This document shows positions 1 through 64,000 of a DNA stretch of 64,000 nt, in pieces. Under the pieces are notes generated by a model. The model did no database searches, had not been told where the DNA came from, and worked only from the letters and a program-made list of their open reading frames with translations. Numbering within the stretch: the stretch's first letter is position 1; the number at the start of each line of letters is the position of its first letter. The stretch comes from Streptomyces sp. JB150 (GTDB taxonomy: Bacteria; Actinomycetota; Actinomycetes; Streptomycetales; Streptomycetaceae). The position numbers and the translations under genes were made by a program. The stretch spans positions 3,547,085-3,611,084 of the forward strand of contig NZ_CP049780.1 of NCBI RefSeq assembly GCF_011193355.1, read 5' to 3'.

Positions 1-1
1 C

Positions 2-1735
2 CACGCGGACGCCGTCCGCCGTTACGCGCGCACCTGCTGCCGCGACGCCCACACCGCCGACGACCTCACCGCCGAGGTCTTCGCCCGGATGCTCCAGGCG
101 GTGCGCGGCGGCTCCGGCCCCGAGCACGCCGTACGCGCCTACCTGCTGACGAGTGTCCGGCGCGTCGCCGCGCGGTGGACGGACTGCGCCAAGCGGGAAC
201 AGCTCGTCGACGACTTCGCGGTGTTCGCCGCGCAGGCCGCGCGGGTCCCCGAGACGTCCGGCCCGGCCGGCTCGCCCGGTTCCTTCGGCGCCGGTCTCGA
301 CCTGGGCGCGGACGTGCGGGCGATGCACGAGGCCGAGCAGTCCCTCGCCATGCGCGCCTTCCGCTCGCTGCCCGAGCGGTGGCAGGCCGTGCTGTGGCAC
401 ACCGAGGTCGAGGACGAGTCGCCGAGCGAGGTCGCCACGCTCTTCGGGCTCGACGCCAACGGCACCCGCGTGCTCGCCAGCCGCGCCCGAGAGGGCCTGA
501 AGCAGGCCTACCTGCAGGCCCATGTGTCCACGGCCCTCGCCACCGACGGGGAGTGCGCCCGCTACGCCGACCAGCTCGGCACGTACGCCCGCCGCAAACT
601 GCGCACCCGCGCGGAGCGGGGCCTGCGCAAGCACCTGGAGGAGTGCGCCAGGTGCCGGCTGGCGGCGACCCAGATCGAGGAGGTCGCCGGCGGCATCCCC
701 GCCGTGGTTCCGGTGGCCGTCATCGGCTGGTTCGGCGCCGCCGGGTACGCGAAGGCGGCCGGGCTCGTCGCGGGCGGCGCCGGAGCCGGGGCGGCGGGCG
801 CCGCGGGCGCGGCAGCGGCCGGCGCAGGCACGTCCGGCGGTGCGGCAGGCGGTGCGTCGGGGGCCGGGGGTGCGTCCGGTGGTGCGGGGAGCGGAGCGGC
901 CGCCGAGGGCGTGGGCGCGCCGGTGAAGGCCGGTGTCGCGGCCGGTGTGGTCGCGGTGGCCGCCGCCGCCGTGACGCTCGCGCTCGTGGGGGACGACGCC
1001 ACGCCCAGGGAACCGGTGGCCAGGCCGCCCGCGTCCGCGCGGCCGCCCCGGCCGGAGCTGCCGTCCCCCGCCCCCTCGCCCGAGAAGACCGCACCGCGGG
1101 CCCCGGCCGTCACGCCCGTCGCCGCCCCGTCACCGGTTTTGAGCCCCACACCCACGCCCACCCCGGCGCCGGCCCCGTCCCGCGAGCCCGTGCGCCCTCC
1201 GGCGCCCACCCCCAGCCCGACGCCCACCCGGACTCCCCCGCCCGGCCCCGCCCCGACCCCGCCGCCCACGCCGACACCCGCGCCCACGCCACCGCCCGCG
1301 CCGGTCGTCTACCAGTGGAGCGAGCTGGGGTACGACATCAGCGGCGACGGCACCGGGCCCGAGATGCGCATCGGCGAGAGCGGCTGGGTGTGGCAGCGGC
1401 AGGGCCTGTCGATCGGCGGGACGTCGTACGCGCGCGGGGTGACCGTCCACGGCCGGTCTTCCGTGACCATCGACCTCAACCGTGACTGCTCCTCCTACCA
1501 GGCGCTGGTCGGCGTCGACGACATGACGCTGAAGCTCGGCAAGGTGTACTTCTCCGTCTACGCCGACGGCGTACGGCTGTGGAGCTCCGGCATGGTCAAG
1601 GGCGGCGACCCGGCCGTCCCGGTCCGGGTGAAGCTGGCCGGGCGGAAGACCGTACGGCTGGTGGTCGAACCGCACGGCCACCTGGACCAGGTGGCGGTCG
1701 CGAACTGGGCGGAGTCGCGGTTCACCTGCTGGTAG
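2..1735 (+). CDS. ECF-type sigma factor with zinc-finger, membrane span and outer NPCBM domain (5' end outside window)
   Basis: The reading frame is open from base 2, so the gene begins upstream; the ATG at 89 lies inside sigma region 2 ([13 protein letters not shown] then [13 protein letters not shown]). Counting from that ATG, region 4 spans about 80-145 ([13 protein letters not shown], then the helix-turn-helix). A zf-HC2-like motif lies at 151-200 (H182, C186, C189). A hydrophobic helix follows at about 281-300, then a Pro/Thr-rich linker at 310-405 and a C-terminal NPCBM-type carbohydrate-binding domain at 408-548. Known of the family: actinobacterial ECF factors with C-terminal extensions exist, in which the extension acts as a built-in sensor or anti-sigma. 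Inferred: the sigma part is cytoplasmic and tethered, and the NPCBM domain faces the wall. The gene converges on the next one, with a 14-bp overlap of the 3' ends. Confidence 0.88.
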
Positions 1736-4700
1736 GGGTCCGCGCGGGACGGGTGGCGGCGGCCTCGTCGAGTTCGCCGGCGATCTCCTCCAGCGTGAGG
1801 GCGGCGCCCCGCGCGCATTCGGCGGCGTACCGCTCGGCGCCCAGCGCGGCGCGCGCCGCGGCCTCGGTGCGGCGGGTGCGCGCGCCCTCCGGCCTGGGGC
1901 GCGGCAGGCCGCCGCGCAGCCGCTCGCCGGCCGCGAGGAGCCGGGCCGTGCGCGGGAAGTCGCCGAGCCGCCCGAGCACGTTGGCCGCCTCGTCCACGAT
2001 GCTCCCCGTGACCGTCTCGGCGCAGTGCTCCGCCACCGCGCGGCGCAGGGCGCGGGCCATCTTCGGCAGCGCCCGCTCCGGGCCCTCCTCGACGGCCGTG
2101 ACCATCGCGTCCAGCAGGCGCAGCGCCGCGACGAACTGGGGCGGGGGCGTACCGCGGGCGATCCGCTCACCGATCGTCCGGCACAGCTGGCGCGCGCGGA
2201 CGATGTCCCGGTCCTCCAGCGCCATGTAGGCCCGCAGCAGCGACACGAACGCCCGGGCGTCCGCCACCCAGTAGCGGTCGGCGGCCTCCTCCGCCTCGGT
2301 CAGGGCGGCCTCGGCGGCGCGGCGGTCGCCCGAGCGGTAGGCGATCTCCGCGAGGCGGGCGACGAGGAACGGCGTCTCGGCGTACGCCCCGACCTCGTGG
2401 GCGAGCCGCAGCGCCTCCCCGTACTCCTCGCGGGCCTCGGTGAACCGGCCGCGCGCCATGGCCGCCTCACCCGACGCGCTGCACACCTGAGCCCGCATCC
2501 AGCGGTCGCCGACGCGCCGGCTGAGGACGCGCAGCTCGGCCAGGTCCTCGTCCACCCCGCTCAGCCCGCCGGAGGAGTCGACGACGATGTGGGTGCGCAG
2601 CATCAGGGCCACGCCCAGCTCCCAGTCGCCGCCGTACGCCCGGCAGTTGGCGACCGCCGCGTCCAGGACCGGGCGCACGTCCGCGCCGAGCCGCTGGAAG
2701 ACGGTCAGCGGCCAGACGATGCCGGGCATCCGCGCGGCGTGCGGGCCGCCCCGCTCGTAGGCGGCCCGCAGGCGGGCGACATGGCGCGCGTACCGCGGGT
2801 CGGTGGTCAGGTCGCGCGGTTCGGTCTCCGAGGTGAGGAACAGGTGGAACATCCGCAGGTCCCGGCGCAGGGAGTACAGCGGGTGCCGTTCGTCGTCCGG
2901 CGGGGCCTCGACGAAGGCGTCGGCGTCGGCGTCGCCGGGGGTGCCGGGCGGCGCGCTCAGGCGCAGGACGCGGTTGATCCAGCGGGCGCCCTCGTGGCGG
3001 TAGTTGCGCAGCCACCAGAACCAGCCCATGGCGAGGGCGATGGCGGCGGCGTCCGCCTCGTCGCCGGCCGTCAGCGCGCGGTCGAGTGCCGCGCGGATGT
3101 TGTCCAGCTCGGTCTCCAGGCGGGAGATCCACGGCAGCTGCCCGGCGGAGCGCAGCCGCGGATCGGCCTCCTCGACGAGCGAACGCACCCACGCGCGGTG
3201 CCGTCGTTCGGCGGCGGCGCGCCGGCCGGGGGCCTCGGCGGCGCGCTCGGCGGCGTACTCGTGGATGGTCTCCAGCAGGCGATACCGCATGCCCTCGGTG
3301 CCCTGCCCCGCGGACGGGTCCGCCACGACCAGGGACTTGTCGACGAGGGCGCCCAGCAGGCCGGCCACCGGGCCGCCGCACACGGCCTCCGCCGCGGCGA
3401 GGTCCCAGCCGCCCGCGAAGACGGACAGCTCGCGCAGCACCGTCCGCTCCCCCTCGTCGAGCAGGTCCCAGGACCAGTCGACGACCGCGCGGAGGGTCTG
3501 CTGGCGGGGCAGGACGGTGCGGCTGCCGGAGGTGAGCAGGCGGAAGCGGTCGTCGAGGCGGTCGGCGATCTGCCGGGGGGTGAGCAGCCGCAGCCGGGCC
3601 GCGGCCAGCTCGATGGCGAGCGGCAGCCCGTCGAGGCGGCGGCAGATCTCCGCGACGGCCTCCTCGTCGCGCAGCAGCGCGTCGGCGTCGGGGCGGACGG
3701 CCGCCGCGCGCTCCGCGAACAGGCGCCGCGCCTGGTCGGGGGAGAGCGGGTCGACCGGCCGCACCGACTCGCCGGGCACGCCCAGGGGCTCACGGCTGGT
3801 GGCGAGGATCGTGAGCCCGGGGCAGCGGGTCAGCAGGGTTTCGGCGAGGTCCGCCACCGCGCCGATCACGTGTTCGCAGTTGTCGAGGATCAGGAGCCGG
3901 CTGCGCGTGGCGCAGTGCTCGACGAGCAGGGCGACCGGGTCGTCCTGCGGGGTTACCAGGTCGTGGGTCATCAGCGTGGTCTTCCGCAGACCCAGCGCGT
4001 TGACCACCGCGACCGGCACCGCCTCCGGCCGGTCGAGCGATGCCAGCTCGACCAGCCACGCCTGGGGGAGACCGGCGGCAGCCTCCTCGGCGAGACGGGT
4101 CTTTCCGGAGCCGCCCGGTCCGGTGAGGGTGACCAGGCGGGCCCTGCGCAAGTCCGCACGAATCGCGTCCAGCTCGCGTTCCCGCCCCACGAAACTCGTC
4201 AGCCGGGGGCGGAGGTTGCCGGCGGGTTCGGGGCGGGAAGGGGGGAGGTGAGGCACGGCGGCCGGCCTCCCGCCGTCCCCTTCCCCCAGCAACTCCTGGT
4301 ACAGGGCCCGCAGCTCCGGCCCCGGGTCCGTGCCCAGCCCTTCGACCAGCGCGCGCCGCGCCGTGTCGTAGGCGGCGAGGGCCTCCGCCCTGCGGCCGAT
4401 GTCGCGCAGGGCGCGCAGCAGGAGGGCGTGCAGGGTCTCGTCGTACGGACTGGCCTGGGTCAGCTCGGTCAGTTCGGGTACGACGTCCTGGGCGCGGCCC
4501 AGGCGCAGGTCCGCGTCGATCCGCGCGCGGACCGCCTCCAGCCGCAGTGTCTCCGGGCGGGTGGCGGCGGTGCGGTCCGGGAGGTCGGCGAGGGCGGGGC
4601 CGCGCCACAGGGCGAGCGCGTCGGTCAGGTCACGGGCGGCGGCGGCCGGGTCGCCGCGGTCCAGGGCGGCCGTGCCCTCGCGGACGAGCCGTTCGAAGAC

Positions 4701-4994
4701 GTGCAGGTCGACGTCGTCCGGGCCCGCGGCGAGCCGGTAGCCGCCCGGCTCGGACACCACGGCCCCCTTGCCGACGGCCCGGCGCAGCCGCCCGACCAGG
4801 GCCTGCAGCGCGGCGTGGGCGTCCTGCGGCGGGTCGTCCGCCCAGACCTCGTCGATCAGGGTGTGGGCCGCGACCACCCGCCCGGCCCGCGCGGCGAGCG
4901 CGGCGAGCAGGGCACGCACGCGTGGACCCCCGACGGGTATGGCGCCGCCGTGGTCGTCCTCCGCCTGGGTGACCCCCAGGATTCCGTACCGCAC
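1722..4994 (-). CDS. SARP/AfsR-family transcriptional regulator (BTAD + NB-ARC ATPase + TPR)
   Basis: About 1090 residues. It has an N-terminal winged-helix DNA-binding region (starts [13 protein letters not shown]), then a bacterial transcriptional activation domain with helical repeats. An NB-ARC/STAND ATPase follows, with Walker [11 protein letters not shown] and Walker B-like [10 protein letters not shown]. The long C-terminal part is TPR-like. These features define large SARP regulators such as AfsR, which activate secondary-metabolite or differentiation genes. The start is a GTG at 4994, because family members begin with this RYGILG segment. The frame stays open upstream to 5192, but that part is low-complexity Pro/Arg and not conserved-looking. 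No strong ribosome site is visible. Its target cannot be read here; 11-bp direct repeats upstream of the NsdA-like gene are one nearby candidate. Confidence 0.88.
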
Positions 4995-5439
4995 CGGATC
5001 ATTGTGGCCGGGGGGCGCCGGCGGGGCACCGGCATTCGACCGGGGGCGCGTGGCGCGCGGGGAGGGGGTTCGCACAGGGGGGTCTGAAGGGGGGCCGCGC
5101 GGGGAGCGGCAATTGGCCGCGCGGTGCCCCCCCCACACACAGGGGCGGGGTTCACCACGCGGGGAGCAGCGACTTACGGCGTGGCGCACCACGCGGGGGC
5201 GCGGCCCGTCCGGCAGCGTGCCCCGCTGGGGGGATCCCGGGTGGCATGTCAGTGATGTGCGACAGGGCCCTCGGCTCGGCGCGGCTGCGGTTTCCAGGGC
5301 CGACCGGATTGCCGTACGGCAGTCAGGCCCGGCTCAGCGGTCACGCACTCACCGGCACCTCCGGCGCCCCGCCGCAGCGCGCCCACGCGCGCGCTGCGGC
5401 CGAGATGGGCGGGACGTCCGGCACGGTCGCCCTCAGCCC
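4995..5439. other. Intergenic region upstream of the SARP gene
   Basis: 445 bp without a convincing gene. It contains a direct repeat CACCACGCGGGG at 5153-5164 and 5187-5198 (34 bp apart); the second copy forms the right part of GCGTGG-CGCA-CCACGC. It also holds a perfect 12-bp palindrome TGCCGTACGGCA at 5310-5321. These are candidate operators for the downstream SARP gene; no clear -10/-35 pair was found. Confidence 0.4.
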
Positions 5440-7539
5440 TCACGCCCTCCGCGCCGCCGCCCCCGCCCCCAGTGCCCCCCGCTGGGGGACGATGCCCGCC
5501 GGGACCGCGCGGGCGCGGGCGGGGGTGCCGGTCCAGCAGGTGCCGCGGCGGGCGAGGAGGCGGCGGAGCCAGAGTTCCAGGGAGACGAGGTCGGCGAGGC
5601 CGTCCAGGGGCAGGGGCTCGCCCTCGGCGGCGCGGCGCAGGGCCTTGCGGACCACGCGGGCCTCGACCAGGCCCGCCTGCGCGAGCAGCGGGGTGTCGAA
5701 GAGGGCCATCAGGGAGTCGGCGGCGACGCGCAGCCCGGTGCGGGCGGCGGCCGCAGCCGGGGCCTGGGAGGTGGCGCCCCAGCCGGGCGGCAGCTCGGCT
5801 ACCCCGGCGCCGGCCAGCACGGACCGCAGGATCGCGGCGCGCGCCCCCGGCTGGACGCGCAGCGCCTCGGGCAGTTCGCGGCACGCGCGGACGACCTGGT
5901 TGTCGAGGAACGGCGTGTGCAGGCGCTGGAAGCGGATCTCGGCGGCCTGCTCCAGCACGCGGACGTCGGCGGCGGTGCGCGCGAGGGCCGCGCGGGCGCG
6001 GAAGTCGCCGGGGCGCAGGCCGGGTCCGACGGCGGACCGCTGGAGCACGCCCTGAAGGCGAACCGATACTTCCGCCAGTGCCTCCCCGGTCAGCCAGCGC
6101 GCCGCGGGGCCGGGCCTGGCCCAGGTGAGCGCGGCGAGGGACGCCCCCACGGCGCCCCCGGGTTCGTCGAAGCACCGCTCCATCAGCCGCTCGGCGAGGC
6201 CTTCGACGCCCGCGCGGTAGGGCGTACGGGCGAGGCGGCGGGCCGCGGCGTACACGCGCGCGGGGACCAGTACCGAGCCGTCCGCCTTGGCGAGGGCGGC
6301 CACGGGGCGCACCAGGTGCCGGCGGCGGCGGTCCATCAGCAGGTCTGCGAGGCGCGCGGGGTGGGCGTCGAGGACCTGGCGGGCGCCGTAGCCGGCGAGG
6401 TGGTCCGCGCTGCCCGCGGCGAGCCGGGCGCGGTGCCGGGCGGCCGACACCAGGCAGGAGCTGGGCTCGTCGGTCAGCGGGCCCTCCAGCTCGGCGTACG
6501 GCAGGGTCTCCTCACCGCCGGTGACGACCACGTGGTGCAGCCGGGGCCCGGCGGCGAGCGCGCCGGCCCGTTCCAGCTCGGCTTCCCGTCCGCCGACGGT
6601 CAGGTCGTTGAAGGTGACGGCCAGCAGCCGCTCCCCGGCGCCGGTGCCGTGCCCGAGGACGGTGCCGGGCATGCCGGGCAGGCCGGCCGCGAGCAGGGCG
6701 AGGGTCGCGGAGGCGGGGCCGCCGGAGAGGTCCGCGCCGATGCCGGGCACGGGCATGCCCCGCGCGGCACGCCGTTCCGCCGGGCCCATGCCGGGCACGG
6801 GCCCGGGGTCGATGTCGGCGCCGGGGACGTGGCGGGGCGCGGAGAGCCTGGCCCGCACCGCCTCCACCAGGGCGTCGCGGACGGCGTCCACCGCGCGGTC
6901 GGGATCGGCCGGGGGCGCGGCCACCGCGAGGGAGGCGACCTGCTCGTATCCGGCGATCTCCCGCGCCCCGGCGCGCAGGATGAGCGCGTGCCCCGGCGGA
7001 ATGCGCCGCACGCCGTCGTACGGGGTGGACTCCTGCACCGCGGCCGGTACGTCGGGGGCGGCCAGCAGTGCGGCGAGGTGTCCGAAGTCGAGGTTGGCCT
7101 CGACGAGGTCGGCGAGCGGCAGCGCGGCGGTGGCGTAGGCGGTGCCGCCGGCCCAGGGGGTGTGGAAGACGGGGCGGGCGCCCGCGAGGTCGCCGCAGAC
7201 GGTGATGCGGCGCCCGACCTGGACGACCGCCGTGTAACTGCCCGGCCAGGCGGTCAGGTGGCGCAGGGCGCCGCCGCGCGCGGCGAAGAGCCCGACGCGC
7301 AGCTGTTCGTCGGTGGCGCCGCAGGTGCCGAGGACGGCGATGCGGGTCTGCGGGTCGGCGGTGACCACGCGGACCTCGTCGGGGCGCCAGTCGCCGACCG
7401 CCCACAGCGGATCGGGGTCGCCCCACAGGAGTTGGGAGCCGACCGGGTGCAGGGTCTCGCCGTCGTATCCGGTGGCGCCCGCCGTGCCGATCGCGGCGGC
7501 GCCCGCGGCGGTGCTGCTCCACCCCACCAACCACCGCAT
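5440..7539 (-). CDS. Asparagine synthetase-like protein with degenerate active sites
   Basis: 699 residues. The N-terminal ~180 residues resemble a class II glutamine amidotransferase fold, but the chain starts MRWLVGW, so the catalytic Cys2 is absent. The C-terminal two thirds resemble the asparagine synthase (PP-loop ATPase) domain. The pyrophosphate motif, normally SGGxDS, reads LSGGPAS at 271-277, so the Asp is missing. ATG 7539 is chosen because a good Shine-Dalgarno (GTGGAGG) lies 6 bases upstream and the family N-terminus follows; an upstream in-frame extension is AT/GC-mixed and lacks one. The gene stands alone: no lasso precursor, B-protein or acetyltransferase gene is next to it. 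It could be an amide-forming enzyme using a different nucleophile, or a pseudoenzyme. It is divergent from the NsdA-like regulator. Confidence 0.8.
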
Positions 7540-7802
7540 CGACGCCTCCACGAGCTGTGGACAACCAGTGCACCGCAGGAACCGGTTCACCATGCTGCCA
7601 CGAAGGACGCGCCGGGGAGCGTCGGCGGAGCCGCTTGTGATCCCGTGAATGCGCCCCGCGCGCCCTGGCATGCGCCGGGGGAATGTGCCCTGCTCCCATC
7701 AAGGGCCGCACCACGCACGGAGGTTGGCGTCCGCAGGCGCGGCAGCCGGCACGCGTCGCCCCGAGGCGGCCCCGCAACAGGCCCGCTGAGGCGGCTCCTT
7801 GT

Positions 7803-8020
7803 CACGGCGAGGAGCACACACCCCCATTACGGTGAGGAGACCGCCTCCCGTTACGGCGAGAAGCGCGCACCCCGTCACGACGAGGAAGCACACCCCACCG
7901 ACGACGAAGTGCCCCCCACCGACGAGATCCCCCCCGGCGAAGAGTTGGCGCCCCGGCGACGATCTGGCGCCCCCGGCGGGCAGATCGCACCCCCGGCGAC
8001 GCGAATGCGCCCCCGATACG
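7803..8020. repeat. Degenerate short tandem repeats with C-rich tails
   Basis: About ten imperfect units of roughly 18-28 bp, each of the type (g)(t/c)(t/c)acg(g/a)cgagga... followed by a run of C (for example CACGGCGAGGAGC, TTACGGTGAGGAG, TTACGGCGAGAAG, CACGACGAGGAAG). The later units shrink to GGCGACGATCTGGCGCCCCC-like forms. They lie in the 993-bp gap (7540-8532) between the divergent asparagine-synthetase-like and NsdA-like genes. The stretch is open in more than one frame, but no start, ribosome site or conserved-looking product supports a gene. The rest of the gap is promoter-like, less GC-rich sequence (8040-8130). Confidence 0.55.
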
Positions 8021-8136
8021 CCCCCCACAAACCCTCAACGCGCCCTCAAATCACATGGTCGCTGCAGGGATCACTCCTCATACGAGGGATCAATTTTCGG
8101 CCATTCCAAGACCACGAAATTCTCTCGGCACGCGCG

Positions 8137-8169
8137 CCGTGCACGCTCCGTGCACACTCCGTACAGGCT
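8137..8169 (+). promoter_or_regulatory. Three 11-bp direct repeats (SARP/PhoP-type operator candidate)
   Basis: Consecutive 11-bp units CCGTGCACGCT, CCGTGCACACT and CCGTACAGGCT. An 11-bp period puts each unit on the same DNA face. This is the layout of heptamer repeats bound by SARP/AfsR regulators and of PhoP direct repeat units (GTTCACC-like). The match to those consensus sequences is partial (GTGCAC), so the regulator is inferred, not shown. The site is about 360 bp before the NsdA-like gene. Confidence 0.4.
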
Positions 8170-8442
8170 TTGCGCATCGCCGGGTGGGCGCACGGCCCGG
8201 GAAACGGAACTCGCCCCCCGGGCCGGACCGCCGCCCGCGGGGATGTGAGGCGGCGGTGTCCCCCAGCCCACTGGTCAGTACAGCGGGCCGACCCACGCAC
8301 GAGCCATGGAACCGCTCCCGAGGTGGCCGGAGTAGAGCGCACGGACGGGCGCACGGCCACACAGCGGGAGCGCGTCGCAACCGTGCGTACAGGGCCCGTG
8401 CTCCCATGCGGACCACAATCCCGCCATCCGGAACAATGCCCC

Positions 8443-8471
8443 TTAACGCTTGGGATGCGGCGAACTACGCT
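8443..8471 (+). promoter_or_regulatory. Putative promoter of the NsdA-like gene
   Basis: TTAACG (8443-8448), a 17-bp spacer, and TACGCT (8466-8471, matching TANNNT). Transcription would begin near 8478, giving a leader of about 55 nt with the ribosome site GAGGGG at 8521-8526 ahead of ATG 8533. Confidence 0.5.
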
Positions 8472-8532
8472 GGGTTTACGAATGCCGCGTGGTTATGCCA
8501 GCACGGCAGCCGTCTGTGTCGAGGGGTGGCGC

Positions 8533-9957
8533 ATGTCCAGGGAGCAACGCGGGCCGAACGAAAAGCTCGGCGCCGTTCTCGCCCTCGCGGGAATCAGCAA
8601 CGCGGGACTCGCACGACGCGTCAACGACCTGGGCGCGCAGCGCGGGTTGACGCTTCGGTACGACAAGACGTCGGTGGCGCGCTGGGTGTCCAAGGGCATG
8701 GTCCCGCAGGGTGCCGCACCGCACCTCATCGCGGCCGCCATCGGCCAGAAGCTCGGCCGCCCGGTGCCGCTGCACGAGATCGGCCTGGCGGACGCGGACC
8801 CCGCGCCCGAGGTCGGCCTCGCCTTCCCCCGGGACGTCGGCCAGGCGGTGAAGTCCGCGACCGAGCTGTACCGCCTCGACCTCGCGGGCCGCCGCGCCGG
8901 CTCCGGCGGCATCTGGCAGTCGCTGGCCGGATCGTTCGCCGTGAGCGCGTACGCCACACCCGCCTCACGGTGGCTGATAACCCCGGCCGACAGCTCGGTG
9001 GCGCGCGAGGCGAGCCCCGCCGAGGGCTCCGGCGCACCGATCAAAGTCGGCCACAGCGATGTGCAGAAACTGCGCGAGGCCGCCGAGGACGCCCGGCGCT
9101 GGGACTCCAAGTACGGCGGCGGCGACTGGCGTTCCTCCATGGTCCCCGAGTGCCTGCGCGTGGAGGCCGCCCCGCTCCTGCTGGGCTCCTACTCCGACGA
9201 GGTCGGCCGCGCCCTGTTCGGCGCCGCCGCGGAACTCACCCGCCTCGCGGGCTGGATGGCGTTCGACACCGGCCAGCAGGAGGCCGCCCAGCGGTACTAC
9301 ATCCAGGCGCTGCGCCTGGCCCGCGCGGCGGCCGACGTGCCCCTCGGGGGCTATGTGCTGGCGTCGATGTCGCTGCAGGCCACCTACCGCGGCTTCGGCG
9401 ACGAGGGCGTGGACCTCGCGCAGGCCGCCCTGGAGCGCAACCGCGGCCTGGCCACCGCGCGCACCATGAGCTTCTTCCGCCTCGTCGAAGCACGCGCCCA
9501 CGCGCGGGCGGGAGACGCCCAGGCGGCCGGCGCGGCCCTGAAGGCGGCCGAGAGCTGGCTGGAGCGCGCCCGCCCCGGCGACCACGACCCGTCCTGGCTC
9601 GCCTTCTACTCCTACGACCGCTTCGCCGCCGACGCGGCCGAGTGCTACCGCGACCTGAAGGCCCCCCGGCAGGTCCGCCGCTTCACCGAGCAGGCCCTGT
9701 CGAAACCCACCGAGGAGTTCGTGCGCTCGCACGGGCTGCGGCTGCTCGTCGGCGCGGTCGCCGAACTGGAGTCCGGGAACCTGGACGCGGCCTGCGCCCA
9801 GGGCGTCCGCGCGGTGGAGGTCGCCGGGCGGATATCGTCCGCGCGGACCACGGAGTACGTGAAGGACCTCCTGCACCGCCTGGAGCCGTACGGCGACGAG
9901 CCGCGCGTCGTGGAGCTGCGCGAGCGGGCCCGCCCGCTGCTGATGGCCCCGGCGTGA
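8533..9957 (+). CDS. NsdA-like / sporulation-associated TPR regulatory protein
   Basis: 474 residues. The N-terminal part (about 1-75: [20 protein letters not shown], then [15 protein letters not shown]) looks like a Xre-type DNA-binding module. The rest is helical, with TPR-like segments ([40 protein letters not shown]). This organisation is that of Streptomyces NsdA and its paralogues, cytoplasmic regulators linked to sporulation and antibiotic production. ATG 8533 has an appropriately spaced GAGGGG ribosome site, and upstream frame extension runs through intergenic repeats. It is monocistronic by spacing (84 bp to the next gene). Which paralogue of the family it is cannot be settled without comparison; from memory it resembles a gene annotated as sporulation-associated in S. 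coelicolor. Confidence 0.82.
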
Positions 9958-10041
9958 CGCCGGTCGCGCGGCATCCCGCCTCCCGGGTGTGAGGGCATTG
10001 TCAGTGGCGCGGTGCACTATCGGAGCCGGGAGGTGGCACAG

Positions 10042-11250
10042 GTGCGGAAGATCGCCTACGACTGTGACGTGCTGGTGATCGGCGGCGGGATCGTCGGCCT
10101 GTCGACGGCGTACGCGATCACGCGCCGGGCACCGGGCACGCACGTGACGGTGCTGGAGAAGGAGGCGGGCCCGGCCCGGCACCAGACGGGCCGCAACAGC
10201 GGCGTCATCCACAGCGGCATCTACTACCGCCCCGGCTCCCTCAAGGCGCGGTACGCGGTCCGCGGCGCCGCCGAGCTGGTCAAGTTCTGCGCCGAGTACG
10301 ACATCGCGCACGCCGTCACCGGCAAGCTGATCGTCGCCACCGACCGCGCCGAGCTGCCCCGCCTGCACGCCCTGGTGCAGCGCGGCCGGGAGAACGGCAT
10401 ACCGGTGCGCGAGCTGGGCGCGGCCCAGATCGCGGAGTACGAGCCGCAGGTGCGCGGCCTCGCCGCCATACACGTCGGCACGACCGGGATCTGCGACTTC
10501 ACCGGCGTCGCCCGCCGGCTGGCCGACGCGTCCGGCGCGGAGATCCGCTACGGCGCCCGCGTGGTCCGGGTGGACCGCCGCCCGGAGCTGGGCGTGGCCG
10601 TGCGGACGGCCGACGGCACGGTCGTGCGGGCGCGCGTGCTGGTGAACTGCGCCGGGCTGCACTGCGACGAGATCGCCCGGTTGACGGGGGACGACCCGCA
10701 GATGCGGATCATCCCGTTCCGTGGCGAGTACTACGACCTGCGCCGCCCCGAGCTGGTGCGGGGCCTGGTCTACCCCGTCCCCGACCCGGCGTTCCCGTTC
10801 CTCGGCGTCCACCTCACCCGCGGCATCGACGGCAGCGTCCACGTCGGCCCCAACGCGGTCCCCGCCCTGGCCCGCGAGGGGTACGGCTGGGGTGTCGTGC
10901 GGCCCCGCGAGCTGGGCACCACCCTGGCCTGGCCCGGCGCCTGGCAGCTGGCCCGCCGCCACTGGCGGTACGGGGCGGGGGAGCTGCGCCGGTCGCTGTC
11001 CAAGGCGGCGTTCACCGAGGCCGTCCGCAGACTGCTGCCCGCCGTCACCGCGGCGGACCTGGAGCCTGCGGCGGCCGGGGTACGCGCGCAGGCCGTGCTG
11101 CGCGACGGCACGCTGGCCGACGACTTCCTCATCCAGGAGGCCCCCCGCACGGTGCACGTCCTCAACGCCCCCTCCCCCGCCGCGACGGCGTCCCTGCCCA
11201 TCGGCCGGGAGGTCGCCCGCCGCGCGCTGGCAGCCCTGGAGGAGCGCTGA
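10042..11250 (+). CDS. lhgO: L-2-hydroxyglutarate oxidase (FAD-dependent)
   Basis: 402 residues. The N-terminal FAD-binding Rossmann motif is DVLVIGGGIVGLSTAYAI. Family signatures follow: HQTGRNSGVIHSGIYY, then FRGEYYDL, and VHVGPNA near the C-terminal substrate region. LhgO oxidises L-2-hydroxyglutarate to 2-oxoglutarate, removing a side product of 2-oxoglutarate reduction. The GTG at 10042 is chosen because GGGAGG lies just upstream at good spacing and the conserved sequence starts about ten residues later; GTG 10012 and 10033 are in frame but less well placed. Followed 47 bp later by trmB on the same strand. Confidence 0.9.
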   Translation: MRKIAYDCDVLVIGGGIVGLSTAYAITRRAPGTHVTVLEKEAGPARHQTGRNSGVIHSGIYYRPGSLKARYAVRGAAELVKFCAEYDIAHAVTGKLIVATDRAELPRLHALVQRGRENGIPVRELGAAQIAEYEPQVRGLAAIHVGTTGICDFTGVARRLADASGAEIRYGARVVRVDRRPELGVAVRTADGTVVRARVLVNCAGLHCDEIARLTGDDPQMRIIPFRGEYYDLRRPELVRGLVYPVPDPAFPFLGVHLTRGIDGSVHVGPNAVPALAREGYGWGVVRPRELGTTLAWPGAWQLARRHWRYGAGELRRSLSKAAFTEAVRRLLPAVTAADLEPAAAGVRAQAVLRDGTLADDFLIQEAPRTVHVLNAPSPAATASLPIGREVARRALAALEER

Positions 11251-11297
11251 GCACCGCACCGGCCCCCGCGAGGCGACCCCGTAGACTCGATGCCACT

Positions 11298-12104
11298 GTG
11301 TCTGACTCCCTGAACGCCGCCCCCGCCCCCCGCCGCCCCAAGGGCGCGCCCCGGTTCCCCGAGGGTCCCCAGGCGGACCCCGCCGGTTCGCACTTCGAGC
11401 GGCGCATCCGGAGTTTCCAGCCGCGGCGCAGCCGGGTGACCGCGGGGCAGGCGGACGCGCTCAGGCGGCTGTGGCCCCGGTGGGGCTTCGACATCGACGG
11501 CTCCCGGGTCCTCGACCTCGCCGAGCTGTTCGGGAACGGCAACCCGGTCGTCCTGGAGATCGGCTTCGGCATGGGCGAGGCCACCGCCCAGATGGCGGCC
11601 GCCGACCCCGGCACCAACATCCTCGCGGTGGACGTGCACACCCCCGGCCAGGGCAATCTGCTCGGCCTCGCCGACCGGGGCGGCCTGACCAACATCCGGG
11701 TGGGCAACGGCGACGCCATCATCCTGCTGCGCGAGATGCTCGCCCCGGACTCCCTTGACGGCCTGCGCGTCTACTTCCCCGACCCGTGGCCCAAGAAGCG
11801 CCACCACAAGCGGCGGCTGATCCAGCCGGCGTTCCTCAGCCTCGCCGCGACCCGGCTGAGGCCCGGCGCGCTGCTGCACTGCGCCACCGACTGGGAGCCG
11901 TACGCGGAGCAGATGCTCGAGGTCCTCACCGCGCACCCGGACTTCGAGAACACGCAGCCCGACGGCGGTTTCGCGCCCCGCCCGGAGTTCCGCCCGCTGA
12001 CCCGTTTCGAGGGTCAGGGACTGGACAAGGGTCATGTCGTGAACGACCTGCTCTTCCGCCGCGTACCACACACAACGTCAGCTCAGCCTCCCGCCGACGC
12101 CTGA
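11298..12104 (+). CDS. trmB: tRNA (guanine-N7-)-methyltransferase
   Basis: 268 residues. SAM-binding motif VVLEIGFGMGEATAQMA. The typical YFPDPWPKKRHHKRR segment of TrmB is at about residues 155-170, and the C-terminal HCATDWEPYAE motif follows. It methylates G46 in the tRNA variable loop. The start is GTG 11298, directly after the region ending lhgO; the N-terminal ~40 residues are Pro-rich and variable, as in other actinobacteria. A protease gene follows 40 bp later, so the two may be co-transcribed. Confidence 0.93.
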   Translation: MSDSLNAAPAPRRPKGAPRFPEGPQADPAGSHFERRIRSFQPRRSRVTAGQADALRRLWPRWGFDIDGSRVLDLAELFGNGNPVVLEIGFGMGEATAQMAAADPGTNILAVDVHTPGQGNLLGLADRGGLTNIRVGNGDAIILLREMLAPDSLDGLRVYFPDPWPKKRHHKRRLIQPAFLSLAATRLRPGALLHCATDWEPYAEQMLEVLTAHPDFENTQPDGGFAPRPEFRPLTRFEGQGLDKGHVVNDLLFRRVPHTTSAQPPADA

Positions 12105-12144
12105 TCCACCGCGGGCGGCTCCGTCCCTCGTAAGGGTCAATGCC

Positions 12145-13545
12145 GTGGCCAGCAGTCCCCCGTACCCCATGCCCCCCGGTGAAGCCGTCCCCGGTGCTCC
12201 CGCAGCCGGTGCCCCCGTCCCCGGGGCGCACCGGCCCGCGCACTGGTGGCAGCGTCCCTGGGTGCGCTACGGCGCGCTCATCACCCTGCTCGCGCTGTCC
12301 GGGCTCGTCATCCTCGCCCTGGTGCGCGAGGAGACCGGCACCGAGGGGTTCCTGGTGGGGCTGGGGCTGGCGGTCCTGCCCGTCCCGCTGCTCGTCGCCG
12401 CCTTCCGCTGGCTGGACCGGGTGGAGCCGGGCCCCTGGCGGAACCTGGTCTTCGCGTTCGCCTGGGGGGCCTGCGCCGCGGCGCTGATCGCGATCGTGGC
12501 CAACAGCTTCGCGACCCAGTGGATAGCCACGGCGACCGCCGACCCGGCCGGCGCGGACACCCTCGGGGCCACCGTCATAGCGCCGGTCGTGGAGGAGTCC
12601 GCCAAGGCGGCCGCGATCCTGCTGCTCTTCCTCTTCCGCAGGCGGGACTTCACGGGAATCGTCGACGGCGTGGTCATAGCCGGGGTGACCGCGACCGGCT
12701 TCGCGTTCACCGAGAACATCCTCTACCTCGGCACCGCCTTCGGCACCGACCAGATGCAGGGCGACAGCGGCATCGCCTCCGTCACCGCCGCCACCTTCTT
12801 CGTGCGCATCGTGATGTCCCCGTTCGCGCACCCCCTGTTCACCGTTTTCACCGGCATCGGCTTCGGCATCGCCGCCCTGTCCGGGCCCCGGCAGCGGACG
12901 CGCCGCCTGCTGCTGCCGCCGTGCGGCCTGCTGCTCGCGATGGGCATGCACGCGCTGTGGAACGGCTCCGCGAGCTTCGGCGGCTTCGCGTTCCTCGCGG
13001 TGTACGCCGCGTTCATGGTGCCCGCGTTCGGGCTGCTGACCTGGCTGGTGATCTGGACCCGACAGCGGGAGCTGCGCACCGTCCGCGAGGAGCTGCCCGC
13101 GTACGTGGCCGCCGGCTGGCTGGGTCCGGCGGAGCCGTTCGCGCTCGGCTCGATGCGGGCCCGCCGGCTGGCCCGCGACCACGCCCGGCACCACCTCGGC
13201 AAACCGGCGGCCCGCGCGGTCACCGAGTACGAGGCGTACGCGACGTCGCTGGCGTTCCTGCGGCACCGGGGGCGGCGCGGCCGGGCCGGCGCGGACTTCG
13301 TCCCGCGGGAGCGGGAGCTGCTGCACGAGCTGTGGCGCCGCCGGGAGGCCGCCCGTCCGGCCCTGGAGTACGCGGCGCGGATGACGGCGCCGCCGGTGCC
13401 GGTGATGATGCCGTGGCCTCCGCAGCCGGGACCGGGGGCGCCGTACCCGGCCTACCCGGCGTACCAACCGCCGCACCCCGTGCAGCGGACGCCGCAGACC
13501 GTCTACCAGGCGCCGTATCCGGCCTGGAACCCGTACCGGACGTGA
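12145..13545 (+). CDS. PrsW-family intramembrane metalloprotease
   Basis: 466 residues, with about eight hydrophobic segments between 30 and 310 and a Pro/Tyr-rich C-terminal tail. The defining EExxK motif occurs as VVEESAKAAAILLLF (about 150-165). Further family features are DGVVIAGVTATGFAFTEN (the FxxxEN region) and the two conserved His in FAHPLFTVFTGIGFG and GMHALWN. B. subtilis PrsW cleaves an anti-sigma factor at site 1; whether this homologue has such a substrate is unknown. The start is GTG 12145, with TAAGGG eight bases upstream. The C-terminal repeats of Pro-Tyr are probably cytoplasmic and disordered. Confidence 0.88.
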   Translation: MASSPPYPMPPGEAVPGAPAAGAPVPGAHRPAHWWQRPWVRYGALITLLALSGLVILALVREETGTEGFLVGLGLAVLPVPLLVAAFRWLDRVEPGPWRNLVFAFAWGACAAALIAIVANSFATQWIATATADPAGADTLGATVIAPVVEESAKAAAILLLFLFRRRDFTGIVDGVVIAGVTATGFAFTENILYLGTAFGTDQMQGDSGIASVTAATFFVRIVMSPFAHPLFTVFTGIGFGIAALSGPRQRTRRLLLPPCGLLLAMGMHALWNGSASFGGFAFLAVYAAFMVPAFGLLTWLVIWTRQRELRTVREELPAYVAAGWLGPAEPFALGSMRARRLARDHARHHLGKPAARAVTEYEAYATSLAFLRHRGRRGRAGADFVPRERELLHELWRRREAARPALEYAARMTAPPVPVMMPWPPQPGPGAPYPAYPAYQPPHPVQRTPQTVYQAPYPAWNPYRT

Positions 13546-13572
13546 CCGGACGGCGGGCCGCTGACCGGCAGC

Positions 13573-13598
13573 CCTGACGTCGGGGGGTTGCCGTCAGG
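13573..13598. terminator. Putative bidirectional terminator
   Basis: CCTGACG (13573-13579) and CGTCAGG (13592-13598) form a 7-bp stem with a 12-nt loop, between the convergent PrsW and M23 genes. The stem is short, so this is tentative. Confidence 0.4.
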
Positions 13599-13652
13599 AC
13601 CGCCGGGGACCGGGAGTAGGACGAAGAGAAGCGGAACAGAAGGACGGGTGCG

Positions 13653-14696
13653 TCAGGGGGTGAGGCCCTTGCTCCGCAGCCAGGCCATCGGGTCCAGCGC
13701 GCCGCCGGCGGCGGTGTGGACCTCCATGTGCAGATGCGCGCCGCTGACGTTGCCCGTGGCGCCCACGCGGCCGATGACCTCGCCCGTGGTGACCTTCTGG
13801 CCCACGCTGACGCCGATCGACGACTGGTGGGCGTAGAGGATCTCGGTGCCGTCCTCCAGGGTGAGGACGGTCTTGTAGCCGTACGGCCCGTCCCAGCCGG
13901 CCTCCGTGATGGTGCCGGAGTGGACGGCCTTGATGAGGGTGCCGGTGGGCGCGGCGAAGTCGAGGCCGGTGTGGTAGCCGGAGGACCACATGGCGCCGGC
14001 CTGGCCGTAGCTCGCGGTGAGGACGTACGACGAGGTCGGCAGCGTGTACTGCTTGGCCAGCTCGGCCAGGCGCTCCGCCTCGGCCTTTTTGCGGGCCTCC
14101 TCCTCGGCGGCCTTCTTCGCGGCGGCGGCCTTGGCCTCGGCCTCCTTCTCCGCCTTGGCGGCGGCCTCGGCGGCCTCCTTCTCGGCGGCGGCCAGCGCCT
14201 CGGCGGCGGCCTTGGACTCGACCTGGTCCTGCTGCTGCTCGGCCTGCGCCATGATGCGGGCGCGCAGCGCCTCGCCGGCGTCGGTGGTGCCCTGCCCGGA
14301 GTCGGCGGCGGTGACGCCGATGCCGCTGAGCGGGGTGGCAGCGACCTCCGGGGCCTCGGCCTCGGTGTCGTCGGAGATGAGCGAGCCGACGTTCGGCAGG
14401 TCGGGCATGGAGATGGAGACCGGCGGCTTGCCGGTCTGCGCGGTGGCCATGCCGCCCGCGCCGACGGCGGCTATGACACCGACGCCCAGCACGGTGGAGC
14501 TGCGGGCGAGTCCGCCGCGCTGCTTGGTGACGCGATGCCGGCCGCGTACGGGGCGAATGGATTCCGCAGTCGGGTTCCACTCCTCCCACGGGCCCTCGTC
14601 GGTGCGCTGATCGCCGTACACGAAGGTGTCGGCGGGGTCGGCGGTGCGCTGGCCAGGCACGAACGGGGCCTCGGGGGCAGGCCGGTTGGACGCCAC
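13653..14696 (-). CDS. M23-family peptidoglycan endopeptidase with coiled-coil linker
   Basis: 347 residues. A cytoplasmic N-terminal stretch ends at RGRHRVTK, followed by a hydrophobic export or anchor segment (LGVGVIAAVGAGGMA). An Ala/Glu/Lys coiled-coil lies at about 140-215, and a C-terminal LytM/M23 domain at 225-345. Zinc ligands are visible as HTGLDFAAP and HLHMEVH. Such enzymes cut peptide cross-links in the wall during growth or spore germination. The GTG at 14696 has GGAG nine bases upstream. A ydaO-type c-di-AMP riboswitch occupies its leader, so expression should fall when c-di-AMP is high. Confidence 0.93.
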   Translation of the reverse strand: MASNRPAPEAPFVPGQRTADPADTFVYGDQRTDEGPWEEWNPTAESIRPVRGRHRVTKQRGGLARSSTVLGVGVIAAVGAGGMATAQTGKPPVSISMPDLPNVGSLISDDTEAEAPEVAATPLSGIGVTAADSGQGTTDAGEALRARIMAQAEQQQDQVESKAAAEALAAAEKEAAEAAAKAEKEAEAKAAAAKKAAEEEARKKAEAERLAELAKQYTLPTSSYVLTASYGQAGAMWSSGYHTGLDFAAPTGTLIKAVHSGTITEAGWDGPYGYKTVLTLEDGTEILYAHQSSIGVSVGQKVTTGEVIGRVGATGNVSGAHLHMEVHTAAGGALDPMAWLRSKGLTP

Positions 14697-14722
14697 GTGG
14701 GCGTACTCCTTTCCTTCCTTCT

Positions 14723-14875
14723 CGCCTACCGGGTTAGCTGACGGGTTCGGAGCAGGAAGGTCTCCTACGCGCGTAAACCAGCCGTGTCCTGCGCGGTTTT
14801 CAGCCGCTGTGGACCCGACCCCTTACGCCCGATTCACCCCAAGGTGGTGGTTCCCCGGTTCCCTCACGGGATTCG
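14723..14875 (-). promoter_or_regulatory. ydaO-yuaA (cyclic di-AMP) riboswitch
   Basis: On the minus strand the leader carries the conserved ydaO blocks in order: GAATCCCGTGAGGGAACCGG, GGAACCACC, TTGGGGTGAATCGG, and the 3' block CCGAACCCGTCAGCTAACCC followed by GGTAGGCG. It ends about 25 nt before the GTG of the M23 peptidase gene. This class binds cyclic di-AMP and in actinobacteria precedes wall-hydrolase genes such as rpfA; the ligand-bound form turns expression off. Boundaries are approximate. Confidence 0.92.
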
Positions 14876-15029
14876 GCGCGTGCGCACGGAGCCGCCTCTG
14901 GTGACGGCTGGGACGACCGCGCTGCGTTATCGGACGTTAATAGAACCAGGGGGTGATTTCCAAGCCGTTCCGCTTGATCATTACGGTTCGCCGGGCGGAC
15001 GTAGCGCCCAGGAGCGGCTAAAAACGGGC

Positions 15030-15045
15030 GAGTTGACCTCAACTC
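15030..15045. promoter_or_regulatory. 16-bp palindrome overlapping a candidate promoter
   Basis: GAGTTGA-CC-TCAACTC is a perfect 7-bp inverted repeat with a 2-bp centre. Read on the minus strand it contains TTGAGG, a possible -35, followed about 16 bp later by TTTAGC/TAGCCG. A start there would give the riboswitch a leader of about 300 nt. Together with the ydaO element this accounts for most of the 544-bp gap 14697-15240. The binding protein is unknown. Confidence 0.45.
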
Positions 15046-15195
15046 TCAAACGCTTCAGCAGTGTCCGCGTTTTTGATGGTGACTCAGATGTTATGCGCAG
15101 TGGGGTTGGTCACGCACGCGCGGTGACGATCGGGACCCGCCGTACGTCTTCGGCCACACGGGCAACGTGAGAGCCCTCGGGAGGCGCGGAAAACA

Positions 15196-15233
15196 CTCAG
15201 GGCCGAAACCCGTTTCCGGATTCCGGCCCTGAG
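15196..15233 (-). terminator. Terminator of the tRNA-fMet transcript
   Basis: CTCAGGGCCG and CGGCCCTGAG form a 10-bp perfect stem, extended by AA/TT pairs. On the minus strand it is followed by TGTTTTCC. It lies directly 3' of the initiator tRNA gene. Confidence 0.75.
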
Positions 15234-15240
15234 CCTTCAG

Positions 15241-15314
15241 TAGCGGGGACAGGATTTGAACCTGCGACCTCTGGGTTATGAGCCCAGCGAGCTACCGAGC
15301 TGCTCCACCCCGCG
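15241..15314 (-). tRNA. tRNA-fMet (initiator, CAT)
   Basis: 74 nt. Anticodon CAT in loop CTCATAA. Initiator features are three G:C pairs at the end of the anticodon stem (GGG/CCC) and an unpaired first base in the acceptor (C1 opposite T72). CCA is not encoded. A TACACT -10-like element lies upstream on the minus strand (15324-15329). Confidence 0.97.
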
Positions 15315-15402
15315 TCGGTGATTCCAGTGTACGCCATGCGCGGGACCCCTCGCGCCAGAGGTAGTTTCACTGGGAACCGACCCGGGATTCTGCCGTCTCC
15401 AG

Positions 15403-16551
15403 ATGGGTGCGCCGATGCCCTACCCGTACGTCCTGCTCTCCGCCGCCGTCTCCCTGGACGGCTTCCTGGACGACACCGGCCCCGAGCGGCTGCTGCTGTC
15501 CGGCCCGGCCGACTTCGACCGGGTCGACGAGGTGCGGGCGTCCGTCGACGCGATCCTGGTGGGCGCCGGCACGATCCGCGCCGACAACCCGCGGCTGCTG
15601 GTGAACTCCCCCGAGCGCCGCGCGGCCCGGACGGCGGCCGGGAAACCGGAGTACCCGCTGAAGGTCACGGTCAGCGCCACCGGCGACCTCGACCCCGGGG
15701 CGCGGTTCTGGCACACCGGCGGCGAGAAGGTCGTCTACACGACCCCCGAGGGCGCCGGCCGCCTGCGGGCGTCGGGCATCGCGGACACCGCGGCGGTGGT
15801 GCCGCTCGCCGGCGCCTGGGACTGGCGCACCGTCCTGGAGCATCTGCACGACCTGCGGGGCGTACGGCGGCTGATGGTCGAGGGCGGCGGCACGGTCCAC
15901 ACCCAGCTGCTCCGACAGGGTCTGGCCGACGAACTCCAGCTCGCCCTGGCGCCCCTCTTCGTCGGCGACCCGGACGCCCCCCGGCTGTTCGGTCCCGGTC
16001 CCTACCAGGCGGGCCGCCTGCGCCTGGTGGAGACCCGCCCGGTCGGTGACGTGGTGCTGATGCGCTACCAGCCGACCGCCCCCGGCACCGGCACGACCGC
16101 GGTGGCCGCCGACCACCACTGGCTGGCCCGGGCCTGCGCCCTGGCGGCGCAGTGCCCGCCCTCCGCGACCGCCTTCAGCGTCGGCGCGATCGTCGTCGCC
16201 GCCGACGGCACGGAACTCGCCCGCGGCCACTCCCGCGAGGGCGACGACCCGGTCGTCCACGCGGAGGAGGCGGCCCTGGCGAAGATCGACCCGGCGGACC
16301 CGCGGCTGCCCACCGCGACCGTCTACAGCAGCCTGGAGCCCTGTACGCGCCGCGCCTCCCGGCCCCGCCCCTGCGCCGGTCTGATCCTGGACGCCGGTGT
16401 CCGCAGGGTCGTCACGGCATGGCGGGAGCCGGACACGTTCGTGGCGGGAGCGGACGGCGCGGGGGCCCTGGCGGCGCGGGGCGTGGACGTGGTCGTCCTT
16501 CCCGAACACGAGGAGCAGGCGAAGGCCCCGAACCGCCACTTGCCGGGCTGA
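15403..16551 (+). CDS. RibD-like bifunctional protein with reversed domain order
   Basis: 382 residues. The N-terminal half is a RibD_C/dihydrofolate-reductase-like reductase domain (PYVLLSAAVSLDGFLDD, VGAGTIRADNP, VRRLMVEGGGTVH). The C-terminal half is a cytidine/deoxycytidylate-deaminase-like domain with zinc motif VVHAEEAA and SSLEPC followed eight residues later by a second Cys. Classical RibD has deaminase first and reductase second, so the order is inverted. The likely role is pyrimidine deamination and reduction in riboflavin or related pathways, but no other rib gene is nearby. The start may be ATG 15403 or ATG 15415; the second begins closer to the family N-terminus. The last residues (PNRHLPG) are encoded by the first unit of a 40-bp tandem repeat. 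Confidence 0.85.
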   Translation: MGAPMPYPYVLLSAAVSLDGFLDDTGPERLLLSGPADFDRVDEVRASVDAILVGAGTIRADNPRLLVNSPERRAARTAAGKPEYPLKVTVSATGDLDPGARFWHTGGEKVVYTTPEGAGRLRASGIADTAAVVPLAGAWDWRTVLEHLHDLRGVRRLMVEGGGTVHTQLLRQGLADELQLALAPLFVGDPDAPRLFGPGPYQAGRLRLVETRPVGDVVLMRYQPTAPGTGTTAVAADHHWLARACALAAQCPPSATAFSVGAIVVAADGTELARGHSREGDDPVVHAEEAALAKIDPADPRLPTATVYSSLEPCTRRASRPRPCAGLILDAGVRRVVTAWREPDTFVAGADGAGALAARGVDVVVLPEHEEQAKAPNRHLPG

Positions 16552-16640
16552 GGTACGGGCGAAGGCCCGGAACCGCCACCTGCCGGGCCGAGGAACGGGC
16601 GACACCCCCGAACCGCCACCTGCCGAGCCGGCGCCGGGCC
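16521..16640. repeat. Three 40-bp tandem repeats spanning a stop codon
   Basis: Units 16521-16560, 16561-16600 and 16601-16640 share GAACCGCCACCTGCCGGGC and flanking sequence, with few substitutions. The first unit encodes the C-terminus and stop codon of the RibD-like protein. The third abuts the stop codon of the convergent gene at 16642. Short unit and high identity suggest slippage or a recent expansion; a role as a terminator or attenuator is possible but not evident. Confidence 0.85.
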
Positions 16641-16641
16641 G

Positions 16642-17289
16642 CTACTGGCCGTCCCGCGGGGCGGTCACGCCCCCCGAGGGGTGGAGGACGTCGTACAGGG
16701 CCACCGACAGGGCCATGTACCGGTCCGTACACATCCTGTGGATACCGCGCGCGGGCGGATGCTCGGCCAGTGCGTCCCGCAGGGTGCGGTAGTCGGCCGC
16801 GTACGCGTTCATCGCGGTCTGGCCGCCCCTGGCCAGCCAGTCCCGCAGCCCCTCCGGCTCGCCCTGTCCGGCGGACGGATCCTGATTCGCCGACCCGCCC
16901 TGCCCTACGCACCGCGTGAGCACCGCCTCGCGCACCACGCCGGGCTGCTCCGCCGACAGCGGCAGCGGGAGCTCGGGTTCGTCCTCCGGCGCGCGGCCCC
17001 GCCACCGACGCCAGCGGGAGCGCGCAGCCTGCGCCGAAGCCCGTACCGCCGTCGCCGCCGCCCCCCTGGCCGCCTCGGTGAGCACCAGCCACAGCACCGG
17101 CGTCACCAGCGGTACGACGACCTCCAGCCCGAACTCGACGGTGGACGTGGACGGAGCCCGCCTCATCTTCGCCAGGTGCCGCCGTCTGTCCCGCGGCGTC
17201 ATCCCCTCGACCGCGTCCAGCAGGTCCCGCTCCCCTGGGGCGTGCTCGGAGGCCACCTGGCGGACGACGCGACTGACGGGAACGCCCAT
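16642..17289 (-). CDS. Hypothetical protein with one hydrophobic segment
   Basis: 215 residues, no family recognised. The N-terminal part is basic (TPRDRRRHLAKMRR) and is followed by a hydrophobic stretch FGLEVVVPLVTPVLWLVL (about 50-70) that could be a membrane helix. A basic segment (ARSRWRRWRGRAPEDEPE) and a helical C-terminal region follow. ATG 17289 has GGGGGA a few bases upstream. It lies between the RibD-like gene (convergent) and tRNA-Lys, and appears to be a single-gene unit. Codon use matches the surroundings. Confidence 0.72.
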   Translation of the reverse strand: MGVPVSRVVRQVASEHAPGERDLLDAVEGMTPRDRRRHLAKMRRAPSTSTVEFGLEVVVPLVTPVLWLVLTEAARGAAATAVRASAQAARSRWRRWRGRAPEDEPELPLPLSAEQPGVVREAVLTRCVGQGGSANQDPSAGQGEPEGLRDWLARGGQTAMNAYAADYRTLRDALAEHPPARGIHRMCTDRYMALSVALYDVLHPSGGVTAPRDGQ

Positions 17290-17413
17290 GAATTTCCCCC
17301 GAGTCGGCGCGATGAAGCGTGGGGAGTGTACAAGAGGCGCAAGGGGCGCCACGGCCGCTTCCACAGGGCCTTCACGCGCACCGGCGACGCGCCGGTACGC
17401 CCGGCGTCACGAC

Positions 17414-17451
17414 GAAGCGCCCCGACCGCGGACAACCGGTCGAGGCGCTTC
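17414..17451 (-). terminator. Terminator of the tRNA-Lys transcript
   Basis: GAAGCGCCCCGACCG and CGGTCGAGGCGCTTC form a 15-bp stem with one mismatch and an 8-nt loop, on the 3' side of tRNA-Lys (minus strand). Confidence 0.75.
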
Positions 17452-17487
17452 CAGCAGCTCGGAGGCCGAGACCTCCGCTGCGCACCG

Positions 17488-17560
17488 TAGGCCGTGTGGG
17501 ACTCGAACCCACAACCAATGGATTAAAAGTCCACTGCTCTGCCAATTGAGCTAACGGCCC
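17488..17560 (-). tRNA. tRNA-Lys (TTT)
   Basis: 73 nt. Acceptor GGGCCGT, anticodon TTT in loop CTTTTAA, T-loop TTCGAGT. CCA not encoded. Confidence 0.97.
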
Positions 17561-17693
17561 GAGGCGATGTTCGCCACCCCGAGCATAGCCGGATCGGGCC
17601 GCGTCTCCGATCGGGTATCGGTGACTCGGCGCGGCCCGGTGCCCGGCGGACGCCGGACCCGTGGCCGGGGCGGTGAGCGAAATGCGCCGGAGG

Positions 17694-19196
17694 CTACGAA
17701 TCGGCGGTTTCCGTCACGGCGGGCCGGTCCGCCGCCGTACGCAGGAACCAGTGCCGGGCTGAGAACGCCCACCAGCTCGCGGCGAAGCCCAGCACCACCA
17801 GCACGGCGACCGGCGCGTAGTTGAAGGTCTCGGGGGTGACCGGCGACACCTGCGGCAGCATGAACAGGACGGTGATCACGCCGACCCAGCCGACCGCCAC
17901 CACCCCGACCGCGCGCGACCAGCGCCCCAGGTGCCAGGGCCCGCGTTCGAACGCGTCGCCCTTGCGCAGCCGCAGCAGGGTGGGGATGGCGTAGGCGATG
18001 TAGAGCCCGATCACGGCGATCGAGGTCACCGCGGCGTACGCCGTGACGTTGATCAGATACGGCAGCCCGAGCGCCAGCGCGCCGCCCGCCGCCAGCCAGA
18101 CCGCCGCGACCGGCGTCCGGGTGCGCGGGCTGACCGTGTGCCAGACGCGGGAGAAGGGCAGCGCGCCGTCGCGGGAGAAGGCGTAGATCATGCGGCTGTT
18201 CGCGGTGACCGACGCCATGCCGCAGAAGAGCTGCGCCCCGATCACCACGAGCAGCAGCAGCTTGCCCGCGGTCACGCCGAGGGCGTCGAGCAGGATCTGC
18301 GCGGGCGGCGCGCCGGTCGGGGAGGTGAGGGCGCCCTCGTAGGACTGGATGGCGAAGGTGAAACCGAGCAGGAGGACGAAGCCGGCGACCCAGGAGGTCC
18401 AGATCGACCGGACGATGCCCTTCGGCCCGGCCGTCGACGCGTCGTGCGTCTCCTCGGTCATGTGGGCGGAGGCGTCGTAGCCGGTGAAGGTGTACTGCGC
18501 CATCAGCAGCCCCAGCAGCACGACGTACGCCCCGCTGCCCCAGCCGGTGTTGTTGACGAACTCGCCGAAGACGAAGGAGGCGGGCTGGTGACGGTCCGGC
18601 ACCAGGGCCAGCGCGCCGACGATCACCGCCACGCCGAGCACGTGCCACCACACGCTGACGCTGTTGAGGAGGGCGACGATCCGCACGCCGAAGGTGTTCA
18701 GCAGGCCGTGCAGCAGCAGGATCGCCGCGAAGAGGAGGATCGTACGGCCGGGGGTGACCTCCCAGCCGAACTCCAGGTTCAGATAGGCGCCGAGGAAGGA
18801 CGCCGCCCCGAAGTCGATCCCGGCGGTCACGGCGACCTGCCCCAGCACGTTGAACCAGCCCGTGAACCAGGCCCACGCCGCCGCGCTGCGCGCCGGGGCC
18901 AGCCGGTGCGCCCAGAAGTACAGTCCCGCCGAGGTCGGGTACGCGGAGCAGATCTCCGCCATCGCCAGGCCGACGAACAGGGTCATCAGGCCCACGGCCA
19001 CCCAGCCCCAGGTCATCACGGCGGGGCCGCCGGTGTTCAACCCGAACAGGTAGAGCGTCAGGCAGCCCGAGAGCACCGAGATGATGGTGAAGGAGACCGC
19101 GTAGTTGGAGAACGCCGACATGCGGCGGGCGAGAACCTGCGTGTAGCCGAGCTGGGCCAGCCGCTCTTCGTCCGACACCCTCGCGTTGTTTGTCAT
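17694..19196 (-). CDS. APC-superfamily amino-acid permease
   Basis: 500 residues and about twelve hydrophobic segments. The sequence FTGYDASAHMTEET and the N-terminal ARRMSAFSNYAVSFTIISVL are typical of the amino acid/choline/GABA permease subgroup. The substrate cannot be read. ATG 19196 is preceded by a G-run (CTGGGGG) and gives the usual short cytoplasmic N-terminus; the frame remains open upstream but without a membrane-protein character. It is downstream of the helicase gene but separated by a strong terminator, so it is likely transcribed separately. Confidence 0.88.
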   Translation of the reverse strand: MTNNARVSDEERLAQLGYTQVLARRMSAFSNYAVSFTIISVLSGCLTLYLFGLNTGGPAVMTWGWVAVGLMTLFVGLAMAEICSAYPTSAGLYFWAHRLAPARSAAAWAWFTGWFNVLGQVAVTAGIDFGAASFLGAYLNLEFGWEVTPGRTILLFAAILLLHGLLNTFGVRIVALLNSVSVWWHVLGVAVIVGALALVPDRHQPASFVFGEFVNNTGWGSGAYVVLLGLLMAQYTFTGYDASAHMTEETHDASTAGPKGIVRSIWTSWVAGFVLLLGFTFAIQSYEGALTSPTGAPPAQILLDALGVTAGKLLLLVVIGAQLFCGMASVTANSRMIYAFSRDGALPFSRVWHTVSPRTRTPVAAVWLAAGGALALGLPYLINVTAYAAVTSIAVIGLYIAYAIPTLLRLRKGDAFERGPWHLGRWSRAVGVVAVGWVGVITVLFMLPQVSPVTPETFNYAPVAVLVVLGFAASWWAFSARHWFLRTAADRPAVTETADS

Positions 19197-19249
19197 GCCC
19201 CCAGCGATGCCCACCCCGGATGCGTGACACACGTCACATCTCGGTAGCG

Positions 19250-19287
19250 GAGAGGGCCCGTACGACCGGAGTCGTACGGGCCCTCTC
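19250..19287. terminator. Strong terminator downstream of the DEAD-box helicase
   Basis: A perfect 17-bp stem, GAGAGGGCCCGTACGAC against GTCGTACGGGCCCTCTC, with a CGGA loop. It lies between the helicase stop (19329) and the permease start (19196). Confidence 0.88.
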
Positions 19288-19328
19288 ACGGCCGGCCGCC
19301 GCACGGGCGGCCGGCGTCAGCTGCTGTG

Positions 19329-21335
19329 TCAGCCGTTGCGCTTCCAGCGCGGCTTGTCCTCGCGGCGGCCGAAGGAGCCACCGGCGCGGTGGTCGTCACG
19401 ACGGCCGTACGGGCGCTCGTGGCCGGCGGAGCGGAAGCCGGGGCGGTCGCCCTGGCGGTCACGGTTGAACGGACGGTCGCTGCCGCGGTGACCGGAGCGG
19501 TCGTCCCGGCGGAAGCCACCGCGCTCGCCGTCCCGGCGCTCGAAGGAGCGGCCACCACGGTCGTCACGGCGCTCGAACCCACGGTCGCGGTTGCGGTCAC
19601 CACGGTCGAAACCACGGTCCCGGTCACGGTCCCGGTCGAACGGACGACGCTCGTCACGCCGCTCGTCACGACGGTCGTCGCGGCGGAAGCCGCCCCGGTC
19701 ACCGCCCCGCTCGCCGTCCCGGCGCTCCACGCGCTCCGCCCGGTCCACGTCCTGCGCCGCCGGCTGCTCCGGCACCACGACGGTCTCGACGCGGGCCTCG
19801 GCGGCCGGCGTCTCGACGACGGCGTTGGCCTCGGCGATCGCGGTCTCCGGGTCCTCGCCCCGCTCCCGCGCCATGCGGGCGACCAGACGGTCGGCCTCCT
19901 CGCGCAGCTCGGCGGCCCGGCGCTGGGCGCGCTCCAGCTGCTTGGCGAGCTGGGCGACCTCACGCTCGGCCTGCTGGGCGGCGTGGCCCGCGGACTCGGC
20001 CTGCACCTCGGTCATGGACCGGGCGCCGGTGATCTCGGCGACCTCGGGGTCGAAGGCGCCGCCGCCCTGGATGATGTGGCGCGAGGCGTCGACGCCCGCG
20101 TCCTCCATCAGGCGGAAGATCTGGCGCCGCTGGTGCGGCAGGGCCAGCGAGACGACGGTGCCGGTACGGCCCGCGCGGGCGGTACGGCCGGCCCGGTGCA
20201 GGTAGTCCTTGTGGTCGCCGGCGGGGTCGACGTTCAGCACGAGGTCGATGCCGTCGACGTGGATGCCGCGCGCGGCGACGTCCGTGGCGACCAGCACGTT
20301 GACGTACCCGTCCTTGAAGTCCGCCAGGGTCCGGGTCCGGGCGCCCTGCGTCATGCCGCCGTGCAGCGCCTCGGCCTTGGCCCCGGCGTCGCGCAGCTGC
20401 TCGGCGACGCGGTCCGCGCCCAGCTGGGTGCGGACGAAGACGATGGTGCGGCCCTTGCGGGAGGCGATCGCGGCGGTGACCGGCGCCTTGTCCTTGGGCT
20501 TCACGATCAGGATGTGGTGCGACATGGTCGTCACCGCGCCCTGCGCCGCGTCCACCTCGTGCAGCACCGGCTCGTTCAGGTAGCGGTCGACGAGCGTCTT
20601 GATCTCGTTCTCCATCGTGGCGGAGAAGAGCATGCGCTGGCCGCCGGCCGGCACCTGGTCGAGCAGTTCGGTGACCTCGGGCAGGAAGCCCAGGTCGGAC
20701 ATCTGGTCGGCCTCGTCGAGGACGGAGATCTGCACGTCCTCCAGCGAGCAGGCGCCGCGGTTGATGATGTCGCGCAGCCGGCCCGGGGTGGCGACGAGGA
20801 TGTCGACGCCCTTCTCCAGGGCGTAGATCTGGTTGCCCATGGACGTACCGCCGCAGACGACCTTCATGCGCAGGCCGAGCACGTCGCCGTACGGCTGGAG
20901 GGCGTCGGCGACCTGCATGGCCAGCTCACGCGTGGGGGTGAGGATGACGGCCCGCGGGCGCTTGCGCTCGGTGCGGCCGCCGGCCAGCCGGGCCAGCGTC
21001 GGCAGACCGAAGGAGAGGGTCTTGCCGGAGCCGGTGCGGCCCCGGCCGAGGATGTCCTTGCCGGCCAGGGCGTCCGGGATGGTCGCGGCCTGGATCGGGA
21101 AGGGGGTGACCACACCGTTCTGCGCGAGCTTGCGCACGACGCCCTCGGGGAGACCGAGGTCGGCGAAGGTGATCTCGGGGGTGGTGTCCTCGGCGGACTC
21201 GACGGCCTCGGCGGACTGCGCCGCCTCGGTCGCATCGGTCGCCTCGGTCGCCTCGGTCGGCTGGGCCGCCTCGGCGGCCTCCGTCACGACCTCGTCCTCG
21301 GACACGACGGCATGGTCAGAACTGAAGATGGACAT
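19329..21335 (-). CDS. DEAD-box ATP-dependent RNA helicase with RG-rich tail
   Basis: 668 residues. After an acidic Ala/Glu/Thr-rich N-terminus (about 1-45) come the Q motif and helicase motifs I (GRTGSGKTLSF), Ia (PTRELAMQV), II (DEAD, in VLDEADQMSD), III (SAT) and VI (HRAGRTARAG). The C-terminal ~200 residues are rich in Arg, Gly and Asp (repeats like RRDERRDERR and DRDRDRGFDRG), a common RNA-binding tail in CsdA/DeaD-like proteins. It should act in ribosome assembly or RNA turnover, perhaps cold-linked. ATG 21335 is well placed and begins MSIFSSDHA. Its 5' leader is long. Confidence 0.94.
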   Translation of the reverse strand: MSIFSSDHAVVSEDEVVTEAAEAAQPTEATEATDATEAAQSAEAVESAEDTTPEITFADLGLPEGVVRKLAQNGVVTPFPIQAATIPDALAGKDILGRGRTGSGKTLSFGLPTLARLAGGRTERKRPRAVILTPTRELAMQVADALQPYGDVLGLRMKVVCGGTSMGNQIYALEKGVDILVATPGRLRDIINRGACSLEDVQISVLDEADQMSDLGFLPEVTELLDQVPAGGQRMLFSATMENEIKTLVDRYLNEPVLHEVDAAQGAVTTMSHHILIVKPKDKAPVTAAIASRKGRTIVFVRTQLGADRVAEQLRDAGAKAEALHGGMTQGARTRTLADFKDGYVNVLVATDVAARGIHVDGIDLVLNVDPAGDHKDYLHRAGRTARAGRTGTVVSLALPHQRRQIFRLMEDAGVDASRHIIQGGGAFDPEVAEITGARSMTEVQAESAGHAAQQAEREVAQLAKQLERAQRRAAELREEADRLVARMARERGEDPETAIAEANAVVETPAAEARVETVVVPEQPAAQDVDRAERVERRDGERGGDRGGFRRDDRRDERRDERRPFDRDRDRDRGFDRGDRNRDRGFERRDDRGGRSFERRDGERGGFRRDDRSGHRGSDRPFNRDRQGDRPGFRSAGHERPYGRRDDHRAGGSFGRREDKPRWKRNG

Positions 21336-21666
21336 ACGTCTGCGAAACCTTCCGGAGTCTCATCGGCACGCGCCCGTCAACTCCGTGTTTCGCACACGAC
21401 CGCCTCGATGCGGTCCGCCACGGCAAAGGAGAGTACGCGCCACACGGCGCTCTCTGCGTTGGCGCCGGGCAAATGGGATCAAACGATCTACCACCATACG
21501 CACTCCTCACCCCCGAAGGCAAACCGCGAGCCCAGAGGCGTGCGCCACACCCACCACCCGGCCACCCGGCCACCCGGAGGACGCCCGGCACCCACCGCCG
21601 CGCAGAGCACCCGCCGTCGTCGCGCACCGCACCCGCCGCCGATGCCCCAGGTCACGCCGCACCCTC
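21336..21666 (-). other. Leader and promoter region of the helicase gene
   Basis: 331 bp without a gene. A locally less GC-rich stretch around 21470-21510 contains GATCAAACGATC and, on the minus strand, TAGATC/TTTGAT-like -10 candidates. A promoter there would leave a leader of about 130 nt, similar to leaders of cold-responsive helicase genes; no specific element was recognised. Confidence 0.35.
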
Positions 21667-22221
21667 CTACGCCGGTGCCCCCGCCTCCGGCGCCGGCTCG
21701 CGGTCCGCCAGCTGCGGTCCCGGTTCCGGGTGCGCGGAGGAGGACGGCTCCGCGACCGTGGGCTCCGGGGAGGACGGCGGTTCCGGTGACGGCGCGGGCG
21801 GCTCGGGCGCCGGCGTGGTGCGGGTGGGCGTCGGCTGGTCCGGCGTGGGCCTCGGGCCGCCGCCCCCGGGCTTGGCGGTCTGCCCGGGTCGGGGCGGCGG
21901 CGAGGCGGACGCGCCGCCGCGAGCCGGCGCGGAGGCCGACGGCGCCGCCGACGCACCCGCCCCGTCGTCGCCCCGCTTGCCCTTCTTCTTGCCCTTGCCC
22001 TTGCCGTCGGCGCGCTCGGCGTCCCCGGCCGCCACGCCCTGGTACCCGGCGCCGCCGGAGACCGCCGGGCCCCCGTCGGCTGCCTCGCCGCCCCCGGACC
22101 CGGCCGAGTGGGACGGCCTGGCCCGGCCTGCGTCGCCGTCACCCACGCTCATGCAGCCGGTGGCGGCGGCGACGGCCACGACGGTGGCGGCCAGGCGGAC
22201 GGGTACGTACAAGGGGCGCAC
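21667..22221 (-). CDS. Low-complexity secreted lipoprotein
   Basis: 184 residues. The N-terminal signal peptide RLAATVVAVAAATGC ends in a lipobox-like Cys at about residue 23. The remainder is low-complexity: Gly/Ala/Asp-rich, then a Lys cluster KGKGKKKGKR, then a Pro/Ser/Thr-rich tail. No folded domain is apparent. It is likely anchored to the outer membrane face with a wall-spanning tail. The start is GTG 22221. It is flanked by the minimal zincin gene, 149 bp away on the same strand. Confidence 0.65.
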   Translation of the reverse strand: MRPLYVPVRLAATVVAVAAATGCMSVGDGDAGRARPSHSAGSGGGEAADGGPAVSGGAGYQGVAAGDAERADGKGKGKKKGKRGDDGAGASAAPSASAPARGGASASPPPRPGQTAKPGGGGPRPTPDQPTPTRTTPAPEPPAPSPEPPSSPEPTVAEPSSSAHPEPGPQLADREPAPEAGAPA

Positions 22222-22369
22222 GAGCAGCCACCTCCGGGGGCCGGTGAAGAGTCAATGTGCCCAACTCCCGCCGCCCGCAAGAGGACACGCGCGGACCGCC
22301 GCGGAACCACCGAATCGTGCGGCGCTCAGCCGCGGCACCGGCCCGCGGCGCCCATGGCCCGCGCCCCGC

Positions 22370-22720
22370 TCACCCGTACCCCAGCGCGTGCAGCCGGGCG
22401 TCGTCGATCCCGAAGTGGTGGGCGATCTCGTGCACCACGGTGATCTCGGTCTCCGCGACGACGTCCTCCCGGCTCTCGCAGATCCGCAGCGTGGGACCCC
22501 GGTAGATGGTGATCCGGTCCGGCAGCACCCCGGCGTACCACTCGCCGCGCTCGGTCAGCGGAGTCCCCTCGTAGAGCCCGAGCAGCTCGGGATCGTCGGC
22601 GGGCGGTTCGTCCTCGACGAACACCGCGACGTTGTCCATCAGCCGCGTCAGCTCCGGCGGGATCCGGTCCAGCGCCTCGGCGACCAGTTCCTCGAACTCC
22701 TCGCGCGTCATCTCCAGCAC
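22370..22720 (-). CDS. Minimal zinc metallopeptidase (zincin fold, metallopeptidase family)
   Basis: 116 residues. The C-terminal HEIAHHFGIDD is the HExxHxxGxxD zinc motif of the small zincin-like metallopeptidase family. The protein has no signal peptide. Family members of this length are cytoplasmic and of unclear substrate. The start is taken as GTG 22720 (reading VLEMTREEFEEL); the internal ATG 22711 would leave no room for a ribosome site. It diverges from the metallophosphoesterase gene. Confidence 0.85.
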   Translation of the reverse strand: MLEMTREEFEELVAEALDRIPPELTRLMDNVAVFVEDEPPADDPELLGLYEGTPLTERGEWYAGVLPDRITIYRGPTLRICESREDVVAETEITVVHEIAHHFGIDDARLHALGYG

Positions 22721-22849
22721 AGGCCCATTGTCCGGCACGCCCCCGCCGTACGAGAGGCCCCGGCGCGCGAGAGACCTTGGCGCGCGCGAGGCCCCGCCGC
22801 CGATTCGGTGCACCGCATAGCCACCGGCGGACCTGGGCACAAGGCCCCA

Positions 22850-24451
22850 ATGGCCCGCGTCCTCGCCGCAGTCCTGAACGCCCGGAACCGAATGCGCACG
22901 TCGTCCCACACCCGAACCCCCAGCCCCTCGCCCGGACAGCCCTCGCCCGAACTCGCCGGCCGGTCCCGCCCCTGGGCCCGCGCCCTCGGCCTGGTCGCGG
23001 TCGTCCTGTTCGGCGGCTGGCTGGGACTGCTGGCCGTCGGGCAGGTACGGGTCCCGGTCGGGCCGATGGACACGACGATGACCCTGCGCCCCTCCTTCAC
23101 CGGCGGCACGAAGATCAACGTCTCGCCGCTGGGCGCCCTGCACCTGGACAGCCACATCGCCCCGGTCCGCCTGGACGTCAACGTCGACCAGCTCGACCCG
23201 GTCCGCTCCCAGGCCCTGGTCGACCACCCCGAACGCATCTCCGGCCTCCAGGACGAGATCACCCGCGACGTGGGCGACGGCACCCTCGACCTGGCCGTCC
23301 GCTCCGGCGTCGCCGTGGTCGCCGGAGCCACCGCCCTCGGACTCGCCGTCTACCGCCGCCCGCGCCGCGCCCTGGCCGCCGGCGGCCTCGCCCTGACGCT
23401 GCTCGCCGCGTCCGGCGTGACGGCGTGGGCGACCTGGAACCCGAAGTCGGTCCTGGAACCCCGCTTCTCCGGACTGCTCAGCTCCGCGCCCTCCCTGGTC
23501 GGCGACGCCCGCAGCATCGTCACGGAATTCGACGTCTACCAGAAGGAGTTGGCGCGCCTGGTGACGAACGTGACCAAGCTGTACGACGCCACCTCGACGC
23601 TCCCCGCCTACGCGCCCGACCCGACCACCATCCGCGTCCTGCACGTCTCGGACATCCACCTCAACCCGGCGAGCTGGAAGATCATCGCGTCGCTGGTGGA
23701 GCAGTACGAGGTGAACGTCATCGTGGACTCCGGCGACACGATGGACCACGGCACGGCGGCGGAGAACGGCTTCCTCGACCCCATCGAGGATCTGGGCGCC
23801 CCCTACGTCTGGGTCCGCGGCAACCACGACTCCCGGCTCACCCAGCGCTATCTGGAGGGCCTGGACAACGTCCACGTCCTCGACGACGGCCGCGCGGTGT
23901 CCGTCGCCGGACTGCGGTTCGCCGGCATCGGCGATCCCCAGTTCACCCCCGACCGGGCCGCCAAGCCGGGCGCCGAGCAATCCCAGGAGCTGGCGGGCGC
24001 CCGCCTGGCCTCGGCGCTGCGCGACCAGCGGGCGGCCGGCACACCGGTGGACGTCGCCATCGCCCACGAACCGGCGGCGGCCCGCCAGACGGACGGCGAG
24101 GTCCCGCTGGTGCTGGCCGGCCATGTCCACCACCAGCAGACGGAGGTCATGAAGTACGGCACCCGGCTGCGCGTCGAGGGCTCGACGGGCGGCAGCGGAC
24201 TGCGCGCGGTGGAGGGGAAGTACCCGGACCCGATCGAGGCGTCGATCCTCTACTTCGACCGCGACACCCGCCGCCTCCAGGCCTGGGACGCCATCCGGCT
24301 GGGCGGCCTCGGCCAGACGACGGCGGAGGTCAGCCGCCATCTCGTGGAGGAGAACACCCCGGGCGCGTCCCCGTCCCCGACCGGCTCGGCCACCGGCTCC
24401 CCGACCGGCCCGGGCACCCCGCCGTCCGCCTCCCGGCGCCCCTCTCCGTAA
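22850..24451 (+). CDS. Membrane-anchored metallophosphoesterase
   Basis: 533 residues. A hydrophobic N-terminal segment (LGLVAVVLFGGWLGLLAVG) is followed by an outer region and then two further hydrophobic segments (SGVAVVAGATALGLAVY and ALAAGGLALTLLAASGV). The C-terminal half is a calcineurin-like phosphoesterase with the metal motifs VSDIHLN, DSGDTMDHG, RGNHD, and GHVHHQ. It probably faces the cytoplasm or outside depending on topology; the substrate is unknown. ATG 22850 has AAGG six bases upstream; ATG 22892 is an alternative start. The C-terminal tail is Ser/Thr/Pro-rich and disordered. Confidence 0.86.
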   Translation: MARVLAAVLNARNRMRTSSHTRTPSPSPGQPSPELAGRSRPWARALGLVAVVLFGGWLGLLAVGQVRVPVGPMDTTMTLRPSFTGGTKINVSPLGALHLDSHIAPVRLDVNVDQLDPVRSQALVDHPERISGLQDEITRDVGDGTLDLAVRSGVAVVAGATALGLAVYRRPRRALAAGGLALTLLAASGVTAWATWNPKSVLEPRFSGLLSSAPSLVGDARSIVTEFDVYQKELARLVTNVTKLYDATSTLPAYAPDPTTIRVLHVSDIHLNPASWKIIASLVEQYEVNVIVDSGDTMDHGTAAENGFLDPIEDLGAPYVWVRGNHDSRLTQRYLEGLDNVHVLDDGRAVSVAGLRFAGIGDPQFTPDRAAKPGAEQSQELAGARLASALRDQRAAGTPVDVAIAHEPAAARQTDGEVPLVLAGHVHHQQTEVMKYGTRLRVEGSTGGSGLRAVEGKYPDPIEASILYFDRDTRRLQAWDAIRLGGLGQTTAEVSRHLVEENTPGASPSPTGSATGSPTGPGTPPSASRRPSP

Positions 24452-24457
24452 ACCGTT

Positions 24458-24487
24458 TTGGCGATCTCTCCCGCCATCCCATATGCT
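24458..24487 (+). promoter_or_regulatory. Putative promoter of the tRNA-Glu cluster
   Basis: TTGGCG (24458-24463), an 18-bp spacer, TATGCT (24482-24487). It lies 44 bp before tRNA-Glu and could serve the Glu, Asp and Phe tRNAs. Confidence 0.6.
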
Positions 24488-24531
24488 TCTCACGTCCCCG
24501 ACGCGCTGAGAAGCGCCCAGGCGGGCCGATA

Positions 24532-24604
24532 GCCCTCATCGTCTAGCGGCCTAGGACGCCGCCCTTTCAAGGCGGTAGCACGGGTTCGAATCCCGTTGGG
24601 GGCA
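24532..24604 (+). tRNA. tRNA-Glu (TTC)
   Basis: 73 nt. Anticodon loop CTTTCAA, T-loop TTCGAAT. The acceptor pairs GCCCTCA with TGGGGGC (one T-G pair). CCA not encoded. Confidence 0.96.
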
Positions 24605-24656
24605 CGCAGTACGGTGTGCGACACTTGCGTAGTCGGTTCGCACACAACCCACACCT

Positions 24657-24731
24657 GGTCCTGTGGAGCAGTTTGGAGTGCTCGCCACCCTGTCAAGGTG
24701 GAGGCCGCGGGTTCAAATCCCGTCAGGACCG
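24657..24731 (+). tRNA. tRNA-Asp (GTC), copy 1
   Basis: 75 nt. Anticodon loop CTGTCAA. The acceptor pairs GGTCCTG with CAGGACC. Identical to the copy at 28987-29061. Confidence 0.97.
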
Positions 24732-24742
24732 CTGAGGTTTTC

Positions 24743-24756
24743 GTTTCACGTGAAAC
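24743..24756. promoter_or_regulatory. parS-like ParB-binding site
   Basis: GTTTCACGTGAAAC is a perfect 14-bp palindrome, identical to the core of Streptomyces parS (GTTTCACGTGAAAC). It lies in the 30-bp gap between tRNA-Asp and tRNA-Phe. Streptomyces carry about twenty parS sites spread around oriC, and this locus is estimated (from memory of gene order) to be within a few hundred kilobases of it. No other copy of the 14-mer was noticed in this window. Confidence 0.85.
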
Positions 24757-24761
24757 CTCGT

Positions 24762-24835
24762 GGCTGGGTAGCTCAGTTGGTACGAGCGTCCGCCTGAAAA
24801 GCGGAAGGTCGCCGGTTCGACCCCGGCCCCAGCCA
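24762..24835 (+). tRNA. tRNA-Phe (GAA)
   Basis: 74 nt. Anticodon loop CTGAAAA, T-loop TTCGACC. The acceptor pairs GGCTGGG with CCCAGCC. CCA not encoded. Confidence 0.97.
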
Positions 24836-24840
24836 CAGCA

Positions 24841-24868
24841 AAGGCCCCGATCTTCGGATCGGGGCCTT
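24841..24868 (+). terminator. Terminator after tRNA-Phe
   Basis: AAGGCCCCGATC, loop TTCG, GATCGGGGCCTT: a perfect 12-bp stem with a stable UUCG loop. Confidence 0.88.
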
Positions 24869-24940
24869 GTCGCATGTCCGGTGCCCCCGGGCGATATCCA
24901 CTCGCCAGAGAAATCGGCGGGATGCGATCCTGGACTGCGT

Positions 24941-27900
24941 ATGTCTACGCATCCCGCCCCCGCCCTCGGCTCCCTCGCCTCCCGCCTGACCGAGCTGTCG
25001 CTGCGCGACGCGCACCGGCTCGGGCGCAGGCTCGAAGGGGCACGCAAGATCCGCAAGCCGGAGGCCAGGGCCGCCGTGCTCGCCGAGATCGAGGCGGAGG
25101 TGGCGAAGGCCGAGGACCGGATGGCCGGGCGGCGCCTGCGCGTCCCCGCCGTGACCTACCCCGAGCAGCTGCCGGTCAGCCAGAAGAAGGACGAGATCGC
25201 GGCCGCCATCCGGGATCACCAGGTGGTGATCGTGGCCGGTGAGACCGGGTCCGGCAAGACCACCCAGATCCCCAAGATCTGTCTCGAGCTGGGCCGCGGC
25301 GTGCGCGGCATGATCGGGCACACCCAGCCCCGCCGGATCGCGGCCCGCACGGTCGCCGAGCGGGTGGCCGAGGAGCTGCGGACGCCGCTCGGCGAGGCCG
25401 TCGGCTGGAAGGTCCGCTTCACCGACCAGGTGAACCCGGACGCCACCTTCATCAAGCTGATGACGGACGGCATCCTGCTCGCCGAGATCCAGACCGACCG
25501 CGAGCTGCGCGCCTACGACACGATCATCATCGACGAGGCCCACGAGCGGTCCCTCAACATCGACTTCCTGCTCGGGTATCTCGCGCAGCTGCTGCCGAAG
25601 CGGCCCGACCTCAAGGTCGTCATCACCTCGGCGACCATCGACCCCGAGCGTTTCTCCCGGCACTTCGGCGACGCCCCGATCATCGAGGTCAGCGGCCGGA
25701 CGTATCCGGTGGAGGTGCGCTACCGCCCGCTCCTCGAAGAGGACTCCGACGACGCCGACCGCGACCAGATCACCGCGATCACGGACGCCGTCGAGGAGCT
25801 GATGGCCGAGGGCCAGGGCGACATCCTCGTCTTCCTCTCCGGCGAGCGGGAGATCCGCGACACCGCCGACGCGCTGGAGAAGAAGAAGTACCGGTTCACC
25901 GAGATCCTGCCGCTGTACGCCCGGCTCTCGCACGCCGAGCAGCACCGGGTCTTCCAGCCGCACACCGGCCGCCGGATCGTCCTCGCGACCAACGTCGCGG
26001 AGACGTCCCTGACCGTCCCCGGCATCAAGTACGTCATCGACCCCGGCTTCGCCCGGATCTCCCGCTACAGCCACCGCACCAAGGTCCAGCGGCTGCCCAT
26101 CGAGCCGATCTCGCAGGCCAGCGCCAACCAGCGCAAGGGCCGCTGCGGCCGTACGTCCGACGGCATCTGCATCCGGCTGTACAGCGAGGAGGACTTCCTC
26201 GCCCGCCCGGAGTTCACGGACGCGGAGATCCTGCGCACCAACCTGGCCTCCGTCATCCTGCAGATGACCGCCGCCGGCCTCGGCGACATCGAGAAGTTCC
26301 CCTTCATCGACCCGCCGGACCACCGCAACATCCGCGACGGTGTGCAGCTCCTGCAGGAGCTGGGCGCGCTCGACCCGCAGCAGAAGGACCCGCGCAAACG
26401 GCTCACCGAGACCGGCCGCAAGCTGGCCCAGCTGCCCGTCGACCCGCGCCTGGCCCGCATGGTGCTGGAGGCGGAGCGCAACGGCTGTGTCCGCGAGGTC
26501 ATGGTCATAGCGGCCGCGCTGTCCATCCAGGACCCGCGCGAGCGCCCGGCCGACAAGCAGACCCAGGCCGACCAGATGCACGCCCGCTTCAAGGACGAGA
26601 CCAGCGACTTCCTCGCCTATCTCCACCTGTGGCGGTACATCCGCGAGCAGCAGAAGGAACGGGGCTCCAGCTCCTTCCGCCGCATGTGCAAGCAGGAGTA
26701 CCTGAACTTCCTGCGCATCCGCGAATGGCAGGACATCTACACCCAGCTGCGCACGGTCGCCAAGCAGATGGGCATCCACCTCAACGAGGACGACGCCCCC
26801 GCCGACCGCATCCACGTCTCCCTCCTCGCCGGCCTGCTGTCCCACATCGGGATGAAGGACGTGAAGGACGGCAACAAGAACGAGTACCTGGGCGCGCGCA
26901 ACGCCAAGTTCGCGATCTTCCCCGGCTCGGCCCTGTTCAGGAAGCAGCCGCGTTTCGTGATGTCCGCGGAGCTGGTGGAGACCAGCCGCCTCTGGGCCCG
27001 CGTCAACGCGAAGATCGAACCCGAGTGGGTCGAACCCCTCGCCGGCCACCTCGTCAAGCGCACCTACTCCGAGCCGCACTGGGAGAAGGACCAGGCCGCG
27101 GTCATGGCGTACGAGAAGGTCACGCTGTACGGCGTGCCGATCGTCGCCCAGCGGAAGGTGAACTACGGCCGGATCGACCCGGAGGTCAGCCGCGAGCTGT
27201 TCATCCGCAACGCGCTGGTCGAGGGCGACTGGCGCACCCATCACAAGTTCTTCGCGGACAACCGCAAGCTGCTGAGCGAGGTCGAGGAGCTGGAGCACCG
27301 GGCCCGGCGCCGCGACATCGTCGTGGACGACGAGACCCTGTTCGACTTCTACGACCAGCGGGTCCCCGAACACGTCGTCTCCGGCGCGCACTTCGACTCC
27401 TGGTGGAAGCGCAAGCGGCACGAGCAGCCCGACTTCCTGGACTTCGAACGGGAGATGCTGATCCGGGAGTCGGCGGAGGCGGTCACCAAGGCCGACTACC
27501 CCGACACCTGGCGGCAGGGGCAGCTGAAGTTCCGCGTCACCTACCAGTTCGAGCCGGGCGCGGACGCCGACGGCGTGACCGTGCACATCCCGCTGCAGGT
27601 CCTCAACCAGGTCACCGACGAGGGCTTCGACTGGCAGATCCCGGGTCTGCGGGAGGAGTTGGTGACGGAGCTGATCCGTTCGCTCCCGAAACCGATCCGC
27701 CGCAACTACGTGCCCGCGCCGAACTACGCCAAGGCGTTCCTGGAGAAGGCGGTGCCCCTCCAGGAGCCGCTGACCGTGACGATGGCCCGCGAGCTGAAGC
27801 GGATGGTCGGCGTGCCCTTCGAGGCGGACGACTTCGACTGGTCGAAGGTGCCGGACCACCTGCGCATCACCTTCCGGATCGTCGACGAACGCCGCCGCAA

Positions 27901-28885
27901 GCTGGCCGAGGACAAGGACCTGGAGGCACTGAGGCTTCAGCTGAAGCCCAAGGCGCGCAAGGCCCTGTCCCAGGCCGCGGCGGCGACCGCCGTACGGCAG
28001 GGCGGGGAGTCCCTGGAGCGCAAGGGCCTCACCGACTGGACCATCGGCACCCTCACCCGCGTCTTCGAGACCCGCCGTGCCGGCCAGCCGGTCAAGGCGT
28101 ACCCGGCGCTCGTCGACGACGGCGACACGGTGTCCGTGCGCCTCTTCGACACGGAGGCCGAGCAGGCCGAGGCGATGTGGAAGGGCACCCGCCGCCTGAT
28201 CCTGCGCAACATCCCGGTCAATCCCGCGAAGTTCGCTTCCGAGAAGCTGACGAACGCGCAGAAGCTCGCGCTGTCGGCGAATCCGCACGGCTCCATCCAG
28301 GCGCTGTTCGACGACTGCGCGATGGCGGCGGCCGACAAGCTCATCGCCGACTTCGGCGGCCCCGCGTGGGACGAGGAGGCGTACCGGAAGCTGTACGACA
28401 AGGTCCGCGCGGACATCGTCGACACGACGGTGCGCACGGTCGCCCAGGTGCAGCAGGTGCTCGCCGCCTGGCAGGCGTGTGAGCGCCGTCTGAAGGCCGT
28501 ACGCAGCCCCGCGCTGCTGGCCAACCTCCAGGACGTGCGCGGGCAGCTGGACGCCCTGGTGAAGCCGGGCTTCGTGACGGAGACCGGGCTGCGCCGGCTG
28601 CCGGACCTGATGCGCTATCTGGTGGCGGCGGACCGCCGGCTCCAGCAGATGCCGACGAACGTCCAGCGGGACACCACCCGCATGGAGAAGATCCGCGAGA
28701 TGCAGGACGAGTACGCCTGGCTGCTGGAGCAGATGCCGCGGGGCCGTCCCGTCCCGGCGTCGGTCCTGGACATCCGCTGGATGATCGAGGAGCTGCGGGT
28801 GAGCTACTTCGCCCACGCGCTGGGCACGGCGTACCCCGTCTCCGACAAGCGGATCGTGAAGGCGATCGACGCGGCGGTCCCGTAA
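24941..28885 (+). CDS. hrpA: ATP-dependent RNA helicase HrpA (DEAH family)
   Basis: 1314 residues, the usual HrpA length. Motif I GETGSGKTTQIP, motif II DEAH (IIDEAHERS), SAT, and motif VI QRKGRCGRTSDG are in order within the first 450 residues. Helicase-associated and OB-fold regions follow, and a C-terminal DUF3418-type segment. HrpA acts on structured mRNA and ribosomes. ATG 24941 (MSTHPAPALG) is chosen because the upstream frame crosses the tRNA terminator; the ribosome site is weak. It lies between tRNA-Phe and the second tRNA-Asp, with its own terminator region preceding the latter. Confidence 0.95.
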   Translation: MSTHPAPALGSLASRLTELSLRDAHRLGRRLEGARKIRKPEARAAVLAEIEAEVAKAEDRMAGRRLRVPAVTYPEQLPVSQKKDEIAAAIRDHQVVIVAGETGSGKTTQIPKICLELGRGVRGMIGHTQPRRIAARTVAERVAEELRTPLGEAVGWKVRFTDQVNPDATFIKLMTDGILLAEIQTDRELRAYDTIIIDEAHERSLNIDFLLGYLAQLLPKRPDLKVVITSATIDPERFSRHFGDAPIIEVSGRTYPVEVRYRPLLEEDSDDADRDQITAITDAVEELMAEGQGDILVFLSGEREIRDTADALEKKKYRFTEILPLYARLSHAEQHRVFQPHTGRRIVLATNVAETSLTVPGIKYVIDPGFARISRYSHRTKVQRLPIEPISQASANQRKGRCGRTSDGICIRLYSEEDFLARPEFTDAEILRTNLASVILQMTAAGLGDIEKFPFIDPPDHRNIRDGVQLLQELGALDPQQKDPRKRLTETGRKLAQLPVDPRLARMVLEAERNGCVREVMVIAAALSIQDPRERPADKQTQADQMHARFKDETSDFLAYLHLWRYIREQQKERGSSSFRRMCKQEYLNFLRIREWQDIYTQLRTVAKQMGIHLNEDDAPADRIHVSLLAGLLSHIGMKDVKDGNKNEYLGARNAKFAIFPGSALFRKQPRFVMSAELVETSRLWARVNAKIEPEWVEPLAGHLVKRTYSEPHWEKDQAAVMAYEKVTLYGVPIVAQRKVNYGRIDPEVSRELFIRNALVEGDWRTHHKFFADNRKLLSEVEELEHRARRRDIVVDDETLFDFYDQRVPEHVVSGAHFDSWWKRKRHEQPDFLDFEREMLIRESAEAVTKADYPDTWRQGQLKFRVTYQFEPGADADGVTVHIPLQVLNQVTDEGFDWQIPGLREELVTELIRSLPKPIRRNYVPAPNYAKAFLEKAVPLQEPLTVTMARELKRMVGVPFEADDFDWSKVPDHLRITFRIVDERRRKLAEDKDLEALRLQLKPKARKALSQAAAATAVRQGGESLERKGLTDWTIGTLTRVFETRRAGQPVKAYPALVDDGDTVSVRLFDTEAEQAEAMWKGTRRLILRNIPVNPAKFASEKLTNAQKLALSANPHGSIQALFDDCAMAAADKLIADFGGPAWDEEAYRKLYDKVRADIVDTTVRTVAQVQQVLAAWQACERRLKAVRSPALLANLQDVRGQLDALVKPGFVTETGLRRLPDLMRYLVAADRRLQQMPTNVQRDTTRMEKIREMQDEYAWLLEQMPRGRPVPASVLDIRWMIEELRVSYFAHALGTAYPVSDKRIVKAIDAAVP

Positions 28886-28916
28886 CCGCCGTGACGACGC
28901 CCCCACACAGGGTGAG

Positions 28917-28946
28917 TTCGACCAGGGGGCCAGGCTCCTGTAGAGT
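28917..28946 (+). promoter_or_regulatory. Putative promoter of tRNA-Asp copy 2
   Basis: TTCGAC (28917-28922), an 18-bp spacer, TAGAGT (28941-28946). Transcription would start about 30 bp before the tRNA at 28987. Confidence 0.6.
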
Positions 28947-28986
28947 CCTTCTCGCAGCGCAACGCACGAACAGCGCAGCGAAACCT

Positions 28987-29061
28987 GGTCCTGTGGAGCA
29001 GTTTGGAGTGCTCGCCACCCTGTCAAGGTGGAGGCCGCGGGTTCAAATCCCGTCAGGACCG
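28987..29061 (+). tRNA. tRNA-Asp (GTC), copy 2
   Basis: 75 nt, identical to tRNA-Asp copy 1. The identity extends into ACCTG on the 5' side and one base past the 3' end; further flanks differ. CCA not encoded. Confidence 0.97.
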
Positions 29062-29069
29062 CGTGAAGC

Positions 29070-29105
29070 AAGAGGGCCCGCCCCCGAGAGGGAGCGGGCC
29101 CTCTT
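29070..29105 (+). terminator. Terminator after tRNA-Asp copy 2
   Basis: AAGAGGGCCCGC and GCGGGCCCTCTT form a perfect 12-bp stem with a 12-nt loop. Confidence 0.85.
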
Positions 29106-29328
29106 GGTGTGTCCACCGCCGTTCCGGGCCGGGCCGGCCGCGCCGTCTCCGGTGCGGGCCGAGGGCCCTGAAGGCCCCTCACGCCCCTCGCGGCGCATCC
29201 GGTATCCCGAATCCGCCCCCGGACCGTATACGGCCGCCCTGGTGGCGCCCGCGCCCTTGACGGCGTCACATTCCGTCGGTACCCCAGGAGTCAGAGCACC
29301 GTTCCCGTACGGCCCCCGGAGGTGGCGT

Positions 29329-29517
29329 ATGGCGGCATCGGCGAGGCACGCGACGCGGGCGCTGCTCCGCGCACATCTGTCGGCCGCGTCCTCGTACCGC
29401 CATGTGACCCGGCACTGTCCGGTCTGCCACCAGCTGCTCCGCCTGGCCCTGCAGACGCCCGGCCCCGAGGACGGCACCGGCGAGCGGGTCGAGGACGAGA
29501 GCCCCTCCCCCGCGTGA
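29329..29517 (+). CDS. Small Cys/His protein (DUF6274-like)
   Basis: 62 residues starting MAASARHATRALLRAHLSAA. It contains the motif HCPVCHQLL at about residue 29, which could bind one metal or serve as a redox pair with the adjacent His. A strong GGAGG lies seven bases before ATG 29329. I associate this protein from memory with DUF6274, a small actinobacterial family near bldC; its function is unknown. It is the only gene between tRNA-Asp and bldC on this strand. A hairpin terminator follows at 29534. Confidence 0.75.
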   Translation: MAASARHATRALLRAHLSAASSYRHVTRHCPVCHQLLRLALQTPGPEDGTGERVEDESPSPA

Positions 29518-29533
29518 CGGTCCGCATCCTCAA

Positions 29534-29554
29534 CACCCTTGTGTGGCAAGGGTG
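29534..29554 (+). terminator. Terminator after the small Cys/His gene
   Basis: CACCCTTG, loop TGTGG, CAAGGGTG: an 8-bp perfect stem, 17 bp past the stop codon. Confidence 0.6.
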
Positions 29555-29791
29555 CTGGAACACGGGCTTCCACTAGCGCACATACGCCGGAGGCAACAAG
29601 TAGCCTGGCATGTGACGGGTGTCACCGCATGAGTTTTTGAAACGGCGGTACTTACCCGGCTCCTACAACTGGTCAATTTAATATGTGCAATTGTACTGCT
29701 GTCGAAGGATGTCCCACAGCTGTTCCGACACCCCTCCCCAGACTTCGACAAGCCCGCTCACAGAGGTGTCCGGACCGGTCGTTGCGCGCAC
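29555..29791. other. Unexplained lower-GC intergenic stretch
   Basis: No gene supported. It includes GTGAC-GGGT-GTCAC (29612-29625), a TAGCCT -10-like element at 29601, and an AT-rich segment near 29670-29700 containing GTGCAATTGTAC. On the minus strand TTGACC with TAAGTA 16 bp later is a possible promoter leading towards the end of the small Cys/His gene. It could hold a small RNA or only the space between the two terminators. Confidence 0.3.
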
Positions 29792-29831
29792 AAAAAAGAT
29801 CGCGCTGGACCCGGCGGAGTCCAGCGCGATC
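29792..29831 (-). terminator. Rho-independent terminator of bldC
   Basis: GATCGCGCTGGAC and GTCCAGCGCGATC form a perfect 13-bp stem. On the minus strand the stem is followed by six T (AAAAAA at 29792-29797 on the plus strand). It lies about 135 bp downstream of the bldC stop. Confidence 0.93.
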
Positions 29832-29966
29832 GACGACGCACCCTGGCTGATGTCTCGGAACCGTGGGCGAGGGCCCTGTTGGGGCAGGACCCGCGTCGCT
29901 TGGAGCTACGGTTCGGGCTGCCCGGCGGGTTGGGGGACCTGCCGGTATGCCCGGTTATGCAGTTGT

Positions 29967-30173
29967 TCAGGCCTCGCTGCGCTGCTGCGGGATGCCCGCG
30001 AGCAGAGCGCGGACCTCGGCCTCGCGGTAGCGGCGGTGCCCGCCGAGCGTGCGGATCGACGTGAGCTTGCCGGCCTTCGCCCACCGCGTGACCGTCTTGG
30101 GGTCGACGCGGAACATGGTGGCGACCTCAGCCGGGGTCAGCAGCGGCTCGGCATCAGGGGTGCGAGCGGTCAT
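29967..30173 (-). CDS. bldC: Developmental regulator BldC (MerR-like)
   Basis: 68 residues. A single MerR-like winged-helix domain: LLTPAEVATMFRVDPKTVTR, then WAKAGKLTSIRTLGGHRRYR. This matches BldC in length and sequence. BldC binds DNA cooperatively as head-to-tail oligomers and holds back sporulation genes during vegetative growth. ATG 30173 has GAGGAGG nine bases upstream. A perfect 8-bp inverted repeat and a BldD-like site lie further upstream, and a strong terminator lies downstream, so it is a single-gene unit. Confidence 0.97.
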   Translation of the reverse strand: MTARTPDAEPLLTPAEVATMFRVDPKTVTRWAKAGKLTSIRTLGGHRRYREAEVRALLAGIPQQRSEA

Positions 30174-30189
30174 GAGCGGCCTCCTCGGG

Positions 30190-30211
30190 AGAACCGAACC
30201 TTCTCGGTTCT
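30190..30211 (-). promoter_or_regulatory. Inverted repeat in the bldC leader
   Basis: AGAACCGA-ACCTTC-TCGGTTCT: 8-bp arms with a 6-bp loop, just upstream of the ribosome site. It could form a hairpin in the mRNA or be an operator. Confidence 0.45.
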
Positions 30212-30403
30212 TTCCTCTAAATTCTGCACCTTGACCCGCGTTGCCCGAAATGGCGGACGCGAGTCGAGTCGGTTATAGGACGAACGGCTTGTCCTCGGCA
30301 CTACAACTACACCATCTGTCCAGCCGCGTCGGCCAAACCGATGGAATTGCCCTCCCAGGTGTTCATCACCGACGGAAGCCGATGGACCATGCCATAGCGG
30401 ACA

Positions 30404-30431
30404 GTCACGCCACTGTGACGATCAGTCACAG
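30404..30431. promoter_or_regulatory. BldD-type operator candidate upstream of bldC
   Basis: CTGTGAC-GATCA-GTCACAG (30413-30431) is a perfect 7-bp inverted repeat. Its core TGACGATCAGTCA fits the BldD pattern tnAC-n5-GTnA. A third GTCAC half-site at 30404-30408 adds GTCAC-GCCACT-GTGAC. BldD is known to control bldC. This is the only regulatory element recognised in the 538-bp gap 30174-30711, which has no supported gene. Confidence 0.6.
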
Positions 30432-30711
30432 GGCGATCAGGAGGCACCAGACCCCCCAAAGCGTGCAATGCGGAGATTCCACCCACAGTGGAACACACCA
30501 GGACGGACAGAGCCCTCCCCGGACTCCTTGTCCTATTTTGGCACGAGGAGGGGCAAGGGACGCAAGGGCGGTGCTACGTGCGGTCCGTCACCCTTGACAC
30601 ACCGTCGCCACATAAGACCGGATCGGGACCTGTGTCCCTCATGACGATCCGTAAGGTGTGTCCCACGTCACTCACCCGCGGCCGCGCGCCCCACGAGTCG
30701 CACCACGGGCC

Positions 30712-31566
30712 TCAGTTCGCGGAGCGCAGGTCCCGCACCGCGCGCCACCGCTCCACCAGCCGGCCGTAGGCCTCGCCCGCGGCCGCCCCGTCGCCGTTGC
30801 GCAGCGCCTCGATGCCCGCGGCCACGTCGGCCGCCGAGTGGTCGTCCTCCAGGTCGCCGGCCGGCAGGGCGTGCACCAGCCCGCCGTAGTCCAGTTCGAC
30901 CAGCGAGCGCGGGTGGAACTCCTCCAGCCAGCGCCCCACGTCCACCAGGCCGTCGATGAGCGGCCCCTCGTCCATGGCCTCGCGCAGGGTGCGCAGGGCC
31001 CGGGCCACCCGGCGGCGGGCCTGCACCATGGGCGTGCGGTAGCGCAGCACCGGGGCGGTGTCCTCCGACACGCCCCCGGTGCCCTTGACGTACTCCCGCT
31101 CCTCGTCGGCGACCAGCACGAACCAGTTCAGCGGCACCTGCCAGGTCGCGGTGCGGATCCAGGGGCGGGCGTCGGGGTTGCGGGCGAGCCAGCGCTCGTA
31201 GTCCTGGGTGGCCTGGTGGCGCACGACCGGGGGCAGCACCGCGTCCAGGACCGGCGCCGGCAGCTCCTCGGCGAGATCGCCGAGCGCCTGCCAGCCGCGC
31301 AGCCGGGTGCGCCACGGGCAGACGTGGACCACCCCGCCGGCCTCCAGCACGAACGCGTCACCGCTCTCGTGCACCGGGACCGCGACCGGCGGGGTGGGCA
31401 GCAGATCGGCCAGGGAACGACGCAGTTCGTCCTGGTACGAGGGGCGGTCGGGGCGGCGGGCGTAGCGCTCCCAGTGTCCGCGCTCCGGCTGGGGGAAGGC
31501 GGCCAGCGGTTCGTACACGCGCAGGTATGCCGCGTACGGGACGATCACCGAGGACACCTTGGGCAC
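30712..31566 (-). CDS. Conserved hypothetical protein adjacent to bldC
   Basis: 284 residues, no recognised domain. It has no signal peptide or membrane helix. The sequence includes PYAAYLRVYEPLAAF at the N-terminus, Trp/Tyr/Arg-rich segments in the middle (QDYERWLARNPDARPW), and an acidic-to-helical C-terminus. GTG 31566 is chosen because GGGAGGGAGC is well spaced upstream; an open upstream extension is intergenic in character. It diverges from vdh. From memory an orthologue sits between bldC and vdh in other streptomycetes. Confidence 0.75.
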   Translation of the reverse strand: MPKVSSVIVPYAAYLRVYEPLAAFPQPERGHWERYARRPDRPSYQDELRRSLADLLPTPPVAVPVHESGDAFVLEAGGVVHVCPWRTRLRGWQALGDLAEELPAPVLDAVLPPVVRHQATQDYERWLARNPDARPWIRTATWQVPLNWFVLVADEEREYVKGTGGVSEDTAPVLRYRTPMVQARRRVARALRTLREAMDEGPLIDGLVDVGRWLEEFHPRSLVELDYGGLVHALPAGDLEDDHSAADVAAGIEALRNGDGAAAGEAYGRLVERWRAVRDLRSAN

Positions 31567-31687
31567 GCCTGCTCCCTCCCCCGCCGGGTGCCGGGGAAAC
31601 CTGCGGGACCCGCCGGCGAAGCCGCTGGAAAACCATTCAAATCGTCGCACGCCCGTACTCCGTGCGGAGGTGATCCTGACCACTGCC

Positions 31688-31716
31688 GGTTCAGCGGGCC
31701 GATCAGGCTCTAATCT
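31688..31716 (+). promoter_or_regulatory. Possible vdh promoter
   Basis: GGTTCA (31688-31693), a 17-bp spacer, TAATCT (31711-31716). The -10 is good, the -35 weak. It would give a leader of about 95 nt before GTG 31816. Confidence 0.4.
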
Positions 31717-31815
31717 CGTGCTCACAGCGCCCGCCGCCCTCCCCTCTGCCACAAGCGTGGGGGGACCCCAGGGGGCTGCATCCCACCCGCCGTTCTCACC
31801 TCAGGAGTCACCACC

Positions 31816-32910
31816 GTGACCGACGTAACCAACGGCGTCCTGCACACCCTGTTCCAGTCGGACCAGGGGGGTCATGAGCAAGTCGTGCTCTGCCAGGACC
31901 GCGCCAGCGGCCTCAAGGCCGTCATCGCCATCCACTCCACCGCGCTGGGCCCCGCCCTCGGCGGTACCCGCTTCTACCCGTACGCGACCGAGGAAGAGGC
32001 CGTCGCCGACGCGCTGAACCTCGCGCGCGGGATGTCGTACAAGAACGCCATGGCCGGGCTGGACCACGGCGGCGGCAAGGCCGTGATCATCGGTGACCCC
32101 GAGAAGATCAAGACCGAGGCGCTGCTGCTCGCCTACGGCCGGTTCGTCGCCTCCCTCGGTGGCCGTTACGTCACCGCCTGCGACGTCGGCACCTACGTCG
32201 CCGACATGGACGTCGTGGCGCGCGAGTGCCGCTGGACCACCGGCCGCTCCCCGGAGAACGGCGGCGCGGGCGACTCCTCCGTGCTCACCGCCTTCGGTGT
32301 CTACCAGGGCATGCGGGCCAGCGCCCAGCACCTGTGGGGCGACCCGACGCTGCGCGGCCGCAAGGTCGGCATCGCGGGTGTCGGCAAGGTGGGCCACCAC
32401 CTGGTCGAGCACCTGCTCGACGAGGGCGCCGAGGTCGTCGTCACCGATGTCCGCGAGGACGCCGTCCGGCGGATCCTCGACCGGCACCCCGGCCGCGTGA
32501 CGGCGGTCGCCGACACCGAGGCGCTGATCCGCCTGGACGGGCTGGACGTCTACGCGCCCTGCGCGCTCGGCGGCGCGCTGAACGACGACACCGTGCCGGT
32601 GCTGACCGCCAAGGTGGTGTGCGGCGCGGCCAACAACCAGCTGGCCCACCCGGGCGTCGAGAAGGACCTCGCCGACCGCGGGATCCTCTACGCACCGGAC
32701 TACGTGGTGAACGCCGGCGGGGTCATCCAGGTCGCCGACGAGCTGCACGGCTTCGACTTCGAGCGGTGCAAGACGAAGGCGGCGAAAATCTACGACACCA
32801 CGCTCGCCATATTCGCACGTGCGAAGACGGACGGGATTCCGCCGGCCGCGGCGGCCGACCGGATCGCCGAGCAGCGGATGGCCGAGGCCGCCGCGGCACG
32901 CGGATGGTGA
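31816..32910 (+). CDS. vdh: Valine (leucine/branched-chain amino acid) dehydrogenase
   Basis: 364 residues, the exact length of Streptomyces valine dehydrogenase. The catalytic region carries [17 protein letters not shown], whose Lys lies after the Gly run. The NAD-binding Rossmann motif is [13 protein letters not shown]. It deaminates Val, Leu and Ile to the keto acids, supplying branched-chain starters for fatty acids and polyketides. GTG 31816 has CAGGAGT nine bases upstream. A hairpin terminator follows. It stands alone and divergent from the previous gene. Confidence 0.95.
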
Positions 32911-32970
32911 CGTTCCGCGGGAGGTTCCGGGTGAGGTTCCGCGCGGCCGTGGCGCGGGTTTGAGCGGTAC

Positions 32971-33013
32971 CTGCCGGTGGGCGGTTAGAGAGAACTCTCA
33001 CGTCCACCGGCGG
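32971..33013 (+). terminator. Terminator of vdh
   Basis: CTGCCGGTGGGCG pairs with CGTCCACCGGCGG, and an inner GAGAG-AA-CTCTC extends it into one long hairpin. The 327-bp gap 32911-33237 otherwise shows only a TAAAAT -10-like element at 33034-33039. Confidence 0.7.
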
Positions 33014-33237
33014 GTCGTTCGCCGATAAGTGGTTAAAATCGCCACTGACCAGCGAGGACAGGGCGCCTCGAAGGTCCTGGGCGCGGGCACGTCATGCGGG
33101 CGACGTACCGTATGGGCGCGGGCTCAGGTACCGTGGAAGCCCTACGGACCGGCCTCTCCGCGGAGAGTCCGTTCCGGACCATGAACGCGTGTCAAGACTC
33201 TGGGGCCGTCGAGCCCCGTCGTTGAGGGGGTCGAGCC

Positions 33238-33483
33238 ATGGGGCGCGGCCGGGCCAAGGCCAAGCAGACGAAGGTCGCCCGCCAGCTGAAGTACAACAGC
33301 GGTGGGACTGACCTCGCACGCCTGGCCGAGGAGCTGGGCGCATCGACGTCGAACCAGTCGCCGAACGGCGACCGCTTCGAGGACGATGAGCACGACGACG
33401 ACCTGTACGCAAAGTACGCCGACCTCTACGAGGACGACGAGGACGAGGACGACGACTCCTCGCGCCACCGTCGCGGCGCTTGA
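33238..33483 (+). CDS. DUF3073 family protein
   Basis: 81 residues. It starts MGRGRAKAKQTKVARQLKY, the conserved basic block of DUF3073, and ends in a highly acidic tail (EDDEDEDDDSS). Such small basic-then-acidic proteins are common in actinobacteria; the function is unknown, possibly nucleic-acid or protein binding. A GAGGGGG ribosome site precedes ATG 33238. It converges on purM across a strong bidirectional terminator. Confidence 0.9.
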   Translation: MGRGRAKAKQTKVARQLKYNSGGTDLARLAEELGASTSNQSPNGDRFEDDEHDDDLYAKYADLYEDDEDEDDDSSRHRRGA

Positions 33484-33499
33484 CCTTGCACTGAGCATC

Positions 33500-33533
33500 A
33501 ACCCGGTCGGTGACCTCGGTCACCGACCGGGTT
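33500..33533. terminator. Bidirectional terminator between DUF3073 gene and purM
   Basis: AACCCGGTCGGTGAC, loop CTCG, GTCACCGACCGGGTT: a perfect 15-bp stem. Confidence 0.9.
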
Positions 33534-33552
33534 CTGTGCTGCCCGCAAGGGC

Positions 33553-34620
33553 TCAGCTCGCGTAGTCGCCCACCAGGGCGGCGCCCGTCTCGTGGTCGCC
33601 GCGGTCGGTGATCTCGCCGGCGACCCAGGCGTCGACCCCGCGGTCGGCCAGCGTCGCCAGGGCCACGTCGGTGGACTCCTCGGGGACGATGGCGATCATG
33701 CCCACGCCCATGTTGAGGGTCTTCTCCAGCTCCAGCCGCTCGACCTGACCGGTCCTGCCGACCAGGTCGAAGACGGGGGCCGGGGTCCAGGTGGAGCGGT
33801 CGACGACCGCGTGCAGCCCGTCCGGGATGACCCGTGCCAGGTTGGCGGCCAGGCCGCCGCCCGTGATGTGGCTGAAGGCGTGCACCTCGGTGGTGCGGGT
33901 GAGGGCCAGGCAGTCCAGCGAGTAGATCTTCGTGGGCTCCAGCAGCTCCTCGCCGAGGGTGCGGCCCAGCTCGTCGATCCGCGCGTCCAGGGACAGCCCC
34001 GCCTCGTTCAGCAGCACGTGGCGGACCAGGGAGTACCCGTTCGAGTGAAGACCGGAGGCCGCCATGGCGATCACCGCGTCACCCGTACGGATACGATCCG
34101 CGCCGAGCAGCCGGTCGGCCTCCACGACGCCCGTACCGGCGCCCGCGACGTCGAAGTCGTCCTCGCCCAGCAGACCGGGGTGCTCGGCCGTCTCACCGCC
34201 CACCAGGGCGCAGCCGGCCAGCACACAGCCCTCCGCGATGCCCTTCACGATGGCGGCGACCCGCTCGGGGTGGACCTTGCCGACGCAGATGTAGTCGGTC
34301 ATGAACAGCGGCTCGGCGCCGCAGACGACGATGTCGTCCATGACCATCGCGACCAGGTCGTGGCCAATTGTGTCGTACACGCCCATCCGGCGGGCGATGT
34401 CGACCTTCGTGCCCACGCCGTCGGTGGCGGAGGCGAGCAGCGGGCGCTCGTAGCGCTTGAGGGCGGAGGCGTCGAAGAGGCCGGCGAAACCGCCGAGGCC
34501 GCCGAGGACCTCGGGGCGCTGGGTCTTCTTCACCCACTCCTTCATCAGCTCGACCGCGCGGTCGCCCGCTTCGATGTCGACGCCCGCGGCTGCGTAGCTG
34601 GCACCAGTTGTCTCAGACAT
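33553..34620 (-). CDS. purM: Phosphoribosylformylglycinamidine cyclo-ligase
   Basis: 355 residues. AIRS signatures: YAAAGVDIEAGDRAVELMK, DGVGTKVDIA, GHDLVAMVMDD, VGGETAEHPGLL and GGGLAANLARV. It converts FGAM to AIR with ATP. It is the second gene of a purF-purM pair, 44 bp after purF. ATG 34620 is used; the ribosome site is weak. The fold matches PurL, which lies upstream. Confidence 0.96.
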   Translation of the reverse strand: MSETTGASYAAAGVDIEAGDRAVELMKEWVKKTQRPEVLGGLGGFAGLFDASALKRYERPLLASATDGVGTKVDIARRMGVYDTIGHDLVAMVMDDIVVCGAEPLFMTDYICVGKVHPERVAAIVKGIAEGCVLAGCALVGGETAEHPGLLGEDDFDVAGAGTGVVEADRLLGADRIRTGDAVIAMAASGLHSNGYSLVRHVLLNEAGLSLDARIDELGRTLGEELLEPTKIYSLDCLALTRTTEVHAFSHITGGGLAANLARVIPDGLHAVVDRSTWTPAPVFDLVGRTGQVERLELEKTLNMGVGMIAIVPEESTDVALATLADRGVDAWVAGEITDRGDHETGAALVGDYAS

Positions 34621-34664
34621 GGCTATGAGAACTTTCGTGTCGTACGGCAGGTAACGCGGACGGG

Positions 34665-36194
34665 CTACGGGCGACGGATGGCGTCGGCGGCGGCCGTGGC
34701 GGCGGGACCGGCGGCGAGCTCGGTCTCCAGCAGCTGCTTGCCCAGCAGCTCGGGGTCGGGGAGTTCCATCGGGTACTCGCCGTCGAAGCAGGCGCGGCAC
34801 AGGTTCGGCTTGGCGATCGTGGTCGCCTCGATCATGCCGTCGAGCGAGATGTAGGCGAGGGAGTCGGCGCCCAGGCTGGTGCCGATCTCCTCGATGGTCA
34901 TGCCGTTGGCGATCAGCTCGGCACGGGTGGCGAAGTCGATGCCGAAGAAGCAGGGCCACTTCACGGGCGGCGAGGAGATCCGGATGTGGACCTCGGCGGC
35001 GCCCGCCTCGCGGAGCATGCGGACCAGGGCGCGCTGGGTGTTGCCGCGCACGATCGAGTCGTCGACGACGACCAGGCGCTTGCCCTTGATGACTTCCTTC
35101 AGCGGGTTCAGCTTCAGGCGGATGCCCAGCTGGCGGATGGTCTGCGAGGGCTGGATGAACGTGCGTCCGACGTACGCGTTCTTGACCAGGCCGGCGCCGA
35201 ACGGGATGCCGGAGGCCTCCGCGTAGCCGATCGCGGCCGGGGTGCCGGACTCCGGGGTCGCTATGACCAGGTCGGCCTCGACCGGGGCCTCCTTCGCCAG
35301 GCGGCGGCCCATCTCCACGCGGGAGAGGTACACGTTCCGGCCGGCGATGTCGGTGTCCGGGCGGGCCAGGTACACGTACTCGAAGACGCAGCCCTTGGGC
35401 TTCGCTTGTGCGAATCGGGAGGTGCGCAGGCCGTTCTCGTCGATGGCGACGAACTCGCCCGGCTCGATCTCGCGGACGAAGCTCGCGCCGCAGATGTCGA
35501 GCGCGGCGGACTCGGAGGCGACCACCCAGCCGCGCTCCAGGCGGCCGAGGACCAGCGGGCGGATGCCCTGCGGGTCGCGGGCGGCGTACAGCGTGTGCTC
35601 GTCCATGAAGACGAGGGAGAAAGCGCCACGGACCTTCGGCAGGACCGTGTGGGCGGCTTCCTCGATGGTCAGCGGCTTGCCGTCCTCGTCGACCTGGGCG
35701 GCCAGCAGGGCCGTCAGCAGGTCGGTGTCGTTGGTGGCCGCCACCCGCGTCGACCGGGTGTTGTTGTCGTTCGGCAGCTCGGCGACCATCTCGGCGAGCT
35801 GCGCCGTGTTGACCAGGTTGCCGTTGTGGCCGAGCGCGATGGAACCGTGCGCGGTGGCGCGGAACGTCGGCTGGGCGTTCTCCCACACGGAGGCGCCGGT
35901 GGTCGAGTAGCGGGCGTGTCCGACCGCGATGTGACCCTGGAGCGAACCGAGCGAGGTCTCGTCGAAGACCTGGGAGACCAGGCCCATGTCCTTGAAGACG
36001 AGGATCTGGGAGCCGTTGCTGACCGCGATTCCCGCGGATTCCTGACCCCGATGCTGGAGGGCGTAGAGCCCGAAGTACGTGAGCTTGGCGACCTCTTCAC
36101 CCGGAGCCCAGACACCGAAGACGCCACACGCGTCCTGGGGGCCTTTCTCGCCGGGGAGCAGGTCGTGGTTGAGTCGTCCGTCACCACGTGGCAC
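34665..36194 (-). CDS. purF: Amidophosphoribosyltransferase
   Basis: 509 residues. The N-terminal propeptide is followed by DACGVFGVWAPGEE, where Cys becomes the nucleophile after processing. The PRPP-binding motif is VVVDDSIVRGNT. Cys residues near the C-terminus and in the middle (CVFEYVY, LCRACFDGEYP) fit an iron-sulfur-bound PurF. It makes phosphoribosylamine from PRPP and glutamine, the committed purine step. GTG 36194 has GGAGG only one base upstream, so the usual spacing is missing; the N-terminus nonetheless matches relatives. Confidence 0.96.
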   Translation of the reverse strand: MPRGDGRLNHDLLPGEKGPQDACGVFGVWAPGEEVAKLTYFGLYALQHRGQESAGIAVSNGSQILVFKDMGLVSQVFDETSLGSLQGHIAVGHARYSTTGASVWENAQPTFRATAHGSIALGHNGNLVNTAQLAEMVAELPNDNNTRSTRVAATNDTDLLTALLAAQVDEDGKPLTIEEAAHTVLPKVRGAFSLVFMDEHTLYAARDPQGIRPLVLGRLERGWVVASESAALDICGASFVREIEPGEFVAIDENGLRTSRFAQAKPKGCVFEYVYLARPDTDIAGRNVYLSRVEMGRRLAKEAPVEADLVIATPESGTPAAIGYAEASGIPFGAGLVKNAYVGRTFIQPSQTIRQLGIRLKLNPLKEVIKGKRLVVVDDSIVRGNTQRALVRMLREAGAAEVHIRISSPPVKWPCFFGIDFATRAELIANGMTIEEIGTSLGADSLAYISLDGMIEATTIAKPNLCRACFDGEYPMELPDPELLGKQLLETELAAGPAATAAADAIRRP

Positions 36195-36255
36195 GCCTCC
36201 GAGTGTAGGCGAGGTCGACCACTGGTCCGAATTGGGGATACGCCCGCGCAGTGGA

Positions 36256-37065
36256 TCACTTGGCCGCGACGGCGGTCACGCTCTCGCCGTTTTCGCTGGT
36301 CAGCGTGAGGGTGCGGTGATCGATCCGGTACTCGACCGTGCCGCCGAAGAGCCGCAGCAGCCGCTTCTCCGTGTCCATGAGTGAGGCTTCGCACATCATT
36401 CGGGTGGTGGACGGCCTGCCCAGGGTGATATTGCCGTCGCGTACGGTCGCGGTGGCGCTCACCTTGTTGCAGCCGAGGCGGCCGGTGACCTTGCCGCTCG
36501 CGCCGTCCTCCGCGAACGTCAGGTGCGCCTCGGCGTCCTGCGGGAGCGACCGGGCGACGCCGTCGGCGCCGAGTGCCGTGACGTTCCAGCGGGTGCCGAG
36601 CAGGGGCGCGTCCTGCTCCTTGCTGAGCCGCACGGTGTCGCCTCCGTCCGTGGTCAGGGTCAGCCGGTTCTTGTCCATGTCCGCCTTCAGCGGGCCGTCG
36701 GCAAGGGTGCGGGCCAGGGTCTGCTCGAACTTCATCGGCTTGTCCTCGCAGCCCATCTCGGTCACCGAGGCGTCGGCGAGCCGGACGCGGTCGCCGTCGA
36801 AGGAGGCCCGGGCGCTGAAGTGGTTGCAGCCGAAGTTGCCCCGCGCCCTGCCGCTGTCGTCGATCGTGACGTAGGCGCCGGCCGGGGCGTCGTGCCGCGT
36901 GCCGTCCACCGTGACGCCGTCGACGGCCCAGTGGACGCCGGTGAGGGAGCCGACGCCGGCTCCTGCGGGCCGGCTGCCGGGCTGCTCGCTGCCGCAGGCC
37001 GCCGCGAGGGGCAGCAGGGCGAGGACGGCTGCGGTGAGGGTGATGCGGTGCGTCTGCCTGTACAT
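36256..37065 (-). CDS. META-domain lipoprotein (two META repeats)
   Basis: 269 residues. The signal peptide ends at the lipobox LAAAC. Two META/HslJ-like domains follow: the first from about 42 to 140 (GVHWAVDGVTVDG, GCNHFSARASFDG), the second from about 155 to 260 (GTRWNVTALGADG, GCNKVSATATV). Each has the paired Cys of the family (GCNHF ... MGCE, GCNKV ... MMCE). META proteins are surface or periplasmic and are linked to envelope stress. It is upstream of purF on the same strand, 61 bp away. Confidence 0.87.
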   Translation of the reverse strand: MYRQTHRITLTAAVLALLPLAAACGSEQPGSRPAGAGVGSLTGVHWAVDGVTVDGTRHDAPAGAYVTIDDSGRARGNFGCNHFSARASFDGDRVRLADASVTEMGCEDKPMKFEQTLARTLADGPLKADMDKNRLTLTTDGGDTVRLSKEQDAPLLGTRWNVTALGADGVARSLPQDAEAHLTFAEDGASGKVTGRLGCNKVSATATVRDGNITLGRPSTTRMMCEASLMDTEKRLLRLFGGTVEYRIDHRTLTLTSENGESVTAVAAK

Positions 37066-37120
37066 GCCGCTTCGACGGGGCGACCGGGGTGATCGGTTCC
37101 ACCCGCGGTCCGTCGCCGCG

Positions 37121-37918
37121 CTACGCGAGGACCGGCAGCAGCCCGCCGAGGTCGGCGCGCTCGCCGCTCGCGCTGACCTTGGCGTCCGCCAGCGCCTCGG
37201 TCCAGGTGACCCGTCCGGTCGCGAGCCGGATCCAGGTCAGCGGGTCGGTCTCCACCACGTTGGGCGGGGTGCCGCGGGTGTGCCGCGGCCCCTCGACGCA
37301 CTGCACGACCGCGTACGGCGGGATCCGCACCTCCGTGGACGCGCCGGGCGCCTTCGCGGCCAGCGCGTCGGCCAGCAGCCGCGTGCAGGCGGCGAGGGCC
37401 TGACGGTCGTACGGGATGTCCAGGCCGGGGACGGCGGCGTTCAGGTCGTCGGTGTGGACGACGAGTTCGATGGTGCGGGTGACCAGGAAGTCGGTGAGCG
37501 ACATGGCGCCGGACCGCAGGTCCAGGACGCGGCCCTCCGGGGCGGCGGCGAGGCGCTCGGTCAGCTCCTCCTCGGTGCGCGCGTACAGCGCGTCGAGGTC
37601 GGGCTCGGCCGCGGCCAGCTGCCGGGCGCCGTCGGCGATGGCCGCGGCGAACGGGGCGGTCACGGACGGGTAGTCCAGCAGCGTGAGGTCCGCCTTCGGC
37701 GGTTCCGGGCGCTCCAGGGCGCGGCCGACCGCGGCGACGGCCATCGTGAGGTGGGCGGCCAGGTCCCGCACGGTCCACTCGCCCAGCCGGGTGGGCAGGG
37801 CCAGCTGCTCGGGCGTCAGCCCGCTCACGGCCCGGCGTACCTGCCCGAACTGGGCGGTCACCGCGGCACGGATCTTGACGGGGTCGTAGGTGCGGGTGCG
37901 CTTCTTGGCCGGGGGCAT
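37121..37918 (-). CDS. MDMPI/DinB-fold maleylpyruvate-isomerase-like protein with sterol-carrier C-terminus
   Basis: 265 residues. N-terminal part (about 10-150) is DinB-like, with metal-binding His in DLAAHLTMAV and ELVVHTDDLNA. The C-terminal part (about 165-260) resembles a bacterial SCP-like domain (IRLATGRVTWTEALAD). Such proteins use mycothiol or act as thiol-dependent transferases; the substrate is unknown. ATG 37918 (MPPAKKRTRTYDPVKI) is clear. It lies 10 bp downstream of the next gene's stop, so they are probably cotranscribed. Confidence 0.85.
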   Translation of the reverse strand: MPPAKKRTRTYDPVKIRAAVTAQFGQVRRAVSGLTPEQLALPTRLGEWTVRDLAAHLTMAVAAVGRALERPEPPKADLTLLDYPSVTAPFAAAIADGARQLAAAEPDLDALYARTEEELTERLAAAPEGRVLDLRSGAMSLTDFLVTRTIELVVHTDDLNAAVPGLDIPYDRQALAACTRLLADALAAKAPGASTEVRIPPYAVVQCVEGPRHTRGTPPNVVETDPLTWIRLATGRVTWTEALADAKVSASGERADLGGLLPVLA

Positions 37919-37928
37919 GGCGGTGACC

Positions 37929-39164
37929 TTAGTCGGCGCGGAAGGACGCGGGGGCGGGCAGGGTGACGTCGGTGCAGCCGCGGCGGGCGGTGACGTCGTC
38001 GACGTAGCCGCGGAAGAGCTTCTCCAGCTGGGCCGCGGCCACCTTGTCGTAGCCGTAGGCGGCCGTCATGGTGTGGATCTGCGCCCGCCCCGCGCAGACG
38101 GAGGACGCCCACCAGACCGGCTGGCGGCCGTCGCGGCCGGCCTGGCCCGGCTCGGCGCGGGTGCCGGATCCGGTGGAGCCGTCGGTCCCGAGGTGGACGT
38201 TCTTCGCGTGCTCGCCGGAGTAGGTGTGCAGGGCGACGAACCACTGGCCGGGGCGGCTCGGGCGGCCGGCGCCCGGCAGGCTGTCCGCGTGGCCGTGCCA
38301 CAGCGTGCTCGCCCGCGACCGGCTCAGCACCAGCACGCACCGCTCGTCCCACAGCCGGGCGTCGGTGCGGCTCGCGAGGACCTGGTCGGGAAGGAGCCGG
38401 TCACGCGGGAAGCCCGCCGCCCGGTACCAGGCGCAGGTGCCGAAGGCGCGGGAGGCCGGGGTGGGGCCGGGCGTCAGGGCGGGTATGCCGTCCGGCGGAT
38501 CGGGCAGGCGGCCGGGGCAGCCCAGCCGCTCGGCGAGGTTGTTGGCGGTGCCGACGGCGGTCTGCGCGAGGACGTCGCGGTCGTGCGCGGTGAGCTGCTC
38601 CCGCTCGGTGAAGGGCCGCCCGGTCATCAGGGTGGCTCTCGCCCACAGCGCGCTGATCCGCTGCCCGTTCACCCTGCCCCTGGGGCAGGGCAGCTCGACC
38701 ACGACGCCCGAGTCGGTGACCATCCCCGCGATGCCTCCGCCGAGCGGCTGCGCGGGGTAGGTGTAGCGGCCGAAGGGGTCGCCGACCGGGTCCCACGGCT
38801 GCTCGGGGGTCTGGCGCTCGCCGGAGGGCACGACGCCCACCGCCCCGGTGAAGAACCACCGCGCGCCGCTCGCCGAGCCGGTCCTCTCCCCCGCCTCGGT
38901 GCTGAACAGCTCGCAGTCCTGCCCGCTCGGCAGGGACTCCAGCTCGATGGTGCCCTCCTCGGCCTGCCGGTGGGTGAGGGTGCCGCCCGCCGGGGACAGC
39001 GCGAGGACCCGGCCGGCCGGGACCAGGCCCGCGCACGCCGCGTCGATCTGCCGTCTGGCGTCCCAGACCTGCCAGATCTCGCGGCCGGCGAAGCCGGTGC
39101 CGGCCACGGCGACCACGCACAGCAGCACGTTGAGGGCCTTGCGGACCCCGTCCGGAACCTTCAC
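37929..39164 (-). CDS. Membrane-anchored protein with six or more Cys, hypothetical
   Basis: 411 residues. The N-terminus has a single hydrophobic segment (ALNVLLCVVAVAGTGFAG), so it is an anchored or exported protein. The outer part contains scattered Cys (AACAGL, QDCELF, LPCPRG, LGCPG, GTCAW, RCVLVL, SVCAG, GCTDV) that may form disulfides. No domain recognised. GTG 39164 follows GGGGGGAG. It is separated from purL by a strong terminator, and continues into the MDMPI gene. Confidence 0.72.
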   Translation of the reverse strand: MKVPDGVRKALNVLLCVVAVAGTGFAGREIWQVWDARRQIDAACAGLVPAGRVLALSPAGGTLTHRQAEEGTIELESLPSGQDCELFSTEAGERTGSASGARWFFTGAVGVVPSGERQTPEQPWDPVGDPFGRYTYPAQPLGGGIAGMVTDSGVVVELPCPRGRVNGQRISALWARATLMTGRPFTEREQLTAHDRDVLAQTAVGTANNLAERLGCPGRLPDPPDGIPALTPGPTPASRAFGTCAWYRAAGFPRDRLLPDQVLASRTDARLWDERCVLVLSRSRASTLWHGHADSLPGAGRPSRPGQWFVALHTYSGEHAKNVHLGTDGSTGSGTRAEPGQAGRDGRQPVWWASSVCAGRAQIHTMTAAYGYDKVAAAQLEKLFRGYVDDVTARRGCTDVTLPAPASFRAD

Positions 39165-39231
39165 CGCTGCTCCCCCCGGTTCGGCCTGCCGGAACGGCTC
39201 GTGTCTCCGACGTTACCGTCGGGCACTGACA

Positions 39232-39266
39232 AGGCCCCGTCCGGCTCCGGGAGCCGGACGGGGCCT
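39232..39266 (-). terminator. Terminator of the purSQL operon
   Basis: AGGCCCCGTCCGGCTC and GAGCCGGACGGGGCCT form a perfect 16-bp stem with a 3-nt loop (CGG). It lies 14 bp beyond the purL stop. Confidence 0.88.
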
Positions 39267-39279
39267 CGCGGGTCACCGT

Positions 39280-41534
<2,255 letters not shown>

Positions 41535-41538
<4 letters not shown>

Positions 41539-42215
41539 GCGTTGACCAGCTTCTTGAGGATCGAGGTGAAGAACGGGAGGCCGTCGGTGCGGCCGGTGCC
41601 GATCAGCGGCTCCACGGCGTGCTCCGGGTGCGGCATCAGACCGACGACGTTGCCCGCCTCGTTGGTGATGCCGGCGATGTCGCGCAGCGAGCCGTTGGGG
41701 TTGAAGTCCAGGTAGCGGAACGCGACCCGGCCCTCGGCCTCCAGCTTGTCGAGCGTGTACTCGTCGGCGACGTACCGCCCGTCCATGTTCTTCAGCGGGA
41801 TGTGGATCTCCTGGCCGGCGGTGTAGTCGGCGGTCCAGGCGGTGTCCGCGTTCTCCACCCGCAGCTTCTGGTCGCGGCAGATGAAGTGCAGGTGGTCGTT
41901 GCCGAGCATCGCGCCGGGCAGCAGGTGGGCCTCGGTGAGGATCTGGAAGCCGTTGCAGATGCCGAGGAGCGGCAGACCGGCCTTCGCCTGGTCGATGACC
42001 GTGTCCATCACCGGCGAGAAGCGGGCGATGGCACCGGCGCGCAGATAGTCGCCGTAGGAGAAACCGCCGCACAGCACGACGGCGTCGACCTGCTTCAGGT
42101 CCTTGTCCTTGTGCCACAGAGCGACGGGTTCTGCGCCCGCGAGGCGGATCGCGCGCTGCGTGTCCCGGTCGTCGAGAGAGCCCGGGAAAGTGACGACGCC
42201 AATACGAGCGGTCAC
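41535..42215 (-). CDS. purQ: Phosphoribosylformylglycinamidine synthase subunit I (glutaminase)
   Basis: 226 residues. Class I glutamine amidotransferase: [13 protein letters not shown], the nucleophile in [11 protein letters not shown], and the His/Glu pair in [10 protein letters not shown]. It supplies ammonia to PurL. It begins at 42215, where the purS stop overlaps by 4 bp (GTGA), and it ends overlapping purL. Confidence 0.97.
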
Positions 42216-42475
42216 TTCACGGCCTCCGCGACTTCCTCGACGCGGACGGTGAAGTCCTCGATCACGGTGTTGGCGAGGAAGGATTCCGCAAGATCGTGGA
42301 TGCGGGCGAGCGCGGCCTCGTCGACCGGCCCGTCAACTTCCAGTTCGAAACGCTTTCCCTGGCGGACGTCCGAGATCCCGTCGAAACCCAGCCGCGGCAG
42401 TGCGCGCTGCACCGCCTGGCCCTGGGGGTCGAGGATCTCCGGCTTGAGCATGACGTCGACTACGACGCGTGCCAC
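42212..42475 (-). CDS. purS: Phosphoribosylformylglycinamidine synthase subunit PurS
   Basis: 87 residues. Family features: [29 protein letters not shown], and [12 protein letters not shown]. PurS bridges PurL and PurQ in the synthase complex. Start taken as GTG 42475 because CGGGAG lies at proper spacing and the family N-terminus MARVVV follows; GTG 42481 is in frame but too close to the ribosome site. Confidence 0.95.
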
Positions 42476-42502
42476 TGGCACTCCCGGTGTGTGGTGCTGA
42501 GC

Positions 42503-42558
42503 AGGTTCCTTCAGACTACCCGCACAAAATTTCTACGCGGGTAGAGTTGTAGGAACCT
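42503..42558. promoter_or_regulatory. Nested inverted repeats upstream of purSQL
   Basis: Outer arms AGGTTCCT (42503-42510) and AGGAACCT (42551-42558), inner arms CTACCCGC (42516-42523) and GCGGGTAG (42537-42544). The inner loop is ACAAAATTTCTAC, AT-rich. GTAGG-AA-CCTAC also overlaps the outer right arm. A minus-strand -10-like TAGTCT lies in the left inner region. It could be an operator for purine control or an RNA structure in the leader. The remaining gap to 42786 shows no gene. Confidence 0.6.
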
Positions 42559-42786
42559 ACGGACCGCCCGTCACGATCCGGCATCGGAGCCACCCCTTCA
42601 CGAAAAGTTCAGGGAAAGATCCGGGATAGCTCCGCAACGGCTATTGCGCCGGGGACACGCGGGGAGATTTAGTCGGGCTTCCCATTGCTTTGCCGGGCAC
42701 TGTACAAATGAATTGGCAATAGCCGATACTCGGCACGTCATTGCAGATGAGCTGCTTTGAGGTGCCGCACGAAGGGACCGATATTC

Positions 42787-43104
42787 GTGGCGCAAAAGGT
42801 CGTGGTCACCCTCTTCGACGACATCGACGGCTCGGAAGCGGCGGAAACGATCGCGTTCGGACTCGACGGCAAGTCGTACGAGATCGACCTGAATGAAGCC
42901 AATGCCAGGAAACTGCGCAAGGCGCTCGCGCCCTACGTGGAGGCCGGCCGCAAGCGGTCGAAGTCGGGCAGGGCCTACAGGCAGACCGAGGTCGCCCCCG
43001 ACCCGGCGGCCGTGCGCGCCTGGGCGCAGGCCAACAAGATGGAGGTCCCCGCCCGCGGCCGCATCCCGAAGAAGGTCTACGAGGCGTTCGCCGCCGCCCA
43101 GTGA
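42787..43104 (+). CDS. lsrL: Lsr2-like nucleoid-associated protein (LsrL type)
   Basis: 105 residues. The N-terminal dimerisation region (VAQKVVVTLFDDIDGSEAAE, then AFGLDGKSYEIDL) and the C-terminal AT-hook-like DNA-binding region (VRAWAQANKMEVPARGRIPK) define Lsr2. Lsr2 silences AT-rich foreign or secondary-metabolite DNA. Streptomyces have two paralogues, Lsr2 and LsrL; I assign this one to LsrL by its place next to the purSQL genes (from memory). GTG 42787 has GAAGGGA upstream; the apparent upstream ATG lacks one. Confidence 0.93.
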   Translation: MAQKVVVTLFDDIDGSEAAETIAFGLDGKSYEIDLNEANARKLRKALAPYVEAGRKRSKSGRAYRQTEVAPDPAAVRAWAQANKMEVPARGRIPKKVYEAFAAAQ

Positions 43105-43184
43105 GGCCACCGCCCCGTGAGGCCCCGCGCGGCCCCGGCCCGGCGGGGCCGACGGCCGCTCAGCCGCCCCTCGCGTCAACCGAC

Positions 43185-43215
43185 TTGCGCAGCACCCCCG
43201 CTGATCAGCTAGAGT
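43185..43215 (+). promoter_or_regulatory. Possible promoter of the tRNA-Gly genes
   Basis: TTGCGC (43185-43190), a 19-bp spacer, TAGAGT (43210-43215). It lies 48 bp before tRNA-Gly(TCC). The spacer is at the long limit. Confidence 0.45.
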
Positions 43216-43262
43216 CTGGAGCACGCCGAGGGGCGAGGCCGAAAGGCCCGGCTCACGGACAC

Positions 43263-43334
43263 GCGGGTGTAGTTCAGTAGCAGAACATCCCCCTTCCAGG
43301 GGGAAGGCGCAGTGTGCAATTCCTGTCACCCGCT
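43263..43334 (+). tRNA. tRNA-Gly (TCC) with atypical D- and T-arms
   Basis: 72 nt. Acceptor GCGGGTG/CACCCGC and anticodon loop CTTCCAG are normal. The D-loop is AGTAGCA, so the G18-G19 pair is reduced to one G. The T-arm reads GCAGTG-TGCAATT-CCTGT: it has a bulged T in the 5' strand and the loop begins TGC instead of TTC, so the motif is GTGC, not GTTC. Staphylococcal tRNA-Gly used for peptidoglycan bridges has the same GUGC sign and weak EF-Tu binding. The discriminator is T. Downstream lies a normal tRNA-Gly(GCC). Confidence 0.93.
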
Positions 43335-43417
43335 CTGCACCACCACCGTACGGACCACTGTTGTGGATCAGGTAGGCTGGTGCCCGCACCGGTCAGTGAA
43401 AGCTGGTCGGGAGCAAT

Positions 43418-43490
43418 GCGGACGTAGCTCAGTTGGTAGAGCGCAACCTTGCCAAGGTTGAGGTCGCGAGTTCGAGCCTCGTCGTCCGCT
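43418..43490 (+). tRNA. tRNA-Gly (GCC), copy 1
   Basis: 73 nt. Anticodon loop TTGCCAA, normal D-loop AGTTGGTAGA and T-loop TTCGAGC. Identical to the copy at 47660-47732. Confidence 0.97.
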
Positions 43491-43499
43491 CCAGTCATC

Positions 43500-43527
43500 A
43501 AGGCTCCGGTCATCCGACCGGGGCCTT
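43500..43527 (+). terminator. Terminator after tRNA-Gly(GCC) copy 1
   Basis: AAGGCTCCGGTC, loop ATCC, GACCGGGGCCTT: a 12-bp stem with one T-G pair. Confidence 0.82.
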
Positions 43528-43670
43528 CGGTGTTTTCCGGGTCCCTTTTCCTCGCCTTGCCCCGCCCTCCCTCCTCCTGGCCTCGTCTGCCGCCGCCTTC
43601 TGACATTTGTCATGCCCGCCGGTGACAGCGCGCACTGCCGGACCGCCCCGGCCGCCGGGAGGCTGAAGGC

Positions 43671-44642
43671 ATGAACACAAACGGACACGAGCCTGTGATC
43701 GAGGTCACCGACCTCACACGTGTCTACGGGGGCGGGTTCGAAGCTGTGCGCGGGATCACGTTCGACGTGGCGCGCGGTGAGGTCTTCGCACTGCTGGGCA
43801 CCAACGGCGCCGGCAAGACGTCCACCGTCGAGCTGCTGGAGGGACTGGCACCGCCGAGCGCGGGCCGAGTGCGGGTGCTCGGGCACGACCCCTACGGCGA
43901 GCGGGACGCCGTACGGCCGCGGACCGGGGTGATGCTCCAGGAGGGCGGGTTCCCGGCGGAGCTGACCGTCGGCGAGACCGTGCGGATGTGGGCGGGCTGC
44001 ACCAGCGGCGCCCGGCCCGTCGACGAGGCGCTGCGGACCGTCGGGCTCGCGAAGCGGGCCGGGGTACGGGTCAAGCAGCTCTCCGGCGGGGAGCGGCGGC
44101 GCCTCGACCTGGCGCTCGCCCTGCTCGGCGACCCCGAGGTGCTGTTCCTGGACGAGCCGACGACCGGGCTCGACGCCGAGGGCCGGCGCGACACCTGGAA
44201 CCTGGTGCGGGCCCTGCGCGACGCCGGTACGACGGTGCTGCTGACCACGCACTACCTGGAGGAGGCCGAGGAGCTGGCCGACCGGCTGGCGATCCTGCAC
44301 GAGGGGCGGATCGCGGCGCGCGGCACCCCCGAGGAGGTGACCGCCGCCCAGCCGTCCCGGATCTCCTTCGAGCTGCCCGACGGCTGGTTTCCGGGCGACC
44401 TGCCCGCACTCGGCGCGCTGGGCGTCGTCGGACACGAGATGGACGGCCGGACCGTGCGGCTGCGGACGCACGAGCCGCAACGGGCCGCGACCGGGCTGCT
44501 GGTGTGGGCGCGCGACGCCGGGGTGGAACTGCGGCGGCTGGACGTACGCCCGGCCTCCCTGGAGGAGGCGTTCCTGGGGATCGCCGGGCGGGCCTCGGCC
44601 CTCGCGGCACAGCACTCGCACGGGGAGGGGGCCGCCGTATGA
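43671..44642 (+). CDS. ABC transporter ATP-binding protein (DrrA-like)
   Basis: 323 residues. Walker A LLGTNGAGKTSTVELL, signature QLSGGERRRLDLAL, Walker B VLFLDEPTTGLD, H-loop TTHYLEEAEELAD. The C-terminal part matches the DrrA/CcmA extension of drug exporters. ATG 43671; the ribosome site GGGAGG lies upstream. It overlaps the permease by 4 bp (ATGA), and the downstream kinase and regulator suggest a BceA/YxdL- or DrrAB-like sensor-exporter module. Confidence 0.93.
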   Translation: MNTNGHEPVIEVTDLTRVYGGGFEAVRGITFDVARGEVFALLGTNGAGKTSTVELLEGLAPPSAGRVRVLGHDPYGERDAVRPRTGVMLQEGGFPAELTVGETVRMWAGCTSGARPVDEALRTVGLAKRAGVRVKQLSGGERRRLDLALALLGDPEVLFLDEPTTGLDAEGRRDTWNLVRALRDAGTTVLLTTHYLEEAEELADRLAILHEGRIAARGTPEEVTAAQPSRISFELPDGWFPGDLPALGALGVVGHEMDGRTVRLRTHEPQRAATGLLVWARDAGVELRRLDVRPASLEEAFLGIAGRASALAAQHSHGEGAAV

Positions 44643-45436
44643 GCACCACGACTGTCACGGAGCGCCGGAGCACGACGACCGTCGCGGGGCGGATGGGCGC
44701 GCTGGCGCGCGCCGAGCTGACCCTGCTGGGACGCAGCAGGGCGACGATCGTCTCCGTGGTGCTCGTGCCGCTGCTGCTGCCGTTCAGCGTGCGGGCCGCG
44801 GTCGACGAGATGGACCTCAAGGAGGCCGGGCTGACCGTCGGCACCGTGCTGCTGCCCGCCGCCGTCGGCTTCTCCCTGCTCTTCGCCGTGTACGCGGCCC
44901 TCACCACCGCCTACGTCACGCGCCGCGAGGAGCTGGTGCTCAAGCGGCTGCGGACCGGTGAGCTGCGGGACCGCGAGATCCTCGTCGGGGCGGCGCTGCC
45001 GGCCTCCGGCATCGGCATCGCGCAGTCGGTGCTGCTCGCGGTGGGCTGCGCGGCGCTGCTCGACGTCGGGGCCCCGTCCGCGCCCCATCTCGCGGTGCTC
45101 GGCCTGCTGTTGGGGATCGTGCTGTGCGGGGCACTGGCCGCCGCCACCGCCGCCTTCACCCGGACCGCGGAGAGCGCGCAGGTGACCTCGCTGCCGGTGC
45201 TGTTCGTCTCCATGCTGGGCTCGGGGATCACCGTGCCGCTGGAGGTGCTGCCGGAGCGGGTGGCGTCCGTGTGCGAACTGCTGCCGCTGACCCCGGTGAT
45301 CACCCTGGTGCGGGGCGGCTGGACCGGGGACCTGTCCGGCTACGACGCACTGGGCGCCGTCGCCACCGCGCTGGCCTGGACCGCTGTCGCGGTGTTTGCT
45401 GTACGGCGGTGGTTCCGGTGGGAGCCGAGGCGCTGA
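44639..45436 (+). CDS. ABC-2 type exporter permease
   Basis: 265 residues with about six hydrophobic segments (IVSVVLVPLLLPFSVRAAV, LPAAVGFSLLFAVYAAL, LAVLGLLLGIVLCGALAAAT, LPVLFVSMLGSGITVPLEVL). An ABC2 membrane domain. It overlaps the ATPase gene, so the two are translationally coupled. It likely forms the exporter channel for a drug, antibiotic or lipid; the substrate is unknown. Confidence 0.88.
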   Translation: MSTTTVTERRSTTTVAGRMGALARAELTLLGRSRATIVSVVLVPLLLPFSVRAAVDEMDLKEAGLTVGTVLLPAAVGFSLLFAVYAALTTAYVTRREELVLKRLRTGELRDREILVGAALPASGIGIAQSVLLAVGCAALLDVGAPSAPHLAVLGLLLGIVLCGALAAATAAFTRTAESAQVTSLPVLFVSMLGSGITVPLEVLPERVASVCELLPLTPVITLVRGGWTGDLSGYDALGAVATALAWTAVAVFAVRRWFRWEPRR

Positions 45437-45453
45437 CGGAGGGGGCGGGTCGG

Positions 45454-47031
45454 GTGACCGGGCCGAGGACGTGGTGGCAGGGCAAGAGCACTCCGGCGAA
45501 GGTCGAGACGTACACGCGGTGGTCGTTCCACTTCTTCGCGGTCATCGAGGCCGGGCTGTTCGGGCTGCCCCTGCTCGCCGTGGCGGGGATGCCCGCCCGA
45601 GGGGGCCTGCTCGCCCTGCTGTGCGCCCACGCCGCGCTGTGCGCGCTGACCGGGTCCCGCGCGCTGGACTGGGTGCGCGGCACCCGGGAACGGCCGGTGC
45701 GGCTGATGTGGGCGCTCGGGGCGGCCAGCGCGCTGCTGGCGAGCCTGTGCTTCGCCCTCGCCCGGCAGGTGTCCGGTGACGACGCCGAGACCGCGCTGGG
45801 CACGGCGGCCGGCGGGATCCTCGTCTTCGGCGTCGGCGGCATCACCCTCGGCCTGCGCGGCCGACGCCCCGCCGCCCTGCTGGTGACCGGGTTCTCGGCG
45901 GGCGTCGCCGCGGTCGCCGTGGCGTTCGGCGCGCCCCTCACCGGCGCGCTGGCCAGCGCGATCGCGACCCTCGCGGGCACCGGCTTCTTCGCCTTCACGT
46001 CCGTCTTCTCCGTCTGGCTGCTCAACGCCGTCTGGGAGCTCGACGCGGCCCGTGAGACCCGGGCACGGCTCGCCGTCGCCGAGGAGCGGCTGCGGTTCGG
46101 GCGCGACCTGCACGACGTCATCGGCCGCAACCTCGCGGTCATCGCCCTCAAGAGCGAGCTGGCCGTGCAGCTCGCCCGGCGGGGCCGGGAGGAGGCCGTC
46201 GCGCAGATGGTGGAGGTGCAGCGCATCGCGGCCGAGTCGCAGCGCGAGGTCCGCGATGTCGTACGCGGCTACCGCGAGGCCGACCTCGGGGTCGAACTCC
46301 TCGGTGCGCAGGGCGTCCTGAAGGCCGCCGGGATCGACTGCGAGGTGACGGGCGGGGCCGCGGGGCTGCCCGCCGAGGTGCAGTCGGCGCTCGGCTGGGT
46401 GGTCCGGGAGGCCACGACGAACGTCCTGCGGCACGGGGACGCCCGGCGGTGTTCGGTGGAGTTGGTGATGGCGCAGGGGTTCGTGGTGCTGACGGTGGAG
46501 AACGACGGCGCGGGGGCGTCGCAGACCGCGGCGCCCGCCGGCACCGGGCGCGGCGGCTCCGGACTCGCCGGGCTGCGGGAGCGGCTGCGGGCGGTCGACG
46601 GGACGCTGGAGGCGGGGTTCGTGGGGGACGGGAAGAGGGACGGCGACGGGGACCGGGACGGGGATCGGGACCGGGACGGGGTGTTCCGGGTGGTGGCGAG
46701 GGTGCCGGTGGCCGGGGACTCGGTGGCTGGGGACTCGACGGCCGGAGGCGGGGTGCCGGGGGTCGCGGACTCGGTGAGCGGAGGCGGGAAGCCGGTGGTC
46801 GTGGACTCGGCGAGCGGGGGCGGGGAGTCAGGGGTCCGCGTCGGGGTTCCGGGGGTCGGAGCCGGGGCTTTCGCGGGTGAGGCCGGGGGTTCGGTGGGCC
46901 GGACGGGGCGGCCGGTGCGTGAGGCCGGGGCGTCGGCGCGTCACGGCGAGGATCACGGGGCCGGGGCGGAGGGCTTCGCCGCCCGTGCGGAGGAGGCTTC
47001 CCGGGCCGTGGGGCGGGGGGTCGTGGCGTGA
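45454..47031 (+). CDS. Histidine kinase (NarL/DesK type) with long low-complexity tail
   Basis: 525 residues. Several transmembrane segments at about 20-200, then a HisKA_3 dimerisation helix RFGRDLHDVIGRNLAVIALK with phospho-His, and an HATPase_c domain (WVVREATTNVLRHGDA, then GRGGSGLAGLRERL). The last ~130 residues are rich in Gly, Ser, Val and Arg with tandem motifs (GDRDGDRDRDG, GDSVAGDSTAGGG, VSGGGKPVVVDSASGGG). No folded domain is seen there. GTG 45454 follows GGAGGGGGCGGG. It overlaps the response regulator by 4 bp. Confidence 0.87.
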   Translation: MTGPRTWWQGKSTPAKVETYTRWSFHFFAVIEAGLFGLPLLAVAGMPARGGLLALLCAHAALCALTGSRALDWVRGTRERPVRLMWALGAASALLASLCFALARQVSGDDAETALGTAAGGILVFGVGGITLGLRGRRPAALLVTGFSAGVAAVAVAFGAPLTGALASAIATLAGTGFFAFTSVFSVWLLNAVWELDAARETRARLAVAEERLRFGRDLHDVIGRNLAVIALKSELAVQLARRGREEAVAQMVEVQRIAAESQREVRDVVRGYREADLGVELLGAQGVLKAAGIDCEVTGGAAGLPAEVQSALGWVVREATTNVLRHGDARRCSVELVMAQGFVVLTVENDGAGASQTAAPAGTGRGGSGLAGLRERLRAVDGTLEAGFVGDGKRDGDGDRDGDRDRDGVFRVVARVPVAGDSVAGDSTAGGGVPGVADSVSGGGKPVVVDSASGGGESGVRVGVPGVGAGAFAGEAGGSVGRTGRPVREAGASARHGEDHGAGAEGFAARAEEASRAVGRGVVA

Positions 47032-47636
47032 GTGTGCGGGTGCTGCTCGCGGATGACGAGCATCTGATCCGGGGGGCGCTGGCCGCGTTGCTCTCGCTGG
47101 AGGACGACCTGCTCGTCGTCGCGGAGGCGGCCACCGGACCGGAGGCGCTGGCGATGGCGCGGGCGCACGAGCCCGACGTGGCGGTGCTCGATCTCCAGAT
47201 GCCGGGCGCCGACGGTGTGAAGGTCGCCACATCGCTGCGGACCGAGCTGCCGGGCTGCCGGGTGCTGATCGTGACCAGCCACGGCCGGCCGGGGCATCTG
47301 AAGCGGGCGCTCGCGGCGGGCGTGCGGGGGTTCGTCCCGAAGACGGTGAGCGCCCAGCGGCTCGCGGAGATCATCCGCACCGTGCACGCGGGAAACCGTT
47401 ACGTCGACCCGGAGTTGGCCGCCGACGCCATCTCGGCCGGGGACTCGCCGCTGACCGCGCGCGAGGCCGAGGTGCTGGAGCTGGCCGCCGACGGGGCGCC
47501 GGTCGCGGAGATCGCCGAGCGGGCCGCGCTGTCCCAGGGGACCGTCCGGAACTATCTGTCGTCGGCCGTGTCGAAGCTCGGGGTGGAGAACCGTCATGCG
47601 GCGGTGCGTCTCGCACGCGAGCGAGGTTGGGTATAG
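47028..47636 (+). CDS. NarL/DesR-family response regulator
   Basis: 202 residues. Receiver domain with the acidic DDE (LLADDEHLIRG), phosphoryl Asp in VAVLDLQMPG, and the Thr/Lys in VTSHGRPG and FVPKTVS. C-terminal LuxR-type helix-turn-helix: LTAREAEVLELAADG, then GTVRNYLSSAVSKLG. It should control the adjacent exporter. GTG 47028 overlaps the kinase stop by 4 bp. A tRNA-Gly(GCC) follows 23 bp after the stop. Confidence 0.93.
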   Translation: MSVRVLLADDEHLIRGALAALLSLEDDLLVVAEAATGPEALAMARAHEPDVAVLDLQMPGADGVKVATSLRTELPGCRVLIVTSHGRPGHLKRALAAGVRGFVPKTVSAQRLAEIIRTVHAGNRYVDPELAADAISAGDSPLTAREAEVLELAADGAPVAEIAERAALSQGTVRNYLSSAVSKLGVENRHAAVRLARERGWV

Positions 47637-47659
47637 TTGCTCTCGCGCCACGGCGCAAC

Positions 47660-47732
47660 GCGGACGTAGCTCAGTTGGTAGAGCGCAACCTTGCCAAGGT
47701 TGAGGTCGCGAGTTCGAGCCTCGTCGTCCGCT
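47660..47732 (+). tRNA. tRNA-Gly (GCC), copy 2
   Basis: 73 nt, identical to copy 1. The identity extends to TCC after the last base; the flanks then differ. Located 23 bp downstream of the response-regulator stop. Confidence 0.97.
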
Positions 47733-47741
47733 CCACAGAGC

Positions 47742-47771
47742 AAAGGCCCCCGGTTTCCACCGGGGGCCTTT
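47742..47771 (+). terminator. Terminator after tRNA-Gly(GCC) copy 2
   Basis: AAAGGCCCCCGGT, loop TTCC, ACCGGGGGCCTTT: a perfect 13-bp stem. Confidence 0.88.
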
Positions 47772-47865
47772 CGCGTTGCCTCGGATCTTGTCCCGGGAAG
47801 CCCTCGGGTGTCCCCGGATGCCCCCGGACGGGCCGGGGGCGGGCCGGGGCGGGGCCATGGCCGGC

Positions 47866-48765
47866 TCAGCTCCAGGGCGTGCCCGTCAGACGCTCGTACG
47901 CCTCCACGTACTTCGCCCGGGTCGCGTCCACCACCTGCTGCGGCAGTGCGGGCGGCGGCTGCTCGCTCTTGCGGTCCCAGCCCGACTCGGCGGAGGTCAG
48001 CCAGTCGCGCACGAACTGCTTGTCGTACGACGGCTGCGCGCGGCCCGGCTGCCACTGGTCGGCCGGCCAGAAGCGGGAGGAGTCCGGGGTCAGCACCTCG
48101 TCGGCGAGGACGAGGGCGTCGCCGTCGAAGCCGAACTCGAACTTGGTGTCGGCCAGGATGATCCCGCGGTCGCGGGCGATGTCACGGGCCCGCGCGTAGA
48201 CGGCGAGGGTCAGCTGGCGCAGCCGGGCGGCGGTGTCGGCGCCGACCTGGCGGGCGACCTCCTCGTAGGAGACGTTCTCGTCGTGCTCGCCGACGGCGGC
48301 CTTGGTCGCCGGGGTGAAGATCGGGCCGGGCAGCTCGGAGCCGTCGGTGAGGCCTTCGGGGAGGGCGAGGCCGCAGACCGTACGGGACTCGTTGTACTCG
48401 GCGAGGCCGGAGCCGGTCAGGTAGCCGCGGGCCACGCACTCCACCGGGACCATCCGCAGCGACTTGCAGACCAGGGTGCGGCCGGCCCAGTCGGCGGGGG
48501 CGCCGGCGGGCAGCTCGGTGCTCAGGACGTGGTTGGGGGCGAGGTCGGCGAGCTGGTCGAACCACCACAGGGAGAGCTGGGTGAGGACCCGGCCCTTGTC
48601 GGGGATCTCGGTCGGCAGCACCCAGTCGTAGGCGGAGATGCGGTCGCTGGCGACCATCACGAGGTCGCCCGCCTCGTTCCGGTACAGGTCGCGCACCTTG
48701 CCGGTGTGCAGATGCACCAGGCCCGGAACCTGGATCGGCTCGGGCTTTTCAACGAATCCGGACAC
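47866..48765 (-). CDS. purC: Phosphoribosylaminoimidazole-succinocarboxamide synthase
   Basis: 299 residues. SAICAR synthase signatures: HTGKVRDLYRN, MVASDRISAYDWVLPTEIPD, LVPVECVARGYLTGSG in related form (RMVPVECVARGYLTGSG), and LADTKFEFGFD. It converts CAIR with Asp to SAICAR. GTG 48765 has GGGGAGG nearby. It is transcribed separately from the purSQL and purF-M groups and lies before the N,N-dimethylformamidase-like gene, 68 bp downstream of that gene's stop. Confidence 0.96.
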   Translation of the reverse strand: MSGFVEKPEPIQVPGLVHLHTGKVRDLYRNEAGDLVMVASDRISAYDWVLPTEIPDKGRVLTQLSLWWFDQLADLAPNHVLSTELPAGAPADWAGRTLVCKSLRMVPVECVARGYLTGSGLAEYNESRTVCGLALPEGLTDGSELPGPIFTPATKAAVGEHDENVSYEEVARQVGADTAARLRQLTLAVYARARDIARDRGIILADTKFEFGFDGDALVLADEVLTPDSSRFWPADQWQPGRAQPSYDKQFVRDWLTSAESGWDRKSEQPPPALPQQVVDATRAKYVEAYERLTGTPWS

Positions 48766-48833
48766 GGTTCCTCCCCGTGGTTCTGTCCAATGCCTCGATT
48801 GTCCCGTACGGGCACGGGCCGGCGGACAGCGGG

Positions 48834-50342
48834 TCAGTCACGTTTGCAGATGCGGTCCAGGAGGTTGGCGGTGGCGCGCTGGATACGGCGGTCCACGTGG
48901 CCCGGCCGGTCCAGCGCCGGGGACCAGGCGAAGGTTCCGGACGCGAAGACCCAGGCGCCGGAGGGGGCGCGGTAGAGGGAGGTCTCCTGGTGGCGGGTGA
49001 CGCCCTCGGCGTCCCGGTACGGGGAGTGGGCGAGCAGGATGCGCTCGTCGTGGTCGGGGAGGGGGGCGCGCGGGAAGTAGCGGTCGGCCTCGCCCGCGAC
49101 CAGGCCCTCGATGGCGTCGCCCTCGTGCGCGCCGGTCGCGTCCCACAGCCAGTGGCCGGCGTTGCGGACGATCAGCGGGTGGGGTTCGGGGACCGGGCCC
49201 GCGTACTGGATGCCGAGCAGTTCCTGCTCGGGGCGGTCGATCTCGCGCCACAGCACCGGTTTGCCGGGCCCCTGGCGTTTGCGGCAGGTGAGGAGGCGGT
49301 CGGGGCTGCCGGACGGGGAGGGGCCCAGCTCGACCTGCCAGTACACGGAGTTGGAGGACAGGAAGACCAGGGACGTGCCGTGGTCGCGGGCCGCCTCGGC
49401 GGCGCGGCGCATCTGCGGGGACCAGTACTCGTCGTGGCCCGGGAAGACCAGCCCCCGGTAGCGGGTGGGGTCGACGCGGCCGGCGTGCAGGTCGCGGGCG
49501 TCGGCGTAGGCGAGGTCGTAGCCGTAGCGCTCGGCCCAGCGGATGACGTCGTAGGCGTGGCCCACGTGCAGCGGGAGGCCCGCCCCGGCGTACGGGCGGT
49601 CGAAGGAGACGGTGGTCGCGGCGTCGTGCTCGCCGAGCAGGCGGCCGTCCTCGTCCCAGGCGTGGTAGAGGCTGGCGCCGGTGCGGCCGTCCTCCGGATA
49701 GAGGTTGTACGCCTGCCAGGTGACGTCCGGCAGCACCAGCAGCAGGTCGGCCGGGCGGTCGTCGCGGACGGTGAAGGGCACGTGGGAGCGGTAGCCGTCG
49801 GCGGTGGTCAGCACGGCCACGTAGGCGCCGGTGCTCCAGTGGTCCGGGACCTGCAGACGCCAGGAGAGCCACCAGTGGTGGCAGGAGACCGTACGGTCGA
49901 CGACGAGCGGCGGGGACTGCACGATGCCGGACAGGCGCGGGCTCGTGGTGATCTTGGCGGCGCCGTCACCGGCGTAGTGGCCGATGCGGTAGACGTCGAC
50001 GCTGAACTCCTGCGGCGGGTCCACGGTGATGTGGAAGTCCACGGCCTCGCCGGGGGCGACCGCGCCGGTGGAGGCGAAGCCCTTGATCTGGCGGTGCACG
50101 TCGTCGGCGGAGCGGATGGGGCCGGTCGAGCCGGCGCGCGGGGCGGGCACGCGGCTGCCGGGGCGGTGGCCGGCGCCGGTGCGCTCGGGGGCGTCCGGGT
50201 CGACGTACCAGGGGACGACCTGGCCGTCGTCGAAGTAGGTCTCGCTGCCGCGCAGCCAGGGGAGCGGGCCCTGGCCGAAGGGGTCCGTCACGGCGTGCGC
50301 CAGTGCTCCCGACTCCCAGCGGCGGATCTGGTCCGAGCCCAT
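48834..50342 (-). CDS. N,N-dimethylformamidase large-subunit-like protein
   Basis: 502 residues. Regions resembling the DMFase beta subunit family: VDVYRIGHYAGDGAA, ADLLLVLPDVTWQAYNLYPEDG, LVFPGHDEYWSPQMRRAAEAA, and LAHSPYRDAEGVTRHQETSL. No signal peptide is evident. Relatives include secreted and cytoplasmic proteins of uncertain role. ATG 50342 (MGSDQIRRWESGALAHAV). The gene follows an AC-rich upstream region. The small subunit of a DMFase was not found nearby, so it likely acts on another substrate. Confidence 0.8.
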   Translation of the reverse strand: MGSDQIRRWESGALAHAVTDPFGQGPLPWLRGSETYFDDGQVVPWYVDPDAPERTGAGHRPGSRVPAPRAGSTGPIRSADDVHRQIKGFASTGAVAPGEAVDFHITVDPPQEFSVDVYRIGHYAGDGAAKITTSPRLSGIVQSPPLVVDRTVSCHHWWLSWRLQVPDHWSTGAYVAVLTTADGYRSHVPFTVRDDRPADLLLVLPDVTWQAYNLYPEDGRTGASLYHAWDEDGRLLGEHDAATTVSFDRPYAGAGLPLHVGHAYDVIRWAERYGYDLAYADARDLHAGRVDPTRYRGLVFPGHDEYWSPQMRRAAEAARDHGTSLVFLSSNSVYWQVELGPSPSGSPDRLLTCRKRQGPGKPVLWREIDRPEQELLGIQYAGPVPEPHPLIVRNAGHWLWDATGAHEGDAIEGLVAGEADRYFPRAPLPDHDERILLAHSPYRDAEGVTRHQETSLYRAPSGAWVFASGTFAWSPALDRPGHVDRRIQRATANLLDRICKRD

Positions 50343-50699
50343 GGTGCGTGCTCCCCTCCCTTGGGCCCCCGTGTGTGTCGTGGTCGGTTCGGCGGTCCGG
50401 TGGTGCGGTGGTCAGGTCGTGCGGTGGTGCTGAGCTGCGTGGACGGGTCGTGCGGTGGTGCTGCTCTCGGGTCGTGCGGGTCCTGGGGTGGTGCGGTGGT
50501 GCGTTCGCGTGGGCCGCGGCCGGGTGGTCGCGGGACGGAAGTGGTGCTGGTGGCGCTGGTGCGGTGATGAGCTTGTCGTATGTCGCAAGCCCTTGCCACG
50601 CGCCTGTTCGGTCCCAGCACATCACATTGCGCACGGACTCCGTCACCGTTCGTTTCGAATTGACCGAAAGCGGAACAGAGGGCTCCGGGAGGGGAGGGC
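50343..50699 (-). repeat. Strand-biased AC-rich repeats upstream of the DMFase-like gene
   Basis: About 180 bp (50385-50570) are G/T on the plus strand, with the word GTGCGGTGGT recurring several times (e.g. TCGTGCGGTGGTGCTG). On the minus strand, the transcribed one, this is CCACCGCAC-like, C/A-rich and unlikely to fold. The rest of the 357-bp gap shows no gene; less GC-rich sequence near 50600-50680 (with TTGACC at 50659) may carry the promoter. Confidence 0.45.
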
Positions 50700-52568
50700 T
50701 CAGACGAGACGAACCGGCTTCTCGGGGCGTATGCCGATCTCGGTCAGCCAGGCGCGCAGGGGCGCCGGGTCGCCGTCCTCGATGAGGCTGAGGACCTTCG
50801 GGGCGAGGTCGGCCGCCCGCTCGCCCTTGATCAGGAGTGAAGGGCCGTCCAGCCAGTCCAGGCCGGGGGTGGCCCCCGCGGTGTCCATCGCCGCGCAGCA
50901 GACCATCGCCGTGATGTGGTCGGCCAGCAGCTCGCGCGGGGTGCGCGGCGGCTGGAGGGGGAAAAGGGGGAGGGCGGCGTCGTCCCAGAGCGGTGCGTCC
51001 GGGCTGGCGGCGGCCGGCTGGGCGGGGACGACGGGAAGAGCTGCTTCCTCCTCGCGGGTCAGCTCCTCGCTGAGACCGGCGGCGAGGGCGGTGCAGCGGG
51101 GGCTGGGCACGGGCTGCCCGTCGGCGTCCTCCACGCGGGTGGCGGTGTGCGACGCGTGGGCGGAGGCGCGGGCCGGGGCGGGGGTCTCCTCCGCGAGGTG
51201 GTCGAGGACGCGGGCCAGGGTGGGGCCCTGGGCGTCGGGGGCGGTGCGGCGGACGCCGAGGGTGTCCAGGACGCGGTGGAGGCGGGCCGCGTCGGTGCGC
51301 CATTTGCGGTCGACGACCTCCTCCGGATACTCCTGCCAGTCCACCGGACACCAGTCCGGACCCGGCTCGGCGGGGCCGCCGTGGAAGAGGCGGGCGGCGA
51401 GCAGCGAGGCGGCCTCGTCCACCGCGCCGGGCTCCTCCAGCAGGTCGCAGGCGGGGCGCTCGCCGAGCCGGGAGGCGAAGCCCTCGGCCAGCCGGTCGCG
51501 CCGGGACAGCTCGGTGAGGGCGGCCACGACGCCCGCGTCCAGCCGGGAGGGCCAGCGGCCCATCCGCCAGGCGGGCAGCGCGACCCGGGTCAGCAGCCGG
51601 TCCCAGCCCGCGTACGCCAGGCCGACCTGCTCCTGGGCGACGATCCGCAGCCCGTAGTCCACCGCCTGGGCGCGCTCGGCGGCGGCGGCCGCCACACCGC
51701 GCTCCATCTCGGCGGCGTGCTCGCGGCAGCCGCGCAGCAGCAGCCGGGCGAGCCAGGCGGCTCCGGCGCCGGGGAGCCGGGTCAGCGGGCCGCGGCCCGC
51801 GGCGGAGGTGACGGCCACCGCGGCGTCCAGACCGCGCACGAAGCGTCTGGCGGCCGCTATGTCCGGGTGGGCCGAGGGGCCCGTACCGGCGACGACGGGG
51901 GCGAGGACGGCGCGCAGTTCGCCCACGCGCATCCACCACAGGAACGGGGAGCCGATGACGAGGACCGGTGCGGTCGGTGTGCGGCGGGGACCGCCGTGAC
52001 CGCCGTGACCCGCGTGATCGCCATTACCGCCGCGACCGAGCGGGCCGCCCCGACCGAGCGGCCCGCGCAGTCCGCGTGGGCCGCGCAGTCCGCGTGGGCC
52101 GCGGCGGGCGAGGCCCGGCGGGTGGCCGGGGTCTTCGCCGGGCGGGGGCGGGCCGTGGGCCGGGTGGGTGCGGTCCTCCAGCCAGCTGTCGCAGTCCGGG
52201 GTGAGCGCTATGGCCGAGGGGGCCGGGACGTCGAGCCGGTCGGCGAGGTCGCGCACCAGCCGGTACAGATCCGGGGCGGCCTCCTCGGCGATCGGGACCG
52301 TGGGGCTCACGGCCGGCCGGGCGCGGGCGACGACCAGCGCGAAGCCGGCTGCGGCGAGCAGCACGAGCAGCGCGAGGGCGCCGGTCGCCCAGCGGGCGGC
52401 GTCCCAGACCGGGCCCGTCAGGCGCCCGGTGGAGCCGCCGGCGAGCAGGATCACCGCGGCGGCGGCCGGCAGCAGGGCCACGGCCAGCGCCCGGCTGCGC
52501 ACCCGCAGCACGGCCATGGCCCGGGCCCGCGCGGCCTTGGCCCCCACCTCCACACCGATGGCGGTCAC
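50700..52568 (-). CDS. Large membrane protein resembling an M48 peptidase with a lost active site
   Basis: 622 residues. Two hydrophobic segments (ALAVALLPAAAAVILLAGG and ATGALALLVLLAAAGFALVVA) lie at the N-terminus. Then the sequence VPAPSAIALTPDCDSW and GELRAVLAPVVAG resembles the M48 order, but the HExxH zinc motif is replaced (ELRAVLAHELGH-like becomes ELRAVLAPVVAG). A low-complexity Gly/Arg insert (RGPRGLRGPRGLRG) sits between. The C-terminal half is helical. Probably a membrane pseudopeptidase; its role is unknown. Confidence 0.62.
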   Translation of the reverse strand: MTAIGVEVGAKAARARAMAVLRVRSRALAVALLPAAAAVILLAGGSTGRLTGPVWDAARWATGALALLVLLAAAGFALVVARARPAVSPTVPIAEEAAPDLYRLVRDLADRLDVPAPSAIALTPDCDSWLEDRTHPAHGPPPPGEDPGHPPGLARRGPRGLRGPRGLRGPLGRGGPLGRGGNGDHAGHGGHGGPRRTPTAPVLVIGSPFLWWMRVGELRAVLAPVVAGTGPSAHPDIAAARRFVRGLDAAVAVTSAAGRGPLTRLPGAGAAWLARLLLRGCREHAAEMERGVAAAAAERAQAVDYGLRIVAQEQVGLAYAGWDRLLTRVALPAWRMGRWPSRLDAGVVAALTELSRRDRLAEGFASRLGERPACDLLEEPGAVDEAASLLAARLFHGGPAEPGPDWCPVDWQEYPEEVVDRKWRTDAARLHRVLDTLGVRRTAPDAQGPTLARVLDHLAEETPAPARASAHASHTATRVEDADGQPVPSPRCTALAAGLSEELTREEEAALPVVPAQPAAASPDAPLWDDAALPLFPLQPPRTPRELLADHITAMVCCAAMDTAGATPGLDWLDGPSLLIKGERAADLAPKVLSLIEDGDPAPLRAWLTEIGIRPEKPVRLV

Positions 52569-52693
52569 GACCGGACCTCACCCCCTCCCGTCCTGGCTGC
52601 ACTGGCTGTCCTGGTGTTGCTCACTCCCCCACTGTGGCACCCACCACTGACATCGCAATGCCGGTGGGCCAAGTGCCGGAACGCTTGCGCCGC

Positions 52694-52722
52694 ACCCTAG
52701 TTGGGGGTTCGGCCCCCGTCAG
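52694..52722 (-). promoter_or_regulatory. Putative promoter of the M48-like gene, with hairpin in the spacer
   Basis: On the minus strand CTGACG (52717-52722), a 17-bp spacer, and TAGGGT (52694-52699). The spacer contains GGGGG-TTCGG-CCCCC, a perfect small inverted repeat. A start near 52687 gives a leader of about 118 nt. Confidence 0.5.
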
Positions 52723-52788
52723 CCGGAAAGCACATCGGTCACTCGATGGAATGGCTTTGGGGAAAGGTGGATGACGCAGAGCAAAGGT

Positions 52789-52822
52789 CAGGCCCCGGAT
52801 TCCGTCGGGAGTCCGGGGCCTG
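52789..52822 (-). terminator. Terminator of purD
   Basis: CAGGCCCCGGA and TCCGGGGCCTG form an 11-bp perfect stem with a 12-nt loop, 36 bp after the purD stop. Confidence 0.8.
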
Positions 52823-52858
52823 GATCATGCCTGGTGGGCAGGGGTGCCGCGGGGTCCG

Positions 52859-54112
52859 CTACCGGCCCGCCGCCGCCTTCGCCGCGATGTCCGTGCGGTG
52901 CTGGGAGCCGTCGAGCCGGATGCGACCGACCGCCTGGTAGGCGCGCTCACGGGCCTCGGTGAGGTCCTTGCCGGTCGCGGTGACGGACAGCACCCGGCCG
53001 CCCGCGCTCACCACGGCGTCGCCGTCGCGCCGGGTGCCGGCGTGCAGCACGTACGCGTGCGGGGCGTCCTGCGCGGCGACCTCGTCCAGACCGGTGATCG
53101 GGTCGCCGGTGCGGGGGGTGCCGGGGTAGTTGTGCGAGGCGACGACCACGGTGACCGCGGCCTCGTCGCTCCAGCGCAGCGGCTCCAGGTCGGCGAGGTT
53201 GCCGGTGGCGGCGGCCATCAGCAGACCGGCCAGCGGGGTCCTCAGACGGGCCAGCACGACCTGGGTCTCCGGGTCGCCGAAGCGGGCGTTGAACTCGATC
53301 ACCCGCACGCCCCGGCCGGTGATGGCCAGTCCGGCGTACAGCAGACCGGAGAACGGCGTGCCGCGGCGGCGCATCTCGTCGACCGTGGGCTGGAGCACGG
53401 TCTGCACGACCTCGTCCACCAGCTTGGGGTCGGCCCAGGGCAGCGGCGAGTACGCGCCCATGCCGCCCGTGTTGGGGCCCTCGTCGCCGTCCAGGGCCCG
53501 CTTGAAGTCCTGGGCGGGCTGGAGCGGGACGACCGTCTCGCCGTCCGTGACGGCGAAGAGGGAGACTTCCGGGCCGTCCAGGAACTCCTCGATGACCACC
53601 CGCTCGCAGGCCTGCGCGTGGGCGCGGGCCCGGTCGAGGTCGCCGGTGACGACGACGCCCTTGCCGGCGGCGAGACCGTCGTCCTTGACGACGTACGGCG
53701 CGCCGAAGGCGTCGAGGGCCTCCTCGATCTCCTCCGGGGTCGTGCAGACATACGAACAGGCCGTGGGCACGCCCGCCGCCGCCATCACGTCCTTGGCGAA
53801 GGCCTTGGAGCCCTCCAGCTGCGCGGCCTCCTTGGACGGGCCGAAGACCGGGATGCCCGCCTCGCGCACCGCGTCGGCCACGCCCGCGACCAGCGGGGCC
53901 TCGGGGCCGACGACGACCAGCTCGGCGCCGAGCCGCGTGGCCAGCGCGGCCACCGCCGCGCCGTCGAGGGCGTCGACCTGGTGCAGCTCGGCCACCTCCG
54001 CGATGCCGGCGTTGCCGGGCGCGCAGTGCAGCGCGGTGACGGCGGGGTCGAGGGACAGGGAACGGCACAGGGCGTGTTCGCGGGCGCCGCTACCGATGAC
54101 GAGGACCTTCAC
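52859..54112 (-). CDS. purD: Phosphoribosylamine-glycine ligase
   Basis: 417 residues. GARS signatures: [31 protein letters not shown]-grasp residues in [18 protein letters not shown], and [19 protein letters not shown]. It joins phosphoribosylamine and glycine. The start is GTG 54112, preceded by TAGGCT (54119-54124) with only six bases between, so the mRNA is probably leaderless. It is monocistronic, with its own terminator. Confidence 0.96.
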
Positions 54113-54118
54113 GGGGTC

Positions 54119-54124
54119 AGCCTA
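54119..54124 (-). promoter_or_regulatory. -10 element of leaderless purD transcript
   Basis: TAGGCT on the minus strand, followed by GACCCC and then the GTG start codon: six bases, the usual spacing of leaderless promoters in Streptomyces. No good -35 is visible. Confidence 0.5.
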
Positions 54125-54239
54125 ACCGGAGCCCGGCGGGGCGGTTTGTGCGGGCGGCTGAAGGGATGGGGGCGGGGTGGTTGTGGGTTTCTCCAAGAGA
54201 GGGGGTGGGGAGGGGTGCGGGCAGGTGATACGGGGGGGG

Positions 54240-54500
54240 TGGGTGCGGGGAGGTTCACGGGCCAGGAGGGCCGTACGCGGCGCAGGCGGGGTGGCTCACA
54301 AGCCGGGCGGAGCCATACGCGCGGGCGAGGCGGGGCGGTTCACAGACCCGGCGGAGCGATACGCGGGGCCGGGCAGGGCGGTTCGCAGGCCCCGGCGGAG
54401 CCATGCGCGGGCAAGGCGGGGCACTTCTCGGGCCCGGCGGGGCCACACGCGGGGCGGGTGGCGTGATCCGCGAGGGCCGGGCGGCTAGGGGGTCGGGCAA
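54240..54500. repeat. Degenerate tandem repeats, period 41-44 bp, between purD and dnaX
   Basis: About six units marked by GG(T/C)TCAC at 54252, 54293, 54337 and the variant GGTTCGC at 54380, each followed by a G/C-rich CCGGGCGGAGCCATACGCG-like block. It fills most of the 460-bp gap upstream of purD, downstream of dnaX. Both strands are open in places, but no ribosome site or conserved product is seen. Confidence 0.55.
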
Positions 54501-54572
54501 GCGACGCGCAGGTGATCCGCGCGGGCCGGGACCGTCTCGGGCACCCGGGTCGCGCGGCCCACCGGATCACGG

Positions 54573-56930
54573 TTACTCGTTGGTGAACTCCTCGACCACC
54601 GTCGCTCCCAGCTCCCGCATGATCAGCTCCTGGCCGGAGAGGGCCGACTCGTCGAGGTCCGGGTCGTCGTCCTCGGGGATGTCGTCCTCGGGGGCGACCG
54701 GGACGGGGGCCGGGTCCCGGCTGGGCGGCGGGGGCACGGGGGCCGGGGCCGCGGTGGGCGTGGGAGCGGCGGGGGCGGCGGCCGAGGTCGCGGTGGCCTG
54801 CAGGGCGGGGGAAGCCGCGGAAGCCGGGGAGGCGGGCTGGGACGGGCGCTGCGCCGTCGCCGTACCACCGCCGCCGCCGTAACCACCGCCCGCTGCTGCG
54901 CCGTAACCGCCGGCGGTGGCACCGCCGTAGCCGCCGGAGGGCGCGCCGCCGGTGCCGGAGACGCCGCCTCCGCCGTAGCCGCCGCCGGGGCCGCCGCCCG
55001 AGGGTGCGGAGCCGCCGGACGGGTCGACGATCGCGTCGATCTTCCACTGCACGTTGAACTGCTCGGCCAGCGCCTGCCGCAGTACGTCCTCGCTGCCGCT
55101 GCTCGCGAAGTTGTCACGGGCGCCCGCGTTGACGAAGCCCAGCTGGAGGGTGGTGCCGTCGAAGCCGGTCACCTGGGCGTTCTGGCTGAGCAGGATCCAG
55201 GTGAAGCGGCGGCGGTTCTTCACCGCCTCCAGGATGTCCGGCCAGAGGGCACGCGGGTCGAGACCGCCGACCGGGGCGGCCTGGAGGGGGGCCGAGGGGG
55301 CGGCGGCGGACGGGGCGGGTGCCTGGGCGCCGGGCGCGCTCGGGGTGTGGGCCGCCGGGGGGCGGCCGGGCCCGCTGCCCGGGGCGGTGGCGGTGGGCCA
55401 GCCGCCGGGGCGGCGACCGGCACCGGCGCCGGCGGGTGTGGCGGTGGGCCAGGCGCCGGGGGCCGGGGCGGCGGGCGCGGCCGCCGGCTGGGCGGGTGCG
55501 GCGGCGGCCGGGGCCTCGGGCTGCGGTGCGCTGGGGGCGGGGGTGCCGGCGGGCGCGGGCGCGGGTGCCGGGGCGGCCTGGACGGGAGATGCGGGCTGAG
55601 CGGGGGCCGGAGCGGCGGCGGGAGCCGTGGGTGCGCCGGAGCCCCGTACGGCGGCGCGGGCCGCGGCGGCCCCGCCCCCCGGAGGAACCGCACCGGCGGC
55701 CCCGGCGGCGGCGTGGGCGTCCGGCCCCGGCGCGTACCCCATGGGAGGCGTGCCGGCGCCCGCCGAGAAGTTCACGCCGCGCTCCAGGCGGTCCAGGCGG
55801 GCCATGACGGACCGCTCGTCGCCGTACGCGGCGGGAAGCAGGACGCGGGCGCAGATCAGCTCCAGCTGCAGGCGCGGGGAGGTGGCGCCGCGCATCTCGG
55901 TCAGGCCCTCGTTGACGAGGTCGGCGGCGCGGCTCAGCTCGGCCGCGCCGAAGACGCCGGCCTGGGCCTGCATCCGCTCCAGGACGTCGGCGGGGGCGTC
56001 GATGAGCCCCTTCTCGACGGCGTCCGGCACGGCGGCGAGGATGACGAGGTCGCGCAGCCGCTCCAGCAGGTCGGCGACGAACCGGCGGGGGTCGTTGCCG
56101 CCCTCGATGACCCGGTCCACGACCTCGAAGGCGGCGGCGCCGTCACCGGTGGCGAAGGCCTCGACGACGGAGTCGAGGAGCGAGCCGTCGGTGTAGCCGA
56201 GGAGGGAGGTGGCCATGGCGTACGTCACACCCTCCTCCCCCGCGCCGGCGAGCAGCTGGTCCATGACGGACATCGAGTCACGCACGGACCCGCCGCCGGC
56301 CCGGACGACCAGGGGAAGGACGCCGTCCTCGACGGGGATGTCCTCCTTCCGGCACACCTCGGCGAGGTAGTCCCGGAGCGTGCCCGGCGGGACGAGCCGG
56401 AACGGGTAGTGGTGGGTCCGCGAGCGGATGGTCCCGATGACCTTCTCGGGCTCGGTCGTGGCGAAGATGAACTTGAGGTGCTCCGGCGGCTCCTCGACGA
56501 CCTTCAGCAGGGCGTTGAAGCCGGCCGACGTGACCATGTGGGCCTCGTCGATGATGTAGATCTTGTACCGGCTGGAGGCGGGGCCGAAGAAGGCCTTCTC
56601 GCGCAGCTCACGGGCGTCGTCCACACCACCGTGGGAGGCTGCGTCGATCTCGATGACGTCGATCGAACCCGGCCCGTTCCTGGCCAGGTCGCGGCACGAC
56701 TGGCACTCCCCGCAGGGGGTGGGAGTGGGACCCTGCTCACAGTTCAGACAGCGGGCGAGGATGCGTGCGCTGGTGGTCTTGCCGCAGCCACGCGGACCGC
56801 TGAACAGGTACGCGTGATTGACCCGGTTGTTCCGCAGCGCCTGCTGCAACGGGTCGGTGACATGCTCCTGCCCGATGACCTCGGCGAACGACTCCGGGCG
56901 ATAGCGGCGGTACAGCGCGAGAGACGACAC
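54573..56930 (-). CDS. dnaX: DNA polymerase III subunits gamma and tau
   Basis: 785 residues. N-terminal AAA+ clamp-loader: ALYRRYRPESFAEVIGQEHV, Walker A FSGPRGCGKTTSARI, a zinc-binding Cys group (CLNCEQ, CGECQSC), and Walker B YIIDEAHMVTSAGFNALLK. A long Ala/Pro-rich middle (about 440-630) and a C-terminal region with Gly/Tyr/Ala repeats. The protein length and tau-type ending are as expected. GTG 56930 is chosen because the family N-terminus follows; upstream sequence is the SRP RNA region. A TATAAC lies nine bases before it. Confidence 0.96.
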   Translation of the reverse strand: MSSLALYRRYRPESFAEVIGQEHVTDPLQQALRNNRVNHAYLFSGPRGCGKTTSARILARCLNCEQGPTPTPCGECQSCRDLARNGPGSIDVIEIDAASHGGVDDARELREKAFFGPASSRYKIYIIDEAHMVTSAGFNALLKVVEEPPEHLKFIFATTEPEKVIGTIRSRTHHYPFRLVPPGTLRDYLAEVCRKEDIPVEDGVLPLVVRAGGGSVRDSMSVMDQLLAGAGEEGVTYAMATSLLGYTDGSLLDSVVEAFATGDGAAAFEVVDRVIEGGNDPRRFVADLLERLRDLVILAAVPDAVEKGLIDAPADVLERMQAQAGVFGAAELSRAADLVNEGLTEMRGATSPRLQLELICARVLLPAAYGDERSVMARLDRLERGVNFSAGAGTPPMGYAPGPDAHAAAGAAGAVPPGGGAAAARAAVRGSGAPTAPAAAPAPAQPASPVQAAPAPAPAPAGTPAPSAPQPEAPAAAAPAQPAAAPAAPAPGAWPTATPAGAGAGRRPGGWPTATAPGSGPGRPPAAHTPSAPGAQAPAPSAAAPSAPLQAAPVGGLDPRALWPDILEAVKNRRRFTWILLSQNAQVTGFDGTTLQLGFVNAGARDNFASSGSEDVLRQALAEQFNVQWKIDAIVDPSGGSAPSGGGPGGGYGGGGVSGTGGAPSGGYGGATAGGYGAAAGGGYGGGGGTATAQRPSQPASPASAASPALQATATSAAAPAAPTPTAAPAPVPPPPSRDPAPVPVAPEDDIPEDDDPDLDESALSGQELIMRELGATVVEEFTNE

Positions 56931-56939
56931 GCATACGAG

Positions 56940-56945
56940 GTTATA
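56940..56945 (-). promoter_or_regulatory. -10 element of dnaX, near-leaderless
   Basis: TATAAC on the minus strand ends nine bases before GTG 56930, so the transcript would begin within a couple of bases of the start codon. No ribosome site is visible. No clear -35 is seen. Confidence 0.5.
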
Positions 56946-57079
56946 GGCGCCCACTGACAACCGGATCCGCCCCGAGATCGCCGACAGCGGGCTCGGGAGA
57001 TCGCCGGCACCGGCCTCAAAGATCACCGGCAGTGCTCTCGCGAGATCGCCGATCACGGCCGCAACACGCCCGGCAACGC

Positions 57080-57180
57080 AAGCGCCCCCCACGCACCCGC
57101 CAGAGCCGACCTACCCTTGCTGCCTTCCGGCCCTGGGGGAGTTCAGTCAGATAGCGCCGCGTGAGGGGCTGCGCCCAGGC
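57080..57180 (-). ncRNA. ffs: Small bacterial signal recognition particle RNA (4.5S type)
   Basis: On the minus strand the conserved apical hairpin CAGGGCCGGAAGGCAGCAAG is present. Flanking strands GCCCCTCACGC and GCGTGGGGGGC can pair to form the stem. The RNA is about 100 nt; ends approximate. It binds Ffh to target nascent membrane proteins. Located 150 bp upstream of dnaX on the same strand. Confidence 0.93.
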
Positions 57181-57245
57181 TACCTGATCCCGGGGGCGGG
57201 GAACGAGTTCGCGAGCACCCTTCTCGGTCATGTAATGTTTCCGGC

Positions 57246-57330
57246 GGAGGATTCGCCTAGAGGCCTAGGGCGCACGCTTGGAAAGCGTGTTGGGGGCAAC
57301 CCCTCACGAGTTCGAATCTCGTATCCTCCG
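57246..57330 (+). tRNA. tRNA-Ser (GGA)
   Basis: 85 nt, class II. Anticodon loop TTGGAAA, extended variable arm TTGGGGGCAACCCCT, T-loop TTCGAAT. CCA not encoded. Confidence 0.97.
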
Positions 57331-57350
57331 CCTCCGCCCGCCAGGGCAGT

Positions 57351-57386
57351 CGAGGGCCCCGACCGGTTCGCCGGTCGGGGCCCTCG
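57351..57386. terminator. Terminator between tRNA-Ser and the HTH-solenoid gene
   Basis: CGAGGGCCCCGACCGG, loop TTCG, CCGGTCGGGGCCCTCG: a perfect 16-bp stem. It can serve both converging transcripts. Confidence 0.9.
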
Positions 57387-57398
57387 TCGTGTGGCGTC

Positions 57399-59759
57399 TC
57401 ACAGGTCGGCCTCGGCGCTCCCGCCCGTCTGGGCGCGCCGGTCGCGGCGTCGGGGGCGAGGGCGGTCGGAGACCCAGAAGGCCCGGGACATGACCTTCTG
57501 CTCGTGCTTGGTCCGCTCCCGCGTCAGGTGGTCCTTGAACTGCCGCCCATGGGCCTTCAGGGCCTCGGTGACGAGCAGGTCGGCGAGTGCGCCGAGACCC
57601 GCCGCCTGCAGGGCTCCGACCAGGGCCGCCTGATCGGCGCAGGAGCGGGCGCGGACCATGTGGTGAAGGATCCGTCGCTGCACGCGCTCCGCGCGCGGAC
57701 CCACGCCGCTCGTCGAGCCGAGCCGCTTGACCAGCAGGGCCACGTCGACCACCGGACCATGGAGGTACCTGTCGGTGATCACCGCGTCGAGCTGGCTCGT
57801 CAGCGAGGCCGACTCCAGGGCCAGCATCAGGTGGGCCAGGGTCGGCACCTCCATGGTGCTCGCGTGCCGGCACAGGACGTCCCGGCCGGCACAGCGCGAA
57901 CCGGCTTCGGCCAGGGCGGCGAGGAAGAGGCCCGCCTGTCCCGCCAGCTCGTCGTGGACCGCGCACCGGAAGACCGCCTCGGCGGGCGCGTCCAGCCCGT
58001 GGTGCTCCAGCCAGGTCAGCAGTGCGGCGCACTCGGCCGGCGTGAGGATCCTGGCCGCGGTCCGCATGACCGACTCCAGGCCCGGTGCCATACCGCCCAG
58101 CAGGTCCAGCAGCTGCTCGATCTGGTCCACCGGTCGCGACCGCACGGTCAGGACCAGCAGGTTCGCCGCGAACTGATGGCGTCCCGCCATGTGCAGCTCG
58201 CTGATCAGGACGGCGACGTCGTCGACGGGACGGCACCTCCCCGCGCGGGACAGCACCGACCAGGCCCGTCCGTCCCGCAGGGCCTGGACGAGCGGGATGA
58301 GATGGCCGATGCTGCGGTCCTGGGTCAGGGCGAAGACCGTCTCGGCGTCCCGCTCCAGGCCGTGGTGGCTCAGCGCGCGCAGGAACTCGGCCACGTCGGA
58401 CGCGGACCGCCCGGCCGCCACCGCCCGCTGCAGGACGTCCGCGTACCGGGACAGCCGCACCTCGCGCAGGGTGAGGCGCAGCGTCACCAGGTCGGGCACC
58501 GGTCGCTGGGCGGCTGCCGCCGACATCGCGGTGACCACCGCGCCGTCGAGTTCGCCGCCCGCCAGGGTGAGGGTCACGGACACCAGGTCGGGCACCGAAC
58601 GGACCACGGCCGCCGCACCCAGCAGACCCTCCGCGTGCTCCGGGAGCCCGGCCCGGTGCAGCGCGAGGGCGAAGTCGGCCAGGTCCTCGGGCTGGTGGAA
58701 CCGCACCGACGCCTGGACCAGGATCACCACGTATTCCTCCAGGCCGTCCCGGAACAGTTCCCGGGCCAGGGCACTGGTGTCGTCGACCGAGCGGACCATC
58801 AGCAGGGCGGGCAGCGCGGTCTGGGCGTGCGTGTCGAAGCCCGCCCGCCGCAGCGCGGACAGGAGCCCCGCCACCTCCTCGACGGTGCGCGACTGGCCGG
58901 CCGACCGCACGAGCTCGCTCGCCATGGCCTTCCGGGTACGCAGTTCCAGATCCCCGACGGCCCGCACCAGCTCGGGCACCGAGGACCTGCGGTCGGCCTC
59001 CTCCAGCATCGCCACGATGGAGGGGCGCTCGTCGTCGTCCTGCTCGCCCCCGCCCAGTGCCTGAAGGGTCTCGAGCCTGCTCTCCAGCCGGTGGCACCGG
59101 TCCTCGGCGGCGATCAGTTCCGCGCGGGTGACCGCCAGTGCCTCCTGCAGGTAGATGACCTGTTCCTGCAGGTCACCGCTTTCCTCCTGAAGCCGCGCGT
59201 ACTCGCCCCGCCACAGCTCCACCTCGCCCCGGTGGGCGAGCCGCTGCTCCTCCAGCTGCGCCTCCAGGTTCCGGCACCGGCCCCGTACCTTCGCCAGGCG
59301 GCCCTCCCGGTCCAGCAGCGCCTCCTGCAGGGCGCGCTGCCGGGTCGTGATGCGGCGGGTCTCCTCGTCGGCCTCGGCCAGCCTGTCCTGGAGGGCCTGC
59401 ATCTCACTGCTGTGCCGGTTGCTCTTCAGCGCCGCCCGGTGCAGCTCCCACAGAGCCGCCTGCGCCTCGGGGGTGAGGGGGGCCCGGGCCTTCTCGACTT
59501 CCTCGATGATCCTGGTGACGAAGTCCCAGGGCGGGACCCGCTCGCCGTTGAGGTAGCGGGTCACCGAGCTGGGATCGATGAACTGCCGTGCCGCGAAGCG
59601 CCGCACGCCGATCCCGAGCACGAGGAAGAGCTGGCGCAGATGCTGCGCCAGCGCCCGCTTCTCCGGGGGCAAGCCGTCCTTCAGCGGGGCCAGCCTCACC
59701 GGCCGGGCCGGGGCGGCCGTGGCCACCTCGCCAGGGGTGGGCGCCTGTCCGTCGTACAT
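57399..59759 (-). CDS. HTH / coiled-coil / alpha-solenoid protein of unknown function
   Basis: 786 residues. After a short N-terminal tail there is a helix-turn-helix (LAQHLRQLFLVLGIGVRRFA, then DPSSVTRYLNGERVPPWDF) at about 35-85. A coiled-coil runs from about 105 to 235. The C-terminal ~500 residues are about a dozen helical units of 32-34 residues (for example VPDLVTLRLTLREVRLSRYA, ASDVAEFLRALSHHGL, VDDVAVLISELHMAGRH), alpha-solenoid-like, PPR/TPR-like in period. ATG 59759 is chosen because sequence upstream is low-complexity. A dyad operator lies between it and a 53-residue divergent membrane peptide. The family is not recognised. Confidence 0.82.
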   Translation of the reverse strand: MYDGQAPTPGEVATAAPARPVRLAPLKDGLPPEKRALAQHLRQLFLVLGIGVRRFAARQFIDPSSVTRYLNGERVPPWDFVTRIIEEVEKARAPLTPEAQAALWELHRAALKSNRHSSEMQALQDRLAEADEETRRITTRQRALQEALLDREGRLAKVRGRCRNLEAQLEEQRLAHRGEVELWRGEYARLQEESGDLQEQVIYLQEALAVTRAELIAAEDRCHRLESRLETLQALGGGEQDDDERPSIVAMLEEADRRSSVPELVRAVGDLELRTRKAMASELVRSAGQSRTVEEVAGLLSALRRAGFDTHAQTALPALLMVRSVDDTSALARELFRDGLEEYVVILVQASVRFHQPEDLADFALALHRAGLPEHAEGLLGAAAVVRSVPDLVSVTLTLAGGELDGAVVTAMSAAAAQRPVPDLVTLRLTLREVRLSRYADVLQRAVAAGRSASDVAEFLRALSHHGLERDAETVFALTQDRSIGHLIPLVQALRDGRAWSVLSRAGRCRPVDDVAVLISELHMAGRHQFAANLLVLTVRSRPVDQIEQLLDLLGGMAPGLESVMRTAARILTPAECAALLTWLEHHGLDAPAEAVFRCAVHDELAGQAGLFLAALAEAGSRCAGRDVLCRHASTMEVPTLAHLMLALESASLTSQLDAVITDRYLHGPVVDVALLVKRLGSTSGVGPRAERVQRRILHHMVRARSCADQAALVGALQAAGLGALADLLVTEALKAHGRQFKDHLTRERTKHEQKVMSRAFWVSDRPRPRRRDRRAQTGGSAEADL

Positions 59760-59795
59760 CCGGCCAGTATCGCCGCGGTCCAACTCGCCTGTGGT

Positions 59796-59858
59796 GGCAA
59801 TGGTGTTGCCGTCCGGAACGGCAACACCCCCGAGTGCTGCCACTGCGAACGGCAACAC
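59796..59858. promoter_or_regulatory. Operator in the divergent promoter region (11-bp dyad plus third half-site)
   Basis: GGTGTTGCCGT (59802-59812), spacer CCGGA, ACGGCAACACC (59818-59828): a perfect 11-bp inverted repeat. A further GAACGGCAACAC at 59847-59858 repeats the right arm 31 bp away (about three helical turns). GGCAA-TGGTG-TTGCC overlaps on the left. A probable -10 GATACT lies six bases before ATG 59759 on the minus strand. The simplest reading is autoregulation by the HTH protein. Confidence 0.75.
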
Positions 59859-59947
59859 GCGCGGCGCCCTTCGACGCCTTGCCTGCCGTCCGCGTGGGCA
59901 ACGATCGGTCCCACGGTGCACACGCCGATGCGAACGGGAGGAAAACC

Positions 59948-60109
59948 ATGACCATGACCGACGACGCCAGGACCGACGACGCCGGGCGGCCGCCTGCCGC
60001 GCGATCCGCCTTCTGGCACCGTCTCGCCCGTCAGGCGGCTCTCGGCGCCGCCGGTGCGGTCGGTTCAGGGGTGGTGACCCTGCTGGTGTGGTGGCTGCGG
60101 GGCGGCTAG
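59948..60109 (+). CDS. 53-residue single-span membrane peptide
   Basis: Starts MTMTDDARTDDAGRPPAARS, an acidic then Arg-rich N-terminus, and ends with a hydrophobic helix AALGAAGAVGSGVVTLLVWW followed by LRGG. A strong GGGAGG lies six bases before ATG 59948. It is divergent from the HTH-solenoid gene and shares its promoter region. Too short for a family assignment; it could be an anchor, a sensor, a holin-like or toxin-like peptide, or a protein-protein partner. Codon use is Streptomyces-like. Confidence 0.7.
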   Translation: MTMTDDARTDDAGRPPAARSAFWHRLARQAALGAAGAVGSGVVTLLVWWLRGG

Positions 60110-60134
60110 GGCGAGACACCCCCAGGACACGCGG

Positions 60135-60770
60135 TCACGGGATGAGCCGTTGTTCCTTCGCCGTGGCGACCGCCGCCGCGCGGGTGGTGACGCCGAGTTT
60201 GTCGTAGATGCGGCGGAGGTGGGTTTTGACGGTGGCCTCGCTGATGTAGAGGGTGCGGGCGATGTCGCGGTTGGTGAGGCCCTGGACGAGGTGGCCGAGG
60301 ATGTCGCGTTCGCGGGGGGTGAGGGTGGGGCGGGGGGTGCGCAGGTGGGACATGACGCGGGTGGCGACGGGGGGCGAGAGGGCGGTGCGGCCCTGGGCGG
60401 CGGCGTGGATGGCGGTGAAGAGTTCCTCGGGGCGTTCCGCCTTGAGGAGGTAGCCGGTGGCGCCGGCCTCGATGGCGCGGGTGATGTCGGCGTCGGTGTC
60501 GTAGGTGGTGAGGACCAGGACGTGGGGCGCGCGGGTGCCCTCGTCGGCCGTGCGCAGGATGCGGCGGGTGGTTTCCACGCCGTCCATTCCCTCGCCCAGC
60601 TGGAGGTCCATCAGGACGACGTCCGGGGTGAGCTTGCGGGTGAGCGCGATCGCCTCCTCGCCCGTCGCCGCCTCGCCCGCCACCTCGATGTCCGGGGCGC
60701 TCGACAGCAGGGCGCGCAGGCCCGCGCGGACCACCGCGTGGTCGTCGCAGAGGAGGATCCGTACGGTCAT
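60135..60770 (-). CDS. NarL-family response regulator
   Basis: 211 residues. Receiver domain: VRILLCDDHAVVRAGLRALL, phospho-Asp in VVLMDLQLGEGMDG, Thr in VLVLTTYDTDAD, Lys in GYLLKAERPEEL. C-terminal LuxR HTH: LTPRERDILGHLVQGLTNRD, then SEATVKTHLRRIYDKLGV. ATG 60770 overlaps the kinase stop by 4 bp (ATGA). Likely target unknown; the CopC-CopD gene is just upstream of the kinase. Confidence 0.94.
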   Translation of the reverse strand: MTVRILLCDDHAVVRAGLRALLSSAPDIEVAGEAATGEEAIALTRKLTPDVVLMDLQLGEGMDGVETTRRILRTADEGTRAPHVLVLTTYDTDADITRAIEAGATGYLLKAERPEELFTAIHAAAQGRTALSPPVATRVMSHLRTPRPTLTPRERDILGHLVQGLTNRDIARTLYISEATVKTHLRRIYDKLGVTTRAAAVATAKEQRLIP

Positions 60771-62008
60771 CGCGGCTCCGGGGGTGGGGTCGCGGACAGG
60801 GGGATCGCCGCCGACAGGACCGTGCCCTCGCCGGGCGCCGACTCGATCGTCAGGGTGCCGCCCAGCCGGCGCAGGCGGGCGCGGATCGCGGGCAGGCCGT
60901 GGCCCCGGCCGGAACCCTGGGGCGCGGGCGTCCGCGGGTCGAAGCCGCGGCCGTCGTCCGCGACGTCGAGGACGATCTGGTCGTCCAGGCAGGTCAGGGT
61001 GAGGGTCGCCGTGGTCGCCGCCGCGTGTTCCCGTACGTTGGCGAGCGCGCCCTGCGCGATGCGCAGGACGGCCGACTCGACCAGGGCGGGCAGCGGGGCC
61101 GTGGGGGTGCCCTCCGTGTGCAGGCGGACCGCGAGGCCGGCGTCCGACTCGCGCTCCGCGAGCGCCGCCAGGGCCTGTCGGAGTCCGGCTCCGCCCGCCA
61201 GGTCCGCCGGAGCGAGGTCGTGGACGAAGCGGCGGGCCTCCGCGAGGTTGCGTTCGGCGACCGAGGCGGCCGTACGGACGTGGGCGCGGGCCGCGGCCGG
61301 GTCGGTCTCCCAGACGCGGTCGGCCGCCTGGAGCAGCATCCGCTGGCTGGACAGGCCCTGGGCGACGGTGTCGTGGATCTCCCGGGCGAGGCGTTCGCGT
61401 TCGGCCAGCATGCCCTCGCGGCGCTCGGTGGCGGCGAGGACGCGGCGGGTGCGGACCAGGTCGTCGATGAGGGCACGCCGGCGGGCCGACTGGCGTTCCA
61501 TCGTGACGAAGACGGCGGTGGTGATCGCGGCCACGGCCGGGGGCGCGAGCAGCACGTTCGGGTCGGGCCAGCCCGCCAGCCGGAGCTGGGCGGCCACCAC
61601 CAGCGCGGTGAGCACGGCGACCAGGGTGACGGCGGCGCGCGGCGGGAGGGTGCGCAGGCCGGTGTAGAAGAGCGGGACCGCGCACCAGGCGAAGCTCGGG
61701 GCGAGGGCCACCAGCGCCGCCCACGCGGCCACGACCGCGCCCAGCCAGATCATCCGCCGCGCGGTGAGCCGGGCGCCGAGCACCGGGCCGAGCACGTACA
61801 GCGCCGCCAGCAGCACCGAGAGGGCGATGATCCACGGGGTGCGCGGCTCGGGGCCGTGGCGGGCGAGGTAGCGGGCCAGGGAGGCGCCGAGCAGGACGAA
61901 GAAGGCGGTGTGCATGACGACCGTGAGGGTCGTGCGGTCGTCCGGTTCGAGCGTTCGCGCGTCGTCCGGTTCGAGCGTTCGGGCGTCGTCGTCCGTCGCG
62001 TGCGCCAT
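60767..62008 (-). CDS. NarL-type histidine kinase
   Basis: 413 residues. About six transmembrane segments at 25-170, then a HisKA_3 helix with phospho-His in RLAREIHDTVAQGLSSQRML, and HATPase_c at about 300-405 (DDGRGFDPRTPA, GHGLPAIRARLRRLGG). The N-terminus DARTLEPD is repeated twice, encoded by a 24-bp direct duplication at 61937-61984. ATG 62008. Paired with the following response regulator. Confidence 0.92.
   Translation of the reverse strand: MAHATDDDARTLEPDDARTLEPDDRTTLTVVMHTAFFVLLGASLARYLARHGPEPRTPWIIALSVLLAALYVLGPVLGARLTARRMIWLGAVVAAWAALVALAPSFAWCAVPLFYTGLRTLPPRAAVTLVAVLTALVVAAQLRLAGWPDPNVLLAPPAVAAITTAVFVTMERQSARRRALIDDLVRTRRVLAATERREGMLAERERLAREIHDTVAQGLSSQRMLLQAADRVWETDPAAARAHVRTAASVAERNLAEARRFVHDLAPADLAGGAGLRQALAALAERESDAGLAVRLHTEGTPTAPLPALVESAVLRIAQGALANVREHAAATTATLTLTCLDDQIVLDVADDGRGFDPRTPAPQGSGRGHGLPAIRARLRRLGGTLTIESAPGEGTVLSAAIPLSATPPPEPR
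61937..61990. repeat. 24-bp tandem duplication in the kinase N-terminus
   Basis: Units 61937-61960 and 61961-61984 (starting GTCGTCCGGTTCGAGCGTTC), with one substitution, plus a partial third. In frame, adding eight residues. Likely a slippage product; number of copies may vary between strains. Confidence 0.9.
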
Positions 62009-62128
62009 GCCTTCCCGCCTCCCTTCTCCTCCGCGCTGAGCTGGGCAAACACCTCCATTGTCGGGCTTGGGCGGCCGTCGTGGGTCAGCCGTTCGGATGA
62101 CGCCGTTCCGGCTGTCGAGCGGTACGGG

Positions 62129-63991
62129 TCAGCCGATGCGGACCGTCCGCGCCACCGTCACCTGGTCGAACTCCGACACCCGCACCGTCGCCTTCATGCG
62201 CCAGCTGCCCGGCACCGGCAGGTCGAGGGTGTCGGTGGCCCAGTAGCCGCCGCGGTCGGCGAGTCCGGCGTCGATCGGGCCGATGTCCTGTCCGGGGTGG
62301 GTGAAGGCGAGGCGGATCTCGGGGACGCTGACGAGGCCGCCGTCGGGGGCGAAGGCCACGGCCTGGACGGAGTTCTCGCCGGTGCGGGCCGGGTCGAGGG
62401 TGATCTGGACGGTGCCGCGTCCGCCGGGGGTGCCCACGTCGAAGGGCACGGTCGTGGTGGTCGTGGGCGGCAGCACGGTCGCCGGTCCGGCCGCCGCCGC
62501 CTCGGCCGCGGCGCGGCCCGGCAGCGTGCCGGTCAGCAGGGTCGTCAACGCCAGGACGACCACGGCGACGGCCAGTTCGGCGAGGACCGAGCGACGCAGG
62601 CGACGCCGGTCCGGGTACGGGGGTGAGGGCAGGGGCGGGGGCGGCGACGAGGGCGAGGGTGAGTGCTCGGCAGGGCCTCCGTCCGGGTGCGCGGGCGCGG
62701 GCTCCCCGCCCCCGCCTCCTTCCGCCTCCCCCGCCGACGGCCCCCCGACCCGTTCCAGTGCCCTCTCCGGTACGGCCGTGGCCTCCCCGGGCGCCGGCGC
62801 GCTGGACGTCGCCTCGCCGGGCGTCGCCTCCCCGGACGCCGGCTCCCGCACCAGCCCCCGTGACACCCACGCCGCCCCCAGCAGCAGCACCACCGCCGCC
62901 GTCTTGGCGGCCAGGAGCCGGCCGTACGTCGTCTGGGTGAGCGCGTCGAGGGAGCCGAGGCCGCGCCAGGACTGGTAGACGCCGGTGACGACGAGGACGG
63001 TGACGGAGGCGAGGGCGAGGCAGGAGTAGCGGTGGACGGTGGCCGTGGGGAGGCCGCCGCGGCGCAGGCAGGTCAGCAGTGCGGCGAGGCCGCCCAGCCA
63101 GGCCGACATCGCCAGCAGGTGCAGCACCGAGGACACCATCGCCACCGGCACCTGGATCCCGGCGGACGCGTGTTCGGCGGCGGCCCAGGTGAGGGCCAGG
63201 CCCACGGCGAGCAGCGCCCGCACGGCCGGTGTACGCCGCCCGGGGAGCCGTACGGCGAGCAGGAGCAGGGCCACGCGGGCCAGCAGGGCGATACCGGGGC
63301 GGGTGGTCGCGGTGCGGGTCAGGCCGTCGGGGTCGAACGCCGTCCACGGGGCCGCGCCCGTCTCGTAGGGGGCGCGCAGCAGGAACAGGGCGAGGGTGGC
63401 CGCGAGCAGCGTCCACCAGCCGGTGACCAGCAGCCGGCGCAGGGGGGCGGGGTCGGGCGGGCGGCAGAGGGCCGTGAAGGCGGCGGTGCCGAGGAGGAGG
63501 GCGACGGCCAGGTAGGCGAGGTGGCGGGCCAGGAGGTGCAGGGCCTTGGTCGCCGGGTGCTCGGGCGGGCCGGTGTCCGCGGCGGCCGTCGTACGGCTGG
63601 GCTTGCCGATGGAGAAGCTGAACGCGCCGGAGACGGGGTGGCTGTCGGCGGAGACCACCCGCCAGGCCACCGTGTAGGTGCCGGTGCGCAGGTGGTCGGG
63701 CAGGCGGACGCGGACCGTGTCGTCGCCGTCGGGCGCGTGCCGGGCCTCGCCGACGCGGACGCGCCGGTTGTCGGGGCCGAGCAGGCGTACCGACCCGTCG
63801 AGCAGGCCGACCGACTCGGTGAAGGAGAGGGTGAGCTGCCGGGGCGCGGACTTCAGGACGGCGCCGTCGCGGGGGTCGGTGGCGGCCAGCGCGGCGTGCG
63901 CGGCGGCGGGGGCGGCGGAGCCGAGGAGGACCAGCAGGGTCAGCAGTGCCACCAGCAGCGCCGGCCGGCGCGGTCGTCCGCCCTCGTGCAT
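62129..63991 (-). CDS. CopC-CopD fusion protein (copper resistance / uptake)
   Basis: 620 residues. Signal peptide (LLVALLTLLVLLGSAAPAAAHA), then a CopC-like domain (residues ~30-130: HAALAATDPRDGAVL, RVVSADSHPVSGAFSFSIG, with the His of the copper site after signal cleavage). A CopD domain with about eight hydrophobic segments follows (~150-390). A Pro/Gly-rich linker (~390-455), another helix and a C-terminal beta domain (YtkA-like) end it. ATG 63991; only nine bases remain to the window edge. It precedes the NarL-type kinase gene, which may sense copper or envelope signals. Confidence 0.88.
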   Translation of the reverse strand: MHEGGRPRRPALLVALLTLLVLLGSAAPAAAHAALAATDPRDGAVLKSAPRQLTLSFTESVGLLDGSVRLLGPDNRRVRVGEARHAPDGDDTVRVRLPDHLRTGTYTVAWRVVSADSHPVSGAFSFSIGKPSRTTAAADTGPPEHPATKALHLLARHLAYLAVALLLGTAAFTALCRPPDPAPLRRLLVTGWWTLLAATLALFLLRAPYETGAAPWTAFDPDGLTRTATTRPGIALLARVALLLLAVRLPGRRTPAVRALLAVGLALTWAAAEHASAGIQVPVAMVSSVLHLLAMSAWLGGLAALLTCLRRGGLPTATVHRYSCLALASVTVLVVTGVYQSWRGLGSLDALTQTTYGRLLAAKTAAVVLLLGAAWVSRGLVREPASGEATPGEATSSAPAPGEATAVPERALERVGGPSAGEAEGGGGGEPAPAHPDGGPAEHSPSPSSPPPPLPSPPYPDRRRLRRSVLAELAVAVVVLALTTLLTGTLPGRAAAEAAAAGPATVLPPTTTTTVPFDVGTPGGRGTVQITLDPARTGENSVQAVAFAPDGGLVSVPEIRLAFTHPGQDIGPIDAGLADRGGYWATDTLDLPVPGSWRMKATVRVSEFDQVTVARTVRIG

Positions 63992-64000
63992 CGGATCCGT

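Follow-up and report, generated by a model that had tools for sequence, protein, structure and literature searches.

A divergent gene pair of Streptomyces, encoding an HTH–coiled-coil–solenoid protein and a 53-residue membrane peptide, as a candidate self-repressed conflict system

The window analyzed here is a 64,000-nucleotide stretch of the genome of Streptomyces sp. JB150 (contig NZ_CP049780.1). Within it, a gene for a 786-residue protein and a gene for a 53-residue peptide are divergently oriented, with a start-to-start distance of 188 bp. A sequence-only reading of the same DNA had described the larger product as a helix-turn-helix (HTH), coiled-coil and solenoid protein divergent from a single-span peptide, and the translations, residue periodicity and hydrophobicity confirmed this architecture. 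The features of the locus are as follows.

57399–59759, minus strand: HTH–coiled-coil–solenoid protein of 786 residues, translated from an ATG start
57543–58982, minus strand: solenoid of some 15 helical repeats, each about 32 residues long (approximately residues 260–739), from autocorrelation and weak PPR-like matches
59040–59432, minus strand: coiled coil (approximately residues 110–240), from 3.5-residue periodicity and weak SMC/Rad50-type profile matches
59490–59672, minus strand: HTH region (approximately residues 30–90, boundaries approximate) with the motif SSVTRYLNGERVPPWDFV, from HTH_31 in relatives and a match to the protein L107
59766–59771, minus strand: −10-like GATACT, 6 nt ahead of the ATG of the 786-residue protein, read in the sequence as a putative promoter element
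59802–59828, no strand assigned: candidate operator dyad B, GGTGTTGCCGT-CCGGA-ACGGCAACACC, with perfect 11-bp arms and a 5-bp centre, kept in relatives
59834–59858, no strand assigned: candidate operator dyad A, GTGCTGCC-N9-GGCAACAC, imperfect, from a genome pattern search
59936–59942, plus strand: ribosome-binding site GGGAGGA, read ahead of the peptide ATG
59948–60109, plus strand: single-span membrane peptide of 53 residues, from translation, homologues and dN/dS
60035–60091, plus strand: transmembrane span (peptide residues 30–48) with the Gly/Ala patch GAAGAVGSG, from hydrophobicity

The gene for the 786-residue protein is present as a single copy in its own genome (one contig, 7.32 Mb). 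A similarity search, with scoring confined to the 8000 candidates having the most words in common, returned 62 database proteins at E ≤ 0.001, the query counted. Neither this protein nor the peptide reaches any curated family cut-off in Pfam or NCBIfam, consistent with the earlier failure to recognize the family, and PADLOC 2.0 gave only weak coiled-coil matches for the large protein (best E 0.014) and no match for the peptide, a PADLOC result that counts against the reading preferred below. The HTH has no Pfam match in the query itself and was assigned through relatives, 11 of the 53 aligned matching HTH_31 at E ≤ 0.1 (best 7.6e-6), and through the similarity of residues 34–110 to the N-terminus of L107, another peptide partner (30%, E 2e-6). 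When the STAND-type HTH and the HTH of the solenoid family were compared as profiles, the result was negative (probability 0.4%); the L107 N-terminus alone gave a match. Heptad (3.5-residue) periodicity extends over residues 110–240. No caspase match was obtained in Pfam or NCBIfam, and no NTPase domain was found. The NCBI label "ATP/GTP-binding protein" is unsupported, since the Walker A motif (G-x4-GK[ST]) occurs in 0 of 53 members.

Hydrophobicity autocorrelation across residues 262–760 showed peaks of 0.365 at lag 32 and 0.311 at lag 64, compared with a shuffled 95% maximum of 0.147, and division by hand gave 15 units of 28–37 residues each. The helical repeats of about 32 residues stand as first read, their number being a few more than the "about a dozen" proposed. 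Tandem two-helix-type repeats of this length and marginal PPR matches liken the region to PPR/TPR alpha-solenoids: at E ≤ 0.1, PF01535 matches in 4 of 53 members, with a best E of 0.0027, and designed PPR proteins match weakly (profile E 0.008–0.009). In contrast to PPR proteins, which have 35-residue repeats, the period here is 32 and the scores fall short of PPR, the query having no PF01535 match at E ≤ 1 in Pfam.

The 53-residue peptide is well initiated, as had been claimed, with GGGAGGA ahead of its ATG. Its one hydrophobic span (mean Kyte–Doolittle value 1.75) is preceded by basic residues and has an aromatic end, with little sequence outside it, and two glycines (33 and 39) and Trp49 are invariant across 24 aligned peptides. 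The peptide is under purifying selection, the dN/dS values of 0.23–0.74 in the 13 pairs tested fitting a coding gene so constrained. The glycine pattern, basic N-terminal flank and aromatic end suggest a helix that associates with other helices within the membrane, serving as an effector or an anchor. Among its homologues, a subfamily marked by FLQGAAYKLGSGAVTLLILWWETRH (L179, L182, L183, L185–L187 and L189) has no HTH partner noted, and in the genome G091 lies close to both chromosome ends; in a second subfamily, RYGRLVATNFLRGASYACGT (L158, L164, L167, L168 and L172), the neighbours vary.

The intergenic region contains two dyads of the GTGTTGCC-N9-GGCAACAC type with centres 31 bp apart, or about three helical turns. 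The perfect 11-bp dyad had been noted previously together with a third half-site, which proved to be one arm of the second dyad (59834–59858). Perfect 11-bp inverted repeats with gaps of up to 10 are common across the window (29 rows, overlapping registers counted apart), and significance from the perfect dyad alone was therefore rejected; that of the operator comes from the second, imperfect dyad, recurrence in relatives and near-uniqueness in the genome. The dyad is conserved: in a survey of the window and 18 relatives (19 loci in all), GTTGCC-N9-GGCAAC with at most one mismatch is present in 16, each beating all 300 shuffles (first-order resamples) of the same region, and 9 loci contain another copy when up to two mismatches are allowed. 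Three of the 19 (L033, L034 and L059) have differently spaced half-sites, separated by 10 bases in both L034 and L059, which counts against the reading preferred below. Both dyads here and a site within a 381-residue ORF, which we take by eye to be lgt-like, make up the three matches to GTTGCC-N9-GGCARC in the whole 7.3-Mb genome. In 14 of 19 loci, GATA[CG]T is found no more than 80 bp from the HTH-gene start, at a distance that varies, and the position of GATACT in the window is compatible with a leaderless transcript of the 786-residue gene.

The sequence-only reading had named a lack of co-occurrence of the two genes, or of dyad conservation, as grounds for its refutation, and on both counts the outcome spoke against refutation. 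HTH–coiled-coil–solenoid loci were gathered by protein similarity to the 786-residue protein, giving 25 once same-contig records were removed, and a divergent peptide of the 53-residue family is present at 21 of these. The profile alignment contained 11 of the 21 (the window included), the other ten lying outside it; in two of the positives (L064 and L065) the big gene is damaged, and the L065 peptide is weak and relic-like (E 1.8e-4). The four loci without the peptide (L033, L036, L233 and L237), of which L033 has another divergent hydrophobic ORF instead, count against the preferred reading. At control loci matching only the HTH–coiled-coil, no peptide was found within 800 bp in any of 35 (L043 and L068 being the same contig); among those scanned, L044 has a receiver domain and L041 DnaA. 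The contrast of 21 of 25 with 0 of 35 indicates that it is the solenoid form of the protein that the peptide accompanies, and not the HTH–coiled-coil module, which is shared with proteins that have other C-termini and lack the peptide.

The pair also behaves as a cassette, since the block 57452–60109 aligns to other loci while its flanks do not. It aligns to L031 at 78%, nearly whole to L052 and L053 at 72–73%, and over a shorter part to L054 at 69%; outside it, no alignment to these four was found at E ≤ 1e-10. On these sequence comparisons, the pairing of the two genes is well supported. Together, the co-occurrence and the conserved dyad make the self-regulation proposed earlier likely and well supported, with an operator that would consist of two tandem dyads. 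Starting from the peptide gives a looser association: in 40 peptide matches picked by sequence alone, a divergent HTH-type ORF was seen by eye in 16, with two more doubtful, and whole peptide subfamilies lack an HTH-type partner, a further point against the preferred reading.

The genome sets used for distribution were sampled draws of Streptomyces, and genes in fetched loci were called by a home-made script. Across 296 genomes of the class, the solenoid matched at E ≤ 1e-6 in only 10, all of the same genus, and at full length in its own genome only. Plasmid records matching the query numbered 26, four covering at least 80% of it (H4, one of these, was treated as the same contig as G094 and counted once). 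Large Streptomyces plasmids carry the pair, and in two of the three opened the peptide is annotated as a hypothetical protein. A phage or virus origin received no support from 50,697 phage records, which gave no match, or from viral contigs, which held no relative. In the JB150 genome, the neighbours are housekeeping genes (dnaX, SRP RNA, tRNA-Ser) and not a defence island, which counts against a conflict role; in a look for an empty insertion site at the tRNA-Ser, the 1.5-kb sequences flanking the response regulator of relatives held no tRNA. The status of isolated orphan was rejected, given the 62 database proteins (query counted) and the peptide at 21 of 25 loci.

The modules of the pair are reused in other conflict-type loci. 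A nearly full-length solenoid (E < 1e-100) is encoded in 14 of 291 Streptomyces genomes, 11 with the HTH–coiled-coil type and three (G007, G249 and G254) with the solenoid fused to an EACC1-associated caspase (222, 222 and 188 bits, respectively; cut-off 140). LysM was detected in the one caspase–solenoid protein scanned by Pfam. Directly upstream of each of the three fusion genes lies an ORF of 118–123 residues (mutual identity 47–74%), matched by no NCBIfam model and resembling described EACC1 in its one transmembrane helix and small-residue patch. At the caspase loci, as in the divergent pair, a small single-span protein is found with the solenoid; a peptide of the 53-residue family was not found at these three, both sides being counted, which counts against the preferred reading. 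At L058 (4626–7763), an HTH–solenoid/peptide pair adjoins a caspase locus that also encodes solute-binding and VWA domains, together with an EACC1-like ORF, the caspase scoring 132 bits, slightly under the cut-off of 140. Peptide homologues are divergent from NB-ARC-TPR and nSTAND1-WD40 proteins, and the evidence that they lie beside conflict-type proteins includes a domain scan of 10 of 19 listed ORFs (L150, L159 and L160, which look wrong-frame, were left out). The HTH–coiled-coil is also joined to TPRs in P0058, relatives of which carry an NB-ARC-like region by eye. No name was found for the pair, and a literature search of titles and abstract beginnings, in papers other than subscription ones, found no description of the pair or the peptide family. 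The system is not isolated, because its solenoid recurs in EACC1-caspase loci and its peptide family beside other conflict-type proteins.

Known systems share parts of this design. Like STAND/NLR-like proteins (NB-ARC-TPR, nSTAND1-WD40), the 786-residue protein has an N-terminal module followed by large, sensor-like repeats; unlike the STAND/NLR NTPases, which have a P-loop with Walker A, its family lacks that motif in all 53 members. RexAB-type two-component phage exclusion combines a cytoplasmic sensor/regulator with a membrane partner. By design alone, the pair may be likened to this type and to Sbash gp30/31 (PMC6426596), while differing in partner sizes and architecture. According to Kaur et al. 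2020 (PMC7159879), EACC1-caspase loci, prevalent in actinobacteria, are conflict systems that are associated with the membrane and made up of two genes, with C-termini that vary. A 5′ small gene and a 3′ large multidomain gene run in the same direction; the small component has one transmembrane helix, a patch of small/glycine residues and short alpha+beta flanks. Relative to that account, the present pair is similar in having two genes, a small one-transmembrane component with a glycine/small patch and a large multidomain protein, and three such loci have a homologous solenoid as their variable part. It differs from the loci described there in that its genes are divergent and not co-directional, its large protein has no match to the caspase superfamily, of which (or of a cyclase) they carry a domain, and its peptide, 53 residues long with few residues beyond its single span, has no alpha+beta flanks. 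The peptide profile showed no detectable homology to the EACC1 candidates (best 3.4 bits), which also counts against the preferred reading.

The reading we tentatively favour, and hold to be quite possible though short of probable on sequence evidence, is a two-gene self-repressed conflict system of Streptomyces, acting against invaders or in programmed death. In the proposed mechanism, the HTH–coiled-coil part would dimerize and bind the two tandem dyads between the divergent genes, holding both low; that the HTH protein represses the two genes is the interpretation that comes most naturally, and this would be the best-supported step. The solenoid of 32-residue repeats may be the sensing or scaffolding part, by analogy with the TPR or WD40 sensors that occupy the same place in related architectures. 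A trigger (phage, other invader or stress) would lift repression and/or cause the protein to engage the peptide. At the membrane, the peptide would most likely oligomerize and damage or depolarize it, or otherwise anchor the solenoid; this role is the weakest step, and defence and membrane action are presumed functions of the pair.

A less likely explanation, though one deserving attention, is that the peptide serves solely as an adaptor or anchor, titrating the HTH–solenoid protein to the membrane and so controlling its DNA binding, the output being transcription of its own locus or development, and not killing. The dyads, restricted to the locus bar one coding-sequence match, are as expected of a small autoregulatory switch, fusions of the HTH–coiled-coil to receiver and DnaA domains are regulatory and not lethal, and the peptide has little outside its span. 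The conflict-system reading draws instead on the reuse of the solenoid and peptide described above. A toxin–antitoxin pair retained for maintenance, with the peptide as a small toxin of the membrane and the large HTH protein as its antitoxin and repressor, is improbable: the small single-span peptide, HTH partner, common operator and plasmid carriage fit such a module, but 786 residues and 15 solenoid repeats would be disproportionate for an antitoxin, the two genes diverge instead of forming an operon, and peptide subfamilies without a noted HTH partner are hard to reconcile with a lethal toxin. Least of all do we expect a PPR-type RNA-binding solenoid, with the protein a post-transcriptional regulator and the peptide incidental, since the weak designed-PPR and PF01535 matches that suggest it are marginal, the repeat length is 32 and not 35, and the peptide occurs together with the solenoid form of the protein.

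If the conflict-system reading is correct, Streptomyces would have a class of systems for immunity or cell death that lacks a name, with a membrane partner so small that annotators label it "hypothetical protein" or miss it. Such a class would link NLR-like sensors, EACC1-caspase systems and the new solenoid through a shared combination of variable sensor and tiny membrane partner. Each pair is about 2.7 kb and could be moved to a laboratory strain, making a direct test possible.

Several further observations were made in passing. The HTH–coiled-coil of L041 (4597–6507, minus strand) is fused to DnaA, with 428 bits against TIGR00362 (cut-off 343.9), and the same combination was judged by length or eye in L043, L066–L069 and L083–L088. 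Other HTH–coiled-coil proteins, of about 360–490 residues, end in a receiver domain, assigned by Pfam in L044, by eye in L045 and L047 and by length in L070–L082. In L040 and L048, the HTH–coiled-coil precedes a C-terminal domain that is trypsin-like by eye, with no Pfam support. Elsewhere in the window, Rfam detects a tRNA at 43263–43334 on the plus strand (51 bits) that is absent from the ARAGORN output, and a c-di-AMP riboswitch lies at 14709–14888 on the minus strand (93 bits).
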